Shown one piece after another: positions 1-64,000 of a DNA stretch of 64,000 nt. Position 1 is the stretch's first letter. The number at the start of each line of letters is the position of its first letter. Made by a program: the position numbers and the translations under genes. Location: the NCBI GenBank assembly GCA_019429125.1, contig JAHYJO010000001.1, forward strand, positions 90,065 through 154,064, read 5' to 3'. The notes under the pieces are model-generated. The model was not told where the DNA came from, ran no database searches, and saw only the letters and a list, made by a program, of their open reading frames with translations. This stretch comes from Nanobdellati archaeon. Lineage in GTDB: Archaea; EX4484-52; GLR71.

Positions 1-412
1 AGATAAGAGGTCTTTCTGTTGATGTATCAGAAATTAGAAGTTCATCTGGGATGTAATTAATTGGTGTGGTTGTCTTATTAATCAATGTTTTTTCTGAGTC
101 ATTATCAACTTGTGTGTATTCTGGTTGTGAAGATTTAAGTTGTGTATCTATTGTATATAATGCGTTTATTTGTCCTTTAATAAGATTATCTAAATTTTTC
201 AGTTTTTTTGAGTTTGTATCATTATTTGGTTCATTTAAAAGTTCTAGAGATGTTTTGATGGTTTCTCTAAGGTATGAGGGACTTAAACTTTTTGGGTTAG
301 TCATATCATATGTGTTATCAAGATAATTTGTTAGTGGTGTACCTAAATTATTTAATTCTTCAAGTACTCCATTTAAAAGTTCAATTTTTGTCGTATTATT
401 TTTTAATCCCAT
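1..412 (-). CDS. Hypothetical protein, C-terminus beyond window edge
   Basis: This open frame is missing from the ORF track because it runs off the left edge. Read on the minus strand it starts at ATG 412 and stays open for 137 codons to base 1. The product begins MGLKNNTTKIELLNGVLEELN and is polar and Asn/Thr/Leu-rich, with no signal peptide or membrane segment visible. A purine-rich GGTTGA lies a few bases before the ATG, and a TATA-like TTTATAAA lies further upstream, which supports this start. I recognise no family. The ORF-track entry 66..326 on the other strand is a hydrophobic shadow of it. Confidence 0.6.
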   Translation of the reverse strand, partial: MGLKNNTTKIELLNGVLEELNNLGTPLTNYLDNTYDMTNPKSLSPSYLRETIKTSLELLNEPNNDTNSKKLKNLDNLIKGQINALYTIDTQLKSSQPEYTQVDNDSEKTLINKTTTPINYIPDELLISDTSTERPLI

Positions 413-724
413 AATTTTCAACCTATGATGATTATATTCTATTTTAATTATTGATGTTTATTTTTATAAACTTTTCTATTACTTTTAGGGGATAACATCT
501 ACAATTTATTTGGGTATGGGTTTGTCTGCTATGTAAATTCCCTTTGTATTAATCCACCCCTGATACAAATTGGTATCTGCATCAATTATACTGACTAGTA
601 ATATAATTGTTTTTAATCTTTATATATTTCAAATTTCTGCCTGTCTGTACAAAATTTATGTTTAAAATGTAGTTTTTAAGTATTATTGAATATAATATAA
701 TGTAGGTATTAGTTGGAGTTAAAT
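413..724. other. Divergent intergenic region
   Basis: This 312-bp gap separates a leftward partial gene from the rightward radical-SAM gene. It holds AT-rich promoter-like sequence, including a CTTTATATAT element near 620 that could drive the rightward operon. I see no open frame or RNA structure in it. Confidence 0.5.
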
Positions 725-1723
725 ATGAAAAAGGCAATGTTCTTTAAATCAATTGAAGGTTCAAGGGTACAGTGTCAGCTTTGTCCTAATAACTGTATTA
801 TTTCTGAAGGGGGTATTGGTTCGTGTCGTGTGCGAAAAAAGGTTGATGGTATTCTTTATTCTCTTAATTATGGTAAAATTGTATCTTTGGCAGTTGATCC
901 TATCGAGAAGAAACCGCTGTATCATTTCTATCCTGGTTCTGAGTCTCTGTCTATTGCTACTGTCGGCTGTAATTTTCATTGCAAGTTCTGTCAGAATTGG
1001 GAGATTTCGCAGTCTTCTTTTATATTTGGTGAGGATATGACTCCTCAGGATGTTGTTAATCTTGCTTTGTTGAAAGGGGTGAAATCAATATCTTATACTT
1101 ATACTGAACCAACTATATTTTTTGAGTTTGCATATGATACTGCAAAGCTTGCACATAGTTGTGGCATTCAGAATGTATTTGTTACAAACGGGTTCATTAA
1201 TTCTCTTCCTTTTAAGAAGATTGTACCGTATCTTGATGCTGTAAATATTGATTTGAAATCGTTTAATGATATATTTTATCAGAAACTTTGTAGTGTTAGG
1301 GGGGTCAGTCCAGTATTAGATACTATACAGTTGGCTTATGGGTTAGGGATTCATATTGAACTTACAAATCTTCTCATTCCTGGATGGAATACTTCATCTG
1401 TTCAGATAAAAGCGTTGTGTGAGTGGGTTTATGCGTTGGATAAGCGCATACCTCTTCATTTCTCAAGGTATTTTCCTGCATATAAGATGACTGTTGAATC
1501 TACACCTGTTGCGGTTCTTGAGAGCGCATATGGTATTGCAAAAAAGGTAGGGCTTGAATATGTGTATGTTGGTAATGTTGTTAATGGTGTGCAAGAGACA
1601 TATTGTCCTTCTTGCGGTGAGCTTTTGGTGGATAGAGGGAGAAGGGTTGAACCATTGCAAAAACTAATTAAGGGTGCATGTCCTAAATGTAAATATAAAG
1701 TTTATGGAGTGGGGTTATTATGA
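725..1723 (+). CDS. amrS: AmmeMemoRadiSam-system radical SAM enzyme
   Basis: This is a radical S-adenosylmethionine enzyme of the AmmeMemoRadiSam group, often annotated as pyruvate formate-lyase-activating-like. The cluster motif CNFHCKFC (CxxxCxxC, about residues 82-89) should bind the 4Fe-4S cluster that cleaves SAM. Extra cysteine pairs occur near the N-terminus (CQLCPNNC) and at the C-terminus (CPSCGE, CPKCKY, a zinc-ribbon-like tail). The track start is TTG at 713. I prefer ATG 725 because GGAG at 715-718 sits six bases before it. The AMMECR1 partner lies 17 kb away at 18182, and no Memo gene is in the window. The substrate of this system is unknown. The stop codon overlaps the next start (ATGA), so the two genes are probably cotranscribed. 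Confidence 0.88.
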   Translation: MKKAMFFKSIEGSRVQCQLCPNNCIISEGGIGSCRVRKKVDGILYSLNYGKIVSLAVDPIEKKPLYHFYPGSESLSIATVGCNFHCKFCQNWEISQSSFIFGEDMTPQDVVNLALLKGVKSISYTYTEPTIFFEFAYDTAKLAHSCGIQNVFVTNGFINSLPFKKIVPYLDAVNIDLKSFNDIFYQKLCSVRGVSPVLDTIQLAYGLGIHIELTNLLIPGWNTSSVQIKALCEWVYALDKRIPLHFSRYFPAYKMTVESTPVAVLESAYGIAKKVGLEYVYVGNVVNGVQETYCPSCGELLVDRGRRVEPLQKLIKGACPKCKYKVYGVGLL

Positions 1724-2664
1724 AAATGATTAAAAATGTAAATATCTTATTTTGGAGTGTATTTATTTCTATGTTTATTTTTTATCCGTCATTTTCATTT
1801 GCTCATGAATCTGATGTTTTTGAGTCATATTCTATTTTTGTGGATGTAGGTCCTAATTTAATAAAATATAGTTATGACTTTGTATTGGTTTTGGAGGGGG
1901 GTAAACATGTCTATGATTTTGTTTTTGCGCCAGATTCAAAAGATGTGCGTGTGTTGTTAAATAATGTGCCTGTTGATTGTAGTAGTTCTTTTGAGGTAGG
2001 TAAGACTATTGTCTTATGTGATATGTCTAATGCGCTTTCTGGAAAAAATTATGTGTCTGCAGAATATATAAGTTCTTATTCATTGTTTGATTTTGAAAAT
2101 ATGAAGATGTTTAAGGATTCTTTTGATATTGGTGGTAATGCTATTTATTTTAAGTTATCAGTAAAACTTCCGTTAGGGTATATCCTTCCTGCTCGGTCGG
2201 ATTATTTTGTGACTCCAACACCTGACATTATTTATTCTGATGGACGGCGACATATAATTTCATGGGATTATAATAATGTCTCATCATTTGATGTTTCAGT
2301 TATTTTTGAACCATCATCTGGTATTGATAGTGGTGTGTCTTATGTATCTTTATTGTTTTATTTATTGTTTGGATTTTTAGTTGTGCGTTATTTCATATAT
2401 TATCGTGTCAATCGAAAAAAAACTGAAATTAAGGAAATTGTATATTCGCATCTTCTTGAAAGTGAGAGTGCAGTTGTGGATGCGCTTCAAGCTAATATGG
2501 GTGTTCTTAAACAGAAAGAGTTGCAGGATATAACTAGCTTTTCAAAGGCAAAATTGAGTAGGGTTATTACTAATCTTGAATCTCGTGGTATTGTTAAAAA
2601 GAAACCTTTCGGTAACAGTAACAAGATATTTTTGATTGTTGCTGATAAAGTCAAAAAGCAATAA
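1720..2664 (+). CDS. Membrane-anchored winged-helix regulator (paralogue 1)
   Basis: The protein has an N-terminal signal peptide or anchor (LFWSVFISMFIFYPSFSFA), an extracytoplasmic domain of about 185 residues, one membrane helix near residues 207-227 (YVSLLFYLLFGFLVVRYFIYY), and a cytoplasmic C-terminal winged helix-turn-helix (LQDITSFSKAKLSRVITNLE). This layout suggests a one-component sensor that binds DNA from the membrane, but no ligand can be inferred. The ATG overlaps the stop of the radical-SAM gene by four bases, so translation may be coupled. The gene at 4934 has the same architecture and a near-identical recognition helix (FSKAKMSRMMLDLE), so the two are paralogues. Which promoters they control is unknown. 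Confidence 0.75.
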   Translation: MKMIKNVNILFWSVFISMFIFYPSFSFAHESDVFESYSIFVDVGPNLIKYSYDFVLVLEGGKHVYDFVFAPDSKDVRVLLNNVPVDCSSSFEVGKTIVLCDMSNALSGKNYVSAEYISSYSLFDFENMKMFKDSFDIGGNAIYFKLSVKLPLGYILPARSDYFVTPTPDIIYSDGRRHIISWDYNNVSSFDVSVIFEPSSGIDSGVSYVSLLFYLLFGFLVVRYFIYYRVNRKKTEIKEIVYSHLLESESAVVDALQANMGVLKQKELQDITSFSKAKLSRVITNLESRGIVKKKPFGNSNKIFLIVADKVKKQ

Positions 2665-2800
2665 AGTATGCAATAGGGGTTATTGTTTCATCTTGTTCCA
2701 CATTGTTTCAAGGAATGTTTATATAGGAGTATTATTGATTAGTTCTATGGATTGCTATTAGGTTGGCAATATTTTGTATATTTAAAAATGGTGAAATGAT

Positions 2801-4114
2801 ATGAAACGACAAAATTTAATGAAATTGTTTGCGCTTCTTGTCGCAGCTATGTATATGGTAGTTCCTGCAGCTTTTGCAGAGGATGCAGTAACTATGTTAA
2901 CTAATACTGCTATAAATACTGCTGTTGGTGATGATGTCGCTGATCTTAATGACATTGCTGTACAAAGTGACGAAGAGGATTCAGCAGAGGCTGGTGTAAC
3001 TCCTGATTCTCCGTTATACAGGTTGGATGTTGCGATGGATAATATTGGTCTTATGTTTACATTCAATAAGGCAAAGAAAGCTGAGAAGAAGCTTGAGATT
3101 GCTAAGGAAAGGCTTAAGGAAGCAAAGATGATGGCTATTGCTAATAATTTGGATGCTATGGAAAAAGCAAAAAATCGTCATGATGCGATGCTTCTTTCGG
3201 CTGAAGAAGATATTGAAGCAATTAATGGTAATGAGACTAAAGCATTGATGAGCAATATTAGAATTAAGTCTATGTTAAAATTACATAATCAGGAAGTTGC
3301 TGATGTTGAACAGGAACTTACATTGAGAGTTCGTGGAAATCTTAAGGATAAACAGCAAGAAAAACTTGATTCATTTATTGAAAGTATGAAAGGCAGTTCT
3401 AAGTCTATTGAAGTAAAAGTTCAGAATAAGGAAGAAAAGATGAAAGCAGTGGTTAAGAGGACACGTAATCTGTCTGATGATGATGTTGATGCTGAATTTG
3501 AGAAGATTAATCGTGAAACCTTACGGGAACATATGAGTGTTAAGGCTCTTGATGTTATAGGTCAGGCTGAAGATGCAATTGGTCGTGCAGAAGATTTGAT
3601 TGAAAAAAAATCTGAAGCAGGTAAGGATGTGACTTATTCAATTGAGCAACTTGACGAAGCTAAAATTATTCTTTTAAAAGCAAAAGAATCTCTTGATAAT
3701 GATGATGTTGAGGATTCTATTGAACAGGCTTTTAAGGCTAAAAGGATGGCTGTATATGCTGCAAGCGGGTTTTCTGTTGAGAAACTTATGAATACGCCTA
3801 TGAAAGATAATGTGGAATTTAATGAAATGAAAGAACAGATTCGTGAAAATATGGAAGAACGAGTACAAGTTCGTGAAAATATTCGTGAGCCGAAAGAAGA
3901 AATGATGCGGAATCGTGAAAATATTCGTGAGCCAATGAAAGATAATAAGGGTGACAAAGATGTTGATTCTGATGATGACTTTGATGATGACTCTGATGAT
4001 GAGAATAGTAATAATTCATCTAATATATCTTTGAATGCATCTGTGTCAGGTACAGATAATAGTATGTCTGGTTCTGTGTCTGGTAATATCGGCAGTAAAA
4101 ATTCCGGCCAATAA
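2801..4114 (+). CDS. Secreted DUF5667-domain protein
   Basis: A 26-residue signal peptide ending in AFA precedes a region matching the DUF5667 pattern: TPDSPLYRLDVAMDNI, then LMFTFNKAKKAEKKLEIAKERL. DUF5667 proteins are exported, largely helical archaeal proteins of unknown function. The middle of the protein is charged and probably coiled coil. The tail has a duplicated stretch (NREN/IREP, encoded by a 21-bp direct repeat at 3871-3891 and 3913-3933), a poly-Asp run, then a Ser/Asn/Gly-rich end (NNSSNISLNASVSG), typical of a flexible, possibly glycosylated surface tail. GGTGA lies shortly before ATG 2801, and a TATA-like TTTATATAGG sits near 2715. A second DUF5667 protein is at 53077. It lies between the two paralogous membrane regulators. 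Confidence 0.75.
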   Translation: MKRQNLMKLFALLVAAMYMVVPAAFAEDAVTMLTNTAINTAVGDDVADLNDIAVQSDEEDSAEAGVTPDSPLYRLDVAMDNIGLMFTFNKAKKAEKKLEIAKERLKEAKMMAIANNLDAMEKAKNRHDAMLLSAEEDIEAINGNETKALMSNIRIKSMLKLHNQEVADVEQELTLRVRGNLKDKQQEKLDSFIESMKGSSKSIEVKVQNKEEKMKAVVKRTRNLSDDDVDAEFEKINRETLREHMSVKALDVIGQAEDAIGRAEDLIEKKSEAGKDVTYSIEQLDEAKIILLKAKESLDNDDVEDSIEQAFKAKRMAVYAASGFSVEKLMNTPMKDNVEFNEMKEQIRENMEERVQVRENIREPKEEMMRNRENIREPMKDNKGDKDVDSDDDFDDDSDDENSNNSSNISLNASVSGTDNSMSGSVSGNIGSKNSGQ

Positions 4115-4164
4115 TAAATTTTAATTTAAAGGGGTTTTTATAACTCTCCTTTTTTTCTTTTTTC

Positions 4165-4332
4165 GGCACTGTTCAAAAAGTGAGTTATTTTTAATATTTT
4201 TAAAATATTGTTTGTTTATAAACTCCGGCAGAAATCCATTTAATATACACATTTTACGTAGAATTACAAAATAAATGAAGGTATTTAATTAACTACATTT
4301 TGTTTGAAATCACTCAAAAAATGAACTGTGCC
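4165..4332 (+). mobile_element. 168-bp MITE, copy 1
   Basis: This non-coding element has imperfect terminal inverted repeats of about 26 bp: left end GGCACTGTTCAAAAAGTGAG, right end (reverse complement) GGCACAGTTCATTTTTTGAG. It is flanked by a perfect 8-bp direct repeat, CTTTTTTC at 4157-4164 and again at 4333-4340, which is the signature of a target-site duplication. The same sequence recurs at 19921-20088 and, inverted, at 42957-43125. The GGCACTGTT end and 8-bp duplication resemble IS6-family elements, so a transposase acting in trans is plausible, but none is in the window. Confidence 0.9.
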
Positions 4333-4483
4333 CTTTTTTCAAAAGATATATAAACTTGTATTGCTATTATTATGTGTGGAACGGTTTTATTTAAACGTTT
4401 CATCGGTTATTTTATTGTTCAATAAGGTCATTTTGACTTTTTTTTCGATTTATGTTTTTAATTGATAATTATAGGTGATTTAA

Positions 4484-4924
4484 ATTAGTGAATTAAATGT
4501 AGACAAGCTTGTAAGTGAAGGTTGGATTAATGCGTGGCTTGTGTTTGATACTCAGGCTGTTGATAAAACTGTTCTAAAAGGACTTTTATCTGGTCTTTTG
4601 AATAAGATGAAACTTATTAAAGATGTAAAATTTATTAGTGATTCTCTAACTGAGCCTGAACCAATTGAACCTTCCGAACAGTTTACTAAAAAAGGTATAA
4701 CTAAAGTCTTCAGTCAGGTGCTTGAGGTTGAGATTCTTGCAAAAGATTTTGAGACTTTATTGTATTTTGTCATAACATTCGGACCTACAACACTTGATGT
4801 TCTTGCTCCGAAATCTATAAAGTTTGATATGCGCCAGATGCAGAATACGCTTATACTTGTTTCTGAACTGATGCATAGTTATGCGGCGGCCGGTGCTGGT
4901 GGCATGGTACTTACAAAAGTATGA
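4484..4924 (+). CDS. Conserved-looking hypothetical protein with probable AUU start
   Basis: The track starts this protein at GTG 4541, but the frame is open back to a TAA at 4481-4483. The added residues (SELNVDKLVSEGWINAWLVF) look like real protein. No ATG, GTG or TTG occurs in that extension before GTG 4541. A ribosome binding site GGTGA at 4474-4478 lies five bases before an ATT codon at 4484, the same spacing used by neighbouring genes, so I propose an AUU start. The product would be about 146 residues, soluble, alpha/beta in character, with a Gly/Ala-rich end. I do not recognise a named family. It is followed after nine bases by the second membrane regulator, which suggests an operon. 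Confidence 0.65.
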   Translation: MSELNVDKLVSEGWINAWLVFDTQAVDKTVLKGLLSGLLNKMKLIKDVKFISDSLTEPEPIEPSEQFTKKGITKVFSQVLEVEILAKDFETLLYFVITFGPTTLDVLAPKSIKFDMRQMQNTLILVSELMHSYAAAGAGGMVLTKV

Positions 4925-4933
4925 TTGGTTTAG

Positions 4934-5857
4934 ATGTTTAAAAATAAATATTATGGGATATGTGTATCTTTTCTTTTACTCTTATTAATATCTGTTCCTG
5001 TGTCTGCTTCGCAGATAAGAAATCATGATATTGTTATTGCAATTGATGATTTTGGGGTTGCTAAGACCTCTGTTATTGTGGATTATGAATCTTTGACTAC
5101 TGACGAGATTTATTATTTTGTGTTTGCACAGATTGATTCTTTTGGTGCACGGGATGATTATGGGATGCTGTTGTGTAATACTAATAGGTATTCATATGGG
5201 ACTCAGATAACGTGTAAGCCAAACATTGTTGAAACTGTAAATTATACTGTATATCTTGATTTTAATATGGTCGGGTTGCAGTCTGTTTCTGCTGATGGTT
5301 TCTTTTTCTCTTATGATTATGGTATGAAAATTCCAACAAATAATTTTAGCATATCATTTGTGCTTCCTACTGGTACTGCTATGGTCAAGCAGAATTCAGG
5401 TATTGCTCCATATTTTCCTGAAGGCGCAGTTATTGGTAGCACTGATGATGGCAGGCATATTACTGTTACTTGGAGTGTGGATGAACCTGAATTAGGTAGT
5501 GATTATTCTTATAAGGTTTTTTATGAGAAAGTTGTGGAGATTTATGCAAATCGTTGGTTTTATCCTGTTGTTGCATTTTTGAGTATTTTGCTTGTATTAT
5601 TGTCGTTTATGTTGTTTAAGTTTAAGAAAGCAAGAAAGATAAAGACTGTTCTTTCTGTTTTGCATGATAGTGAGCGTAAGGTCATTGAGATTCTTATGGC
5701 AAATGAAGGTAAGTGCGACCAAAGGCAACTTGTTAAAGAAACTGGGTTTTCAAAGGCAAAGATGAGTAGGATGATGCTTGACCTTGAGGAGCGGGGTCTG
5801 ATTACTAAGACTCGCCGTGGCAGGACTAATATTATTGAGCTTGTTGAGAAAAAGTAA
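4934..5857 (+). CDS. Membrane-anchored winged-helix regulator (paralogue 2)
   Basis: A signal peptide (residues 1-25, ending SVSA) leads into an extracytoplasmic domain, one membrane helix (WFYPVVAFLSILLVLLSFML, about residues 207-226), a short basic linker, and a C-terminal winged helix-turn-helix (QRQLVKETGFSKAKMSRMML). The domain order and the recognition-helix motif FSKAK(L/M)SR match the protein at 1720. The likely role is a membrane-bound transcription regulator that senses something outside the membrane; this is inferred from architecture. The start is ATG 4934, nine bases after the preceding stop. The sequence that follows (5858-5977) is AT-rich and contains only a decayed reading frame. 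Confidence 0.75.
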   Translation: MFKNKYYGICVSFLLLLLISVPVSASQIRNHDIVIAIDDFGVAKTSVIVDYESLTTDEIYYFVFAQIDSFGARDDYGMLLCNTNRYSYGTQITCKPNIVETVNYTVYLDFNMVGLQSVSADGFFFSYDYGMKIPTNNFSISFVLPTGTAMVKQNSGIAPYFPEGAVIGSTDDGRHITVTWSVDEPELGSDYSYKVFYEKVVEIYANRWFYPVVAFLSILLVLLSFMLFKFKKARKIKTVLSVLHDSERKVIEILMANEGKCDQRQLVKETGFSKAKMSRMMLDLEERGLITKTRRGRTNIIELVEKK

Positions 5858-5977
5858 AGATTGAGTTTTTAAGTTTAGAGTTTTTGGTGGTATTTTTATT
5901 TATAATGTCACCTTTTGTCACCTTGATTATATAATAGCGTCCTCTTCCTGTTATGGGATCCAGTTGAGTAATTAGAT

Positions 5978-6190
5978 TCATTTTAGTTTTTGGACAAATG
6001 CATGTTCTGTCTTTTGTGGATTGTTTAGGCCTATTGGGTTCTTATTGTCATCAACACCTATGATTATCTTTCCCCCTCTGGAATTATAGAATGAGGTTAC
6101 TAATTGTGCTACTTTTTTTGGGTTTGATAATATCTCTTTGAACTCTATGTCACTGTTTTCTTCTTGATTTAATAGTTGTTTAAAGTCCAT
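5978..6190 (-). pseudogene. N-terminal fragment of an AlbA_2/Schlafen-like regulator
   Basis: The 70-residue product matches the start of the AlbA_2 (divergent AAA_4, Schlafen-like) domain: DIEFKEILSN, then VTSFYNSRGGKIIIGVDD. Full proteins of this family run to about 400-480 residues with a C-terminal winged helix. Here the frame stops after residue 70. A different frame just beyond it (NLITQLDPITGRGRYYIIKV) still looks protein-like, so this is a truncated and frameshifted remnant. A TATA-like element inside the repeat at 6207-6255 lies about 27 bp before the ATG, which fits leaderless transcription. A C-terminal fragment of the same family survives at 11301-11645. Confidence 0.65.
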
Positions 6191-6206
6191 GTGTCTATAT
6201 TGTTTC

Positions 6207-6255
6207 TTGTGCTTGCATATAATTGGGTTACAACTGGGGTGGTGATTTTAGGGAG
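6207..6255 (-). repeat. Degenerate copy of the promoter/operator repeat
   Basis: This stretch (CTTGCATATAATTGGGTTAC, then GGGGTGGTGATTTTAGGGAG) is a diverged copy of the 58-bp repeat at 11652 and 12904. On the minus strand its ATTATATGC element lies about 27 bp upstream of the ATG at 6190, so it probably is, or was, a promoter. Confidence 0.55.
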
Positions 6256-6288
6256 TTAGAAAAATATTAGAAAAAGAAAAAAGAGGTT

Positions 6289-6702
6289 TTATTTCTTTTT
6301 TACTGCCTTAGTGACTTTAGGAAGTGCTATGACGGGGGGTATTCCTGCCATTTCTGAAAGCATTAGTGCCTTTAGTCCTGCAGTCTTGAAAAGATGGTTT
6401 ATGATTTCTATGTGTTCTGTCTCTGGCAGTTTTTTGTTCTTTGTCCATTCGTCCATTATTTTTTTGTTGTCTTCGCCTGTGTATATGATTGTACCTTCTA
6501 TGTCAAGTTTTGCAACTTCTGGTTCAAATGTACTTTTGAAACTGAACTTTATGTTTAATATGTCGCTTTTTGTGCCAAATGCGTTGATGTTTCCTTCTTT
6601 TACATCTTCAATCTTTGGTACTGTGTTGATTGAAAGCTTCTGGTTTGTGTTTCCAGTTTTGTTAACATTTAATTTATTGTAGTTTATGCTGATTACACCC
6701 AT
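6289..6702 (-). CDS. Conserved hypothetical protein, possibly SecB-like fold
   Basis: This 137-residue soluble protein starts at ATG 6702, with GGTGA a few bases upstream. It has alternating hydrophobic strands (ILNIKFSFKSTFEPEVAKLDIEGTIIYTGE), then a helical C-terminal part ending GIPPVIALPKV. The order of strands, a long helix and a PP-x-x-LP terminus resembles SecB and archaeal SecB-like proteins, but this is a fold-level guess by eye and not a confident assignment. No signal peptide or membrane segment is present. It is a single gene on the minus strand, divergent from the ATPase that follows. Its T-rich surroundings offer no further clue. Confidence 0.6.
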   Translation of the reverse strand: MGVISINYNKLNVNKTGNTNQKLSINTVPKIEDVKEGNINAFGTKSDILNIKFSFKSTFEPEVAKLDIEGTIIYTGEDNKKIMDEWTKNKKLPETEHIEIINHLFKTAGLKALMLSEMAGIPPVIALPKVTKAVKKK

Positions 6703-6866
6703 GTTATATCACCTATATTTATTTTTGGGATTAAGATTTATAAGGGTTTTGATTATTATTTTGTCTTTTTTGGGTTTGTTGGTATTAGGATAGCAGGTTG
6801 TTTATAAATAGACTAGGATTGGAATCCCGAAAGCTTTATAATGTGTGTTTGAAAGTTGTAATCTCT

Positions 6867-6896
6867 ATCGGTAGCTTTTGGCTAAAACCTAACGAT
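6867..6896. promoter_or_regulatory. 30-bp imperfect palindrome in ATPase leader
   Basis: ATCGGTAGCTTTTGGC is followed directly by a near-perfect inverted copy, TAAAACCTAACGAT. It lies between a TATA-like CTTTATAAT near 6835 and the ATG at 6938, so it would be in the transcribed leader. It could be a protein-binding operator or a hairpin with a GGCU loop and two mismatches. Confidence 0.5.
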
Positions 6897-6937
6897 GTAT
6901 CAGAAGGTTTATATGGTTTTTGAGTGTATTATTTAGT

Positions 6938-8245
6938 ATGAACTCAATTGAGATACTTGAAATATTGAATGATTGGAACTTTTGGAAAAAGAAGCAATTT
7001 GTGGGTGTTCGGCGGTCAGACGTTTTTGATAAAATAAAAAAACTTATAGAACTTGATGAGATTATCGTGATTAGTGGTGCTCGTCGTACTGGTAAATCAA
7101 CTGTACTTATGCAGATTTGTGAGGATTTGATAGTTAATGGTGTTGATTCTTGTGATATTCTTATAATTAATTTTGAGGATCCTCGTTTTAAAAGTATTAA
7201 TCTTGAATTACTTAATAAAATATATGATGTTTATTTAACTGATGTATCTGTTGGTTCTGGAAAACAGTATGTTGTTCTTGATGAGGTTCAAATTGTTTCG
7301 GGGTGGGAAAAATTTGCTCGTTTTTTGCATGAGAATAAAAAAGTGAAGGTATTTGTTATAGGTTCAAGTTCAAAGCTTTTGAGTTCTGAATATTCAACAG
7401 TTCTTTCTGGGCGTTATGTTGATATTGTTATGTATCCTTTATTTTTTAAGGAGTTTGTTGAATTTAATGGTGTGGATATAAAAAATAATTTGGATCTTGT
7501 GTCTAAACGCCATGCTGTCAAAAAATTATTTTTACAATATATGGAATCTGGGGGTTTTCCGAAAACTGTACTTATTGATGATGCTGATAATCGAAAAGTC
7601 TTGCTTAATTCTTATTTTCAGAGTATATTGATGAAAGATATTGTTATGAGGTATAATATTAACGATGTTTTTAAACTTGAAGAATTGACTAAGTATTATT
7701 TGTCAAATATATCCTCTTTGCATTCTTTTAATAAAATTAAAAATATTATTGGTGGGAGTATTGACACTGTTGAACGGTATTCATCATATCTTCGTAATGC
7801 TTATATGTTATTTTTTGTTCGTAAATTTTCATATACTCTTAAAGATCAAATATTGAATCCTCGAAAGGTATATTGTATTGATATGGGTCTTAGAAATTCA
7901 GTATCTTTTTATTTTTCAAAGGATTATGGGAAGATTATAGAAAATATAGTGTATCTTAAGTTACTTGAAAATAAAGGTTTTGATATTTATTATTGGAAAG
8001 ATTCTAAGCAGCGCGAAGTTGATTTTTTAGTTAAAGAGAAAGATAGGATTTGTCAAGCCATACAGGTGTGTTGGGATGTTAGTAATCCTGTCACTAAAAA
8101 AATAGAGGTTGATGCACTTTTGTCGGCTCTTTCAACATTTGGTCTTAAAGAAGGTCTTGTTCTTACTGAAGATTATGATGAAGTAGTTGTGATTGATGAG
8201 AAAAGAATAACATTTATGTCTGTTTGGAAATGGTTGTTTTTGTGA
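6938..8245 (+). CDS. AAA_14/DUF4143 ATPase
   Basis: The protein has the two-part layout of the AAA_14 plus DUF4143 family. It carries a Walker A motif GARRTGKST near residues 47-55, a Walker B-like VVLDEVQ, a sensor-like VIGSSSK, then a C-terminal DUF4143/PD-(D/E)XK-like region with YYWKDSKQREVDFLV. These ATPases are common and expanded in archaea. Their role is poorly defined, and some are linked to mobile or toxin-like loci. The track starts at TTG 6920; ATG 6938 is the likelier start. It is a single gene with its own promoter and a palindrome in the leader. Full length and intact. No neighbouring gene suggests its partner. Confidence 0.82.
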   Translation: MNSIEILEILNDWNFWKKKQFVGVRRSDVFDKIKKLIELDEIIVISGARRTGKSTVLMQICEDLIVNGVDSCDILIINFEDPRFKSINLELLNKIYDVYLTDVSVGSGKQYVVLDEVQIVSGWEKFARFLHENKKVKVFVIGSSSKLLSSEYSTVLSGRYVDIVMYPLFFKEFVEFNGVDIKNNLDLVSKRHAVKKLFLQYMESGGFPKTVLIDDADNRKVLLNSYFQSILMKDIVMRYNINDVFKLEELTKYYLSNISSLHSFNKIKNIIGGSIDTVERYSSYLRNAYMLFFVRKFSYTLKDQILNPRKVYCIDMGLRNSVSFYFSKDYGKIIENIVYLKLLENKGFDIYYWKDSKQREVDFLVKEKDRICQAIQVCWDVSNPVTKKIEVDALLSALSTFGLKEGLVLTEDYDEVVVIDEKRITFMSVWKWLFL

Positions 8246-8579
8246 GGAGTTATAATTTATATTGGTAACTGTAGGTATTTATGTTTTTAGTTGTTAATTT
8301 TTGATAAAAAAGAGCAGTGTTTTTTTAAAGCGTTGTTTTCTATCTTTATTTTAAAAAAAAGGCTAATATAGTTTTTTTGAACAATTATGTGTCCATTTGA
8401 ATCTTTGTTTTATTTTTTAAGGGTGTATTATAGGTGTTATTTAGGTAAGTGGAACTGTTTTCAGACAACCTTATATATACTGGCAGATAATATGTAGTTA
8501 ATCGGTTCTGTGAGATGTATCAATATTCTCTATAGGACGTAGGTTTTTTATTGAACAAATAAAAACTTGGTGAATAAAT
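8246..8579 (+). promoter_or_regulatory. S-layer gene promoter and leader
   Basis: This 334-bp gap before the S-layer gene holds a strong TATA box, TTATATATAC at 8471-8480. It implies a transcript with a leader of about 75 bases. GGTGA precedes the ATG at 8580. The upstream part is T-rich and contains no open frame I would support. Confidence 0.6.
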
Positions 8580-10727
8580 ATGCAATTAAGAAAAATCGGA
8601 ACAGCACTTGTTGGTGCTGTATTGACGAGCGCAACTCTAATGGGTGGCGCTTTGGCTGCTGATTTGGGAACTTTCCCTGCACCATTCGCAACTGATAATG
8701 GAATTCAATCCACTATTGTTGTCGGATCAAGTGGATCAGTACAAGATGTTATAGGCGCAATAAACATTGGCGCAGCTCTAGCACAGGTTGGCGGTACAGT
8801 CGCTGGCGGTGTAGGTGCAACTACAACAGCTACAGGAGTAAAGACAGATGATTTAAAACTTAATGAAGCTGTAAATGTTTTAGGTACAACTCTTAAAGGC
8901 AATAAAATCGCAGGTCTTATTGATACAAAAATAACTTTTGATGATGGAACAAAATCAAGAAATTATGATGTTCATGAAGAGATAGGTCTAACACCAACTC
9001 TTAAGGTTCTTTCCAGTGTTGATGATGCTGATTTTGGAGCAGAGATTGTACTTGCAACTATAAATAAACCAGCTGTAACATACACATATGTTTTTGAAAA
9101 GGATTCAAACATGGATATTTCTAAAATAACAGCTACAAATCCACTTGAAGTTACAATACTTGGTAAGAGACTTAAAATAACTAACGTTGATAATGCATCT
9201 AATTCAATAACAGTACAAGAAGGTATGGAAGTTGCAATGGGTATGGATACTAAAGTAGAAATTGATGGCAAAGTGCTTGAAGTTACTGCAATAGGTCAGG
9301 GTACTGCTGCATTCAAAGTTGGTGTACATACGGCATTTATTAACTATAATTCCGAGTCTCCTGTAACTAAAGAAATTGGAACATCCGGTATTAAAGTAAC
9401 ACTTGATAACCTTCTTTATACAGATGATGCAGGTTCAAGACAGGTTCTTGTAACTGCTGGAACATCAACAACTGATACAATAACTGATGGTGATCCAATG
9501 ACTATGTTTGGTGAAGTTGATGATTCAACTGATGCTGTATGGCTTTGGTCTATAGAGGCTTCAGAGACTCCTGGTGAGGAGCTCAGAATTGGTGCTAAAC
9601 ATAACCAGAAATATGATGAACTTGATGAAGATGTAATAACTCTTGGCAACAAACTATCATTCCCTAATGACTATGCTGCTATATCTCTTGATGCATTAAC
9701 TGTTTCCGATTTTGGTAGATATGAACTATATTTTGAAACGGTTGACTTTACTGTTGGTCCAGATGAACAATCTATTACTACAATTGAAAATGTAAATGTT
9801 ATAACTTTGCGTGCAATTGATGGAAACGATGATGGATTTAAAGTCAGTGTACCAGGTAGTATTGATGAAGATGCAGATATTGTTTATATCGGTTTGAAGG
9901 ATACTACTAATGGTGGTCTTATATATGGGTTTAAAAACTCAAATAATAAGAACCAGATTGCATCATACGGTGAGGAATCTGCTGCTGAGTTTAACTTGAC
10001 TTTTGAAGATACAGTTATGGCTGTTGCAGGTGATAATGAAACAAATCAGGTTACTATTACTGATGCAAACAATGACATAATAGCTCTTAATGTAAGTGCT
10101 ACATGGAATTCATTACAAAAGAAAACTGATGCAGAGGCTGATGATGTTGTTATTGCAACTAAATCTAAGGGTACAGAAGAAAATGATGTAAGAATGACTT
10201 ACGGAACTCTTATTTTGGCACCTAAAGCAAATGCAGAGAAGGATAAAGTAATCTTCGAAGTACCTGCTGAAGTTCTTAAAGTAACTGTAACTGTTAGTGG
10301 ACCTGGTTCATCTGTAACTACTGTTGCTGGTGTTGCTGGTGGATACACTCCTGCTGCACTTCCTGCTACAGGTATTGCAAAGCTTGACAGTGATGCTGAA
10401 GCTGCAAAGACTGGTAACTTAATCCTAGTTGGTGGTCCTGCTGTAAACAGTATTGTTGCTGAACTTGCTGCTGCTGGTAAGACTCGAACTACTGCTCAGT
10501 GGAGAACTGAAACTGATGGTGTAAGAGATTATAAAGACAGTGCTCTTATACAGGCAGTTGACAGTGCATTCACAAACGGTAAAACAGCTCTTGTAGTTGC
10601 TGGTTATGGTGCTGATGACACAGGTAACGCTGCATACGTTCTACAGAACTATGCTAAGTTCGCTGATCAGCTTGCTGGTAAGTCTGAAGTAACTGTTACA
10701 GGTACAACAACTGATGCTGTACAGTAA
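8580..10727 (+). CDS. S-layer protein
   Basis: A 26-residue signal peptide (ending GGALA) is followed by a Thr/Ala/Asp-rich, beta-rich extracellular protein of 715 residues. The start (DLGTFPAPFATDNGIQSTIV) and the C-terminal module (NLILVGGPAVN, then TALVVAGYGA) match the general plan of archaeal S-layer proteins of the Methanococcus type. The mature protein should form the cell-surface lattice. Codon use differs from most neighbours: fewer T-ending codons and more A and C, fitting very high expression. It is monocistronic, with a strong TATA box upstream and a hairpin plus T-run downstream. The C-terminal module is shared with the regulator at 35227-36171. Confidence 0.88.
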   Translation: MQLRKIGTALVGAVLTSATLMGGALAADLGTFPAPFATDNGIQSTIVVGSSGSVQDVIGAINIGAALAQVGGTVAGGVGATTTATGVKTDDLKLNEAVNVLGTTLKGNKIAGLIDTKITFDDGTKSRNYDVHEEIGLTPTLKVLSSVDDADFGAEIVLATINKPAVTYTYVFEKDSNMDISKITATNPLEVTILGKRLKITNVDNASNSITVQEGMEVAMGMDTKVEIDGKVLEVTAIGQGTAAFKVGVHTAFINYNSESPVTKEIGTSGIKVTLDNLLYTDDAGSRQVLVTAGTSTTDTITDGDPMTMFGEVDDSTDAVWLWSIEASETPGEELRIGAKHNQKYDELDEDVITLGNKLSFPNDYAAISLDALTVSDFGRYELYFETVDFTVGPDEQSITTIENVNVITLRAIDGNDDGFKVSVPGSIDEDADIVYIGLKDTTNGGLIYGFKNSNNKNQIASYGEESAAEFNLTFEDTVMAVAGDNETNQVTITDANNDIIALNVSATWNSLQKKTDAEADDVVIATKSKGTEENDVRMTYGTLILAPKANAEKDKVIFEVPAEVLKVTVTVSGPGSSVTTVAGVAGGYTPAALPATGIAKLDSDAEAAKTGNLILVGGPAVNSIVAELAAAGKTRTTAQWRTETDGVRDYKDSALIQAVDSAFTNGKTALVVAGYGADDTGNAAYVLQNYAKFADQLAGKSEVTVTGTTTDAVQ

Positions 10728-10738
10728 ATTGTTTGAAT

Positions 10739-10774
10739 GAGGAGCTTTATGCTCCTCTTTTTCTTTTCTTTTTT
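10739..10774 (+). terminator. Hairpin and T-run after S-layer gene
   Basis: The seven-base arms GAGGAGC (10739-10745) and GCTCCTC (10751-10757) enclose a TTTAT loop and are followed by a long T-rich run. This fits transcription termination of the highly expressed S-layer gene. Confidence 0.75.
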
Positions 10775-10872
10775 AATGTTGATTATTTGTTCTTGAAAAT
10801 TTTATTTTTTGTGTGGTATGAGTATTTTTATAAGTATTAGGATTCCTTATTCTCTAAAAAATGTGGATATTT

Positions 10873-11182
10873 ATGATTACATCGACTAAAATATTGATTG
10901 CTGAATAAGTATCAACAGATTTAGCTTTAAGAAATTCCGCAGATAGATTCTTTGATTTTATTGATTCAATTAAACAAGATAATATAATTATTGATTTTAA
11001 AACGGTTGAATTTATATCTCAATCGTTTGCACATCAGTATTATTTAAGAAAAAAAGTTCTAAAAAAATAATTAATGAAATAAATATGTCATTAAATATAA
11101 AAAAATGTTTAAAATTGTTTCAGAACAAAAACAAAAAAAGCAAGTAATTACTATGAATGCATCTGATGCGATAAGTATTTGA
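10873..11182 (+). pseudogene. STAS-like (DUF4325) protein, decayed
   Basis: The frame starts MITSTKILIAE, hits an in-frame TAA, then continues in the same frame with VSTDLALRNSADRFFDFIDS and IDFKTVEFISQSFAHQYYL. This is the core of STAS-like DUF4325 proteins, which usually accompany signalling or mobile-element genes. After KKVLKK another stop occurs. The rest (INEINMSLNIKK, then MFKIVSEQ and VITMNASDAISI) is spread over two further frames. One nonsense change plus two frameshifts make it a pseudogene. It is too broken to appear in the ORF track and sits at the edge of the accessory patch. Confidence 0.75.
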
Positions 11183-11258
11183 GAAAGTTAGTTGGTTTTT
11201 TAGTGATTGGTGTTGTAGTAATTAATTATATTATACTTTTGTATATTTTATTTTTCCA

Positions 11259-11304
11259 ATATGTCTGCATATAATTTAATGATTACTTTTTGTGATGTGT
11301 CTAT
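11259..11304 (-). repeat. Degenerate copy of the promoter/operator repeat
   Basis: The sequence CTGCATATAATTTAATGATTAC, then TTTTTGTGATGTGT, aligns with the exact 58-bp repeats at 11652 and 12904 with roughly 70% identity by eye. No intact gene lies downstream of it on the minus strand. Confidence 0.5.
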
Positions 11305-11645
11305 GATGTTTTTTCAATAACTTCCCAATGTCCACCTTTATCAGGACCTATGCGTTTAAGCCGACCTTTTTCTTTTAGCTTCTTGATGTTTTCTTTTATC
11401 TTTCTTTGAGAAATATCCATCAATTCAGATAATTCATTTGCTGAAATACCAGCATCTTTAAGTATAAATTTTATAATATTCTTTTGATTTTTGGTTAATT
11501 TTTCTCCGACCTTTTCAGTGACCTTTTCTCCGACCTTACCATTCAATATTGAAAGATTTTTTCGTTTAAAAACAGCCACAAACGTACCAAATACATCTTT
11601 AAATTCAGTTTCGGGCTCTTTGAATGTTTTTGTTTCTAAATACAT
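11301..11645 (-). pseudogene. C-terminal fragment of an AlbA_2-family regulator
   Basis: The 114-residue product corresponds to the end of AlbA_2/Schlafen-like transcription regulators. It begins in the middle of the usual protein (ETKTFKEPETEFKDVFGTF), has the repeated VGEKVTEKVGEKLTKNQK linker, and ends in a winged helix (ISANELSELMDISQRKIKEN) with RIGPDKGGHWEVI. The ATP-binding-like N-terminal half is missing. The ORF starts seven bases from an exact copy of the 58-bp promoter repeat, so it may still be transcribed, possibly leaderless, as a stand-alone DNA-binding domain. I class it as a remnant, but a functional small regulator is possible. Confidence 0.65.
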
Positions 11646-11651
11646 AATTGG

Positions 11652-11709
11652 GTTTGTTCAACTTGCCTGTATATAATTTAGTGACCACTTTTGGTGGTGT
11701 ATTTAGGGA
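11652..11709 (-). repeat. 58-bp direct repeat, copy A (promoter/operator-like)
   Basis: This copy is identical over 58 bp to 12904-12961 in the same orientation. It contains the inverted repeat ACCAC-TTTTG-GTGGT next to a minus-strand TATA-like element (AATTATATACAGG). On the minus strand the TATA sits about 27-30 bp before ATG 11645. The two copies bracket the HEPN/MNT pair. Confidence 0.85.
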
Positions 11710-11737
11710 GTTTTACTTAGTTATGTATTTTTTGAGA

Positions 11738-12253
11738 CTAAATTTTGCTATTAATTATTTCTTTGACTTTTGATACAAACATTACTGTATTGATTCTTAA
11801 TTGTTCTATCTCATCATTATCAAATAGTATGTTTGCGGAATATGATGCAAGTTCTCGTTTGTTTTTTGAGTCTACATAGAATAAGATGTCTTTATAATTA
11901 AGAAAAAGTGAGATTAATTCTATATCGTTTCTTGTTAATTCTTTACTGTAAAATTCTTTAATTAGGATACAGAGTGTTGCAAGGTGACTTTTTGAAGAAT
12001 AGCCTTTACTTAATATTAATGCCAATGCAGCATGGTAACAGGCATAATAACATCCGGTTATTGCCCAGTCTGGATAATTCAACTGTATTGCATCTTTTAT
12101 GAAATTGAGATTATGTTTGGCTTTTTGGAAATGACCTTTTATTTCTCCTTTTGATGATTCTTTTTTAATTATTTTTTTATGTATAAAATTTTCTATTCTT
12201 TTTTCAACTAAATGTGGATTATTAAGCATATTATTTAATTCGTAGATATTCAT
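11738..12253 (-). CDS. HEPN-domain protein (toxin-like partner)
   Basis: This 171-residue helical protein has the HEPN core (HFQKAKHNLNFIKDAIQLN, then DWAITGCYYACYHAALALIL and KSHLATLC). HEPN proteins paired with minimal nucleotidyltransferases act as RNase toxins or as regulators held in check by the partner. The RX4-6H catalytic motif is not obvious here, so RNase activity is uncertain. The gene starts inside the end of the MNT gene (23-bp overlap, 12231-12253), so the pair is cotranscribed and probably translationally coupled. The pair lies between two identical 58-bp direct repeats in a patch of decayed genes, which suggests acquisition as a unit. Confidence 0.75.
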   Translation of the reverse strand: MNIYELNNMLNNPHLVEKRIENFIHKKIIKKESSKGEIKGHFQKAKHNLNFIKDAIQLNYPDWAITGCYYACYHAALALILSKGYSSKSHLATLCILIKEFYSKELTRNDIELISLFLNYKDILFYVDSKNKRELASYSANILFDNDEIEQLRINTVMFVSKVKEIINSKI

Positions 12254-12845
12254 CGTAAATGCACGTATAATAGTATATATGGTTGGTTAACGGATAACCT
12301 GTCTCAATTGCAGATTGAATGACTGGTTCTTCTTTAATTTTAATTTCTTTTTTGAATTTTGGAAGTGTGATCTGAAAATCATTTATTTTCATAGATGTTT
12401 GTGTCTCAACATAGTTTTTTGCATTTGTTGTATCTATTTTTTTATTTGATATGAGCAAAATATCTATATCGGATTCTTTTGTATAATTATTTTTTGCAGT
12501 TGATCCGAAAAGGAACATGATTATCGGTTTTTCGTCTAAGGTGTCTATAAATATGTTAATTGCGTCTTTTCTGAGAGTATTTAATTGTTGCATTTTTTCT
12601 GTGTCAAAACAGGTAAATAATGCATATGTCTCTTTTGTTTTTTTTATTTTGTATCTTTTCATATTCCCTTCTTTTTCAGAACTTAAGATTCTTGAGAGTT
12701 CAAGTTTATTTAGGAATCTGTATGCACTGTTTTCATTAAGTTCTGTTTTTCTGGCAAGTTCTCTAAGGTGAATACATTGATTCTTATTTTCATAGAAGAA
12801 TCTAAGGATTCTTTCAATTCCCGGAGTTATAATATTGTTTAACAT
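12231..12845 (-). CDS. Winged-helix plus MNT nucleotidyltransferase (antitoxin-like)
   Basis: Residues 1-75 form a winged helix-turn-helix (CIHLRELARKTELNENSAYRFLNKLE). Residues 105-135 hold the minimal nucleotidyltransferase signature FGS-x10-D-x-D (G114, S115, D126, D128: LFGSTAKNNYTKESDIDILL). In HEPN/MNT systems the MNT enzyme is the antitoxin, and some members AMPylate the HEPN protein. Here the fused DNA-binding domain could also give autoregulation at the palindrome in the upstream 58-bp repeat. It is first in a two-gene unit with the HEPN gene. The nucleotidyltransferase residues look intact. Confidence 0.8.
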   Translation of the reverse strand: MLNNIITPGIERILRFFYENKNQCIHLRELARKTELNENSAYRFLNKLELSRILSSEKEGNMKRYKIKKTKETYALFTCFDTEKMQQLNTLRKDAINIFIDTLDEKPIIMFLFGSTAKNNYTKESDIDILLISNKKIDTTNAKNYVETQTSMKINDFQITLPKFKKEIKIKEEPVIQSAIETGYPLTNHIYYYTCIYDEYLRIK

Positions 12846-12903
12846 ATTTCAACAATTGTTTAATTGTTTTAAACAGTTATATGTTTGTTGGTTATATCAA
12901 TAT

Positions 12904-12961
12904 GTTTGTTCAACTTGCCTGTATATAATTTAGTGACCACTTTTGGTGGTGTATTTAGGGA
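12904..12961 (-). repeat. 58-bp direct repeat, copy B (promoter/operator-like)
   Basis: Identical to 11652-11709. On the minus strand the TATA-like element predicts a transcript start near 12900, about 55 bases before the MNT start codon. The ACCAC-N5-GTGGT palindrome lies just upstream of the TATA, where a bound protein could control it. Confidence 0.85.
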
Positions 12962-13004
12962 AATGTCTTTTAATATTTAAAATTATACATACCTTATCTA
13001 TTTT

Positions 13005-14144
13005 ATGGATAAAATAAAGGCAAAATTGAAGCAGATGCCATCTGATTTTGTTGTGAAAGAGATATTACCTGATAAGCGCATTCTTGATATTAATACCCAA
13101 TTTGATTATCCAAATGAGGGAAATACTTTACATTGTATACTTAAAAAAGAGGATTTTGATCAGTTCCGCGCTGTAGGCATCATTGCATCTGAATTGGGAA
13201 TTGCTTCAAAAGATGTTGCTATATGTGGAACAAAGGATAAGATAGCGCATACAACACAGAGAGTGTCTATTAAAGGGTGTAAGAGTGTTGATATAGATAA
13301 ACTTGTGTTGGGCGACATAAGTATTAAATATCTTGGCAGAGGGCCTGAATTGCGCATTGGTGAGCTTTACGGCAATCACTTTGAGATTGTTTTGAGAGGC
13401 ATTGATATAGATAAAGAGGAACTCTCAAAATATCTTCAAAAAATAAAAGACAATCCTAAATTTCCCAATCATTTCGGTGAGCAGAGGTTTGGGTCTATAA
13501 GACCTATATCACACATTGTAGGAAAACATGTAATTCTTGGTGATTTTAAGGGTGCTGTGCTTGATTATATCTGTCTTTGCTTTCCTCGGGAGTCTGAAAT
13601 GATACAAAAAGCCAGAATTAAGGCAAAGAGTGACATTAAGGCTGCTCTTGAACTGTTTCCTAAGTCTTCATATTATGAGCGGGTGATGATGTCTCATCTG
13701 ATTGAGAAACCAGAGGATTATCGTGGTGCCTTTTTTAGGTTGCCACCCAATCTTCAGAAACTTATGGTGCACGCTTATCAGTCATATCTTTTTAATAGGA
13801 TTTTAGATAAAGTAATAGCTTCAGGTTTTGGTAATCGTATGCTTGAGATACCTCTGTTCGGGTTTGGGATGAACATACCAAAAGATCCTAAATTAGTTGC
13901 TATAATGCGCGAGGTCCTTAAGGCAGAGAATATTAGTCTTGGTAATTTTAGGGATGATTCTTCAAGACAATTGGGGTCAAAAGGTGGTCGCAGAAAGGCA
14001 TTTCAGACTGCAGAACAATTTAAGGTTGTAGAAATCGGTGACGATGAACTTAATTTAGGAAAAATAAAATGTAAAATATCTTTCTCGCTTCGTAAAGGGA
14101 CATATGCAACTGTTTTTTTAGGTAATAATTTTGACTTGTCTTGA
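13005..14144 (+). CDS. truD: tRNA pseudouridine(13) synthase TruD
   Basis: TruD isomerises uridine 13 of certain tRNAs. The N-terminal motif DFVVKEI, the catalytic block CGTKDK (Asp about residue 78), and the PNHFGEQRFG motif near residue 154 are all present, as is the later insertion domain of the family. At 379 residues it is slightly short for archaeal members but shows no break. The start ATG 13005 lies just after the accessory patch, and the gene has its own AT-rich promoter. A second pseudouridine synthase, TruA, lies at 54764. Confidence 0.92.
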   Translation: MDKIKAKLKQMPSDFVVKEILPDKRILDINTQFDYPNEGNTLHCILKKEDFDQFRAVGIIASELGIASKDVAICGTKDKIAHTTQRVSIKGCKSVDIDKLVLGDISIKYLGRGPELRIGELYGNHFEIVLRGIDIDKEELSKYLQKIKDNPKFPNHFGEQRFGSIRPISHIVGKHVILGDFKGAVLDYICLCFPRESEMIQKARIKAKSDIKAALELFPKSSYYERVMMSHLIEKPEDYRGAFFRLPPNLQKLMVHAYQSYLFNRILDKVIASGFGNRMLEIPLFGFGMNIPKDPKLVAIMREVLKAENISLGNFRDDSSRQLGSKGGRRKAFQTAEQFKVVEIGDDELNLGKIKCKISFSLRKGTYATVFLGNNFDLS

Positions 14145-14147
14145 AAT

Positions 14148-14582
14148 TTATTTGTTTGCTCTAATTATCCATGCTGTATATGTTTCATTGTTGCCTAAAT
14201 CACAGTCACATCTGCAGTGTTTTTCGGTATTTGCATCTATGAACGGGTCAAGGTCAGTCGGTTTTTCTGATGGGTAGCATGAACAGTCATAGTTTAAGTC
14301 AGGGTGGTTTTGTATTGCAAGACATTGTTCTTTTGCAAAACTATTGTTGTAGCTTGTAAACATTATCCAGCCAGTACCAAGTATAAGTATAATAAATATC
14401 GTAATGACTATGGTTTTTGTAAAGTCTTTTTTTGGTATTTCGTCTTTTTGAGAAGTCTTGTTTTTTGTATCTGTCTCTTTAGTCTCAATTACTTTTTTAT
14501 TGATATCTTTTTTTTGAGTATTTTTAAGTTTATTATCATTATCTTCAATTTCTTTTTCGGTGGTATCTTTTTCCCCCATCAT
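14148..14582 (-). CDS. Membrane-anchored Cys-rich hypothetical protein
   Basis: A highly charged N-terminal region of about 50 residues (Lys/Asp/Glu/Thr-rich) precedes one membrane helix (TKTIVITIFIILILGTGWIMF) and an exposed C-terminal domain of about 75 residues with six cysteines, including CSCYPSE and CRCDCD. The Cys pattern suggests disulfides or metal binding outside the membrane. No family is recognised. It is convergent with truD, ending three bases from it, and it follows the gene at 14621 on the same strand with a short gap. Start ATG 14582 or 14579. Confidence 0.6.
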   Translation of the reverse strand: MMGEKDTTEKEIEDNDNKLKNTQKKDINKKVIETKETDTKNKTSQKDEIPKKDFTKTIVITIFIILILGTGWIMFTSYNNSFAKEQCLAIQNHPDLNYDCSCYPSEKPTDLDPFIDANTEKHCRCDCDLGNNETYTAWIIRANK

Positions 14583-14620
14583 GTATCACATAAAATATTG
14601 TAAGTATATAAGTATTTGGT

Positions 14621-15322
14621 TTATTGGTATATATTAAAGATGGTCTCAAGTTCGTCTTTTTCGACAAAACCTTTTCTTATAGTGTCAAAATTGATTATCA
14701 TTGCTGGTAAATTATCTATATCTATATTGTAGCTATTACGTATTGTGCTTATCAATGGGTCTTTATCATATTCACCGTCTATTGATAGAACTACAAGTTT
14801 TCCGTGTTTTTTGTATCCGTTTTCTTGTTTTGTGTCATCATTGTATTTTTTTACAAATTCGTCAAGTATGTATCCTTGTATTTCTGAAGTTTTATCATCT
14901 ATCTTGTAAAAATACAGTATAGGTGTATACTCATCTTTGCATGAATCCTGATAGTTGTGTATATGATTATAAAATTTTATTTCCATCAGGAAATATCTGC
15001 GTTTCAGGTATTCAAATTCTGTTTTTTTGAAATCAGATGCACTACCGTATCGTTGCAGTTCACGGCCAGTCTCGCCAAGGTCTTTACTTATCATTTCTAT
15101 TCTAGGGGTTAGTATCTTACAATCTATGTTTCCTATGTTTTCTAAAAATATCCATTCTATATTATAGCTTTCACTGTTTAGTTCATTGTCTTTTATTATG
15201 TTTAATACTTCATTAGTCCTGTAATTGTCAAGAACCCAACCTATCATGATACCGCTTGTGAAGATGACTATTGCTGCTATAAGGCTTGTTATAAATATGT
15301 GTTTTATGTATTGTTCTTTCAT
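14621..15322 (-). CDS. Membrane-anchored protein with thioredoxin-like C-terminal domain
   Basis: One N-terminal membrane helix (HIFITSLIAAIVIFTSGIMIGWVL) is followed by a helical middle part and a C-terminal alpha/beta segment. The latter (KLVVLSIDGEYDKDPLISTI, then IDNLPAMIINF) has the strand-helix-strand layout and cis-proline-like LPAM of thioredoxin folds. No CxxC active site is visible, so it is probably not a classical oxidoreductase. Proteins of this plan occur in DPANN archaea, as I recall them, with unknown role. It is between the glycosyltransferase and the Cys-rich membrane protein on the same strand, and it may belong to one envelope-related transcript. Confidence 0.6.
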   Translation of the reverse strand: MKEQYIKHIFITSLIAAIVIFTSGIMIGWVLDNYRTNEVLNIIKDNELNSESYNIEWIFLENIGNIDCKILTPRIEMISKDLGETGRELQRYGSASDFKKTEFEYLKRRYFLMEIKFYNHIHNYQDSCKDEYTPILYFYKIDDKTSEIQGYILDEFVKKYNDDTKQENGYKKHGKLVVLSIDGEYDKDPLISTIRNSYNIDIDNLPAMIINFDTIRKGFVEKDELETIFNIYQ

Positions 15323-15378
15323 TTAAAGTCCTCTGTTTTTGATTATGATATTAATTTCATCAGATATATTTAAAAATG

Positions 15379-16626
15379 CTACCATACTCGTTTTGATTTG
15401 CGTAATTCAAGAATTAAGGAACATATCCAGCTTAGAGTTACAATCCATGAATATACGGTGAGGAATAGTAAAAATGCTATTATAGATTTAGGGGATAAAT
15501 CTATTTTATTTTCTATAAGTTTGTGTGCTTTATACATCATGTATAATCCAATTGCTGTTATTATTAATAGTGGTATTGTTATCTTAAAATTTATGGTCAA
15601 TAATGTTTGTTTTATTGTGAGTATATCTATTAGATTAAGTATTGAGGTCTCTGCAATTATTGTTCGTTGATATATGTATTTTAACCAAGTAAATATGCCA
15701 TTAAAGACAATTGTTGTGGTTAAGAATACTATAAATATTCCTAGTATATTAAGGGGTAGCATGAATAGTCCTAAGAGCCCGAATTCTTTGTTTAAATGCA
15801 TGTGTTTGTATTTTCGTGCATTATATATGTAACCTCTAAACCATCTGATTCTTTGACGCATCAATGCTTTAAACGTGTCTGGTGCATTCGTGTGTGTTAT
15901 GCTTCTAATCTCAAATGCGATGTGTTTATGTTTGTTGTGGAGGCGTAATGCAATTTCTAGGTCTTCAGTTATGTTGTCAGCTTCATCAAAATAACCTTCA
16001 GTTTTGAGGTCTTCTGTCCTGTATACACTTAAGACACCAGGGGTTACGTACATACAGTTTATGAATGAATATAATGTTCTAAATATTGCTGCATACATGT
16101 ATTCAAATACTTGAATTTTTTCAATAATTTTTTTGTGATTTCTAATTAATATACTGCTTGAGCAACCTGATATTTCTTTCTTTCTGAAATGTTGGACAAG
16201 GCGTATTACTGATTCTTTTTCGATGTATGAATCAGCATCTACACAGGCGAACAATTCTTTTTTTGATCTTTTTAGTGCAACATTTAATGCATGGCCTTTG
16301 CCATGATTTTTTGTGCTTATGACTATTACGCCTTCTTTTTTGTATTTTTTTGCGATTTTTGCAGTGTTGTCTTTTGAGCCGTCATCTATTACAAATATTT
16401 CGTATCTGTCTTTGGGATAGTCTATATTTAATATTGATTCTATTGTTTTTGCTATTGTAGTCTCTTCATTATAGGCTGGGATTGTGAAAGTTATTGAGGG
16501 GTAATAGCCTTTTTTAGGTTTAATACTTTCTTCAATCTCTTTTTTACTTAGAAAAAGTAGATTTATCCAGATGATTGAAATGTATAATCCTATGAATGAA
16601 ATTATGAGCATGACGTATTCAAGCAT
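15379..16626 (-). CDS. Membrane glycosyltransferase, GT2 family
   Basis: This is a processive-type family 2 glycosyltransferase resembling poly-N-acetylglucosamine or cellulose synthases. It has an N-terminal membrane helix, the nucleotide-sugar domain (FTIPAYNEETTIAKTI, then VIDDGSKDN), the metal-binding aspartates in CVDADSY, an ED motif (NITEDLEIALRL), and the QRIRWFRGY form of the QxxRW motif, followed by four or so membrane helices. It probably moves a sugar from UDP- or GDP-sugar to an extracellular polysaccharide or lipid carrier. The GlmS/GlmM/GlmU-like genes at 36-41 kb could supply UDP-GlcNAc; that link is inferred. AGTGAA precedes ATG 16626. Confidence 0.85.
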   Translation of the reverse strand: MLEYVMLIISFIGLYISIIWINLLFLSKKEIEESIKPKKGYYPSITFTIPAYNEETTIAKTIESILNIDYPKDRYEIFVIDDGSKDNTAKIAKKYKKEGVIVISTKNHGKGHALNVALKRSKKELFACVDADSYIEKESVIRLVQHFRKKEISGCSSSILIRNHKKIIEKIQVFEYMYAAIFRTLYSFINCMYVTPGVLSVYRTEDLKTEGYFDEADNITEDLEIALRLHNKHKHIAFEIRSITHTNAPDTFKALMRQRIRWFRGYIYNARKYKHMHLNKEFGLLGLFMLPLNILGIFIVFLTTTIVFNGIFTWLKYIYQRTIIAETSILNLIDILTIKQTLLTINFKITIPLLIITAIGLYMMYKAHKLIENKIDLSPKSIIAFLLFLTVYSWIVTLSWICSLILELRKSKRVW

Positions 16627-16644
16627 ATTGGTTCACTTTTGTTT

Positions 16645-16983
16645 TCAATAAAGTTTTAGATAGCCTGTTATCTTGTCTATCTTTTCATCAGTATCAGGGC
16701 CTATGGCAAGTGCTGTGATTGTTCCTGATGGTACTTCTGTCTTTCCTGCATCGCGTATCAGTGCGGGTTTCATCTTTTCTGCGTTTGCTTTGTTGAATAG
16801 GTCTATAATATCTTTTTCGCTATCTATTTTTAGGACTACTTTTTTTTGGCCTTGCATTTCCCATATATTTTTGTTTTCTGCTGGTGCTTTCTTGTAGGCT
16901 TCAAGGGATGCGTGGCTCGCTTGGGCTGCCATCTTTCCTTTTCCCATATTCAAATCTTTTCGGATTATGATTGCTTGCTTCAT
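16645..16983 (-). CDS. pth2: Peptidyl-tRNA hydrolase Pth2
   Basis: Pth2 releases peptides from prematurely dissociated peptidyl-tRNA. The 112-residue protein is the normal size and has the family blocks KQAIIIRKDLNMGKGKMAAQ, ASHASLEAY, then IRDAGKTEVPSGTITALAIGP. It is close to the glycosyltransferase start (18 bp gap), so the two may share a transcript despite unrelated roles. The start ATG 16983 is standard. It is divergent from the DUF63 gene. Confidence 0.93.
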   Translation of the reverse strand: MKQAIIIRKDLNMGKGKMAAQASHASLEAYKKAPAENKNIWEMQGQKKVVLKIDSEKDIIDLFNKANAEKMKPALIRDAGKTEVPSGTITALAIGPDTDEKIDKITGYLKLY

Positions 16984-17053
16984 AGTATTTATTTTGAAAA
17001 ACTAACTTTTTAAATGCTATGTTTATATAGTTATTTTATGTTAATTAATTGGT

Positions 17054-17851
17054 ATGGCTGGTAACTTAAGCAGTTTTATTAATGAGCAGATAGTGTATCC
17101 TCTTTTGAATGATAATCCTTATTATACACTTGGTGAAACTGTTCTTTATGGGTTGGCATTTCTTTTTTTCGTGTGGTTGGCATCAAAGTTTTTTGAGAAG
17201 ATGAAGATTGATATTGGTCTTAAGTTTTTGGTCGGTTGGTCTGGGTGGATACTTATAATGGCTGGAACACGGGTTTTAAAAGATCAAGGTGTTCTTACCT
17301 CTCTTATTTTTATTACACCTTTTAATGATGTCTTTTTTGTATCTATTGCATTTTCATTGATGTTTATTCTTAAGATTTTAGAGAAAAAAGGTGTTGTTGA
17401 CTTTTATTCTGTTTGGATGCGCTTGCCTTATGTTTTGTTTATTCCAATATTATTCTATCTGTCTTATTCAAATATTATTGGAGGGTTCTATATATTTTTT
17501 ATATTTTCGGTGTTTATGAGTTTATTGTATTTGGTGCGCAAGAAGTTTTCATATATATTGTCTTTTGAAAATATGGTTGCGATGGCATCTCATATTCTTG
17601 ATGCATCTGCTACGTTTGTTGCTATGTCTTTTTTTGGTGCTTTTGAGAAACACATAGTGCCTAATATATTTATTGGTACATTTGGCCCTATTGCCATGTT
17701 TCCTTTAAAAATAATTGTTGTTGGGTTTGTGCTTTATTATATTGATAAAGAAGTTGATAATGATTATGAAAGGCGATTTTTTAAGTTGATGATATTTTCT
17801 TTAGGGCTTGGTCCAGGGCTTCGCGGACTGATACAAGTTATGGGGTACTAA
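17054..17851 (+). CDS. DUF63 family membrane protein
   Basis: The protein has about seven membrane helices and the signatures of archaeal DUF63: NPYYTLGETVLYGLAF near the N-terminus, GWSGWILIMAGTRVL near residue 80, and the conserved HILDASATFVAM block near residue 180. Function is unknown; the family is widespread in archaea. Start ATG 17054. A structured sequence with a terminator-like end follows directly. Confidence 0.87.
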   Translation: MAGNLSSFINEQIVYPLLNDNPYYTLGETVLYGLAFLFFVWLASKFFEKMKIDIGLKFLVGWSGWILIMAGTRVLKDQGVLTSLIFITPFNDVFFVSIAFSLMFILKILEKKGVVDFYSVWMRLPYVLFIPILFYLSYSNIIGGFYIFFIFSVFMSLLYLVRKKFSYILSFENMVAMASHILDASATFVAMSFFGAFEKHIVPNIFIGTFGPIAMFPLKIIVVGFVLYYIDKEVDNDYERRFFKLMIFSLGLGPGLRGLIQVMGY

Positions 17852-17855
17852 ATAC

Positions 17856-17994
17856 AGGCTTCAGAATTATGGAACTAAAGTTCCAAGCTTTTAAGTAAGC
17901 TGAAAAAGCCCGGGTATCTTTATGATACGACCTTAACAAAGGTTGACCATGTGAGCGCATTGACTTTCAGTCAACGCACATGTCTGTTTTTTTT
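17856..17994 (+). ncRNA. Candidate structured RNA of unknown family
   Basis: This 139-base stretch after the DUF63 gene folds by eye into successive hairpins: GGAAC/GTTCC (17871/17880), AGCTT/AAGCT (17886/17897), both possibly enclosed by GGCTTCAG/CTGA..AAGCC, then GTATC/GATAC (17914/17924), ACCTT/AAGGT (17930/17939), and a long stem CATGT..GCG..TTGAC/GTCAA..CGC..ACATG (17948-17982) followed by eight T. That T-run marks the + strand as the likely sense and looks like a terminator. I do not recognise SRP, RNase P, 5S or a riboswitch. It could be an independent small RNA, a 3' UTR structure, or a remnant of an IS200/IS605-type end, since the last hairpin resembles those. Confidence 0.5.
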
Positions 17995-18040
17995 GTATGT
18001 AATTAGAATATGATTTAATTCGTTAAAAATTAAAAAGTAA

Positions 18041-18113
18041 TGGGTCGAGCCAGATTTGAACTGGCGACCTTCGCCTTGTAAGGGCGACGTCATAGCCACT
18101 AGACTACCGACCC
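18041..18113 (-). tRNA. tRNA-Val (anticodon UAC)
   Basis: The minus strand reads GGGTCGG, a D-arm GTCTAGTGGCTATGAC, anticodon stem TCGCC/GGCGA with loop CTTACAA, variable AGGTC, T-stem GCCAG/CTGGC with TTCAAAT, acceptor 3' side and discriminator A. The loop gives anticodon TAC (valine). There is no intron, and CCA is not encoded. Confidence 0.95.
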
Positions 18114-18181
18114 AAAGTAGAAGTGCTAAGTATCTTTTTTTGCGACAACTTTATATGCTTTTATATTTTTGTGGGTAAATT

Positions 18182-18781
18182 ATGGTCATGCTTACTCTTG
18201 AACAAGGTGCAAAGCTTGTAAAATATGCAAGATTGTCGATAAAGGATTATCTGTCTGGCGGTGCGTTAGAAGTTAAAGATTTTTCGTTTGCGCGTGATAA
18301 ACAGGGTGTATTTGTGACTCTCTTGACATATCCCGAAAAGGAGCTTCGCGGGTGTATCGGGTTTCCTGAACCAGTTTTACCCCTATATGACTCTATATCT
18401 AAAGCGGCAGTATATGCTGCGGTTGATGATCCGCGATTTATTGAATTGTCTTTGGTTGAGTTGGATAAAGTTATTGTTGAAATATCTGTCCTTACGGTTC
18501 CTGAAAAGATAGTGTTGTCTGATACAAAAAGGTATGAGGATAAGATAACAATCGGTAAAGATGGGTTGATAATTCGGCGCGGGAATGTTTCAGGGCTTCT
18601 TCTGCCACAGGTGCCTGTTGAATTTGGCTGGGATAAGAAACAGTTTCTTGCGCAGACTTGTGTCAAGGCAGGGCTTCCTTCTGATTGTTATCTTTTGTCT
18701 GGTGTGGGTGTATACCGGTTTCAGGCGCAGATATTTTCTGAAGAGAGTCCTTATGGTGTTGTAGTTGAAAAAATACTTTGA
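18182..18781 (+). CDS. AMMECR1-domain protein (AmmeMemoRadiSam protein A)
   Basis: The 199-residue protein is a stand-alone AMMECR1 domain. The hallmark LRGCIGFPEP occurs near residue 58, followed by AAVYAAVDDPRF and the C-terminal KQFLAQTCVKAGLP block. AMMECR1 proteins occur with Memo-like dioxygenase-fold proteins and a radical SAM enzyme in a system of unknown chemistry; the radical SAM member is at 725-1723. The conserved cysteine in RGCIG is present. It is monocistronic, with TATA-like TTTATATTT just upstream of ATG 18182. Confidence 0.92.
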   Translation: MVMLTLEQGAKLVKYARLSIKDYLSGGALEVKDFSFARDKQGVFVTLLTYPEKELRGCIGFPEPVLPLYDSISKAAVYAAVDDPRFIELSLVELDKVIVEISVLTVPEKIVLSDTKRYEDKITIGKDGLIIRRGNVSGLLLPQVPVEFGWDKKQFLAQTCVKAGLPSDCYLLSGVGVYRFQAQIFSEESPYGVVVEKIL

Positions 18782-18784
18782 TTT

Positions 18785-19920
18785 TTATTGAATTAATACA
18801 TTATTATAGGGATAGTCATAATCACTTCCAGATATATTTATCTTGTTAATCTCATTCAGGTTGTTAAGTCCATTTATCTTTATTAGGCCATCTGATATGG
18901 TATATAGAAAATCACCAATGTATAATGATCTTTTTATCGAGTATTTTGAGCCATAATAATACCAGTTGTTATTGTCTATATTTTCATCTTCATCTGAGTG
19001 GGTGATTCTGTCTCTTAATTGTATGCCGTTATTTGTGTCAATGTTGAATACGTACGCGCCTTGCCATTTATATTCACCATAAGCCCAACTAGGTATTTCA
19101 TCTTTATATTGACTTTTGTCAATTTCAGCTAAAAGTATTGGTATTACAAGCAGGTTTTTTTCTTTGTCAAACAGGAATGCTTTAGGGTCTTGTAGTGCGT
19201 ATGAATCTGTGCCACGGTCACCTATTTCAAATTTAGATATCTCTATTGGGGTATCTATGTATGTCACGTCAAAAAGCGCAATTTTTACTCCTGTATACCA
19301 TGCAAAGTCGCCAGTTTTTGATGCTATTGCTTCTTTACCTATTCCGATTATATGATTTTTATCATATGGATGAAGATAGTCTGAGGATCCTGGTATCTTT
19401 AATTTTCCTGCGACTGTCGGTTTTGTTGGGTCTTTAAGGTCTATTACAAATAATGGGTCGACTTTTTTGAATGTGACCATGTATGCTGTGTCACCCATGA
19501 ACCTTGCTGAGTATATGCTTTCACCAGGTGCTAAATCTTCTACTTTTCCTATTATATTCATTTTTTCATCAAGGACATATAGGTTGTTTATTGTAGTGGG
19601 TAGGGTTGGTCTTGATTTTACTATCTGTGTCGGTGCTATTTTTTGTGCGATTGCTATTGTTGATTCAGTGTTCGTTTGAGTATCTGTTATTGATGATGTG
19701 GATGTCATTTCTTGTTGACTATTAGATACTACAGTTGCAGTATTTAGAATTGCTGGAACCATTGTTCTTGTCTGTGTTCTAATTCCCATACTCACATTAT
19801 TTACTCTAACAGTGGTTCCTATCCTGAAATATTCGTTGTGTTCATCTATCGAAAATTGGTTGAGTGGGGTACCAGGAACTTCTCCCGAATCTTCATAGTT
19901 TATATTTCCATCCTTTATTC
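18785..19920 (-). pseudogene. Beta-propeller secreted protein, N-terminal part lost
   Basis: The track ORF (18785-19795) starts at an internal GTG. The same frame continues upstream to the MITE boundary and reads GEVPGTPLNQFSIDEHNEYFRI, a conserved block from the middle of the Beta_propel (PF09826-like) family, then SIYSARFMGDTAYMVTFKK, VAGKLKIPGSSDYLHPYDK and a normal C-terminus. Full proteins have several hundred residues and a signal peptide before this point. Beyond the MITE there are only 69 bp and then tRNA-Leu, so the first half of the gene has been deleted. No promoter for the remnant is visible. Confidence 0.82.
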
Positions 19921-20088
19921 TGCACTGTTCAAAAAGGGAGTGATTTTAAATATTTTTTAAATATTGTTTGTTTATAAACTCTGGCAGAAAACCCTTTAAT
20001 ATATACATTTCACGCAGAATTAAAAAAGAAATGAAGGTATTTAATTAACTACATTTTGTTTGAAATCACTCAAAAAATGAACTGTGCC
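19921..20088 (+). mobile_element. 168-bp MITE, copy 2
   Basis: This copy has the same length and orientation as copy 1 and is highly similar to it, with first base T instead of G (TGCACTGTTCAAAAAGGGAG) and right end GAACTGTGCC. No matching 8-bp flanks exist (CTTTATTC to the left, GGTTTTGT to the right), unlike the other two copies. One flank was probably lost together with the 5' half of the beta-propeller gene. Confidence 0.88.
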
Positions 20089-20157
20089 GGTTTTGTTCGG
20101 GTGTTATCCCTAAAGAATTTGGTGATTTTTTGGTTTTTAATTATAAATAAAGGTTAA

Positions 20158-20283
20158 TGCAGGGGAGGGGATTCGAACCCCCGAACTCCTACGAGAGTGG
20201 ATCTTGAGTCCACCGCCTCTTGCCGAATGATACCCCTTAATACATTTAAGGTATGTTCTTTGACCAGGCTGGGCGACCCCTGC
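20158..20283 (-). tRNA. tRNA-Leu (anticodon CAA) with about 40-nt insertion in the D-arm
   Basis: On the minus strand the gene starts GCAGGGGTCGCCCAGCCTGG and ends with variable arm, TTCGAAT T-loop and CCCCTGCA. The anticodon stem-loop GTGGA-CTCAAGA-TCCAC gives CAA. Removing about 40 nt (20218-20257; AACATACC to GGCAAGA) restores a normal 86-nt class II tRNA with D-stem GCCC/GGGC. The insert contains its own hairpin (ACCTTAA/TTAAGGGGT). The exact splice points are ambiguous by a few bases and I find no canonical bulge-helix-bulge. There is no second insertion at the usual 37/38 site. Confidence 0.85.
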
Positions 20284-20285
20284 AT

Positions 20286-20975
20286 CTACAAATTTTCAAT
20301 CTCGGTCTTTAGTTTTGTAATCTCTGATTGTAAATTGTCAAGGTCTGCGTCAGTTGCTTGGATATTTATGGTTGACGGACTTGAAAATTCTTTTGGAGTT
20401 ACAAGATTGCTGTCAATGTTCTCTAGTTTTTCGTCAAATACATTTAACCGTGTTTCTATTTTTTCGACAGCTTCAGATTTAAGCTTTTCGGCTTTGTTTA
20501 GAAGAGAAATAGTTTCAAGCATCTTTTTCATCTCAATACGGGTGTTATGGATATCATCAGTAATCTCTACGTGCCTATCGATTTTTACAAAAAGTGCAGA
20601 ATTAGCTGCGGAGGTTGGTGCAGGAGCTCTTTGTGTCGGGACATTTGGTTTCTGTGTCTGTTCAATTGGTTGCTGAGGTCGTGGTTGTTGTGGTATCAGA
20701 TTTGATTGGGTTGGGTGAGTATGGTCCATATTCATGTTTTGTGCAAATGCTTGTGGTCTTGGTTGTGGGGGGATGTTTGATTGTGGTAATATAGACTTTG
20801 GCTGTATAGGTGGTATAGTTGTTTGTGCTCTTGGCATTTCTGGTTGTCTTTCCGGATTTTGCATATATTGTGCCTGTCCTGTTGATGTAAGTGGCTGATT
20901 TATAGGAGCATGACTGTGATCAAAATCTATTCCTATTGCCTTTTTTAGCCTTTCAATATTTTCGTTTGAAACCAT
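20286..20975 (-). CDS. Pro/Gln-rich linker plus coiled-coil protein
   Basis: The 229-residue protein has a short N-terminal helix, a low-complexity linker of about 95 residues rich in Pro and Gln (PQPRPQAF, PQQPRPQQP), and a C-terminal coiled coil of about 100 residues (FVKIDRHVEITDDIHNTRIE, then EKLKSEAVEKIETRLNVFDE). No membrane segment or enzyme motif is visible. A similar coiled-coil plus Gln/Pro-rich tail protein starts the pilus locus at 43240, so a scaffold role is possible, but this is only a resemblance in composition. GGTGA precedes ATG 20975. Its 3' end is two bases from the tRNA-Leu gene. Confidence 0.65.
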   Translation of the reverse strand: MVSNENIERLKKAIGIDFDHSHAPINQPLTSTGQAQYMQNPERQPEMPRAQTTIPPIQPKSILPQSNIPPQPRPQAFAQNMNMDHTHPTQSNLIPQQPRPQQPIEQTQKPNVPTQRAPAPTSAANSALFVKIDRHVEITDDIHNTRIEMKKMLETISLLNKAEKLKSEAVEKIETRLNVFDEKLENIDSNLVTPKEFSSPSTINIQATDADLDNLQSEITKLKTEIENL

Positions 20976-21089
20976 AAGTTCACCTTTTATTATCTTATTT
21001 ATGTTTTGCTTATATATATCTTTAATCTTTGTGCGGTTTTTATGTGCATCTGATTCAACTTATTAATATATCATTGAATAATTAATCAT

Positions 21090-23009
21090 ATGCCAGAATT
21101 GTCAAGTTTTGATTTTAAGATACTCGCTGAGGAGCTACAGTTTTTATCAGGGGGGAAGATACAGAAGATATATCATGAGGGTAAGCATCTTCATATGTCT
21201 ATCTTTGTCAAAAGCGGTGGGACTAACATGCTCATAACAGGAGATGGTAAGTTCTTTACGACACCGCATTCATTGAAACATAAGTTGCGACCGACTGGTT
21301 TTTGTATGTTTTTAAGGAAACGGCTTTCAGGGCAGTGGATTGATAGCATAAAGCAAATTGGTTTTGAACGTATAATTATTATTGAGACACAGGATTATAG
21401 GATATATCTTGAGCTTTTCAGGAATGGTAATACTATAATAACTGACAAAAATGATAAGATTGTGTCTGTCATGTCTGTGCAGATATGGAAAGACAGGGTG
21501 CTTAAGGCAAATGAGATATATAAGATGCCACCTGTGTCAATTGATATTTTGGGTTTAAATATTGATAGTTTTTCACTTGTATTGTCAAAGTCATCAAAGA
21601 ATATCATATCGTTTCTTGCGCGTGATATGAGTCTTGGGGGTAACTATGCAGAGGAAGTGCTTACTGATGCGAAAATGGACAAGGATTTGATTGCAAAAAA
21701 GTTAGATGCCACACAGACTAAAAAGATATTTAAGGCAATGTCTTCTCTTTTCAAAAGAAAAAAAGAACCTCGTCTTGTCCTTGAAAAAGAGAAGTATTTG
21801 GACATGTCATCTTTTTCTTTGGTTAAATATGTAAATTATGAAACTAAAATGTTTGACACTCTAAATGAGGTAGCAAGTGAGTTTTATGTGTCACAGATGG
21901 AACTTGAGGATGAGAAAGAGACTACAATAAAAACAGATAAGGTGATGGGGTCTCTTGAACACAGGTTAAAGACACAGGATGATGCTCTTTTGACTGTCAA
22001 CAAAAATATTGAGGATTCTACCCGAAAAGCTGAGATGATATATTCTAATTATAATGTACTGGATGAGATGATTAGGCAGGTAAATGAAGCATGCAGTCTG
22101 AAAGGCTGGGACTTTGTGCAGAAAACTATCAGGTCTGGCAAGATTGACAAGATAAAAAGTATCGATATGAAAAACAAGATAATGGTCGTTGATTTTGGCG
22201 AGAAACTGAATATATATCTTGAAAAGCCATTGAACTATAGCGCTGAAGTATATTACCAAAAAGCAAAAAGGTCAAAGCAGAAGATACCAGGCATTCAAAA
22301 ATCTATGGGTCTGACTAAAGACAAGATTGAAAAATCTGAAGTAGAGACGGTTAAAAAACATAAACCTAATGTTAAAAGAGTGCTGAAGAAGAAAGAATGG
22401 TTTGATAAGTTCCGGTCTTTTACGTCATCCACTGGTTTTCTTGTGCTCGGTGGGAAAGATGCGACTACAAATGAGATATTGGTCAAGAAACACACAGATG
22501 CAGAAGACATAATATTTCATGCAGACATTGCGGGGTCATCATTTGTCGTCATAAAATCCGACGGTAAAAAGGTTGATGATACTACAATTTCTGAGGCTGC
22601 GCAGTTTGCGGGGTCATATTCTAAGGCGTGGAAGATGAAGGCAGGGACGGTTGATGTATTCTGGGTTGCGCCTGAGCAGGTGTCTAAACAGGCACCTACT
22701 GGTGAATATATTCAGAAGGGGTCGTTTATGGTGCGTGGCAAGAAAAACTGGGGGAAACCCGAATTGCGCGTTGCATTTGCGTTGATTGGGGATGAGCTTG
22801 TATGTGCACCTGTCGTTACAGTATCATCAAAAACTAAGAAATATGTTGCTATTGCGCCTGGGTACAAAAAATCAAAAGAGTTGGCGAAAGAGATAAGGAC
22901 AAAACTATTTTTAGTCTGTTCAAAGGCTGAGCAGGAAATATTGAGAGAGATATCTGTTGATGATATACAGAAACATATACCTGCCGGAACTGGGGAAATA
23001 TTGAAATAG
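21090..23009 (+). CDS. NFACT protein (Rqc2/RqcH-like ribosome quality control factor)
   Basis: The N-terminal NFACT-N domain (SSFDFKILAEELQFLSGGKI, then HKLRPTGFCMFLRKRLSG) is followed by helical and coiled-coil regions and a C-terminal NFACT-R/DUF814 domain (LGGKDATTNEILVKKHTDAE, then IIFHADIAGSSFVVIK). At 639 residues it matches the archaeal NFACT length. Homologues bind 60S/50S subunits carrying stalled peptidyl-tRNA and, in bacteria and eukaryotes, add C-terminal tails. Start ATG 21090 has a TATA-like ATATATC upstream near 21015. It is followed after a few bases by a small unknown gene that seems to have its own promoter. Confidence 0.92.
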   Translation: MPELSSFDFKILAEELQFLSGGKIQKIYHEGKHLHMSIFVKSGGTNMLITGDGKFFTTPHSLKHKLRPTGFCMFLRKRLSGQWIDSIKQIGFERIIIIETQDYRIYLELFRNGNTIITDKNDKIVSVMSVQIWKDRVLKANEIYKMPPVSIDILGLNIDSFSLVLSKSSKNIISFLARDMSLGGNYAEEVLTDAKMDKDLIAKKLDATQTKKIFKAMSSLFKRKKEPRLVLEKEKYLDMSSFSLVKYVNYETKMFDTLNEVASEFYVSQMELEDEKETTIKTDKVMGSLEHRLKTQDDALLTVNKNIEDSTRKAEMIYSNYNVLDEMIRQVNEACSLKGWDFVQKTIRSGKIDKIKSIDMKNKIMVVDFGEKLNIYLEKPLNYSAEVYYQKAKRSKQKIPGIQKSMGLTKDKIEKSEVETVKKHKPNVKRVLKKKEWFDKFRSFTSSTGFLVLGGKDATTNEILVKKHTDAEDIIFHADIAGSSFVVIKSDGKKVDDTTISEAAQFAGSYSKAWKMKAGTVDVFWVAPEQVSKQAPTGEYIQKGSFMVRGKKNWGKPELRVAFALIGDELVCAPVVTVSSKTKKYVAIAPGYKKSKELAKEIRTKLFLVCSKAEQEILREISVDDIQKHIPAGTGEILK

Positions 23010-23068
23010 TCGGTTTGATAGGTATTTCAAAGGCTATTTATTTAAAGTTTTCATTCTATAGTGGTAGT

Positions 23069-23581
23069 ATGTCTTTGCTTGAAAACTATTATCTTTCAAA
23101 AGATGAAATTGTGATTAATGAGGTGAAAGGAGGTAGTAGTTATCATTTTTTATTTCCTGTATTGCCTGAATTTTTACCTTTTGAAGTTGCACTTTATGGT
23201 GCTTTAGACAGAAATCTCTATATTTCTGATGATGATTTTTATGTTGATCTTAATTCTGATGCGATTTTTGAGTTTTTTGGTAATGGTTTTCTGAAGAACC
23301 TATATCTTAAAAAGGATTGTGGTGTGATATTTTCATCATATAATTCTAATTGTTGTCTTTATAGTAAGAATAATTTTAATATGTCTGAAGAAAAATTTAA
23401 TCTGTTTTTTAGGGATATGCAACATATTGGTGAGGTGGTTATCGGTAAAGGGTCTGTATTTGAGACTAAGAATGTTTCTGATTATGGGACTGCGTGTATT
23501 TTGCGCGATTATTTGTGTCAGTTACATAATAAGGCAGTTAATCTTATTTTTGAGTCTTATCTTTCCCAAGACGTTCTTTGA
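23069..23581 (+). CDS. Hypothetical protein
   Basis: The track begins at 23015, but that region holds a TATA-like TTTATTTAAAG near 23037, and ATG 23069 (MSLLENYYLSKDEIVI) lies about 25-30 bp beyond it. I therefore start there; the product would be about 170 residues. It is aromatic-rich, mixed alpha/beta (SYHFLFPVLPEFLPFEVALY, EVVIGKGSVFETKNVSDYGT), without signal peptide or membrane helix. No family is recognised. Its 3' end overlaps the convergent deoxyhypusine synthase gene by 38 bp. Confidence 0.6.
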   Translation: MSLLENYYLSKDEIVINEVKGGSSYHFLFPVLPEFLPFEVALYGALDRNLYISDDDFYVDLNSDAIFEFFGNGFLKNLYLKKDCGVIFSSYNSNCCLYSKNNFNMSEEKFNLFFRDMQHIGEVVIGKGSVFETKNVSDYGTACILRDYLCQLHNKAVNLIFESYLSQDVL

Positions 23582-24506
23582 TTGCTGCGCTCAATAATGG
23601 TAGTGCTATTGTTGCATCACAGGTCACATTAACATATTTCGCTTTCTTGTCAAGTTTTCCCCAGGATATTCCTTCTCGTAGTTCTGCACCTGATGAACCG
23701 CCTGATTCTGGTCTGTCAGTTGTTATCTGGATTGCATATGATGCGGCTGTTGGTGCAAATTGAAGCGCTTGCTGGATATAATTTTTTGGTACACCTCCGC
23801 CTATGTATAATACACCGTTTGTCTCTGAAGTCCAGGTTATGTCTATCATGTCTTTTAGGTCATCAAATGCGGAAACGTCAATCTTATTGTCTTGCATGTA
23901 ACCCCATACTTGAAGACCTATACCTGAATCGCTTAGTGCGGGGCAGAAGATAGGAATTTTTTTGTCTGCGCAAACTTTCAGTATTGAATTTTCGTAAGGT
24001 ACTTCTTTTCCTAGGAGCCAAAGGAACTCTTTTATGTTCATTTTCTCTTTTGGCATCTTGGCGAATGTTTTTTTGCAGAATTTTTCAAGGCCTTCATAGA
24101 CTTCATCAGGCATGAATGCGTCATAGATTCTGTCTACTCGTATCTTGTTTAGTTCTTCGTCGCTTATCATGTGTGTGCCTTGATAATGATGGTATCCTAG
24201 AGCTTCTACAAGGTCATGGGTTAGGTTTGCGCCTGTCGTTACGATGACATCTACCCAACCGTCTTTTAGCATGTCTATGATTATCTGTTTCTGGCCACCG
24301 GGTACCATTGCACCTGCTAGACCCAAAAATACTGTGCATTTCTTGTTTTTTATCATAATTTCCATTATGTTTGCAGCTTTGGCTATTGTGCCTGCGCCCA
24401 TGACACCTGATTTATCCATCTGGTCTACAAGCTCGTTGCAGGTCATGTTTTTTTTTGTTTGTATCTGATGAACTTTCTCAAGGTCTTTGTGCATATTCTT
24501 GTGCAT
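23544..24506 (-). CDS. dys: Deoxyhypusine synthase
   Basis: This enzyme uses spermidine and NAD to modify the lysine of archaeal aIF5A, the first step to hypusine. The sequence has the family blocks VFLGLAGAMVPGGQKQII, VDVIVTTGANLTHDL, GGVPKNYIQQALQ, the catalytic-lysine motif EGISWGKL (Lys about 284), and DATIALPLL. I choose ATG 24506 over the track's TTG 24524 because GTGA lies five bases before it. The gene is monocistronic and overlaps the convergent hypothetical gene by 38 bp. No gene for aIF5A is in the window. Confidence 0.92.
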   Translation of the reverse strand: MHKNMHKDLEKVHQIQTKKNMTCNELVDQMDKSGVMGAGTIAKAANIMEIMIKNKKCTVFLGLAGAMVPGGQKQIIIDMLKDGWVDVIVTTGANLTHDLVEALGYHHYQGTHMISDEELNKIRVDRIYDAFMPDEVYEGLEKFCKKTFAKMPKEKMNIKEFLWLLGKEVPYENSILKVCADKKIPIFCPALSDSGIGLQVWGYMQDNKIDVSAFDDLKDMIDITWTSETNGVLYIGGGVPKNYIQQALQFAPTAASYAIQITTDRPESGGSSGAELREGISWGKLDKKAKYVNVTCDATIALPLLSAAIKERLGKDKTQK

Positions 24507-24591
24507 ATATATCACTTGAAACAATATCTATAAGTATTATAGATGTTCTATATGTATATAAATGTTAAAAATATTATAAAGGTAATATGTT

Positions 24592-25194
24592 ATGTCAATT
24601 CTTAATAATCTCAGCAAAAGGTATCGTGAACAGAAAAATCTTATAGATGAGGGTAAATCTAGAAATCCTGAATATGTCCTTAAAAATATTGAGGCTGTGC
24701 TTGAGAATGCAAGGTCTTTTCGAAATCTAAACAGGCCACAGGCGATAAAACTCTCAAATAAGGCGATAGATGATTGTGATGTGGCACTTGTGCTGTATAG
24801 GCAAAAAGACAATATTGATATGATATTTGAGATAAATGCTCTCAAAAGTGAGATACAGGCATTTTTGACTAATTTTTCTGTTGAGGAGATAGACCGGGCA
24901 CTGCATAAGTCTGATGGTGATAATTATCTTGATGAGGCACGGCAGAAGTTTATCCTTGCACAAAAGATGAAGAATATCAGACGTGTTGAGTCAATAACTT
25001 ATGCGCTTGGGTCTATTTCTCGGTATGATGATGCGCTTATTTTTTTCAAACAGGAAAGTATCCCACGCAAGGATATTGCTGAGGCTGAAAAAAACGGAGT
25101 TCTTGAATTCTTGCAATTGTTTACGGAGGATGAGATTGCCGATGCAAAAAAGCTTGTGCTTAAGAATAAGGATTCTGATTTGTCTGATTTTTAG
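24592..25194 (+). CDS. Helical hypothetical protein
   Basis: A 200-residue, almost wholly helical, charged protein (SILNNLSKRYREQKNLIDEG, then ARSFRNLNRPQAIKLSNKAI) that could form TPR-like hairpins or a coiled coil. There is no signal peptide, membrane helix or catalytic motif. It starts at ATG 24592 with a TATA-like element in the divergent gap shared with deoxyhypusine synthase. The first palindrome of the 33-bp array begins three bases after its stop codon. Family not recognised. Confidence 0.6.
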   Translation: MSILNNLSKRYREQKNLIDEGKSRNPEYVLKNIEAVLENARSFRNLNRPQAIKLSNKAIDDCDVALVLYRQKDNIDMIFEINALKSEIQAFLTNFSVEEIDRALHKSDGDNYLDEARQKFILAQKMKNIRRVESITYALGSISRYDDALIFFKQESIPRKDIAEAEKNGVLEFLQLFTEDEIADAKKLVLKNKDSDLSDF

Positions 25195-25197
25195 GGA

Positions 25198-25280
25198 TTA
25201 CGGGACTCCGTAAGGTTTTGTATTATTTTCTTACGGAAAAGCGTAAGGTTTTTGAATCAAAGTTTACGGAAAAGCGTAAA
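25198..25280. promoter_or_regulatory. Three palindromes at an exact 33-bp period
   Basis: Palindromes of 16 bp occur at 25198-25213 (TTACGGGACTCCGTAA), 25231-25246 (TTACGGAAAAGCGTAA) and 25264-25279 (TTACGGAAAAGCGTAA). The starts are exactly 33 bp apart, or about three helical turns, so all would face the same side of the DNA. A TATA-like TTTTTATATATATAG follows at about 25290, before the secreted-protein gene at 25337. This looks like a cooperative operator. Confidence 0.7.
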
Positions 25281-25336
25281 GTTTAGGATTTTTATATATA
25301 TAGATTGTGCATAAATAAATTATATTGGTAATTATT

Positions 25337-26155
25337 ATGAATAAAAAGATGATGCTTCTATTTTCGTTATTTGTTCTATCTTTTGTCTTTATTTCTGGGA
25401 CAGTTTATGCTTTTAGTTTTGGTGATGTGTATTCTGTCTTATTCGGGTCAGTCTTGTCAGTTTTTGATACTTCTGATACTGTTCCTGTCATAAATGCTGC
25501 ATATCTTGATAAGCAGAAGTATATGCCCGGTGAGCAGATGATTGTGACTGCGTCAGTTTCAGGTGCAAAATATGTCAAGGCATATATTGAGACTGATGTC
25601 GGTGTTGATGAGGTTGACATGGTTTTAGTTACAGGTACAAAAGAAGATGGTACCTGGCAGGTTGCGTGGACGTTGCATGATACTGTTACTAAAGAATATT
25701 TTACAAAGATTGTGGCTGTTTCAAAAGATGATATTGAGGATGAAAAAGTTCTTATTTGGGCTGATCCTACAGTGAGTCATTCATGGGATGAAACTGTATG
25801 TGATAATAATTTATGTGTGGATACAATTAATAATCGTATTGGGATTGGGATTACTACACCTATTGAAACATTAGATGTTGTTGGAAATATTAAAATCAAA
25901 GATGGTACTCAGGCGGATGGAAAAGTTTTAACTTCTGATGCTGATGGATTGGCTAGTTGGCAAGAGGTGAGTGGGGGGGTAATTCCTTCTATGATTGTTG
26001 CTTTAGCAAATGTGACTTGTGATACACGATGTGCAAATGTTGGAAAAACTTGTTGGGGTGCATTTGAGACAAATGGTATTCCTCAGACGTACCCAATTTC
26101 TTGTTCATATTCTATGAATCCAACAAGCTTTATTCTATCTTGTTTTTGTTATTAA
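25337..26155 (+). CDS. Secreted adhesin/tail-fibre-like protein
   Basis: The start is ATG 25337 (the track uses TTG 25325). A signal peptide ending VYA is followed by an Ig-like domain (YMPGEQMIVTASVSGAKYVK), then the NRIGIGITTPIETLDVVGNI block typical of adhesins and phage tail-fibre or autotransporter-like proteins, with KIKDGTQADGKVLTSDADGL. The last 45 residues hold six cysteines and end SCFCY. It is probably exported and disulfide-bonded. The upstream triple palindrome suggests tight control. Downstream, 26156-26396 contains AT-rich sequence with no supported feature. Confidence 0.7.
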   Translation: MNKKMMLLFSLFVLSFVFISGTVYAFSFGDVYSVLFGSVLSVFDTSDTVPVINAAYLDKQKYMPGEQMIVTASVSGAKYVKAYIETDVGVDEVDMVLVTGTKEDGTWQVAWTLHDTVTKEYFTKIVAVSKDDIEDEKVLIWADPTVSHSWDETVCDNNLCVDTINNRIGIGITTPIETLDVVGNIKIKDGTQADGKVLTSDADGLASWQEVSGGVIPSMIVALANVTCDTRCANVGKTCWGAFETNGIPQTYPISCSYSMNPTSFILSCFCY

Positions 26156-26396
26156 AATATATTAATTTTCATAAGAACCAAACCAATTTGTTATTTTGTC
26201 TATTATCTATCGCAATGGAAAAATTATATTGGTTTTTTGTTTGTTGTAGTAGGTATTTAACAGGCAATAAATTTATTGTGTATCGAACCGGGTTGAAATA
26301 GGTTCCTTTTAATTGTATACTTATTTTGGGTTTTATTCAGTTCGAATATTTGATTTTGGGCAATATCTTTTATTTTTAATCTGTTAAATCTTGTCT

Positions 26397-28739
26397 ATGC
26401 AACTTGATGAAATCTCGTCTAAATATCCAGTTCTTGAACCAGTCATTAAGATAATAAAAGAAAAGGAAGGTATTACATCTCTTTTTCCGCCACAGGCTGA
26501 TGCGGTTCGTGCAGGATATCTTGACGGGAAAAATATGCTTCTTGCAATTCCTACTAGTGCGGGCAAGACTTTAGTTTCTGAGCTTGCAGCGCTTAAAGTA
26601 GTTCTTGAAACGCGCAAGAAAGTGCTTTATCTGGTGCCACTTAAGGCGCTAGCTATGGAGAAATATCATGATTTCAAAGAAAAATATGAGTCAATCTGTG
26701 TCAAGACGGCGGTTAGTATCGGCAATTTTGATGGACGTGACCAATGGCTCTCTGAGTTTGATATAATTGTGACTTCAGTTGAAAAGGCGGATAGTCTCTT
26801 ACGGCACAAGGCGGAATGGTTTTCTGATATTGGTCTTGTGATAGCTGATGAGGTGCATCTTTTGGATGATCCGTCTCGTGGTCCGACATTAGAGATTGTG
26901 CTTACGCGAATTAATGAGATTGCGTCTGCGCAGGTGATAGCGCTTTCGGCTACTATAAACAATCGTCGTGAGCTTGCAGATTGGCTCAATGCTATTCTTG
27001 TTGAATCGGATTTCAGGCCGACTGTGCTTCATGAGGGGTATGTTTCAGAGGGTAAGGTTGTTTTTTCAGGTAATACAAGACCGTCTTTTTCATTGCCTAA
27101 AGTCTCAGACACACTTGATGCAGTCATTTCTAAAGTTGCAGAGGACAATAAGCAAGGGATTATTTTTGTGTCATCTAAAAAGAGTGCGGAAAAAGTTTCT
27201 GAAGATATTGCTAAGATAATTGTTAAAGTTTTGTCTGCGACTGAAAAGATTAAGCTTTTGGAACTTTCAGAATCAATATTGCGTTGTGTGTCAAGTCCGA
27301 CAACTCAATGCAGGCGGCTTGCGCGTGTGGTTAAAAGTGGTTCTGCATTTCATCATAGTGGTCTTATTCATAGCCAGAAAGCGCTTGTTGAAGATGCGTT
27401 TAGGTCGGGCATATTGAAATTTGTGTCTGCGACAACTACGCTGGCTTATGGTATGAATCTTCCTTGTGATTATGTCATTATGCGCGATGTCAAGAGATTT
27501 TATGGAACTCGTGGGTATGATTACATACCTGTGTTGGAATATAAGCAGTGTGTAGGTCGTGCGGGTCGTGCCAAGTATTCAAAAGAGGGTAGTTCGGTCA
27601 TTATTACAAAAAATTCTGATGATGCCCGCGAGTTTGAAAAGATATTTATTAATGGGCTTCCTGAAAATATTTATTCTAAATTGTCTCTTGAGCCTGTTCT
27701 TCGTATTCATCTATTAAGCCTTATCGCAACAGGGCATGTGAAGATGGTGTCTGATCTTGAGGCGTTTATCTCAAAGACGTTTTATGCGCATCAGTTTAAG
27801 GATCTTCGCGAGCTTTTCTTAAAGATTGAGGCTATGATGGATATGCTTTCTGAGTTTGGTATGGTTAAATCTTTTGATGGTAAACTTATCGCTACACCTT
27901 TCGGGCTTCGTGTTGCTGAGCTTTATATTGATCCTTTGACTGCGGATATGTTTGCGCGAGCTATAAAGCAGTCATTTGTGATTGCTGATAATATGGATTC
28001 GTTAGGTACGGTATCTAAAGATAAAGTTGTTGATAAGGTGGATGTATTGGGTTTTGTATCAGGGGCAAAGATTCTTGAAGAGAAGTCAAAAGTTCTTAAT
28101 AATTTTAGCATATTTAATCTTCTGTCGCAGGCGCTTGAGTTAAGACCTGCGGTTCGCGCTAAAAAGGCTGATGTTGAAATGCTGGAAGAAGTTGTCAGTT
28201 CCTGTTCAAAAAATATATTGGTTAATGTGCCATCGCAATGGGACTGGGAACGGAAGGCATTTTTGGATTCTGTTAAGACTGCGCTTCTTTTTGATGCGTG
28301 GATAAAAGAGAATACTGAAGATTTCATCTGCAAGCATTATTATGTTACTCCTGGTGAATTTAAGATTAAGCTTGATAATGCTGACTGGTTGCTTTATTCA
28401 ATTTGTGAATTTTCTAAGCTTTTTGAGTTGAAAGATGTTTTTAGGGTTGTCAGTCGTCTTCGGGTGCAGCTTAAAAATGGTGTGTCTTCTGAGTTATTGA
28501 AACTTGTTGTTGTGAAAGGGATTGGTAGGGTTCGGGCTCGCGCTCTTTATGATAAGGGTTTCAGGTCGGCGTCAGATGTTCGTGGTGGAGATGTTTCTGT
28601 TCTTGAGAAGATTGTAGGCAAGAAGACTGCGATGAAGCTGAAAGGGTTGAATGTTGATGGGGTTGGTGATGATGAACAAAAGGTTGTGTTAAAGTCTGCT
28701 AAAAATAAAGGTTTGCAAAAAAGTCTTTCTGATTTTTGA
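26397..28739 (+). CDS. hel308: Hel308-type DNA helicase
   Basis: This superfamily 2 helicase unwinds lagging-strand templates at stalled forks. Visible motifs are the Q-motif-like LFPPQADAVRAG, Walker A AIPTSAGKT (about residues 50-58), DEVH box IADEVHLLDD, motif III ALSAT, motif VI YKQCVGRAGRA, and a C-terminal helix-hairpin-helix (VVVKGIGRVRARALYDKG). The ratchet and winged-helix domains lie between. At 780 residues it is slightly longer than typical archaeal Hel308. The protein ends QKSLSDF, which fits a PCNA-interacting (PIP) motif. ATG 26397 is preferred over TTG 26391. Confidence 0.92.
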   Translation: MQLDEISSKYPVLEPVIKIIKEKEGITSLFPPQADAVRAGYLDGKNMLLAIPTSAGKTLVSELAALKVVLETRKKVLYLVPLKALAMEKYHDFKEKYESICVKTAVSIGNFDGRDQWLSEFDIIVTSVEKADSLLRHKAEWFSDIGLVIADEVHLLDDPSRGPTLEIVLTRINEIASAQVIALSATINNRRELADWLNAILVESDFRPTVLHEGYVSEGKVVFSGNTRPSFSLPKVSDTLDAVISKVAEDNKQGIIFVSSKKSAEKVSEDIAKIIVKVLSATEKIKLLELSESILRCVSSPTTQCRRLARVVKSGSAFHHSGLIHSQKALVEDAFRSGILKFVSATTTLAYGMNLPCDYVIMRDVKRFYGTRGYDYIPVLEYKQCVGRAGRAKYSKEGSSVIITKNSDDAREFEKIFINGLPENIYSKLSLEPVLRIHLLSLIATGHVKMVSDLEAFISKTFYAHQFKDLRELFLKIEAMMDMLSEFGMVKSFDGKLIATPFGLRVAELYIDPLTADMFARAIKQSFVIADNMDSLGTVSKDKVVDKVDVLGFVSGAKILEEKSKVLNNFSIFNLLSQALELRPAVRAKKADVEMLEEVVSSCSKNILVNVPSQWDWERKAFLDSVKTALLFDAWIKENTEDFICKHYYVTPGEFKIKLDNADWLLYSICEFSKLFELKDVFRVVSRLRVQLKNGVSSELLKLVVVKGIGRVRARALYDKGFRSASDVRGGDVSVLEKIVGKKTAMKLKGLNVDGVGDDEQKVVLKSAKNKGLQKSLSDF

Positions 28740-28804
28740 GCGTTTTTATTCTGTTTGAAATGAAATATATATATCAATTCGAATTAAATGTATAATAGAG
28801 AATT

Positions 28805-31800
28805 ATGTATTTTCAAAAATCGGGTTGCATTATTGTCTTAATTTTATCTATCTTAATTATGTCTGTCAGTGTATTTGCAGTCGATGGTATTTTGATTTGG
28901 ACAGCAGATAATGATTGGGATGGTGGAATATACATCAATATGTTCTCCAATTCTGGCAATTTAGTACTTTCTGGTTTTTTTAATGAGTATAGTGATTGGT
29001 TATATCAAAATAAGATTATAGTTAATAATACAGGGAATGTTGAGGATATTACTGATTATCAAGTTCTTGTAAATCTTAGTTCATCTGATTTTGATTTTTC
29101 AGCAACAACATCTAATGGTGATGATATAAGATTTACTTGGTTAAATGAAACTTCAGATGTAGAACAGAAAATATATTTTTGGATAGAGTCATGGGACTCA
29201 ACTGCTGAAGAAGCATTAATCTGGGTAAAAGTGCCCTATGTTGCATCAAGTACAAATGGGTCTATTTATATTTATTATGGGAATCAGTCTGCAAGTTCTG
29301 AAAGTAATTTTTCTTCAATTACTGAAAATTTCTGGTTAAATCTGACAAGTTACAGTGCAACACCATCTATACAGACACCTTATTCCTTTACTGTTGAATC
29401 TGACCGGAATAGTTGGGGTGGTGGTACATGGAGCACCGGATATAATGGAATTCGGTTCAATTATACAAATACACAGGACATTTTTGTTATGAATTTTACA
29501 ACGAAATTTACATTATTCAATAATCCCGGTTCATATTTGGATCGTTCTGTTTATTTTCTTGATGTTTATACTATAGACAATAATATGATTTTTTCAATGT
29601 TTCGATATGGTAATACAATGTATATTTATGACGGTGTACAACCCTGGACTTTTAGTACTATAAGAAATACCGCATACAGTAAAAATATAGGTGCTATGAA
29701 TACTGGGACTGAATATGATATAGGTCTAATTTTTGATGGAACTATCTGGTCTGTATATGTAGACAGTGTATTGAAAAGAACAATTACACAGTCGACATTT
29801 AAGAATAGTCCTGCCGGATGGCTGAGTATAACTGGAAGACCAACTACAAATTTTAATGGCGCTTCAGATACTGAAAATCAGATAACAATAAAGTCAGATA
29901 CTTTTTATCAGAATCAATACACATTAACCGAACCAAATACAATAATTTATTCACAAGAAATTCCTCTGATAATAGGTCAGTATACCTCAAACACTATAGA
30001 CACGCTTAACATCATTTCAAGACTCAAGGCGACATGGAACACATCAGACAGCTGGGCATACAAGAAAGAGATAAATATCTCAAACACTGGTGCAGAACTC
30101 ACAGACTATCAGTTTAAGATAATTATTGATAAAGAGATTAGCATGAATGCAGACTATTCTGATCTGCGATTCACAGATAATAACAATTATCAATTGAATT
30201 ACTGGGTTGAAGAGAATAACATAGTCCATGCTATCGTCTGGGTAAAAGTAAATCTTTCTGCGTTTACTAATACAACAATTAATGTGTATTATGGTAATCC
30301 TTATGCGACAAGTAAAAGTAATGAGAGTAATATATTTTTATTTTACGATGATTTCTCTAGCAGTTCTTTCATAAGTTATGAGAATGACTGTAAGCCGGAT
30401 TCTATGAGCACGTCAACAACTCAATCCGGCACATATTATACCGCCCCTTATGGGGCGTTTATTGATACTGGGTATAATGGTTTTTGTGGTGATGCTGGGC
30501 TTGTGAAAGAGATAACACTTCCGGATATTTCTGGAAATATTTCTATTGCATTTGCGATAAAAGGTTGGGGTGCGTTTTGGTCAGGTTCAAGAGGGATTAT
30601 TATTGAGCGTGATGGTTATGATTATGGCCCCAAAGCCTGCGATTTAGGTCAGACATATTTTTGGCTTGCGTGTGCAACACGACGCGGAAATAGTTGTGGT
30701 AGCCTAACACATCCTGAGACAGGACTTTTATATACTCCGCCAATAATTACTGGGAGTTGGCAAGAATTTACTCGAGATATAACTCCTTTTTCTGGAAAGA
30801 CTTTTAGGTTAAGGATATTGACACATGATTATTCTAATATTTATTGTAATTTTGGTGATCATGCTCAAGACTTATGGGTTGATGATATAAAAATAAAAAA
30901 AGATACAGAAATTAAACCAACTATCTCAACTGTAAGTCCACCTATGTCAGGTGATATCTCCGTCGAATTCAGTGCAGACGGAACTAATTGGCTTGAAATA
31001 TCAAATAACACAAATTACACAATAGGTGGTGGTATCGGTTCAGGCACAGAAATCCGGTACCGCATAAACATGTTGACATTGAATGCTCGCCAATCACCAA
31101 AAGTTCATGATATAACTTTAGAATATGATTCTGGTTTTAATTCTTGTGGCAGTTTATCTGATGAAAATAGACAGTATCTGTTAAATAATGATGTGTCTGC
31201 ATCAGGAACTTGTTTTACGATTGATGCGGACAATATAACTCTTGATTGTCAAGGATATATTATTAATTATTCACAAAGCGGGGTTGGTTACGGGGTTGAG
31301 GTAAATAGTGGTTATGATAATATTACTGTTAAAAATTGTAATATTGTGCAAGGGAGTGAAACAGATAATTCATATGCTGTTGATTTATCTTCAAGTTGGG
31401 ATAGTGTGTTATTAAATAATACAATTACAACTGTCGGTGATAATAGTTATGGTATTTATTTTTCAAATTCTAAAAATAATACAGTGTATAATACTTATTT
31501 TTCTGTTGTTGATGATGTTGATATCTATGTGCGCGGAACTGGAAACTATAAAAATGTTATAATTAATTCAACTTTTGATGTTGATGAGATTTATTTTGAA
31601 TCTGATAATTCTGGCAGTATTGAAGTCTTATTTTATTTTAATCTATATGTGAACGATTCAAATGGAAGTTCTATAGAGGGTGTAAATGTGACTGTTTGGC
31701 AGATTGATGGCACTTTTGAATTTAGTATGCTTACGGATGTTTCTGGAAATATAGAGACACAAATCTTGTCAGATTTTATGCAGAATTATACTGCTAAATA

Positions 31801-32902
31801 TATTAGTGATTATGTTATGAATATTACTAAATCTGGTTATGTGCCGATTTCGATGCCTGTTACATCGAGTTTTAAATCCATTAATGTTACACTTTTGGTT
31901 AATAATCCACCACAAATAACTATTGATTCACCATTGAACAGTCTATATAATCATCAAGCAATCTGGTTTAATATTAGTGTGACTGATGATTGGAATTTAA
32001 TTGATTGGTGTGGTTATAGTCTTAATGGTTCAGAGAATGTAACTATGTATGAAGATTCTCTTGATCATTTTTCGTTATTAAATGATACTGTATTTGTTGG
32101 ATCTTATGACCTTGTATTTTATTGCAATGATACTTATGGTCTTTATAATAGTACTGATATGATTTATTTTGAAGTATTATATGATTGTATGAGTGATTCG
32201 GATTGTTCTCTTGTGGGGGATATTTGTATACAGAATGGTTGTGTTGATATAGGTTGTACTGAGTTTTGTACTTATAATGTTGATACTTTGTGTCATTCGG
32301 ATTGTCATAAGGTAAATGGTTGTGATTTTTATGATAGTGTCGCTGAAACAGTTTGTAATAATAAACCTTATGGTCAATGGGTTGTTTATGATGCTACTCA
32401 GGTCATAAATTGCTGTGAAGGTATACCTAAAACATCATATGAACCTGATGTGACTTATGCAGGGCTTAATCCGTTAACGGTTTATCTGGGGGATGTGGCT
32501 GATGTTGTTGTGTCTATCAGGAATAGGAATGATTTTGAAGATACTTTTACTGTTTCTCTTGAGAGTGCATCAACTCTTAAATATTGGTCATGGTTTGCAA
32601 CACATAAAAATGATGAGAAAAGAATGAGTATGGATATGTCTTTTAAGCCATATGAGCAGAAGTTTGTAAGTCTTAAGGTGTTAGGTGCAACGGACGGTTG
32701 CTTTAAAGGCGGTTCTTCTTTAGGTATTAATGTGATTACTTCGTTTGGTAAGTCTGATAAAGAATATATTGAAGTATGTATGTTACCATCTAAAACATCT
32801 AAGTCATTTAGTCGGAATGTTTCTGGGCTGAACTATATTGGTTTTATTATCTTGATTCTTATGTCTCTTGTAATCTATAATTTTAGAGCTAATAAAGTTT
32901 GA
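28805..32902 (+). CDS. Large surface protein with DUF2341 and beta-helix domains
   Basis: The 1365-residue exported protein has an N-terminal signal peptide, two DUF2341 modules (about residues 70-165 and 415-505, each ending in IYIYYGN or INVYYGN with an IWVKV strand), a lectin-like region, a right-handed beta-helix segment (CFTIDADNITLDCQGYIINY, then YDNITVKNCNIVQ), Ig-like parts, a Cys-rich segment, and a C-terminal membrane helix (YIGFIILILMSLVIYNF) with a short basic tail. It is probably a cell-surface adhesin or glycan-binding protein. Base composition changes along the gene: the DUF2341-containing parts are A/C-rich on the coding strand, unlike both ends, which suggests recombination. 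Confidence 0.8.
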   Translation: MYFQKSGCIIVLILSILIMSVSVFAVDGILIWTADNDWDGGIYINMFSNSGNLVLSGFFNEYSDWLYQNKIIVNNTGNVEDITDYQVLVNLSSSDFDFSATTSNGDDIRFTWLNETSDVEQKIYFWIESWDSTAEEALIWVKVPYVASSTNGSIYIYYGNQSASSESNFSSITENFWLNLTSYSATPSIQTPYSFTVESDRNSWGGGTWSTGYNGIRFNYTNTQDIFVMNFTTKFTLFNNPGSYLDRSVYFLDVYTIDNNMIFSMFRYGNTMYIYDGVQPWTFSTIRNTAYSKNIGAMNTGTEYDIGLIFDGTIWSVYVDSVLKRTITQSTFKNSPAGWLSITGRPTTNFNGASDTENQITIKSDTFYQNQYTLTEPNTIIYSQEIPLIIGQYTSNTIDTLNIISRLKATWNTSDSWAYKKEINISNTGAELTDYQFKIIIDKEISMNADYSDLRFTDNNNYQLNYWVEENNIVHAIVWVKVNLSAFTNTTINVYYGNPYATSKSNESNIFLFYDDFSSSSFISYENDCKPDSMSTSTTQSGTYYTAPYGAFIDTGYNGFCGDAGLVKEITLPDISGNISIAFAIKGWGAFWSGSRGIIIERDGYDYGPKACDLGQTYFWLACATRRGNSCGSLTHPETGLLYTPPIITGSWQEFTRDITPFSGKTFRLRILTHDYSNIYCNFGDHAQDLWVDDIKIKKDTEIKPTISTVSPPMSGDISVEFSADGTNWLEISNNTNYTIGGGIGSGTEIRYRINMLTLNARQSPKVHDITLEYDSGFNSCGSLSDENRQYLLNNDVSASGTCFTIDADNITLDCQGYIINYSQSGVGYGVEVNSGYDNITVKNCNIVQGSETDNSYAVDLSSSWDSVLLNNTITTVGDNSYGIYFSNSKNNTVYNTYFSVVDDVDIYVRGTGNYKNVIINSTFDVDEIYFESDNSGSIEVLFYFNLYVNDSNGSSIEGVNVTVWQIDGTFEFSMLTDVSGNIETQILSDFMQNYTAKYISDYVMNITKSGYVPISMPVTSSFKSINVTLLVNNPPQITIDSPLNSLYNHQAIWFNISVTDDWNLIDWCGYSLNGSENVTMYEDSLDHFSLLNDTVFVGSYDLVFYCNDTYGLYNSTDMIYFEVLYDCMSDSDCSLVGDICIQNGCVDIGCTEFCTYNVDTLCHSDCHKVNGCDFYDSVAETVCNNKPYGQWVVYDATQVINCCEGIPKTSYEPDVTYAGLNPLTVYLGDVADVVVSIRNRNDFEDTFTVSLESASTLKYWSWFATHKNDEKRMSMDMSFKPYEQKFVSLKVLGATDGCFKGGSSLGINVITSFGKSDKEYIEVCMLPSKTSKSFSRNVSGLNYIGFIILILMSLVIYNFRANKV

Positions 32903-32956
32903 ATTTTAATTGATAATTTTTGAATTTAGTTAGTGAGAAATTAAAAAAATAGAAGA

Positions 32957-33083
32957 TGGGCTCGAAGGGGTTTGAACCCTCGACTTCCGGCTCTCCAAGA
33001 CCAATACTTAGGAAAGCAAGTTCCGAATTTATGAAACGTGGCCATATAAGACCGGCGCTCCAACCAGACTGAGCTACGAGCCC
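32957..33083 (-). tRNA. tRNA-Ile (anticodon UAU) with 52-nt intron at 37/38
   Basis: On the minus strand, exon 1 (33083-33045) ends CGCCGGTCTTATA and exon 2 (32992-32957) begins AGCCGGAAGTC. Removing 32993-33044 gives a 75-nt tRNA with acceptor GGGCTCG/CGAGCCC, D-stem GCTC/GAGC, anticodon stem CCGGT/GCCGG, loop CTTATAA and a TTCAAAC T-loop. The precursor shows bulge-helix-bulge geometry: stem CCGGT/GCCGG, 4+3 bases on each side, then intron stem GGCCA/TGGTC. The anticodon is TAT (isoleucine, AUA). Archaea usually read AUA with a modified CAU anticodon instead. Confidence 0.82.
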
Positions 33084-33173
33084 TTCTATTAAAAGTTATT
33101 GCAAAACCAATATAAAGTTTAGCAACATTTATCTGATTTAATAGACAATTTTATATATATTGTGGCGTTTGGC

Positions 33174-34076
33174 ATGCAAAACTCGGTAATTGAATACATA
33201 AAAAAAGGATTAATTGGAAGGGATTTTGAGCTTATTCAGTTCGAGCGCTATTGTTTTGATATCGCGGCTAAAAAGAAAGATGCATTTATCCTTATAAAAA
33301 TTCTTTCAAATGTGGATAGTTTTTCGAGTGCGCAGGCAGATGACCTTAAAAATATGGGTTCGGCAATAGGGGCTTCACCTGTAATCTGTGGTATTCGTGG
33401 TCGTAATTTTAAGATTTCTGAGAATTATGTATATGAACGTTTCGGTATATATGTAGTACATCCTGAAACATTTTTGAATTCTTTAGATCTTGTTCTTCCT
33501 TTTATATTATCTCGGAAAGGAAAAAATACAGTTTCAATTGATACTGAGCGCCTTCATGACATAAGGATCCATCTTGATCTATCTTTTCAGAAGATGTCTG
33601 GTACAATTGGCGTATCTAAAAAGACACTTTATCTTGCTGAGAAAACTGGGCGTACCAGTGATTATGTTGTAGAAGCTATTGAGGAATTGATTAATGAAGT
33701 GATACGGCGCCCCGTGGATATATTTTCATCAGAGATGCATTTTAGGCAGCGCGAAAAGACTATGTTGGAAAAGAAACTTACACAGATGACTTCTAAGTTT
33801 GGTTATTCTGATTTTGTGTTTCATACTGCACCCGTAAAAATAGTACTTAAAGCTGATGATGATTCGTGCATGTGTGATGCAGAGTCTAAATTTATTAATG
33901 AACAGAAGATGTCAGATCTTAAGAAATTGAGTGAATTTTGTGATTTTTTACCGGTTGTTATTGTTGAGAACACATCCTCTGAATCATCTTGCGGGATTGC
34001 ATTCGTTGATATCAAAGAGATTCGGAAGATTCATTCTAAGAAAGAATTGATTGAACTTATATATGGTAGGATTTGA
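33174..34076 (+). CDS. Conserved archaeal HTH-type transcription regulator
   Basis: The protein matches the archaeal putative HTH regulator family (HAMAP MF_00584 type). It has an N-terminal domain (FERYCFDIAAKKKDAFILIK, then IGASPVICGIRGRN), the YERFGIYVVHPETF block, and a Cro/CI-type helix-turn-helix near residues 125-180 (LDLSFQKMSGTIGVSKKTLY) that includes VSKKTLY as recognition helix. The C-terminal third is variable. The family's target is unknown. I prefer ATG 33174 to GTG 33162. It is convergent or tandem to nothing clear; decayed genes follow. Confidence 0.82.
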   Translation: MQNSVIEYIKKGLIGRDFELIQFERYCFDIAAKKKDAFILIKILSNVDSFSSAQADDLKNMGSAIGASPVICGIRGRNFKISENYVYERFGIYVVHPETFLNSLDLVLPFILSRKGKNTVSIDTERLHDIRIHLDLSFQKMSGTIGVSKKTLYLAEKTGRTSDYVVEAIEELINEVIRRPVDIFSSEMHFRQREKTMLEKKLTQMTSKFGYSDFVFHTAPVKIVLKADDDSCMCDAESKFINEQKMSDLKKLSEFCDFLPVVIVENTSSESSCGIAFVDIKEIRKIHSKKELIELIYGRI

Positions 34077-34181
34077 ATATTTAAGGGATGTTTGTTTAGT
34101 ATTTAGTGTGTTCAGGTGAAATCTAATTTGTAAGATTTATGATGAATATTTTTTTATATTTTTGATGGATAATATATAGTT

Positions 34182-34366
34182 ATGTTAGAAAATGCGGAAC
34201 GCTTTTTTAAGGTCTATTCAGGTATTCCAATTGACGAAAGAAGTAAGCCTATAGTAATTATTGATGAGGAACTATAAACTGGAAGTTAATTCATGAAGAG
34301 ATAAGTAATGAAACTGAAAGGGTAAAGGCAATTTTGAAAATGTTAATTGAGTTGGAAATAATATGA
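34182..34366 (+). pseudogene. Small conserved protein with frameshift (cassette gene 1)
   Basis: The frame reads MLENAERFFKVYSGIPIDER and KPIVIIDEEL, then a TAA. A shift restores INWKLIHEEISNETERVKAI and LKMLIELEII before the stop at 34364. The combined sequence resembles a short archaeal family of about 60-65 residues with a FFKVYAGLP...VVIDGE...SWEMAY plan that I know from memory. One single-base indel disrupts it. The last codon overlaps the next gene's start (ATGA). It is absent from the ORF track because each part is too short. Confidence 0.65.
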
Positions 34367-34576
34367 GTAACGAAAAAGAGATTTTAATAAAAAGGATAGT
34401 AATAGAACGTATTAAAACTATGGCTCCAAATGTTAAGATTGTATTAGGGGTCTAATGGTGGATTTTTAGATAGGAATGGGTTACTTTTAGAAATTAATAA
34501 TAATACTGATATAAGAAATAAAATTATTGAAATTCAATTAAAATATATGCGTGCGTTGAAGGAAGTTTTAGTATAA
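34363..34576 (+). pseudogene. Small conserved protein with frameshift (cassette gene 2)
   Basis: Starting at ATG 34363 the frame reads MSNEKEILIKRIVIERIKTM and APNVKIVLG, then stops. A one-base shift continues SNGGFLDRNGLLLEINNNTD and IRNKIIEIQLKYMRALKEVL to TAA 34576. The sum resembles a roughly 70-residue archaeal family (VLERLRAMP..V.ISIGS.G pattern, recalled, not searched) found next to the family of the preceding gene. The ATGA overlap shows the two were an operon. It is broken by a single-base indel. Confidence 0.62.
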
Positions 34577-34578
34577 AT

Positions 34579-35218
34579 ATGAAAACTATATTTTTTGTTA
34601 GACCTTGTCATGATTCTGTTACTTCTTATTTGCATTATTATAGTAAACAATTGTTAAACGAATCAGAGGATAGAGGTTTAAAAACAATAAATAAAGACAA
34701 AGAGGATGCAAATAGGGAGGTAGTAAAGAAGGTTATTAATAAAATAAATCCTGATTTTATTATGTTTAATGGGTATGGTAATCCTACAATGATTTGTGAA
34801 CATAATAATGACGTGATTATTGAAAAGGATGATAATCATGATTTATTTAAAGACAGGATAATTTATTCTTTATCGTGTAGTTCTGCATTAGAATTAGATA
34901 AAACTGTGGGGGGGTAGCAGTACTACTTTTATTGGTTATGTTGATGATTTTGCATTGAGGACGGATAATAATTGTCAAGCTACAATTCATAGAGATAATA
35001 GGGCAAATTTATTCCTTGAACCTTCAAATTTATTGGTTGAATCTATTTTAAAAGGAAATTCTGCAAAAGAAGCAGTTCTAAAGGCAAAAACGTTGATGAG
35101 AAGAAATATTTCAATATTGAAAACAGATCAGTTTCCCGATGTAAAGGATTATCTCCCTTATCTTTTTAATAATTATTTGATTTTGGATATTATAGGTAAT
35201 GAATCTGCACGTTTGTGA
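34579..35218 (+). pseudogene. Caspase/CHAT-like protease, frameshifted in a G7 tract
   Basis: Two track ORFs (34579-34917 and 34955-35218) are one gene split at GTGGGGGGGTAG. Losing one G joins KTVGG to SSTTFIGYVDDF. The product would be about 212 residues: KTIFFVRPCHDSVTSYLHYY at the N-terminus, FIMFNGYGNPTMICEHNN where family members carry HGN-H, and IIYSLSCSSALELD with the likely catalytic cysteine before a GYVDDF block. This is the plan of caspase-like/CHAT peptidases. The expected His of HGN is Tyr here (NGYGN), so catalysis may be lost. The two preceding small genes are also frameshifted, so the cassette appears dead. Phase variation at the G7 tract is an alternative. Confidence 0.65.
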
Positions 35219-35226
35219 GTTTCCCT

Positions 35227-36171
35227 TCATTCTAAAACCTTAATACTATCAACTTTACCATCACCATCAATGTCAAGACCTTCAACTACACAGGCCCAGT
35301 TGTCTTCGCCGTTGTATTTTTCAAGGATTGTTTCTGTGAATCTTGTGAGCGCTAATACGGCAGCTTTTGTTCCGTTTGCTCTGTTTCCTGCAAAGATTAG
35401 TATACTTTTGGTTGTGTTTATTGGGTTTACTATTTTTGCGATGACCCCTATGTTGTCTTCATTATAAGTTTTTCCAGTCTTTTTGGATATTATGCCTCTG
35501 AATGGAAACGTGTCTATTTTGAATTTGACTTGTAGGTAATTGTTTACATCACTTGTTATTAGATTTGTGAGCGGACCGCCTACGATTATCAGATTGGTGT
35601 CTATTGTGTCTTTGGATTTTATGTCAATGTCAAGCGCTGTTGTGAACTTTTCAGGCATAGATACAATCTGTCCTAGAAATAATGCTACGTCTATTGCGTA
35701 ATGACCGTCTCTTGCGCGCACTTGATGGGGTCCGTGAGGGTCGGGTGAGCCTACAACTATATGGGCGTTTAATTGTCCGTTGTTTATGAAGGGATAAAGG
35801 AATGATTTTTGCTTTTCAGATTCATTTCTCATCGGAAAATCTGCAAGTTTCATGTCGCCGGATGGCAGTTCAAGTGCAAATGCGTTGTTTGTTACTGTAT
35901 AATATTTCGCGAGAGTACCACCTTGTTCTTTTTTGCTTTTTACTTCAATGAGACCGTTTGCTTCAAGCTGTTTTATGTGGTAGTAAACTTTTTGCTCGTG
36001 AATATGAAGATATTTTGCGATGTCTGCAGGGTATCTCGGTCGCTCTGCAAGAAGTTTTAGGATTTCCCATCGCGTATTGTTTAGAAGACCTTTTAGTTTT
36101 TCAGGTTCATCTACAAGAATTGCATCTTTTGAGAAGAATTTGCCGTTAATCTCTTTTATTATCTGTGCCAT
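35227..36171 (-). CDS. ArsR-like winged-helix regulator with S-layer-like domain
   Basis: Residues 25-110 are an ArsR-like winged helix (LLNNTRWEILKLLAERPRYP, then HEQKVYYHIKQLEANGLIEV). Residues 130-300 have no signal peptide yet resemble the C-terminal module of S-layer proteins: NLIIVGGPLTNLITSDVNNY and SILIFAGNRANGTKAAVLAL align with NLILVGGPAVN and TALVVAGYGADDTGNAAYVL of the S-layer protein at 8580. The C-terminus carries a calcium-loop-like DIDGDGKVDS. A cytoplasmic transcription regulator that uses this fold as a sensor or dimerisation domain is the simplest reading. The cognate promoter is unknown. Confidence 0.75.
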   Translation of the reverse strand: MAQIIKEINGKFFSKDAILVDEPEKLKGLLNNTRWEILKLLAERPRYPADIAKYLHIHEQKVYYHIKQLEANGLIEVKSKKEQGGTLAKYYTVTNNAFALELPSGDMKLADFPMRNESEKQKSFLYPFINNGQLNAHIVVGSPDPHGPHQVRARDGHYAIDVALFLGQIVSMPEKFTTALDIDIKSKDTIDTNLIIVGGPLTNLITSDVNNYLQVKFKIDTFPFRGIISKKTGKTYNEDNIGVIAKIVNPINTTKSILIFAGNRANGTKAAVLALTRFTETILEKYNGEDNWACVVEGLDIDGDGKVDSIKVLE

Positions 36172-36481
36172 ATTAATCTAATCCTATTTTATTATTTATT
36201 TTGTGTATTTTTTTAATATTTTTGTGTATTTTTTTCTGTGTTATAATTTATGTGAATATACGTGATTTTATGTAAATATTAGTTATGATTTGTTTTTTAG
36301 TATTATTATAAGTTTGATTATAATAGTCTTCATTATTTGTATATTTGTCGTCTTTTTCTTTATAAATGTTTGGTTTAGTATATAAACCCCATTATAAAAC
36401 CAGTTGTAATACCCTTAATCACTTTTGAAAAACCTTTTTATAGCTCGTTTTATTATTATATTTTGTTATTTGGTAAATTAT
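36172..36481 (+). other. Divergent promoter region before glmS
   Basis: This 310-bp gap is T-rich. It contains several TATA-like elements, among them AGTATATAAACC near 36376 and CTTTTTATAGC near 36434, the latter 45-50 bp before the GlmS start. No open frame or hairpin is supported. Confidence 0.5.
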
Positions 36482-38263
36482 ATGTGTGGGATAGTCGGCT
36501 ATAAAGGAAAAAGAGAGGCTTACAAGATTATACTTGACAGCCTTAAGACTCTTGAATATAGAGGTTATGATTCTTGGGGTGTTGCTGTTATCGGTAATCC
36601 TTCAATTTCTGTTGTGAAAGAAGTAGGCATGATAAGTGATGCTGATTCTTTGATAAATAATACTAAAATTACTAAGGGTACAACGGGTGTTGGGCATACT
36701 CGATGGGCGACACATGGTAATGTTACAGAAGCTAATTCTCATCCGCACTTGTCAACTGATGGCAAGATTGCTGTGGTTCATAATGGTATAATTGAAAATT
36801 ATCAGTCTCTTAGGGGCGAACTTAAGAAAAAAGGATATGTGTTCAAGTCTGATACAGATAGTGAGGTAATCCCATATCTTATTGAAGATTTTTTGAAAAG
36901 TGAAACCGGTATTTCTTTTGAGGATGCTTTCCGTAAGACATTATATCTTCTTGAAGGTACATATGCAATTGTTGCGATAGATAAAGATTCAGAGACTATG
37001 TTGTGTGTACGTAAAGATTCACCTATTGTTATAGGTGTGGGTGATGGTGAATATTTTATCGCGAGCGATGCTCCTGCATTTATTGAACATACAAAAAATG
37101 TTATATTTTTAGAAAATGATGAGCTTGTAGCATTTAATGGTGATATGAAAATTATAGATCTAGTTACTGGTAAAAAATTATCTAAAAAACCACAAGTCAT
37201 TGATTGGGATGTTGAGCAGGCAAAGAAAGGTGAATTCAAACATTACATGCTTAAAGAGATTTCAGAACAGAAAGAGACAATAAATAAGGCGATACATCAG
37301 GATAATAAAGTAATTCAAGATATAGCCGATGCAATAAATGAGTCTTACGGTACATTTTTTATAGCTTCAGGATCGTCTTACCATGCTGCGCTTTCAGCAT
37401 CATATACATTTTCTAGGATTGCAAAAAAACATATCAATGTTGTTGATGCATCTGAATTTCCTAATTATGAGCATTTCTTGACTCCGCAGACGCTAATGAT
37501 TACTGTGTCACAATCAGGTGAGACAGCAGATGTACTTGATGCGGTCAAGGTTGCCAAAAAGAAAGGGGTCAAGATAATCTCCATTGTCAATGTCATGGGT
37601 TCTTCTCTTATGAGAAATTCTAATTATTCGCTTCTTATGAATGTAGGTCCAGAAATCTGTGTCCTTTCAACTAAAAGTTATACGTCGCAACTGTCAATCC
37701 TTACACTTTTAGCTTATGCATCTGTTGGTAAGCTTGATGAAGGTAAAGCACTCTTGAAATGTGTTGCCAATCATGTGGGTGAACTTACAGACCCTAAAGT
37801 GCTCCTTGATACTGTTGAGGTTGCTTCATATCTTAAAGATAAGGAACATCTGTATGTGATTGGTCGTGGGCAGAGCTATCCGACTGCACTTGAGGCAGCA
37901 CTTAAAATTAAAGAGGTGTCATACATCCATGCAGAAGGGTTTGCGGGTGGGAGTCTTAAACATGGTCCTATTGCCCTAATTGAGAAAGGTACACCTTGCA
38001 TTGTCTTTGCACCAAATGACGAGACTAAAAAAGAGGTTTTGAGTAATGCTATGGAAATAAAATCTCGTGGGGGGTACATAATAGGTGTATCTGATATGGA
38101 TAATGAAATATTTGATTATTTTATCAAGGTTCCTGATGTGGGGCATGCGTCGCCAATCTGTGACATCATCCCTATTCAGGTGCTGTCATATTATCTTGCT
38201 ATACTTCGTGGGTGCAATCCTGATAGGCCACGAAATCTTGCAAAGAGCGTGACTGTCAAATGA
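36482..38263 (+). CDS. glmS: Glutamine-fructose-6-phosphate aminotransferase (isomerizing)
   Basis: GlmS makes glucosamine-6-phosphate from fructose-6-phosphate and glutamine. The start must be ATG 36482, not the track's 36425, because the glutaminase nucleophile is the Cys at position 2 (MCGIVGYKG). The N-terminal domain has YRGYDSWG, GHTRWATHG and TDSEVI; two SIS domains follow (ASGSSYHAALSASYTFSRIA, VSQSGETADVLDA), with the C-terminal KSVTVK tail. The size, 593 residues, is normal. It is followed by glmM (64 bp gap) and a glmU-like gene on the same strand, giving the whole route to UDP-GlcNAc. Confidence 0.95.
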   Translation: MCGIVGYKGKREAYKIILDSLKTLEYRGYDSWGVAVIGNPSISVVKEVGMISDADSLINNTKITKGTTGVGHTRWATHGNVTEANSHPHLSTDGKIAVVHNGIIENYQSLRGELKKKGYVFKSDTDSEVIPYLIEDFLKSETGISFEDAFRKTLYLLEGTYAIVAIDKDSETMLCVRKDSPIVIGVGDGEYFIASDAPAFIEHTKNVIFLENDELVAFNGDMKIIDLVTGKKLSKKPQVIDWDVEQAKKGEFKHYMLKEISEQKETINKAIHQDNKVIQDIADAINESYGTFFIASGSSYHAALSASYTFSRIAKKHINVVDASEFPNYEHFLTPQTLMITVSQSGETADVLDAVKVAKKKGVKIISIVNVMGSSLMRNSNYSLLMNVGPEICVLSTKSYTSQLSILTLLAYASVGKLDEGKALLKCVANHVGELTDPKVLLDTVEVASYLKDKEHLYVIGRGQSYPTALEAALKIKEVSYIHAEGFAGGSLKHGPIALIEKGTPCIVFAPNDETKKEVLSNAMEIKSRGGYIIGVSDMDNEIFDYFIKVPDVGHASPICDIIPIQVLSYYLAILRGCNPDRPRNLAKSVTVK

Positions 38264-38327
38264 AAAATGTATAAACTATTTATGTGACTGTTGAATAATC
38301 TGTTATATTGAAAGTTTTGGTGAAAAT

Positions 38328-39701
38328 ATGGATATGTCAATTTTTAGGGCCTACGATGTCCGTGGTGTGTATGGTAAATCTTTGACTGACGAAGTTATGG
38401 AAAAAATTGGTCTTGCGCTTTCCATGCTCATGAAATCAAAGGATATGGGTTCTGAAATTTTGGTAGGGGCTGATATAAGGTCATCTAGTCCTGCTCTTCT
38501 GGATGCGTTTGTTCGTGGGGCTACTCGCGGTGGGCTTGATGTGGTCAATTGTGGCATAACATCATTTGGGGTTGCTCTTTTTTCTGGCTGGAAACTTAAG
38601 AAAGATGTTACTGCATTTATTACTGCATCTCACAATCCTTCTGAATGGAACGGTATTAAGTTTTATGATAAGGAGTGCATTGGTTTTTTTGAGGATGTGA
38701 ATCGCGAGCTTGGTGAGATTGTGGCTCACGGTGTTTTTGTACAACCTGATTCTGTTGGTAAGGTGTTATCAGTTGATATGTGCGATGATTATGTTAAATA
38801 TTTGTCTGATGCATTTTCTATTGATAAAAATGTAAAGGTTGTGGTTGATTGCGGTAACGGGAGTACTTCTCTTTCTGCACCTAATGTTTTTGCAGTAGTT
38901 GATAATATTGATTCGACTGTTATCTTTGATAATGTGGATCCTAATTTTTCAGATAGGGGTTCTGATGTTGAGGCTGAAAATCTTCAAAAGCTTAAAAGTA
39001 AGGTCTTGGAGACGGGGGCTGCTTTTGGTGTGGGTTTTGATGGCGATGGTGACAGGGCGGGCATTGTTGATGATACTGGGCAGATACTTAATTCAGATCA
39101 GGTGACTTATGCGCTTGCGAAGTATATGTTTTCCGGTAATAATGATGTTTTAATAATCAATGTTGAGTGTTCAATGGCAACTGAAAAGCAGGTTGAAAAA
39201 ATGGGTGGGCGTGTCGTGAGGATTCCTGTAGGTCATACATACATGATGCAGTCTGCAAAGGAGGAGAATGCAATACTTGGTGAAGAGACTGCATTTCATT
39301 TTGTGATTCCTCAATATTTCCCGTTTGATGATGCAATTTTAGTGCCATTGAAGCTTGCTGAAATCCTTTCAAAGACTGACATGAAACTTTCAGAGATTGT
39401 ATCTGAATTTCCGTTGTATCCTAAACGAAGGGTTGCTCTTGATTGTCCGGATGATATCAAGTTTGATGTAGTCTCTAATCTTAAGGACAATTTTATTGAG
39501 CAGTATGGGAATGAAAAAGTCAATACTCTTGATGGTGTCCGTGTGGATTTCTCTGATGGGTGGGTTCTTATCAGGGTGTCTAATACTGCACCCATACTTC
39601 GTGTGACCAGTGAGGCAATTTCGGAGCAGAGGATGAATGAGATACTTGAAAATTATTCTTTGATTGTTAAGGATGTGATTGAAACGTTGAGGGGTGTGTG
39701 A
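38328..39701 (+). CDS. glmM: Phosphoglucosamine/phosphomannomutase family enzyme
   Basis: An alpha-D-phosphohexomutase of 457 residues. The catalytic serine lies in TASHNPSEWNG (Ser about 101), the metal-binding loop is GFDGDGDRAG, the sugar-binding loop is GEETAFHF, and the phosphate-binding C-terminal loop is RVSNTAPILRV. Family members act on glucosamine-6-phosphate or mannose-6-phosphate. Its position between glmS and a glmU-like gene supports phosphoglucosamine mutase. GGTGA lies shortly before ATG 38328, and the next gene starts four bases after the stop. Confidence 0.9.
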   Translation: MDMSIFRAYDVRGVYGKSLTDEVMEKIGLALSMLMKSKDMGSEILVGADIRSSSPALLDAFVRGATRGGLDVVNCGITSFGVALFSGWKLKKDVTAFITASHNPSEWNGIKFYDKECIGFFEDVNRELGEIVAHGVFVQPDSVGKVLSVDMCDDYVKYLSDAFSIDKNVKVVVDCGNGSTSLSAPNVFAVVDNIDSTVIFDNVDPNFSDRGSDVEAENLQKLKSKVLETGAAFGVGFDGDGDRAGIVDDTGQILNSDQVTYALAKYMFSGNNDVLIINVECSMATEKQVEKMGGRVVRIPVGHTYMMQSAKEENAILGEETAFHFVIPQYFPFDDAILVPLKLAEILSKTDMKLSEIVSEFPLYPKRRVALDCPDDIKFDVVSNLKDNFIEQYGNEKVNTLDGVRVDFSDGWVLIRVSNTAPILRVTSEAISEQRMNEILENYSLIVKDVIETLRGV

Positions 39702-39705
39702 TTTT

Positions 39706-41049
39706 ATGCAGGCACTTATTCTTGCGGCTGGAAAAGGTACAAGGATTATGCCTTTTACTTGTACGCGCCCAAAACCTATGATATCTGTTGCTAATAAATC
39801 AATACTTGAGCATAATCTTATTCAACTTTTAGGGCTTGTGGACGAAGTCATAATTGTTGTGGGATATCGTTCTGATATAATAAAAAATCATTTCGGTGAT
39901 TCTTTTAAAGGGGTGCGAATTAGGTATATATCTCAGAAAGATCAGCTTGGAACAGGGCACGCGGTTCTTCAGGCAGAAACGATGATTAAAGGAAAATTTA
40001 TAATCCTTTATGGAGATGATCTTTATCATAGGGACGATATCAAAAGATGTATTGGGCATGATTTCAGTGTTTTGGCAAAAGAAGTATTTGATCCAAAACG
40101 GTTCGGTGTTTTTACAGTCAAGGGTAATAAAGTTGTCGATCTTGTTGAAAAACCTGAAAAACCTAAATCTAATCTTGTAAATACTGGCGTGTATGTCCTT
40201 GATGATAATATATTTTCCATACTAAAAAAGATTGATAAATCTAAACGTGGAGAATATGAATTCACTGATGCAGTGCTTGAAATTTCAAAGTCAAATGATG
40301 TATTCTGCGAGGTTGTGAAAAAATATTGGATTCCTGTGGGGTATCCTTATGATATTCTTCTTGCTAATGAAATAAAGGTTGCTGAAGTGTTTGAGAAATC
40401 TAAAGATTCCAGTAAATTAATTGATAAAGGTGCTATTATTGAAGATGGCGTAGTCCTTAAAGGTGATGTTGCTGTCGGGTGTGGTACTGTCATAAAGAGT
40501 GGTACTTATATTGAAGGTCCGTGTGTCATAGGTAATGATTCAAAGATTGGTCCAAATGCATATATACGCGCAAGGACTGCAATTGGTAATAATTGTCACA
40601 TCGGTGCATTTGTTGAACTCAAGAACACTATTGTTATGAATAATTCTAATGTTCCGCATCTGTGTTATATCGGTGATTCAGTCATTGGTGAGCATGTCAA
40701 TCTTGGTGCGGGTACAATAGGTGCTAATTTGCGCCATGATGGAACTAATGTCAAACTAATGTGTAATGGCGGTGTGCTGATAGATAGTGGTCGCAGAAAG
40801 CTTGGATGTTTTATTGCAGACTATTCTAAGACGGGGGTAAAAACAGTTTTGTCTCCAGGAATTATGATTGGTCCGTTTTCTTGGACTAGTTCTGCTGAAG
40901 AGGTTAACAGGAACCTGAAACCGTTTGAGATTCTTTCGAGAGGTAAGGTATCGGCTATTAATGTATCGCGATTTGATAAACTACTTAAGACAAAACATGA
41001 CCGTAAGGTTATGGAATCTCTTTATTCTTATGTCAAGGTAAAGTATTGA
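39706..41049 (+). CDS. glmU: Bifunctional glucosamine-1-P acetyltransferase / UDP-GlcNAc pyrophosphorylase
   Basis: The N-terminal nucleotidyltransferase domain has LILAAGKGTRIMPFT and LGTGHAVLQAE; the C-terminal half is a left-handed beta-helix of hexapeptide repeats (VIGNDSKIGPNAYIRARTAI, then IGEHVNLGAGTI). Archaeal enzymes of this type acetylate glucosamine-1-phosphate and then form UDP-GlcNAc. The track start (GTG 39694) overlaps glmM; ATG 39706 (MQALILAAGKG) is the conserved start. At 447 residues it is full length. It completes the glmS-glmM-glmU-like operon, likely feeding S-layer or pilin glycosylation. Confidence 0.9.
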   Translation: MQALILAAGKGTRIMPFTCTRPKPMISVANKSILEHNLIQLLGLVDEVIIVVGYRSDIIKNHFGDSFKGVRIRYISQKDQLGTGHAVLQAETMIKGKFIILYGDDLYHRDDIKRCIGHDFSVLAKEVFDPKRFGVFTVKGNKVVDLVEKPEKPKSNLVNTGVYVLDDNIFSILKKIDKSKRGEYEFTDAVLEISKSNDVFCEVVKKYWIPVGYPYDILLANEIKVAEVFEKSKDSSKLIDKGAIIEDGVVLKGDVAVGCGTVIKSGTYIEGPCVIGNDSKIGPNAYIRARTAIGNNCHIGAFVELKNTIVMNNSNVPHLCYIGDSVIGEHVNLGAGTIGANLRHDGTNVKLMCNGGVLIDSGRRKLGCFIADYSKTGVKTVLSPGIMIGPFSWTSSAEEVNRNLKPFEILSRGKVSAINVSRFDKLLKTKHDRKVMESLYSYVKVKY

Positions 41050-41120
41050 GGGTTTTTAAGTTGGTTTTGATATTTTTATATTTTATTATTTGTTTTCGTA
41101 TACGCACATAATCATAAAGA

Positions 41121-41130
41121 TTTATAAAAC
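41121..41130 (+). promoter_or_regulatory. Thermosome promoter TATA box
   Basis: TTTATAAAAC at 41121-41130 is a good archaeal TATA box. It predicts a start near 41150, leaving a leader of about 55 bases before ATG 41206. Confidence 0.6.
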
Positions 41131-41205
41131 TTGGTTACGAATGAATCATTACTTTTTACAGAATTAGATTATACAGTTTCTTAGAAAATATGGAGGATGG
41201 AAGAT

Positions 41206-42843
41206 ATGAATGGACAGATTGGTGGACAACCTATAATTGTGGTATCTGAAGGTACTTTTAGAGAAAGCGGAAGGAATGCGCAGATGGCAAATATTGCTGC
41301 TGCAAGAGTTGTGGCTGATGCAGTCAGGACAACGCTTGGTCCAAAAGGGATGGATAAGATGCTTACTGATTCTCTTGGTGAAGTTGTAATCACAAATGAT
41401 GGCGTGACTATTCTTGAAGAGATGGAAATATTGCATCCGGCTGCAAAGATGGTTGTTGAAGTTGCAAGAGCACAAGACGAAGAAGTTGGTGATGGTACAA
41501 CTACTGCTGCAATTCTTATGGGTGAGCTCTTAAAGCAGGCTGAAGGTCTATTAGAGCAGAAGATACATCCTACAAGCATTGCTCAGGGTTACAGGCTTGC
41601 AAGAGAAAAGAGTCTTGAGATTCTTGCTAAGATTGCTATAGATGTTGATATAAAGGATAAAGATATGCTTACAAAGATTGCACTTACTTCAATGACTGGT
41701 AAATCCAGCGAGTCTGCAAAAGAGTTTTTGGCAAAGATTGCAGTTGAGTCTGTAATTCAGGTAGCAGTTGAAGTTGATGGAAAGACTGTTGTTGATCTTG
41801 AACAGATTAAGCTTGAGAAGAAAGCAGGTGGGTCTACAGATGATACAACTCTTATTAGTGGGCTTATAATTGATAAAGAAATAGTACATTCAGGCATGCC
41901 TAAAAAGATTGAAAATGCAAAGATTGCGCTTATCAACAGTGCGATTGAAGTGAAAGAATTAGAGAGTGATGCGCAGATAAGAATTACTGATCCGTCTCAG
42001 ATGAATGCATTTTTAGAACAGGAAGAAAAGATGCTTAAGGGGATGGTCGAAAAGATAGTAGTTTCAAAGGCAAATGTTGTTTTCTGTCAGAAAGGTGTTG
42101 ATGATATGGCACAGCATTATCTTGCAAAAGCGGGAATTATGGTAATGCGAAGAGTCAAGAAGTCGGACATGGATGCACTTTCAAAAGCTACAGGTGGAAG
42201 TATCATATCAAATCTAGATGAGATGACTGAAAAAGATTTAGGTTTGGCAGGCATTGTTGAAGAGAAGAAGATTTCAGGCAGTGAGATGATTTTTGTAAGA
42301 AAGTGCAAAGATCCAAAATCAGTGTCAATACTCGTCCGGGGTGGTACTGACCATGTTGTGGATGAAATCGAGAGGGCTATGAAAGATGCTCTTGGTGGTG
42401 TTTCTGCATCTATTGAAATGGGTAAGATTGTTGCTGGTGGCGGTGCTCCTGAAGCTGAGATTGCAAAAGAGCTTAGGAAATATTGTGAATCTGTGGGGGG
42501 ACGTGAACAGCTTGCAATTGCTGCTTTTGCTAATGCTATTGAGATAATACCTAAGACTCTTGCTGAGAATGCGGGAATTGACCCTATTAATATACTTGTT
42601 GAACTTCGTTCGGCTCATGATAAAGGTAATCTTTGGGCAGGCATTGATGTGTTTACAAATAATACTCAAGATATGCTTAAACAAGGTGTTGTAGAACCTG
42701 TAAAAATTAAGACTCAAGCAATAAAATCCGCGTCAGAGGCTGCTGAGATGATACTTAGGATTGATGATGTCATTTCTGCATCAAAGCTTGGTGGTGGCGG
42801 TGGAATGCCTCCTATGGGTGGTGGAATGCCCCCTATGATGTAG
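41206..42843 (+). CDS. thsA: Thermosome subunit (group II chaperonin)
   Basis: This ATP-driven folding chaperonin subunit carries the family motifs [52 protein letters not shown], and a C-terminal Gly/Met tail ([17 protein letters not shown]). The ATG at 41197 directly abuts the Shine-Dalgarno GGAGG at 41192-41196, too close for use; ATG 41206 gives nine bases of spacing and is preferred. The length, 545 residues, is normal. It is monocistronic. No second chaperonin subunit is in the window, so it may form homo-oligomers or pair with a distant gene. Confidence 0.95.
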
Positions 42844-42956
42844 GAGTTAGCATCTTTTCTTTTTTTTATTTCATTTTTTAGTTTTTTAGTTCTGATTGAT
42901 TTTAAAAATAGTTTAATCTTTTTGTATTTATTGTTATTAGGGGGAAGATGATAACC

Positions 42957-43125
42957 GGCACTGTTCATTTTTCGAGTGATTTCAAACAGAATGTAGTTAA
43001 ATTAAAGACCTTTATTTCTTTTGTAATTCAACGTGAAATGTGTATATTAAATGGATCTCTGCAGGTGTTTATAAACAAACAATATCTAAAAAATATTCAA
43101 AATCACTCACTTTTTGAACAGTGCC
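42957..43125 (-). mobile_element. 169-bp MITE, copy 3 (inverted)
   Basis: This is the reverse complement of copies 1 and 2: left end GGCACTGTTCATTTTTCGAG, right end GTGATTTT-type (CACTCACTTTTTGAACAGTGCC region). It is flanked by a perfect 8-bp target duplication, TGATAACC at 42949-42956 and 43126-43133. It lies between the thermosome and the pilus locus. The 78-residue ORF track entry across it is not a gene. Confidence 0.92.
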
Positions 43126-43239
43126 TGATAACCATTATCTATATATACTCAGTAATGTCAATATATAAAATAGGTAGTTTTTGAGGTATTAATATTTTTG
43201 TATTAACCTCATTATCAAAGTAATATTGTTGGTGAAATA

Positions 43240-43803
43240 ATGGTTAAAAAAGAAGATTATGAGCAGATATCTGATGATGAAGATTATGAGGTAGTACCTT
43301 TAACTCCTCTCAGACGGCTTGAAAAAAGAATAACCAGTATGGAATCTTCTAAGTCATTTTCAAATATGGAAAGGATGATGGATAAAATATTAGATATGGT
43401 TGAGCTTAATCAGAGAATTGTTGATGAGATGGTAAAAGCTAATACGTCTCTTCGCGGTGATCTTGCAACACTTATTGGTAAGATTGATTCGCTTCAGGGA
43501 AAACTTACAAATTTTATTGATATAGTTGAGGACGCAGGTAAAGAAGATGTTGATGAGTCTGAGGCCGTATCTGCACTTCGTGGCATGGTTGTTCCTCTAG
43601 TAAAAAGCATAACTGATGCTAATGAGAAATTGTTAAAGAGTAATGAGGTGATTGCTGAGAACCTGTCTATAATAGATAAACGACTTAAACGTTCAGGTGG
43701 TGTTGTACCATCTATAGGTGGTCAGATTTCACAAAATCCGTCTCCATATCAGATGCAACAGCAAGCTGTACCTCAACAGAATAATCCTTATGGTGGTGTT
43801 TAA
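43240..43803 (+). CDS. Coiled-coil protein, first gene of pilus locus
   Basis: The 187-residue protein has an acidic N-terminus (KKEDYEQISDDEDYEVVPLT), a long coiled coil (RRLEKRITSMESSKSFSNME, then NQRIVDEMVKANTSLRGDLA), and a Gln/Pro/Asn-rich tail (PYQMQQQAVPQQNNPYGGV). It could be a cytoplasmic scaffold comparable in position to FlaC/D-type archaellum proteins, but I cannot assign homology. GGTGAAATA precedes ATG 43240 closely. The next gene starts four bases after its stop, so it is cotranscribed with the small membrane protein. Confidence 0.65.
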   Translation: MVKKEDYEQISDDEDYEVVPLTPLRRLEKRITSMESSKSFSNMERMMDKILDMVELNQRIVDEMVKANTSLRGDLATLIGKIDSLQGKLTNFIDIVEDAGKEDVDESEAVSALRGMVVPLVKSITDANEKLLKSNEVIAENLSIIDKRLKRSGGVVPSIGGQISQNPSPYQMQQQAVPQQNNPYGGV

Positions 43804-43806
43804 TTT

Positions 43807-44022
43807 ATGAAACTTGGACCTGAGATGCTTGAAAATTTTTTAATTGTATGTATAATGCTGATGACAGTATCTGCCTTTTTGATTTTAGGTGGTGGAATGC
43901 TTAGTTCAGAGTATTTAGCAGTAAGCATAACTAATATGTTGCTTTTGCTTGTAGTTGGGGCAATGTATTTCAATGCAATGATACTTTTAAGGATTTATAA
44001 AACAATGATTACTAAGAAATGA
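43807..44022 (+). CDS. Small two-helix membrane protein
   Basis: The 71-residue protein consists of two hydrophobic helices (NFLIVCIMLMTVSAFLILGG and ITNMLLLLVVGAMYFNAMIL) with a basic C-terminus (RIYKTMITKK). It starts four bases after the coiled-coil gene and precedes the first prepilin-like gene. It probably assists the pilus machine in the membrane. No family recognised. Confidence 0.6.
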   Translation: MKLGPEMLENFLIVCIMLMTVSAFLILGGGMLSSEYLAVSITNMLLLLVVGAMYFNAMILLRIYKTMITKK

Positions 44023-44059
44023 TATGGAACAATGAGTATTAAAAAAATGAGTGATAATT

Positions 44060-44560
44060 ATGTCAAAAGAAAATGTAAATCGAAAGGGAATTACTCCCAT
44101 AATCGCAATAGTTCTTCTTCTTATGATGACTGTTGCAGCAGCAGGTCTTGCTTATGAGTTCATAATGAATATGAGTGACAAGCAGACATCAGCTATTGAT
44201 GATCAAGTGAATGCACAGTCTGATAAGATGCGGACTGATTTGAGGATATTACAGGTTCAAAAGAATAGTGGCAATCTTAATTTTATTATCAAGAATATGG
44301 GTTCAGTTGTGATTGCAGGGATTAATGACACTACTACGGATTATATAGTAGATGGTAAAATTAATGCAATAACACCTAGTTTTAGTGGTGATTGTAATAC
44401 TAAGCCAACTATTGAAATTTCAGAGACTTGTACTTTAACTGTTACTGGTGAAACCCTTCCTATGGTGGGGACTACAAAGACTTTTGAATTTATACTTAAG
44501 AATGGTTATAAATTATCATATGGGTGTAATGTTGCGTCTAGTACAGATGATTTCTGTTAA
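44060..44560 (+). CDS. Prepilin-like protein (archaeal type IV pilin)
   Basis: The start is ATG 44060 (the track uses GTG 44051). The N-terminus has the archaeal class III signal: NRKG followed by ITPIIAIVLLLMMTVAAAGL, which prepilin peptidase would cut after KG. A polar extracellular beta-rich domain of about 120 residues follows, with cysteines in DCNTKP, SETCTLT and YGCN. It is the best candidate for the major pilin of this locus. After it comes a 199-bp AT-rich gap with a terminator-like T-run and a TATA-like ACTATATATTC near 44670. Confidence 0.8.
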   Translation: MSKENVNRKGITPIIAIVLLLMMTVAAAGLAYEFIMNMSDKQTSAIDDQVNAQSDKMRTDLRILQVQKNSGNLNFIIKNMGSVVIAGINDTTTDYIVDGKINAITPSFSGDCNTKPTIEISETCTLTVTGETLPMVGTTKTFEFILKNGYKLSYGCNVASSTDDFC

Positions 44561-44759
44561 GTATTTTATTTTCTGATTTTTTTCATTTTTTCATTTATTT
44601 TTCTTTTAATTTTTTTTTATTTTTATAATTTTATCTTATTATTTTGTTTTTTGGTATTTTTTCTTAAAAACTATATATTCTATTAAAACGAATTATAAAT
44701 AACTAATTTACTAAATAAAGTTAATCATCAAATTCATCAATATAATAAGGGTAGTTTTT

Positions 44760-45704
44760 ATGAAATCAGTAATTGTTCGGAAAAAGGCGCAGGTACAGAT
44801 AATATCTATGATATTGCTTACTGGAATTAGTATTGCTGCAGTTTCAGGTGCACTTTGGTGGGGGCTTCCAATGCTTGACAAAAGTAAGACTAATTCAGAA
44901 GTAACTCAAGCATTTTCACTTATGCAAGATATAAAATCAGCAATTGGTGAAGTATCATCATCTGGTGGCTCACGTGTAATTAATCTGAATCTTGCTGGTG
45001 AGATGAGGATTGAAGGTGGTAGTTTAGAAAAAATGCCCGATGGAACTGTCAAGGCAAATTTACCTTCAGATAGGGTTAATTCTATAACTTATACTATATT
45101 TACAAAAGGAGTCACTTCAGCTGTAGGGCAATGGGTGTCTCTTGATGGGTTTAGTCCTATTTCTCAGTCGTTATATACTGGAAATGATAGTGATAATGTG
45201 ATTTTATCTGAAACTAATGAATGCAATTTTTCAAATTTGTGTTCTACAAATGATGTTGATGTTGATTGTACTGATAATACGATGGATTCTATAGGAGCAG
45301 TTTCTGGAACATACTTAGGTACAGAAGGTTATAGAGTAGAATATATTGATTGTGTTAACAATTTTGTTACAATATCTGGGCCAGAGAAAGTAATTACTGG
45401 ATTTTCAGGTGTGAATAGTGCAGGTGTAATCGTTGTCAAGACAATTCCTAATGGTGGGGGTGATGGATATAAGACAATGTTTAAGTTAGTATATCGCGAA
45501 TTAGATGATATCAATGATGAAAATGGGAAAGGGTATCTGACATTGATTACTAAGAAGGGAAGTAATATTATTGGTTCAACAGATTCATCTTCAAAAGTGT
45601 CATTGATAATATCTTCTCTTGATGATTTTGTTTTGGAGGAACGTGCAGATAAGACTGGAGGACCTCTTACTGTGACACCTGTTACAGTATCTTTTGGTAA
45701 TTAG
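44760..45704 (+). CDS. Pilin-like membrane-anchored protein
   Basis: An N-terminal anchor (KKAQVQIISMILLTGISIAA) with a preceding basic stretch resembles a class III prepilin helix, but with KA|Q rather than KG at the cut site. The exported domain is large (about 285 residues), beta-rich and Asp/Ser-rich, with paired cysteines (ECNFSNLCS, DVDCTDN). It is probably a minor pilin or pilus-associated adhesin. It has its own TATA-like promoter and is followed six bases later by another prepilin-like gene. Confidence 0.7.
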   Translation: MKSVIVRKKAQVQIISMILLTGISIAAVSGALWWGLPMLDKSKTNSEVTQAFSLMQDIKSAIGEVSSSGGSRVINLNLAGEMRIEGGSLEKMPDGTVKANLPSDRVNSITYTIFTKGVTSAVGQWVSLDGFSPISQSLYTGNDSDNVILSETNECNFSNLCSTNDVDVDCTDNTMDSIGAVSGTYLGTEGYRVEYIDCVNNFVTISGPEKVITGFSGVNSAGVIVVKTIPNGGGDGYKTMFKLVYRELDDINDENGKGYLTLITKKGSNIIGSTDSSSKVSLIISSLDDFVLEERADKTGGPLTVTPVTVSFGN

Positions 45705-45710
45705 TGAGAT

Positions 45711-46134
45711 ATGATGTGGTATTTTTCAAGAAAGCGTAAAGGACAAAACTTGGTTCTTGAAGAGATATTGTTTATCGCTCTCTCAATAGTTGTAATTATA
45801 GGTATATCTTCAACTTTTAATACAATTAATAATCGTGTTTCAGATGATATTGAAGATCAAAGTGCATTACAAATTTCAAATTTCATAATATCTGCGATAG
45901 ATAAGCTTGTACTTGCAAATGCAACCTCTGGATTTGTAGTAATTGATATCCCGCAGACTATAAGTCGTGAGACATATATAATTTCAGGTTTTACTCCTGT
46001 TAGAAAAGAATTCATGATTAAAATGGGTGACAGTAAACAAATTGTAGATGTTTCAGTTAATGTAAGTGGTATAGTATCAAGCTCAGGTAAGGTTTTGAAA
46101 GTGGAATATGATGGTGTTTCTGTGTTTTTGAGAG

Positions 46135-46148
<14 letters not shown>
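45711..46148 (+). CDS. Prepilin-like protein
   Basis: The 145-residue protein begins with a basic stretch SRKRKG, then QNLVLEEILFIALSIVVIIG, a prepilin-type helix with the conserved E at about +6. The rest is a small beta-rich domain. Its end overlaps the start of the secretion ATPase by 14 bp, so it is translated from the same message. Probably a minor or priming pilin. Confidence 0.75.
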
Positions 46149-48337
<2,189 letters not shown>

Positions 48338-48357
<20 letters not shown>

Positions 48358-49261
48358 TGCTGTAGAAAAAGAACAAGGTCTTAGCGGTTTTAATTATGTT
48401 AAATTTGCGTCAGATTTTTTTAGGCCTTATATTCAATCATATCTGGTTAATTTTAGTGAACTTAAAGTTGCAATGAAAAAAGGCGATATAAATATGTCGC
48501 TTGAAGAATATATTTCAGTTGCGATACTTACTTCAATTGTTGTATTTTTTTGTATGTCATTATCTTTATCAGTAATTATTCTCATAATAACTAGCAATAT
48601 TTTTATGTCTATTTTTTTATCAATTTTAGGTGCTATATTTTTTTCAGCTCTTATTTTTGGTTTTTTTTATATTTATCCTGGCATACGCAGGGATGACAGA
48701 AAGAAAAAGATAGATGGGCTTGTACCTTATGCCACACTTTATCTTACGACTATTTCTGGTGGTGGTACACCACCTATTGCTATGTTTCGTGCACTTGCGA
48801 AATTTAATGAGTATGGTGAAATATCAAAAGAGGCAAATAAGATTGTGGAAGAGGTTGATGTACTGGGTATAGATATTCTTAATGCTTTAAAAAATGCAGC
48901 CGAGAGAACACCATCTCAGCAATTGATGGAACTTTTGTGGGGGATGAGGACTGTTGAAATTTCAGGTGGTGATCTTCGTTTTTATCTTAGGGAAAAAGCG
49001 AAGACTGCAATTTCGCAGTATCAGATGATGCTTAAGGTATTACAGCATAAACTTTCAATGATTGTTGAGATATACCTTACAGTTGTTATGATTGGTTCAA
49101 TATTGTATATGGTATTAACTGCTATAATGGGGTCTATGGGTGGTGCAGATATGGCTGGGTTTATTGTAGGGTCACAGATGGTGGTCGTGTTTTTGGCTAT
49201 CCCTGTAGTATCTGCAGGTGTCATATTATTAATAAAGGGTATAACTCCGGAGACGAATTAG
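48338..49261 (+). CDS. TadC/FlaJ-type pilus platform protein 1
   Basis: An integral membrane protein of the type II secretion F (TadC/FlaJ) family. Two or three N-terminal helices (ISVAILTSIVVFFCMSLSLS, then FMSIFLSILGAIFFSALIFG) precede the cytoplasmic T2SSF domain (YATLYLTTISGGGTPPIAMF and the WGMRTVEISGGDLRFYL block), with two helices at the end. It forms the membrane platform for the ATPase. The preferred start ATG 48338, with AGGTGAGG just upstream, overlaps the ATPase gene. The next gene starts immediately after its stop. Confidence 0.82.
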
Positions 49262-50200
49262 ATGGTTTTTGATATAAATACACTTTTTGCACATGAAAAT
49301 GAGAAATTAATTAAACAGGGTTCTCTTATAATAGGTGTGGTTTTGGTAATCATAGGTTTGATTTTGGCATTTTTTTCAAAATTTCAGTCATTAGGTATTA
49401 TTATCTTGTTTATTGGGGCTATTATGTCTGTAGTACCTTCTATGATTTATGCATATGTTAATTTTTCTAAATATAGTCGGATGGAAGATCAATTTCCTAG
49501 ATTTTTGAGAGATTTTGCTGAAGCCAAAAAAAGTGGTATGACATTTCAGGATGCATTGCTCAGTCGTATGAATACTGATTATGGAGAACTTAATTCTGAA
49601 ATTGCAAAATCTGTGCATCAACTTTCGTGGGGTATGCCTTTTGTTCAAGTTATGGCAGCTATGGCTGAAAGGCTTAAATATAGTAGTGTTATGAGACGGT
49701 CATTTACTATTATTTTGGAAGCATTTAATGCAGGGGGTGATGTAACTGAGGTTATGGATGATCTTTCAACAGATATAAAAAAGATAAAAGAACTCCATGA
49801 TGAAAGAAAAGCAGATATGTCTCAACAAGTTGTTATGATGTATTTCATTTCATTTCTTTTCCTTGTCATAGCTCTTATGATGTATAATATTATGATGCCT
49901 TTAGTATCTTCTGGTCTTATGGATATAAATCTTTTTGGAGCGTCAGATAGTTCTTCAAGTGTTCAAGATATAGATTATTGTTCTATGGTACCTTTTGTCT
50001 GTGCAATATGTGTTCCATTTAATTTTGGTGAAGGACAATTATGTTATTTTGAAGCAATATTTTTTATGATGGCTCTTATTCAGGCAATAACGAGTGGTCT
50101 TATGTGTGGAGAAATAAGTGAAGGTTCGGCTGCATCAGGTTTCAAACATGCATTGTTTTTATCAGCTGTAGCATTTATTGTATTTATTGTATTTGGGTAA
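49262..50200 (+). CDS. TadC/FlaJ-type pilus platform protein 2
   Basis: A second TadC-family protein with N-terminal helices (LIIGVVLVIIGLILAFFSKF), a cytoplasmic domain (QFPRFLRDFAEAKKSGMTFQ, then SWGMPFVQVMAAMAERL and FNAGGDVTEVMDDLS), and C-terminal helices (VMMYFISFLFLVIALMMYNI). Archaeal pili often carry either one long FlaJ-like protein or two half-size ones; here two sit in tandem, the second starting right at the stop of the first. The loop with CSMVPFVCAICVPFN holds four cysteines and may be outside the membrane. Likely a heteromeric platform. Confidence 0.8.
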   Translation: MVFDINTLFAHENEKLIKQGSLIIGVVLVIIGLILAFFSKFQSLGIIILFIGAIMSVVPSMIYAYVNFSKYSRMEDQFPRFLRDFAEAKKSGMTFQDALLSRMNTDYGELNSEIAKSVHQLSWGMPFVQVMAAMAERLKYSSVMRRSFTIILEAFNAGGDVTEVMDDLSTDIKKIKELHDERKADMSQQVVMMYFISFLFLVIALMMYNIMMPLVSSGLMDINLFGASDSSSSVQDIDYCSMVPFVCAICVPFNFGEGQLCYFEAIFFMMALIQAITSGLMCGEISEGSAASGFKHALFLSAVAFIVFIVFG

Positions 50201-50206
50201 GTTCTT

Positions 50207-50905
50207 ATGGTGTATAAATTGTTTTATTTATCTGTAAATTATAGACATAAAGGGCAAGTGAATATTGACTATATATTTGCGTTTTTAGTTCTGACACTAT
50301 CTATAATTTATGCTGCAAATATTGCTATAGGGTCAATAAATCCGTTTTATGAAACTTTGGATACTAATAATCTTCATGCTGAAGCATGGCTTTTCTCTGA
50401 GATATTTTTAAGGGATATAGAAATTGAAGATAATGTAATTAATGAATCATTAATTTCTGTTTATGCTGATAATCGGACGAAGCTTCGTGATTCAATTGTT
50501 GAGAAATATTGGTATCATCAAAAGATAGTAATTGAGCAGTATCCTATTATAATTACAGACAATGTTTCAGGGTATAATCATTCGGGTAATACTATATTCA
50601 ACAAAGAATATGGTGTTTTAAAAATTGTAGATTTCATTGTTAGAAATAGTAGTAGTATATCTGGTTATGATGTTGTAGATATTGATGCTGATGTATTTTA
50701 TTATGGTCTGAATAAAAATGATATCATATTGATATCAGGTATTAATTACACAATATCTAATATTGATTCTAAAGGGAATTTTATAGCACTTGAAAGAACA
50801 GTATTATCTTATGGTTGGGGGAGTATGGATATTGATATGGTTTCTGTGAACAGATATTCAACAATTGATGGATTTATGGCTAGAATAAATATTTTATATT
50901 TTTGA
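50207..50905 (+). CDS. Prepilin-like protein
   Basis: A basic N-terminus ending RHKG is followed by QVNIDYIFAFLVLTLSIIYA, a prepilin-type helix. The 190-residue exported part is beta-rich with no cysteines. It lies six bases after the TadC gene and is in the same run of genes. Probably a minor pilin or pilus accessory. Its sequence outside the anchor is not recognised. Confidence 0.7.
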   Translation: MVYKLFYLSVNYRHKGQVNIDYIFAFLVLTLSIIYAANIAIGSINPFYETLDTNNLHAEAWLFSEIFLRDIEIEDNVINESLISVYADNRTKLRDSIVEKYWYHQKIVIEQYPIIITDNVSGYNHSGNTIFNKEYGVLKIVDFIVRNSSSISGYDVVDIDADVFYYGLNKNDIILISGINYTISNIDSKGNFIALERTVLSYGWGSMDIDMVSVNRYSTIDGFMARINILYF

Positions 50906-50930
50906 GTGATTATGGGAGTAATGAAGTATT

Positions 50931-52508
50931 ATGTGGATTAGGAAATGTAAACGTCGTATTGGTTTTATGCATAGTCTTGAAGCTGTTATTGCAGTCATGA
51001 TTCTTCTTAGTTATTCAAGTAATGTTATGGATGTAGTTTCAGAATATGATGGTTGGCGTATTGCAAGATTGTCACAGGAATCACGAGAAATTGCAGGGGT
51101 TATGAATTACATTGGTTATATGGAACTTCTTTCGGGAAATAGTTCTGATACATTTTCTAGAGTTGCATCATATCTTGCTGGTCGTGAAAAAATGGGTGTT
51201 GCAATAACTGTTGATAATTTGATAAAACCTGTGGTGCGTGTGGGTGTTATTACTAATAATACTGAGACTTATAAGAGTTATAGTGAAAATTTATTACAAA
51301 ATGCTCTAGGTGAAGATAGAGTTATTGTTATAAATGGTAAAAAAACTTTACTTGAGGTGCGAAATACTACGTTTGTTTCTGATTGGAAAATGTTTGATGT
51401 ATTAGTTATTCCTATTGAAGGAAATGATATTGATATGATAGGTAATATTAGTTTGATTAATGGTACATATAATTCAAAATTATTAAACTTCCTTAGGCAG
51501 GGAAAAGGAGTGATTCAGGTTTCAAATCTGAGTGATAAATCTTTTGTTGATTTTGAGGTTCAGAGAAACGTTTTTGGTCTTTTGTGGAATGATACCAGTT
51601 TACCTTCTGTTATTTTTAATTCTTCTTTTTCAGATTTGAATCCGTCTGATGCAGGGTATGTTTTGCATAAATATTTTTATGTTAATCCTTTTGTGGTGAA
51701 TACTGAAGTATCTTTTAGTCGTAATATGTCTAATCCTGCGTGGTGGAATATGACTACGGGTATTGTTGATGTGTATGTAGGTGATACTAATCATACTATC
51801 GGTTCTGCTAACTGTACTGTTAATGTTGGTACTCCTTGTGTTGGTGATACTCAGAATGATCTTGATTTTTCAAATACAATCAATTCAACAAATGGAATCT
51901 ATAAATTTGATATGATGTCTTTGAGTCATAAGGATTATGGCGTATTAATCATTAATTCTACTGGTTTTGGATATGATTTGATATACATCGATGAGAATCA
52001 AGACCGTAATTTTACAAATGATGGTTATTTTTCAGGACTTGTTCAGGGAGATAGAATTGAGATTGATGGTAATAGTTATATAATTAATGAAATTGATATT
52101 AGTGGGAATTATATTGAGTTATTTATTGAAGAACCTCATAATTTCTATGATATGAATAGAGATAATGAATTAGAATCTAGTCATGGTTTTGTTTTTGGAT
52201 TAAATAAATCTCAATTTGTTTTGGTTGAATCTGGATATGTGATGGATTCTGGAGGCAAAATGCCGATTGCTATTGCTAATTATGGTGGATTTACAGGACG
52301 GACTGTGTGGATTACAGATAATATTGTATCTTATGATGAATGGCATCTTTTACGCAGTATGATTTTATGGGTATCTCCTAAAACAGTCATTATATCTACA
52401 GTACAGGATAATGTAAATGATGTTGTGTCAAGTGATTTTGTGCTTCTTGCAAATGAGGATATGTCTCAACCTTATGTTATGACTTGGAAAGCGTGGTATT
52501 ATGATTGA
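50931..52508 (+). CDS. Large prepilin-like surface protein
   Basis: The N-terminus RKCKRRIGFMHSLEAVIAVM has a basic patch and a hydrophobic helix with a Glu at the sixth position or so after IG, fitting a prepilin. The exported part is about 490 residues, Asn-rich with many N-x-S/T sites and two regions that look like small alpha/beta and beta domains (DWKMFDVLVIPIEGNDIDMI; YGVLIINSTGFGYDLIYIDE). It may be a pilus tip adhesin. It overlaps the next gene by 8 bp. No known family. Confidence 0.65.
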   Translation: MWIRKCKRRIGFMHSLEAVIAVMILLSYSSNVMDVVSEYDGWRIARLSQESREIAGVMNYIGYMELLSGNSSDTFSRVASYLAGREKMGVAITVDNLIKPVVRVGVITNNTETYKSYSENLLQNALGEDRVIVINGKKTLLEVRNTTFVSDWKMFDVLVIPIEGNDIDMIGNISLINGTYNSKLLNFLRQGKGVIQVSNLSDKSFVDFEVQRNVFGLLWNDTSLPSVIFNSSFSDLNPSDAGYVLHKYFYVNPFVVNTEVSFSRNMSNPAWWNMTTGIVDVYVGDTNHTIGSANCTVNVGTPCVGDTQNDLDFSNTINSTNGIYKFDMMSLSHKDYGVLIINSTGFGYDLIYIDENQDRNFTNDGYFSGLVQGDRIEIDGNSYIINEIDISGNYIELFIEEPHNFYDMNRDNELESSHGFVFGLNKSQFVLVESGYVMDSGGKMPIAIANYGGFTGRTVWITDNIVSYDEWHLLRSMILWVSPKTVIISTVQDNVNDVVSSDFVLLANEDMSQPYVMTWKAWYYD

Positions 52509-53010
52509 TAGGTATAAAGTATCTAGGGTAAAAAAACGCAAAGGCCAGTTTTTTGTGATAAGCATAATAGTTATTCTTTTCGCTCTAACTACATTAAATG
52601 GTATTCTTACACAAAATCGTAATATTGACTTATCTTATATGCAATATGATAGGACTTATTTTGTGATTAATCAGATGGAATCGGATATTTTTAATATTAT
52701 TTCTGTTGTAGGTCATAAATCTATAATAGATGATATTGAAGAATATATGGTTCATGAACGGAAAGTTCTTGGGAAAACGGGGTATTCTCTTGAATTTGAA
52801 AAAGATGTATCATATATTGGTGATTATCCAAATAATATATCTATAAATTATACAATCAAATCATCAAATGTTAATATACGGCGGGAGTTAAATACAAATG
52901 CGTGGTGTGTTCGTTATGAATATAATGATTTATGTAGTTTTCTTAGTCTTTCAACAAATAATATTGTGACAGATGTGAGTTGCTGTTCTGATTTTAATTT
53001 ATGTTGTTGA
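52501..53010 (+). CDS. Prepilin-like protein with C-terminal Cys pairs
   Basis: A basic stretch VKKRKG followed by QFFVISIIVILFALTTLNGI fits a class III prepilin. The 135-residue exported part ends in VTDVSCCSDFNLCC. The next gene's product ends in a closely similar arrangement (VTKDNCCIVLGVCC). These paired cysteines may be disulfide-linked or serve as a C-terminal tag. The gene overlaps the previous one by 8 bp and closes the pilin run. Confidence 0.7.
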   Translation: MIDRYKVSRVKKRKGQFFVISIIVILFALTTLNGILTQNRNIDLSYMQYDRTYFVINQMESDIFNIISVVGHKSIIDDIEEYMVHERKVLGKTGYSLEFEKDVSYIGDYPNNISINYTIKSSNVNIRRELNTNAWCVRYEYNDLCSFLSLSTNNIVTDVSCCSDFNLCC

Positions 53011-53076
53011 TTTATAGTTTGAGGGGTTATGTTTTTATATACTATTTTTGATAAATATAGTTGTAGTGATATAATT

Positions 53077-53697
53077 ATGAAATATTTGTATATTGTCTTT
53101 TTTTGTGTTCTTATTCTTTTTGTGTCTGGGGTGTATGTAGTAAATTTGGATGTTGATGCTGGTGTTCTTCCGGGTGAGGTATTTTATGCTTTTGATTTGT
53201 TTTTTGAAAGGATTCATCTTTTATTTACTTTTGGTTCTAAAAATAAGGCGGAGGTTCTGTTATCATTTGCAAAAGAGAGAGAATCTGAATTAGATGCTCT
53301 TGATTCTGATAAGATTGATAGATTTGCAGAGAGTCTTATAAGTAAACGAGATAATTATATTATGATGGCTAGAAATAAATTAGAAACATCTGATATTGAT
53401 AGTGTTTCTCGACAAAATATTTTGTGGGAGATTGATAAAATAGTTGGTTCGAAAATATTTGACAGTGATGAAGTTATAGTAGTTGATGACAATGTTGTAT
53501 TGGTTGATGAAAATAATAGTGTTTTTGTTGAACAAGAAGAAGAACAAGAAATGGTTAAATCTATAATCATGCTTTCAGAGTTGCAGGAGACTGCATGTTA
53601 TGCTGCTGAAACTGGTAATACTTGTGATACAAGATTAGTTGATCTTGGTCTTGTGACAAAAGATAACTGTTGTATAGTTTTGGGTGTATGTTGTTAA
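53077..53697 (+). CDS. Secreted DUF5667-domain protein with Cys-pair tail
   Basis: The track starts at 53029, but a TATA-like TTTTTATATACTA (53036-53048) lies within that extension. I choose ATG 53077, which begins a good signal peptide (KYLYIVFFCVLILFVSGVYV). The DUF5667 pattern follows: LPGEVFYAFDLFFERIHLLF, then TFGSKNKAEVLLSFAKERES. The C-terminus has three clusters, CYAAETGNTC and NCCIVLGVCC, similar to the end of the preceding pilin-like protein. At about 206 residues it is half the size of the DUF5667 protein at 2801. Exported, function unknown; it may be a pilus-linked chaperone or surface protein. Confidence 0.7.
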   Translation: MKYLYIVFFCVLILFVSGVYVVNLDVDAGVLPGEVFYAFDLFFERIHLLFTFGSKNKAEVLLSFAKERESELDALDSDKIDRFAESLISKRDNYIMMARNKLETSDIDSVSRQNILWEIDKIVGSKIFDSDEVIVVDDNVVLVDENNSVFVEQEEEQEMVKSIIMLSELQETACYAAETGNTCDTRLVDLGLVTKDNCCIVLGVCC

Positions 53698-53728
53698 TTT
53701 GGTGAGATTATAAGATTATTGTGTGTGT

Positions 53729-54733
53729 ATGAAATTTAAAAATTTGTTTATGATATCATTAGCATTTTCATTTCTTTTAGTCATGACTCCAGCTTTTTCG
53801 GAACTTAATTGTACTGTATCAAATACTCAAAGTTTTAGTACTTTGGTATATAAGATGTCAAGTCTTTCTAATGCGCATGCAGAATTGTATACTGGTTCAA
53901 ATTATTTGTATAATGTTTCTTGTCAGGATGTGACTAGTGATGGTGTACTGACTGGTATTAACTTAAACAATAACTGTGATGATGCGCATTTCCTTAATAT
54001 TTCGTCAGTGACTAATGCTCATGTGGAAAATAGTACGGTGGGTAATTATCCAGAAGGCATTTGTCTTTCTTCAACTTCTGCAGATATAATATACAGTTAT
54101 GAAACACAACCTTGTTCGGTTGCAGGGTATCAGACGTGTCTTGGAACATTTAGTTCTGATACTAATGCACATATCGCAGATTGTGTGACAGCACCTTATA
54201 GTAATTATATTTGCGCTAATTTGACTTATGATTTTACTTGTAATTATGGTGTGTCAGATTTGGACGGTAATTGCAGTCTTGCGTGTGGTGCTGATACTCA
54301 GTGTGATGGTAGGGCTCCGGGGTATAAAACGGATAGCTGTAATGGGGTAGGGGAGACTTATTTTATTGATATTTGTAATAGCACTTGTCAGTTTGTGGAT
54401 GATTCTGCTAAAGTCTGTAACAGTACGGGTTCTGGCTGTAATGGTGGTAGTTTAGCTTGTGATGGTTATTCTGCAGGGCAATGTCTACCGAGTGGAACTG
54501 AATATTGTGATAATTCGTGTACTAATGAAACTGCAGTAGGTATGTGTATAACTAATCAGGCTATGCGGAAGGCACTTGTACAGTATACGGTGGACCCTTA
54601 TAATAGAAAACTTGATATGGTTGCTATGAAATGTCTTATAAATATGTATCTCGGTGCAACTTGCAGTGATCCTAAATCACAAGATTATATAGATATTGCT
54701 AATGCAATTTCAGATTCAATTTTACCTAATTGA
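53729..54733 (+). CDS. Secreted Cys-rich protein with NAH repeats
   Basis: ATG 53729 begins a signal peptide (LFMISLAFSFLLVMTPAFS). The mature part has three copies of an S/T-N-A-H module (SLSNAHAELYTGSNYLYNVS, SVTNAHVENSTVGNYPEGIC, SDTNAHIADCVTAPYSNYIC), then a Cys-rich region of more than 20 cysteines and a helical C-terminal end of about 60 residues. Similar NAH-repeat proteins occur in DPANN archaea to my recollection; their role is unknown. It follows the pilus genes, so a secreted or surface function is likely. TATA-like sequence is not clear. The 3' end is 30 bp from truA. Confidence 0.65.
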   Translation: MKFKNLFMISLAFSFLLVMTPAFSELNCTVSNTQSFSTLVYKMSSLSNAHAELYTGSNYLYNVSCQDVTSDGVLTGINLNNNCDDAHFLNISSVTNAHVENSTVGNYPEGICLSSTSADIIYSYETQPCSVAGYQTCLGTFSSDTNAHIADCVTAPYSNYICANLTYDFTCNYGVSDLDGNCSLACGADTQCDGRAPGYKTDSCNGVGETYFIDICNSTCQFVDDSAKVCNSTGSGCNGGSLACDGYSAGQCLPSGTEYCDNSCTNETAVGMCITNQAMRKALVQYTVDPYNRKLDMVAMKCLINMYLGATCSDPKSQDYIDIANAISDSILPN

Positions 54734-54763
54734 TTTTTATTTCTTTTTGCATATATTTTAATC

Positions 54764-55522
54764 ATGATTCTTAAAGTTGCATATGTAGGCAAGGATTTTT
54801 GTGGGTCACAGATACAGGTTAAAGGAAGGACTGTTGAAGGTGAAGTAATATCTGCTCTTGAACGGCTTGATTTTATTGATGAGGATGCACCAAGGTTTAG
54901 GATTATTAGCCGGACTGATAAAGGTGTTTCGGCATGCTGCAATCTTGCAAGACTTGAATCTAAAAAAAATATTGATATTGAACGGTTGAATCATGAATTA
55001 CCAACAGATGTCTTTATTCTTGGTAAGAGTGAAGGCATGTTACATTTACCTGTCAAGAAACATTATGTATATATTGTTGATGCTTCAACTGCAAAGAAGA
55101 TTGAGGTCAGTAAACTTAGCTATGTTGCAACTATTTTTTCTGGTAAACATGATTTTTCTAATTTTGCGAGGATTGAAAAAGACAATGGAAAAACAACATT
55201 TAGAGAGATTGAGGTTACAGTTGAAGCTTTTGGGAATTTGGTATTGATTCACTTTTATGGTACTGGTTTTTTATGGCAGATGATACGGCGTATTGTAAGA
55301 TGTATGTATGATTTTTCATTTGGTAAAATAAATGATTCATATATTTTAGGACTTTTGGATTGTAACATATCTAAAAATTATTCTGCAGCAGATGCTTGCA
55401 ATCTTATCCTTGTTGATATTGATTGTGGACTAAAGTTTGACTCTGAATCTTATGTAAGGAAATATATAGATCAAAAAATGGGCTTGCTGGAGAGAGAGAT
55501 GTTCTTTTTTAGTCAACTATAA
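54764..55522 (+). CDS. truA: tRNA pseudouridine synthase TruA
   Basis: TruA modifies uridines 38-40 of the tRNA anticodon arm. The catalytic block RIISRTDKGVSA (Asp about residue 52) and the N-terminal LKVAYVGKDFCGSQIQ and C-terminal FYGTGFLWQMIRRIV motifs are present. At 252 residues it is of normal length. The 3' end overlaps the convergent giant surface-protein gene by 14 bp. Confidence 0.92.
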   Translation: MILKVAYVGKDFCGSQIQVKGRTVEGEVISALERLDFIDEDAPRFRIISRTDKGVSACCNLARLESKKNIDIERLNHELPTDVFILGKSEGMLHLPVKKHYVYIVDASTAKKIEVSKLSYVATIFSGKHDFSNFARIEKDNGKTTFREIEVTVEAFGNLVLIHFYGTGFLWQMIRRIVRCMYDFSFGKINDSYILGLLDCNISKNYSAADACNLILVDIDCGLKFDSESYVRKYIDQKMGLLEREMFFFSQL

Positions 55523-58500
55523 ATCTCTCTTTCTCCAGCTTTTTTGCGAGGTATGCTACCTCATTATGAGCTACTTCTTTGATATCTTGCGATATCCTTT
55601 GTTCTGTTTTATTTATTGTATCTAAGACTTGTTTGGGCAAAGTCGTTAGTACTTTTTCTGCTTGTTCAAAGTTGTACATTGTGTTTGCTTGTGCTATATA
55701 GGGGGGGTTCATAGGGTTAGTTGTTTCAATCGGTTTGAAACTATAATTTCTGGATGATTGTCTAGTTTTTGTTTTTACAAAAATTCCAGCAACTATAGTT
55801 AGAGCTGCAAGAATCATTAGCCACCAGTAATCCAGTATGCTTTTTTTTGTTGTTATTTCAGTCGTATTGTCAGATTGTGCTTTATTTTTGTATATGATAT
55901 CTGTTGCGAATATTTTTGGTTTTGAAAAATATATGATATCTTTTGGATTTATGTATCTGTCTGTTTTATATTCTGTGCGTATGTATGTATTAGGTTCTAA
56001 TCTTGGATAGATTATAAGATATGAATTTGTAGTTTTATCAATTATTATTTTTGCTGAAGTGTCTGTAAATAAAATATTGTCAGTTGTTATAATTTCAGTC
56101 GGTAATGTTTCATAAATTGCAAAATTGCTCAATACCTCATTTCCTGTGTAATGTGTGTTTATTCCAATAATCTCATTTCCGTTTTCATTAAGTGTTATGT
56201 CTCTTGTAATTTCTATGTATTTACCTATTTTTTCTGTATCTTGTGATATACTTAAAATGTCTGTTTCTGATAATTTTCCGAAGTATTTTTCAAGAAGACT
56301 ATATATATTTAAATTATTATTTATTATTTTTTTAATTTCTATGTTATTGTCATTATAAGTATAAGTTATGTCTGTAATATCTTTAAGATAATTATCATTT
56401 GAGTCAGTATCTGTAGTATTGTATGTATTGTTTTTTGTAGGTGTTATTGTGGTTGGTGCACTAAAACCTGCCGACGGTGAATCTCTTGAACTGCTACTAC
56501 TACAAGTTGTGCAGAGGGGTGTAAGTGAGATTTGTGTTATGTTATTGTAGGTTTCACCTACTGTTATATTGAATTCTATTGTGGTTGTTGTAATAAAACC
56601 TGTTTTTGAGATAATAAGATGTAATGTTTCATTGTATGCTGTTGCGTTGACTTGCAACATTACACGGCCTTGTGCATCTGTGATACTGTTTGTAAGCAGA
56701 GTTGTTGCGTTCCAATAAAGTGTTGTTTGTGCGCCAGATATTGGTGTTGTTTCCGATAATATTGTGATATTTATGTATGCCATGTCATTTTGCTTTAGGT
56801 ATATGTCTTGTTCTGTATTGAAATCGGTTGCAGTTGTATTGAAAGTGGTTTCATTGTCTGAAGTATAGTTAATGCTACTTGCGTTGATTCTGTATATACT
56901 ATCATAGAGGTCTGTGAAATTAGCGATACTATTTGTTGTGATTATTGTGTTTGGATCTCCAGTTTTGTTTAATGTTAATCCTGTGTTATTTGTAAGGCTT
57001 ACAGTTATTGTGTTGTTTGTAATTTGTGTTTTTGAAGTATTGTATATATCTTTTAAGTCGTAAGCGTTTACAGTTATATTTATTATTCTCTCAATTGCCG
57101 TGACTTCAATATATGTTGTGTTTCCTATTGTTTGTGTGATTGTGATTTTTTGTGGTATAAAGTAGTTGTTGTCTGTGAATTCTGTAGTGTTTGTGAAAGT
57201 TATATTGTAATTTCCTTTAAGTATCTGTGTCTTGTTAAACCATCCGTTTGTGTCTGTCTGTCCAGTGAATGATGTTGGTCCATTGACTGTTATGCTTATA
57301 TTTTCAAGGTTGTCTCCAGTCTGGTTTATTACTCTAATTGAAATCCTGCTTTCGTTAAGTGTTACAGGTGTCTGTATTGTTGTTCCTGCGTTTATGTCAT
57401 CAATATCTATATTTATTGGAGACCCTATGAAATAATCACTTTCAAATGTGATTATGTAATTGCCTGAAATAATTTTGCTGAAGGTTGCAGTATCATTTTC
57501 AATCGATATTGAACTTGGTGTATTTCCTGTCAATGTTACAGTTGTGTTGTGTACTGAGTTTCCTAGATTGCTTGTAAGACTTAGATTTATTTTGGTTGTT
57601 TTTATTGTAAGTGTTATAGGGTTATATCCTGCAGTAATTATTATGTTTTCATTTATGTTACCATAACCTAATGTTGTTCCATCTGCAATGATTTTATAGG
57701 CACCAATCTTTGTGGTATTTCCATCTATGAAAAAATTAACTCGTCCATTTTCATTTGTGTAGTCTTCTATAATATCTCCAAATGCAATTGATTCTATTGT
57801 GATTGCTGCAGTTTCAATCTCTGCGTTGTAATCATCAAGTATATACATATTTAAAATGGCTTGGTGTGTTCCTAAAAGATAATAATCTTCGTTTAGGTGT
57901 GGTTCTGTATAAGCTTGAGTTTCATTATACAATATGTTTGATTCATTATCTGAAAAGGATAATATGTATGGTTTATAGTGTGGATTGACTTTAAAACTAT
58001 ATATTCCATTTTCATCTGTGGTGGTCCTATATATTTCATCTCGTGAATTATCTAAATATATCACAAGAATATTACTTGAGATGATTCCTCCATCAAAATT
58101 AAATATAGTTCCATTGACTTTTGAGTTTCCTGAAAGGCTAATGTCTGTAGTTATTATTGATGGTGTTTTAGTCATAATTGTTTTTACAGTATTTGTATTA
58201 TATCCAGTTTGTGTGGTTCTTATTTTGTAGGTTAAAGGACTATCAAGATTTGTGGCACCTTGGAGGATAGGGCTGACATTAATACTATAGTTTCCGTTTT
58301 CATCACTATATGTTGTGTATCTTACAGTTTCTGTACCGTCTATTATGAATTCAACAAAAGCGTTTGTAATATTTTTGAAAGCAGATTGTGTGTTTACAAA
58401 GAAAAGGTCTGTGATGTGTCCTATGAGGTTTATTATACCATTTATTGTTATGTTTGTTCTATTGTTAGTACTATAACCCGGATATATGTTTTGGTCATAT

Positions 58501-61500
58501 ACTATTTGGTCATAATAAGTACCTATCATGCCCATCTGACCGTTATCATAACTATCATAGGTCTTGTATCCTGCAGTTGTAATTCTTATGAAATATCCTT
58601 CATCTACTGCATTATTTATAGGACTACCATCTATAGGGATTACAATAATTCCATCACTATTTGTTGTTCCTTTTGAAAATACAAGTTTTCCAATTGATAT
58701 TTTTGTTTTTGTGATACCATAACCTTTGCTTTCACCATCTATTAGTACATCATATACTCCTGATGGCAGGTTTGAGATGACTATTATACCATTTGCATCT
58801 GTTGTTTTGTTATCTGTTGCTTCATAATTATACCAGTAGGAATCGCTGTAATCATATCCTGTTGCATATATCTTAACAGTTATGTTTTCAACAGGTCCTG
58901 CAAGACCTGTTGTGTTTATTATAAGGTCATATGTGTCATTTTCAAGGATACTGTTGTAATATGTTCCTTTTAAAGAGGGGATTATTGTGTTGTTTGGATC
59001 TAAATGGATATATTTGTGTTCTCCTGCTGAAATTGTTATTAGTGTGGAATTGTAGACTATTGTTCCACTGACATTTTTTGTAATTGATATGTTGTATGTG
59101 CCGGGTATTATCCATTTTAATGTCACTGTTCCGTCTGCTACAGTTGTGCCATTTACTCTTAGACCTTTTCCATTATTGACAAAACCTCCAGAAAGATCGA
59201 GTAGGGTTACATTTGCATCTATTACAGGTGCACTTATTGCATCCGTAACATTCACAAGAATCTGCGTGATGTTTAACATTGTTGTGTTTGGACCGTTTGT
59301 ACCATTAAATATTGTGTAGTTTGTTTGGGTTATGCCGTATCCTTGTGCACTTCCATTTGCAGTCATGGTTATGTTTTGACCTGGTGATGCTTCATATTGC
59401 ATTTTTCTGAAAGTTATGTTGTTGTTTGAAGTGTTTGTTTCGCCTATAAGGTTGTCTCCCAAAGCATCATCATAGATTAGTGTAGGGTAAGTTTCCCAAA
59501 GAATTACATCAATTCCTCCACTAACTGCTGAACCTTCTTCATCTATTACTTCTATCTTGAATGTATTTTCTTCAAGTAGGATTTCTATTATTATAGATCC
59601 TGTAACATTTATTGATACTGTTGTTGCATTGTATCCTACATCAGTCCCATTTATAGTTATTGTATATGTTTTGTTCTCAAGGTTTCGGAATTGTGCGGTG
59701 CCGTTATTATCTGTGTTTTTTGATGAAGGTATTTCTTCAATAGTCACATTTATATTTTCTGCAGCTGCGTTATCATAACTGCTGTTGACTTGTATATTAA
59801 GTCTGTATTCTTCAAGGACTGCGTTTTCTGTGTTCTGTGAGCCACCGTATATGTTTATTTGTTTTTCTGTGTAGTTGTATCCAAGACTTGTACCGTTGAT
59901 TGTAAGGTTGTAGAGACCTGGTGGGAATGTTTGGTTCTCTAAGATTATTGTTCCTGTGCTGTTTGTGTATCCTGTGAAGTTTGCAGCACCGTCGGTCTTA
60001 TTTAGGCTTACATAAATGTTTGCAAGGAGTGTGCTGTATGTGTCTATTACATTTACAGTCATTCGTGTTGTGTCAAGATTTATTAGCATGTTATTGTCTG
60101 AATCCATTGATAGTATGATTGTCTGGTTGTAGAAATCATGTGAGGTTTCATTGATTGTTATGTTGTATGTGGACTGGTTGAATCTTGTAAATGTAACGAT
60201 TCCATCTGTGTCTGTGAGTGCGTTAAGGGAGTTTCCTAGATAATCTCTAAGTATTGTTCCTGTTGTTGGATCTGTAAGTGATACATTTGCATTTTGAAGA
60301 ATGCCTAAATCATCTGTAATATTTATTGTCAAATTAGTTGCATTCAATGTGAATGTGTAAGTTGTGTTATTGTTTGGGTATGCGTAAATATCTGCGTGAC
60401 TTTGGTTCTGATAACCCTTATCAATTGCGTTGATTGTTAGATTCCATACAGATTCAATGTTTGTGAAGTTTGCCCAACCACCAGTTGTGCTGATTTGGTA
60501 TGTGTCTGTGCTGTTTGTTATGTTTATTATTGTGTTATCTATTGGAGTTCCAGTTTCATTTATTATGTAGATGCTTATGTTTCCAGGTCTTGGTTGTAAG
60601 GTTATGTTACACCAGTTAATTTCACCAGGTATTGTTACATTACACTGGACAGTATTAGTGTAATGGTTGCTCTCGTTTACTGTTGTGTTGTAGTTTCCTA
60701 ATGCGATATAAACTGCATCATAATATAGACCTGTGAAACTTTGCATTGTTATGTTTGCGCCTGTTGAATTTTCGTAAGTAACATTTGCAGGGTAGATTGT
60801 CTGTGATAATGGGTTTGTTAGATTAATCATTAATATTGTCGTGTTTAATAGGATTGTAGTGTTGTATGCAGTACCTCCTTGTGTTATGTCTATTGAAGTT
60901 GTTTGTGTGCGGCAACCATATATTGATCCGTTTGCTTCAACATTGTAGGTGTCAATTGGTACTGCTGCAAATGTTGTGGCTCCCGATATTGTGTTTTGTG
61001 AGTTTGAATATGAACTACCAGTAATTGTAACATTTATGTTGTTAAGTAACATTCCTGAACAGTTGACAGTTACTTCAAGTGTTGTTTCGTTAAGTTGTTG
61101 TAGATAATAGGTTTGATTGAAATAATGGTATGCTTGAAGTTGTGCGTTCTCTATTGGTAGATTGTTTTCGGCATCTGTTATTTTGGTTTCATATTTTGCA
61201 ATCAATCTGTATTCTTTTTCAAAGGTTATATTGTCAGTGTTTATAATTTCATAGATCGGTAAGTAATTGTTGTGATAAACTGCAATATAATATGTATCTT
61301 CTGAATTGACAAATATATTTTTCGTACCATCAAGGGTTGCGATATTGTCATATTTTATGTTTCCTGAAGTAAAAAGACGTACGTTTACAAGACTTATTGA
61401 TTGATTACTGAAATTGTTGGTTGTAGTAATTGTCATGTTTAAACTGCCTTTAAGATTTATGTCTTTTGAGGAATAACTTCCCGAGCTCTCTCCAATATAG

Positions 61501-63446
61501 GTTTGGGTATCATATCCTGCTTTTGAGACAGTTATGTTGTAATTATCTATTGCCATATCTATTGAATATGTACTTTCTGTGGATGTAATTTGGTATTGTG
61601 TTCCTGAAATGTCGGCAAAACTTATTGTTGAGCCTAAAGTTATGTTTTTATTTACTGCGTAATTGCTCGCATCAAGGATGTGACCATCTATGTGTGTAGT
61701 TCCTTGTAGATATAGTGTATTGTTTGGCAGTTCACTTGCTGATAAATTTTGTTCTATTGGATTGTAATGGTTTTTGTTTAATGATAAGGTGTAGTTGATG
61801 TTTGATGGTATGTTGATAGAATAATCGCCATTGATGTCAGTTTTAGTTGTATATAATGATGTGTGTGTTGTCTGGTTTAAGATGTTTACTATTACATTTT
61901 CTATTCTTGCGCCGGCTGTTCTTCTTGAACCTTCTTTGTCTTCAACAGAACCAATTATGTGGTGCGCACCTGTTAGATTAATTATGCCATAATTACCGTT
62001 TGCGTGTGGAGTAGGAGATATGCCGGTGTATCCTGATTTTGCAATATCTATTGAAAATTCAATATTGTCTTTTATATCCATATCAAAAATACCGTTTGAA
62101 TCAGTTGTTGTGTTGTAACGGTTTCCGTCATTAAGGTTTATTATAACAGTTACATCTTCTAGATTTAGATTATTTTCTGCATCAATTACTGTTCCATTTA
62201 TTTTTTGTGAGCCGTCAACACATACCGAAATATCTTGTTGTGTATTTGCAAGAGTTATTGCGTTGTATTGTGTTCCGTTTATAGTTATATTGTAACCATC
62301 ATATCCTGTTGTTGTATTTTTTACAAATATGCTGAAGTTTCCGTTGTCTGTATGTGTGTAATAATTAAAGCCGTTACCAGATTTATCTGTTATGTATATG
62401 TCTAAGGATATATTTTGTTCGTTGTTGTTGCAGTCTGTTATGCTTCCGTTTATATATAATATGCCCTTCATGTTTAGATTTAGGTTTAGTTGAGGGTTAT
62501 GCCAACCTCCATTTGTGTTTGGATTACCGTTGTAGTTTATTGTTTGGGTCCAATCTTTGTGTTTTGCGCTAATGTCATAATTATTGTTGTCAGTTGGTGG
62601 CGTAATTAGATTTGATGGTATGTATAAAATGTATATTCCTTCTGAGTTTGTTGTTGTTGTGTAATTGTATATTCCTTCAAAACTTAGGTTTTCTCCTGAA
62701 TAAGGATTGGAGTCATGCTCGTATAGTTCTATAATAGCACCTTCAATATTTTTGTTGTTGTAAAAGTCTGTTACTTTCCCTGAGATAATACTGCTACCTT
62801 GCAATTGTTTTGTATAGTCTCTATTTTTTCCTTCTTCAGTGGATTCATTAAAAGTTGTAAGGGTTTCATTCCAGTTGTTATAATCATTGGATTCTATTGT
62901 GATTTTATATGTCCCTGGATTGTCAACCATAACTATAATTGTTCCATCTTGTTTTGTTTTACATATATTATTTGGGCAAATATATTCAGTTTGGCTTCTT
63001 TTTGTGTTATCACTTGTCTTATATAATGTAATGATTGCATCTGGAATGGGTCTACCGTTTGTTGTATCTGTTAATGTTATATTAAGAGAACTACTCCCTA
63101 AAGGATATAATTTTAATGTTAAGTTTGTTCCATTTTCAAAACATTGTGTGTTATTTTTGAATTGTTTTTCATAATATGCAGAATTTCCGCTTGCGTTAAT
63201 TAGGTATTGACCCCATGTGTTGTTGTATTCAATCTTGAAAGTTCCATTTGTATAAGTTGTGGTTGAGTTTAAGATTTGTGATTGGTTTGTGCAGTTGACT
63301 ATGTCTATTGTGACATTTCCTATAGGATTGCCAGTCTCTATACTGATTACTGTTCCTTCTATGTAATTTGATGCGGCAAATATGTAGGGGATTATTATTG
63401 CTAGTGCAATTATTGTAAGAATTGTGAAGGCTATGTTTTTTTTCAT
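55509..63446 (-). CDS. Giant surface protein with CarboxypepD_reg-like repeats
   Basis: This is a 2645-residue exported protein with a signal peptide (IAFTILTIIALAIIIPYIFA). By eye it has about 25 consecutive beta-sandwich modules of 70-110 residues that begin with strand patterns such as ISGKVTDFYNNKNIEGAIIE or LTINITDDLGILQNANVSLT, typical of CarboxypepD_reg/CNA-B-like domains. It then has a Ser-rich linker (CSSSSSRDSPSAG), a distinct domain, one membrane helix (WWLMILAALTIVAGIFVKTK) and an 80-residue cytoplasmic coiled-coil tail. N-glycosylation sequons are very frequent. It is probably a long stalk or adhesin. A strong AGGAGGTG site precedes ATG 63446, which overlaps the stop of the small winged-helix gene. 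Confidence 0.85.
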   Translation of the reverse strand: MKKNIAFTILTIIALAIIIPYIFAASNYIEGTVISIETGNPIGNVTIDIVNCTNQSQILNSTTTYTNGTFKIEYNNTWGQYLINASGNSAYYEKQFKNNTQCFENGTNLTLKLYPLGSSSLNITLTDTTNGRPIPDAIITLYKTSDNTKRSQTEYICPNNICKTKQDGTIIVMVDNPGTYKITIESNDYNNWNETLTTFNESTEEGKNRDYTKQLQGSSIISGKVTDFYNNKNIEGAIIELYEHDSNPYSGENLSFEGIYNYTTTTNSEGIYILYIPSNLITPPTDNNNYDISAKHKDWTQTINYNGNPNTNGGWHNPQLNLNLNMKGILYINGSITDCNNNEQNISLDIYITDKSGNGFNYYTHTDNGNFSIFVKNTTTGYDGYNITINGTQYNAITLANTQQDISVCVDGSQKINGTVIDAENNLNLEDVTVIINLNDGNRYNTTTDSNGIFDMDIKDNIEFSIDIAKSGYTGISPTPHANGNYGIINLTGAHHIIGSVEDKEGSRRTAGARIENVIVNILNQTTHTSLYTTKTDINGDYSINIPSNINYTLSLNKNHYNPIEQNLSASELPNNTLYLQGTTHIDGHILDASNYAVNKNITLGSTISFADISGTQYQITSTESTYSIDMAIDNYNITVSKAGYDTQTYIGESSGSYSSKDINLKGSLNMTITTTNNFSNQSISLVNVRLFTSGNIKYDNIATLDGTKNIFVNSEDTYYIAVYHNNYLPIYEIINTDNITFEKEYRLIAKYETKITDAENNLPIENAQLQAYHYFNQTYYLQQLNETTLEVTVNCSGMLLNNINVTITGSSYSNSQNTISGATTFAAVPIDTYNVEANGSIYGCRTQTTSIDITQGGTAYNTTILLNTTILMINLTNPLSQTIYPANVTYENSTGANITMQSFTGLYYDAVYIALGNYNTTVNESNHYTNTVQCNVTIPGEINWCNITLQPRPGNISIYIINETGTPIDNTIINITNSTDTYQISTTGGWANFTNIESVWNLTINAIDKGYQNQSHADIYAYPNNNTTYTFTLNATNLTINITDDLGILQNANVSLTDPTTGTILRDYLGNSLNALTDTDGIVTFTRFNQSTYNITINETSHDFYNQTIILSMDSDNNMLINLDTTRMTVNVIDTYSTLLANIYVSLNKTDGAANFTGYTNSTGTIILENQTFPPGLYNLTINGTSLGYNYTEKQINIYGGSQNTENAVLEEYRLNIQVNSSYDNAAAENINVTIEEIPSSKNTDNNGTAQFRNLENKTYTITINGTDVGYNATTVSINVTGSIIIEILLEENTFKIEVIDEEGSAVSGGIDVILWETYPTLIYDDALGDNLIGETNTSNNNITFRKMQYEASPGQNITMTANGSAQGYGITQTNYTIFNGTNGPNTTMLNITQILVNVTDAISAPVIDANVTLLDLSGGFVNNGKGLRVNGTTVADGTVTLKWIIPGTYNISITKNVSGTIVYNSTLITISAGEHKYIHLDPNNTIIPSLKGTYYNSILENDTYDLIINTTGLAGPVENITVKIYATGYDYSDSYWYNYEATDNKTTDANGIIVISNLPSGVYDVLIDGESKGYGITKTKISIGKLVFSKGTTNSDGIIVIPIDGSPINNAVDEGYFIRITTAGYKTYDSYDNGQMGMIGTYYDQIVYDQNIYPGYSTNNRTNITINGIINLIGHITDLFFVNTQSAFKNITNAFVEFIIDGTETVRYTTYSDENGNYSINVSPILQGATNLDSPLTYKIRTTQTGYNTNTVKTIMTKTPSIITTDISLSGNSKVNGTIFNFDGGIISSNILVIYLDNSRDEIYRTTTDENGIYSFKVNPHYKPYILSFSDNESNILYNETQAYTEPHLNEDYYLLGTHQAILNMYILDDYNAEIETAAITIESIAFGDIIEDYTNENGRVNFFIDGNTTKIGAYKIIADGTTLGYGNINENIIITAGYNPITLTIKTTKINLSLTSNLGNSVHNTTVTLTGNTPSSISIENDTATFSKIISGNYIITFESDYFIGSPINIDIDDINAGTTIQTPVTLNESRISIRVINQTGDNLENISITVNGPTSFTGQTDTNGWFNKTQILKGNYNITFTNTTEFTDNNYFIPQKITITQTIGNTTYIEVTAIERIINITVNAYDLKDIYNTSKTQITNNTITVSLTNNTGLTLNKTGDPNTIITTNSIANFTDLYDSIYRINASSINYTSDNETTFNTTATDFNTEQDIYLKQNDMAYINITILSETTPISGAQTTLYWNATTLLTNSITDAQGRVMLQVNATAYNETLHLIISKTGFITTTTIEFNITVGETYNNITQISLTPLCTTCSSSSSRDSPSAGFSAPTTITPTKNNTYNTTDTDSNDNYLKDITDITYTYNDNNIEIKKIINNNLNIYSLLEKYFGKLSETDILSISQDTEKIGKYIEITRDITLNENGNEIIGINTHYTGNEVLSNFAIYETLPTEIITTDNILFTDTSAKIIIDKTTNSYLIIYPRLEPNTYIRTEYKTDRYINPKDIIYFSKPKIFATDIIYKNKAQSDNTTEITTKKSILDYWWLMILAALTIVAGIFVKTKTRQSSRNYSFKPIETTNPMNPPYIAQANTMYNFEQAEKVLTTLPKQVLDTINKTEQRISQDIKEVAHNEVAYLAKKLEKERFIVD

Positions 63447-63655
63447 TGTTTCTGCACCTCCTTTATTGGTCTATAAACTTTTGCTCTGCCGACATCAATC
63501 ACTTCAAGTTTTCCTGTGAGACGCATGGCTTCTAAAAATCCAGCCAGAAAATCTCGTCGTATTTTTAGGTCTTGTGCGAGTTGAGAAACAGAACACGGCT
63601 TGTCGTTTAGCTTTGAGATTATTTTGGCTTCTGTGTTCAGACCTATTGTCGACAT
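63443..63655 (-). CDS. Small winged-helix protein coupled to giant surface gene
   Basis: The 70-residue protein is a single winged helix-turn-helix (TEAKIISKLNDKPCSVSQLA, then QDLKIRRDFLAGFLEAMRLT) and ends VYRPIKEVQKQ. Its stop overlaps the giant gene's start (ATGA), so translation should be coupled. A minus-strand TATA at 63678-63686 lies about 27 bp before ATG 63655, suggesting a leaderless message. It may repress or activate its own operon through the 12-bp repeats upstream; this is inferred. Confidence 0.75.
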   Translation of the reverse strand: MSTIGLNTEAKIISKLNDKPCSVSQLAQDLKIRRDFLAGFLEAMRLTGKLEVIDVGRAKVYRPIKEVQKQ

Positions 63656-63677
63656 AATAGTATATGATAAGTTGTAG

Positions 63678-63686
63678 TATATATAG
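63678..63686 (-). promoter_or_regulatory. TATA box of winged-helix/giant-protein operon
   Basis: On the minus strand CTATATATA lies about 27 bp upstream of ATG 63655, the normal archaeal spacing for a leaderless transcript. Confidence 0.6.
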
Positions 63687-63719
63687 GTTTATGGTGTTAT
63701 ACATAGTGTATTATATATT

Positions 63720-63780
63720 GTATAATATTTGTAATACTATTTGTAATACTATTTGGTGTACTATTGGGGGTACTATATTG
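63720..63780 (-). repeat. 12-bp tandem repeats upstream of surface operon
   Basis: Two perfect GTAATACTATTT units (63731-63742 and 63743-63754) are flanked by degenerate ones (GTATAATATTT before; GGTGTACTATTG and GGGGTACTATAT after), giving about five units at a 12-bp period. They lie 35-95 bp upstream of the operon's TATA box, so an operator role is plausible. Confidence 0.55.
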
Positions 63781-63881
63781 TAGACAATATAATTTTTTTG
63801 AGGGTTTTGTTTGTGGTATTTTAATGTTTGAAAAATATTTTGTTTTATTTTTTTTTGTATTTTCAGAAATATGGTATTTGT

Positions 63882-64000
63882 TTAGCAAAAACATAGATTC
63901 TTTATCAGCATCTGTTTAAGTTCTGCTTTTAAATCCAAATCATTTAGTTGCCATGTTGCCATCAATGATGCCATTATCTCATAATTTTCTTTTCCTGATT
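63882..64000 (-). CDS. C-terminal end of a gene running off the right edge
   Basis: On the minus strand an open frame enters from beyond base 64000 and ends at TAA 63882-63884, reading GKENYEIMASLMATWQLNDL and DLKAELKQMLIKNLCFC. The residue mix looks like a soluble helical protein. Only about 39 codons are visible, so no family can be given. Confidence 0.45.
   Translation of the reverse strand, partial: SGKENYEIMASLMATWQLNDLDLKAELKQMLIKNLCFC

Follow-up and report, generated by a model that had tools for sequence, protein, structure and literature searches.

The analysed window, a 64-kb stretch corresponding to positions 90065-154064 of contig 16 in an archaeal draft genome (1.16 Mb, 93% complete, 32 contigs), contains three copies of a 168-169 bp element, the third of them inverted (Table 1). 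All three lie where an earlier note on this DNA had placed them, and the exact 8-bp target duplications it had described for copies 1 and 3 were both read. Copy 2 begins with a mutated base (TGCACTG vs GGCACTG), diverges by 7.7% from the consensus and has flanks identical at 3 of 8 positions, so that its duplication is absent. In the consensus, the two ends match each other at 23 of the first 30 positions.

Table 1. Copies of the 168-bp MITE and their target duplications in the window, together with copies of a second MITE family from the same genome (positions refer to the window unless preceded by a locus label).
Feature	Position	Strand	Details
MITE copy 1	4165..4332	+	168 bp, ends GGCACTGTTCAAAAAGTGAG / ATGAACTGTGCC
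Copy 1 target duplication, left	4157..4164		8 bp, CTTTTTTC, read directly
Copy 1 target duplication, right	4333..4340		8 bp, CTTTTTTC
MITE copy 2	19921..20088	+	168 bp, no target duplication
MITE copy 3	42957..43125	-	169 bp, inverted
Copy 3 target duplication	42949..42956		8 bp, TGATAACC
Copy 3 target duplication	43126..43133		8 bp, TGATAACC
257-259 bp MITE copy	L012:1822-2080
257-259 bp MITE copy	L013:2079-2335
257-259 bp MITE copy	L021:76-334

Other features were also observed in and around the window. Two tRNA genes on the minus strand, at 20158-20283 (about 70 bp away from MITE copy 2) and 32957-33083, measure 126-127 nt, leaving room for an intron or insertion. Three direct repeats of 69 nt, related to one another at 65-93% identity, are located at 11239-11307, 11641-11709 and 12893-12961, near ORFs at 11301-12845, and an Asn/Asp-rich low-complexity coding repeat occupies 46481-46672 within a 740-aa ORF (46135-48357). 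Archaeal marker genes were recognised on neighbouring stretches, including TFB-like and A-type ATPase ORFs (by eye) and an MtrA domain.

When the whole source genome was queried with the 168-bp element, 37 matching places were obtained (best E 6e-84), 29 of them near full length, bearing out the multicopy family that the earlier note had expected genome-wide. As for the flanking 8-mers, whose listing had been proposed as a check, perfect 8/8 duplications surround 18 of the 29 near-complete copies, at a chance expectation of about 3e-5 per copy, and five more copies have near-perfect ones (two 7/8; three 8/8 once one end is shifted by one base). The duplications are 78% A+T and exhibit no fixed motif. 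Six copies have intact ends and unrelated flanks; copy-to-copy recombination was considered as the source of these missing duplications and rejected, as the six sets of flanks do not match one another. Additionally, a 15-base end pattern with one mismatch allowed was found at 27 genome sites, compared with 0 for the reversed control. Together, the 37 matches, the 27 vs 0 end sites and the 18/29 perfect duplications exclude a chance origin. The 168-bp element is a genuine, non-coding MITE of ordinary kind, shorter than 500 bp, with terminal inverted repeats and target duplications of constant length. The main group of copies diverges by 1.8-7.7% from the consensus and three older copies by 12-25%; the recent activity proposed in the earlier note thus stands as fairly recent, rather than demonstrably current.

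The MITE has in common with a set of transposase-bearing elements its asymmetric 24-bp ends (left GGCACTGTYCAAAAAGTGAGTGAT, right GGCACWGTTCATTTTTTGAGTGAT), and this terminal segment of about 24 bp is the whole of the overlap. Two larger elements of the source genome, L061 and L037, share the left end, which in both runs into the N-terminus of a transposase. In L061 the end starts at 2814 on the minus strand and agrees with the MITE at 24/24 positions allowing T/C; about 90 bp past it, the translation reads MTNIQMCLNNFNGVE...SDDFEFTVK and then KTFLRKKTKICSCGTKMVHNGFNYIRKNG in another frame (tblastn match to the transposase N-terminus, E 1.7e-10). In L037 the end starts at 2206, and the N-terminus (tblastn E 3e-4) is interrupted at about 2389-3932 by a decayed IS1634-type IS. 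Since the latter has its own ends, CCTTAACTCTGC / GCAAAGTTAAGG, separate from the GGCAC ends, it is nested inside the GGCAC element. No tblastn match to the parent transposase was obtained within the window, and no intact parent IS was found in the source genome or in other archaeal drafts. As the source genome is a draft, an intact IS could be missing from the assembly.

A few MITE copies are themselves disrupted. Those in L028, L029 and L096 are broken at the end of an IS66-like element, described below, while the copy in L034 is interrupted by a fragment (1500-1840) of an IS5-like relic present at about 628-1819 of L040. The split copy had suggested an IS5-like transposase as the parent, a candidate rejected because the fragment matches this independent relic, which has other ends.

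The same ends are found in other archaea. Exact or near-exact 24-bp ends were detected in nzgw58, nzgw59, a Candidatus Woesearchaeota MAG (NC_groundwater_566), G263, G272, G315, G347 and G392; many of the elements carrying them there are MITEs, 76-309 bp long and flanked by exact 8-bp duplications. MITEs that combine the same ends with exact 8-bp duplications are present in G006, G061, G063, G263 and G392, and similar MITEs occur in Woesearchaeota-type drafts. G006, of the same genus as the source genome, carries the same MITE. The most complete link to coding DNA comes from L128 in G272, an element of 1401 bp with ends GGCACAATTCAAAAAGTGAGTGAT / GGCACAGTTCACTTTCTGAGTGAT and the 8-bp duplication ATAAGTAA; compared separately, its left end matches the MITE at 22/24 positions and its right end at 21/24. 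It encodes an ORF pair (MTEIQLNFNNLSESEALFSLFPASDKYEFTAKKVFRLKHRVFCSCGTEMVHNGF...) homologous to the source-genome relics and, in alignment with L154, is missing some 70 residues in the region of the second catalytic aspartate. Furthermore, at a contig edge in G404 (L157), a GGCACAGTTCAGAATGTGAGTGATG end lies about 90 bp ahead of the same transposase N-terminus. All of the transposase-bearing elements that share the MITE ends (L061, L037, L128 and L157) have suffered deletion or decay or are truncated at a contig end. The related transposases L152-L154 have no demonstrable GGCAC ends. Neither the ends nor the L128 transposase had a relative among viral contigs and plasmids, and phages gave weak partial matches to the MITE, nothing more.

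Two further observations concern the surroundings of related ends. In two congeners, related GGCAC elements (L042 in G006 and L062 in G000 C25) lie beside the same DNA-ligase-like ORF; their opposite orientation and different distances suggest separate insertions. In G063, GGCACTATCC... ends occur at L119 and L122 just upstream of two related ORFs resembling secreted proteins, and the upstream DNA is repeated, so composite mobile units are possible.

The transposases linked to GGCAC ends, or homologous to them, reach no curated NCBIfam cut-off, and in Pfam a single relative, L152, narrowly exceeds that of ISL3 (24.2 vs 23 bits). Weak but concordant model matches were obtained to IS256 (2.4e-7), ISL3, ISH6, MULE and IS66, in keeping with a DDE core bearing IS256/MULE/ISL3-type motifs. 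In profile comparisons (hhalign), the relatives aligned with a Halococcus ISH6-like transposase at 99.6% probability over 324 columns, and with ISL3 at 96.8% over the N-terminal half and the second D motif; the local IS66 protein reached no more than 32%. The term ISH6-like is used loosely here, because the Halococcus protein itself scores 46/240 bits on the NCBIfam ISH6 model. The enzyme is a zinc-finger DDE transposase of the Mutator superfamily, distantly related to haloarchaeal ISH6-like transposases and to ISL3/IS256.

We consider it likely that the MITE is a non-autonomous element mobilised in trans by a GGCAC-ended IS with this Mutator-like, ISH6-related transposase. The enzyme would come from an autonomous IS that shares the asymmetric 24-bp ends, and would recognise both ends of the MITE; a cut staggered by 8 bp in AT-rich intergenic DNA would then leave an 8-bp duplication flanking each insertion. 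Only decayed remnants of the IS were found in the source genome, and we infer for this reason that the MITE family is probably stranded there, or nearly so.

The best-surviving alternative is that the MITE was moved by another DDE transposase that shares, or has converged on, the same ends. An intact parent was not seen and the common ends are the sole link between MITE and IS, both of which leave it some room; the left and right ends, however, match the IS separately in L128, and the left end matches again in L061, which would demand a strong coincidence. We regard this alternative as unlikely.

Mobilisation by an IS6-family transposase, as the earlier note had proposed, appears very unlikely. 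According to PMC7986276, IS6 elements are characterised by GG tips, cTGTt/caaa motifs and 8-bp duplications, and MITEs derived from IS6, 227 and 336 bp long, are already known. The present MITE resembles the IS6/IS26 family in its GG tips, its CTGTT motif and its 8-bp duplications, but these traits are not unique to IS6. In the source genome the NCBIfam IS6 model, with its cut-off of 125 bits, scores no better than 18.1 bits; this best match is to an IS66-like ORF, and the element carrying that ORF is bounded by other ends (GTAYTTGTTTAGC). Moreover, it is the zinc-finger DDE transposase, not an IS6 transposase, that the identical 24-bp end abuts twice in the source genome, and near-identical ends do likewise in two others. 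In place of IS6, the MITE should be attributed to the ISH6-related, Mutator-like group of GGCAC ISs, no intact autonomous copy of which was seen. An IS1595 origin was also considered and rejected, PF12762 being absent from the source genome.

The IS66-like ORF belongs to an IS of 1421 bp (L060:955-2375, in G000 C32) with ends GTACTTGTTTAGC, also given as GTAYTTGTTTAGC, and the target duplication AAATAATT. A second MITE family, of 257-259 bp, has the ends of this IS and 8-bp duplications (Table 1). This independent pair shows a MITE with a findable parent in the source genome and, as it too generates 8-bp duplications, such duplications alone identify no family.

A host regulatory or structural repeat, in place of a transposon, is hardly credible. 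All copies are intergenic (none lies inside an ORF of at least 120 aa), several have a start codon no more than 80 bp away, and the ends can pair as a hairpin. The exact 8-bp duplications, however, differ between sites, single-strand folding is unexceptional (z -1.6), Rfam gave no match at any of the three window copies, and none of six congeners has more than one related copy. At a limit of 80 bp, fourteen element sides are close to the start of a neighbouring ORF and nine are close to a stop, and no clear promoter preference is therefore shown. When the flanks were joined, an ORF of at least 100 aa spanned the junction at only 4 of the 29 sites. Equally far-fetched is a parent of IS1634 type, first favoured from the IS1634-like ORF between two GGCAC ends in L037 (2206-4074) and then dropped, as intact elements of that type elsewhere among archaeal genomes end in CCTAA/CCGTAA and are flanked by duplications of 5-7 bp, and L061, which has no IS1634, extends the GGCAC element beyond the L037 insertion point.

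Returning to the GGCAC-ended IS as the parent, the MITE ends lead to a transposase group missed by current curated IS-family models, and MITEs related to this one occur in distant, uncultivated archaea. A broader proposal, which we hold to be evenly balanced between right and wrong, is that the GGCAC elements of small-genome archaea make up an IS family not yet described, which has an ISH6-sister zinc-finger Mutator-like transposase, passes from one distant archaeal group to another and persists chiefly in the form of MITEs, these far outnumbering intact copies. These elements offer a handle on mobile-DNA annotation in small-genome archaea, and on the question of whether MITEs can persist as a family after the loss of their transposase.

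Among known IS families, ISL3 elements generate 8-bp duplications and have GGC-type ends. The parent IS shares both traits along with the profile match, whereas its transposase reaches only 23/180 bits on the NCBIfam ISL3 model. ISH6 (p-MULT 2) has been placed among the prokaryotic Mutator-like transposases, with AANATNTT as its reported duplication motif (PMC3942029). The parent IS is like this family in its Mutator-superfamily DDE transposase, mainly archaeal occurrence and AT-rich insertion sites, and like the Halococcus ISH6-like IS in its 8-bp duplication. It differs in scoring 22.8 bits against the cut-off of 240 on the ISH6 model, in the absence of the AANATNTT motif from the MITE duplications (0/18, either strand) and in its ends, which begin GGCAC where those of the Halococcus IS begin GGTCCTACC.

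The MITE itself is a known kind of genomic parasite. Like the prokaryotic MITEs reviewed in PMC10969869 and the haloarchaeal examples in PMC3119063, it is shorter than 500 bp, AT-rich, intergenic and bounded by terminal inverted repeats and target duplications, with only its ends common to a probable parent transposon; as reported for HqIRS39 of Haloquadratum, a functional transposase is missing locally. It differs from them in its small-genome archaeal host and in a probable parent that is not a named IS family, and this parent group looks undescribed.
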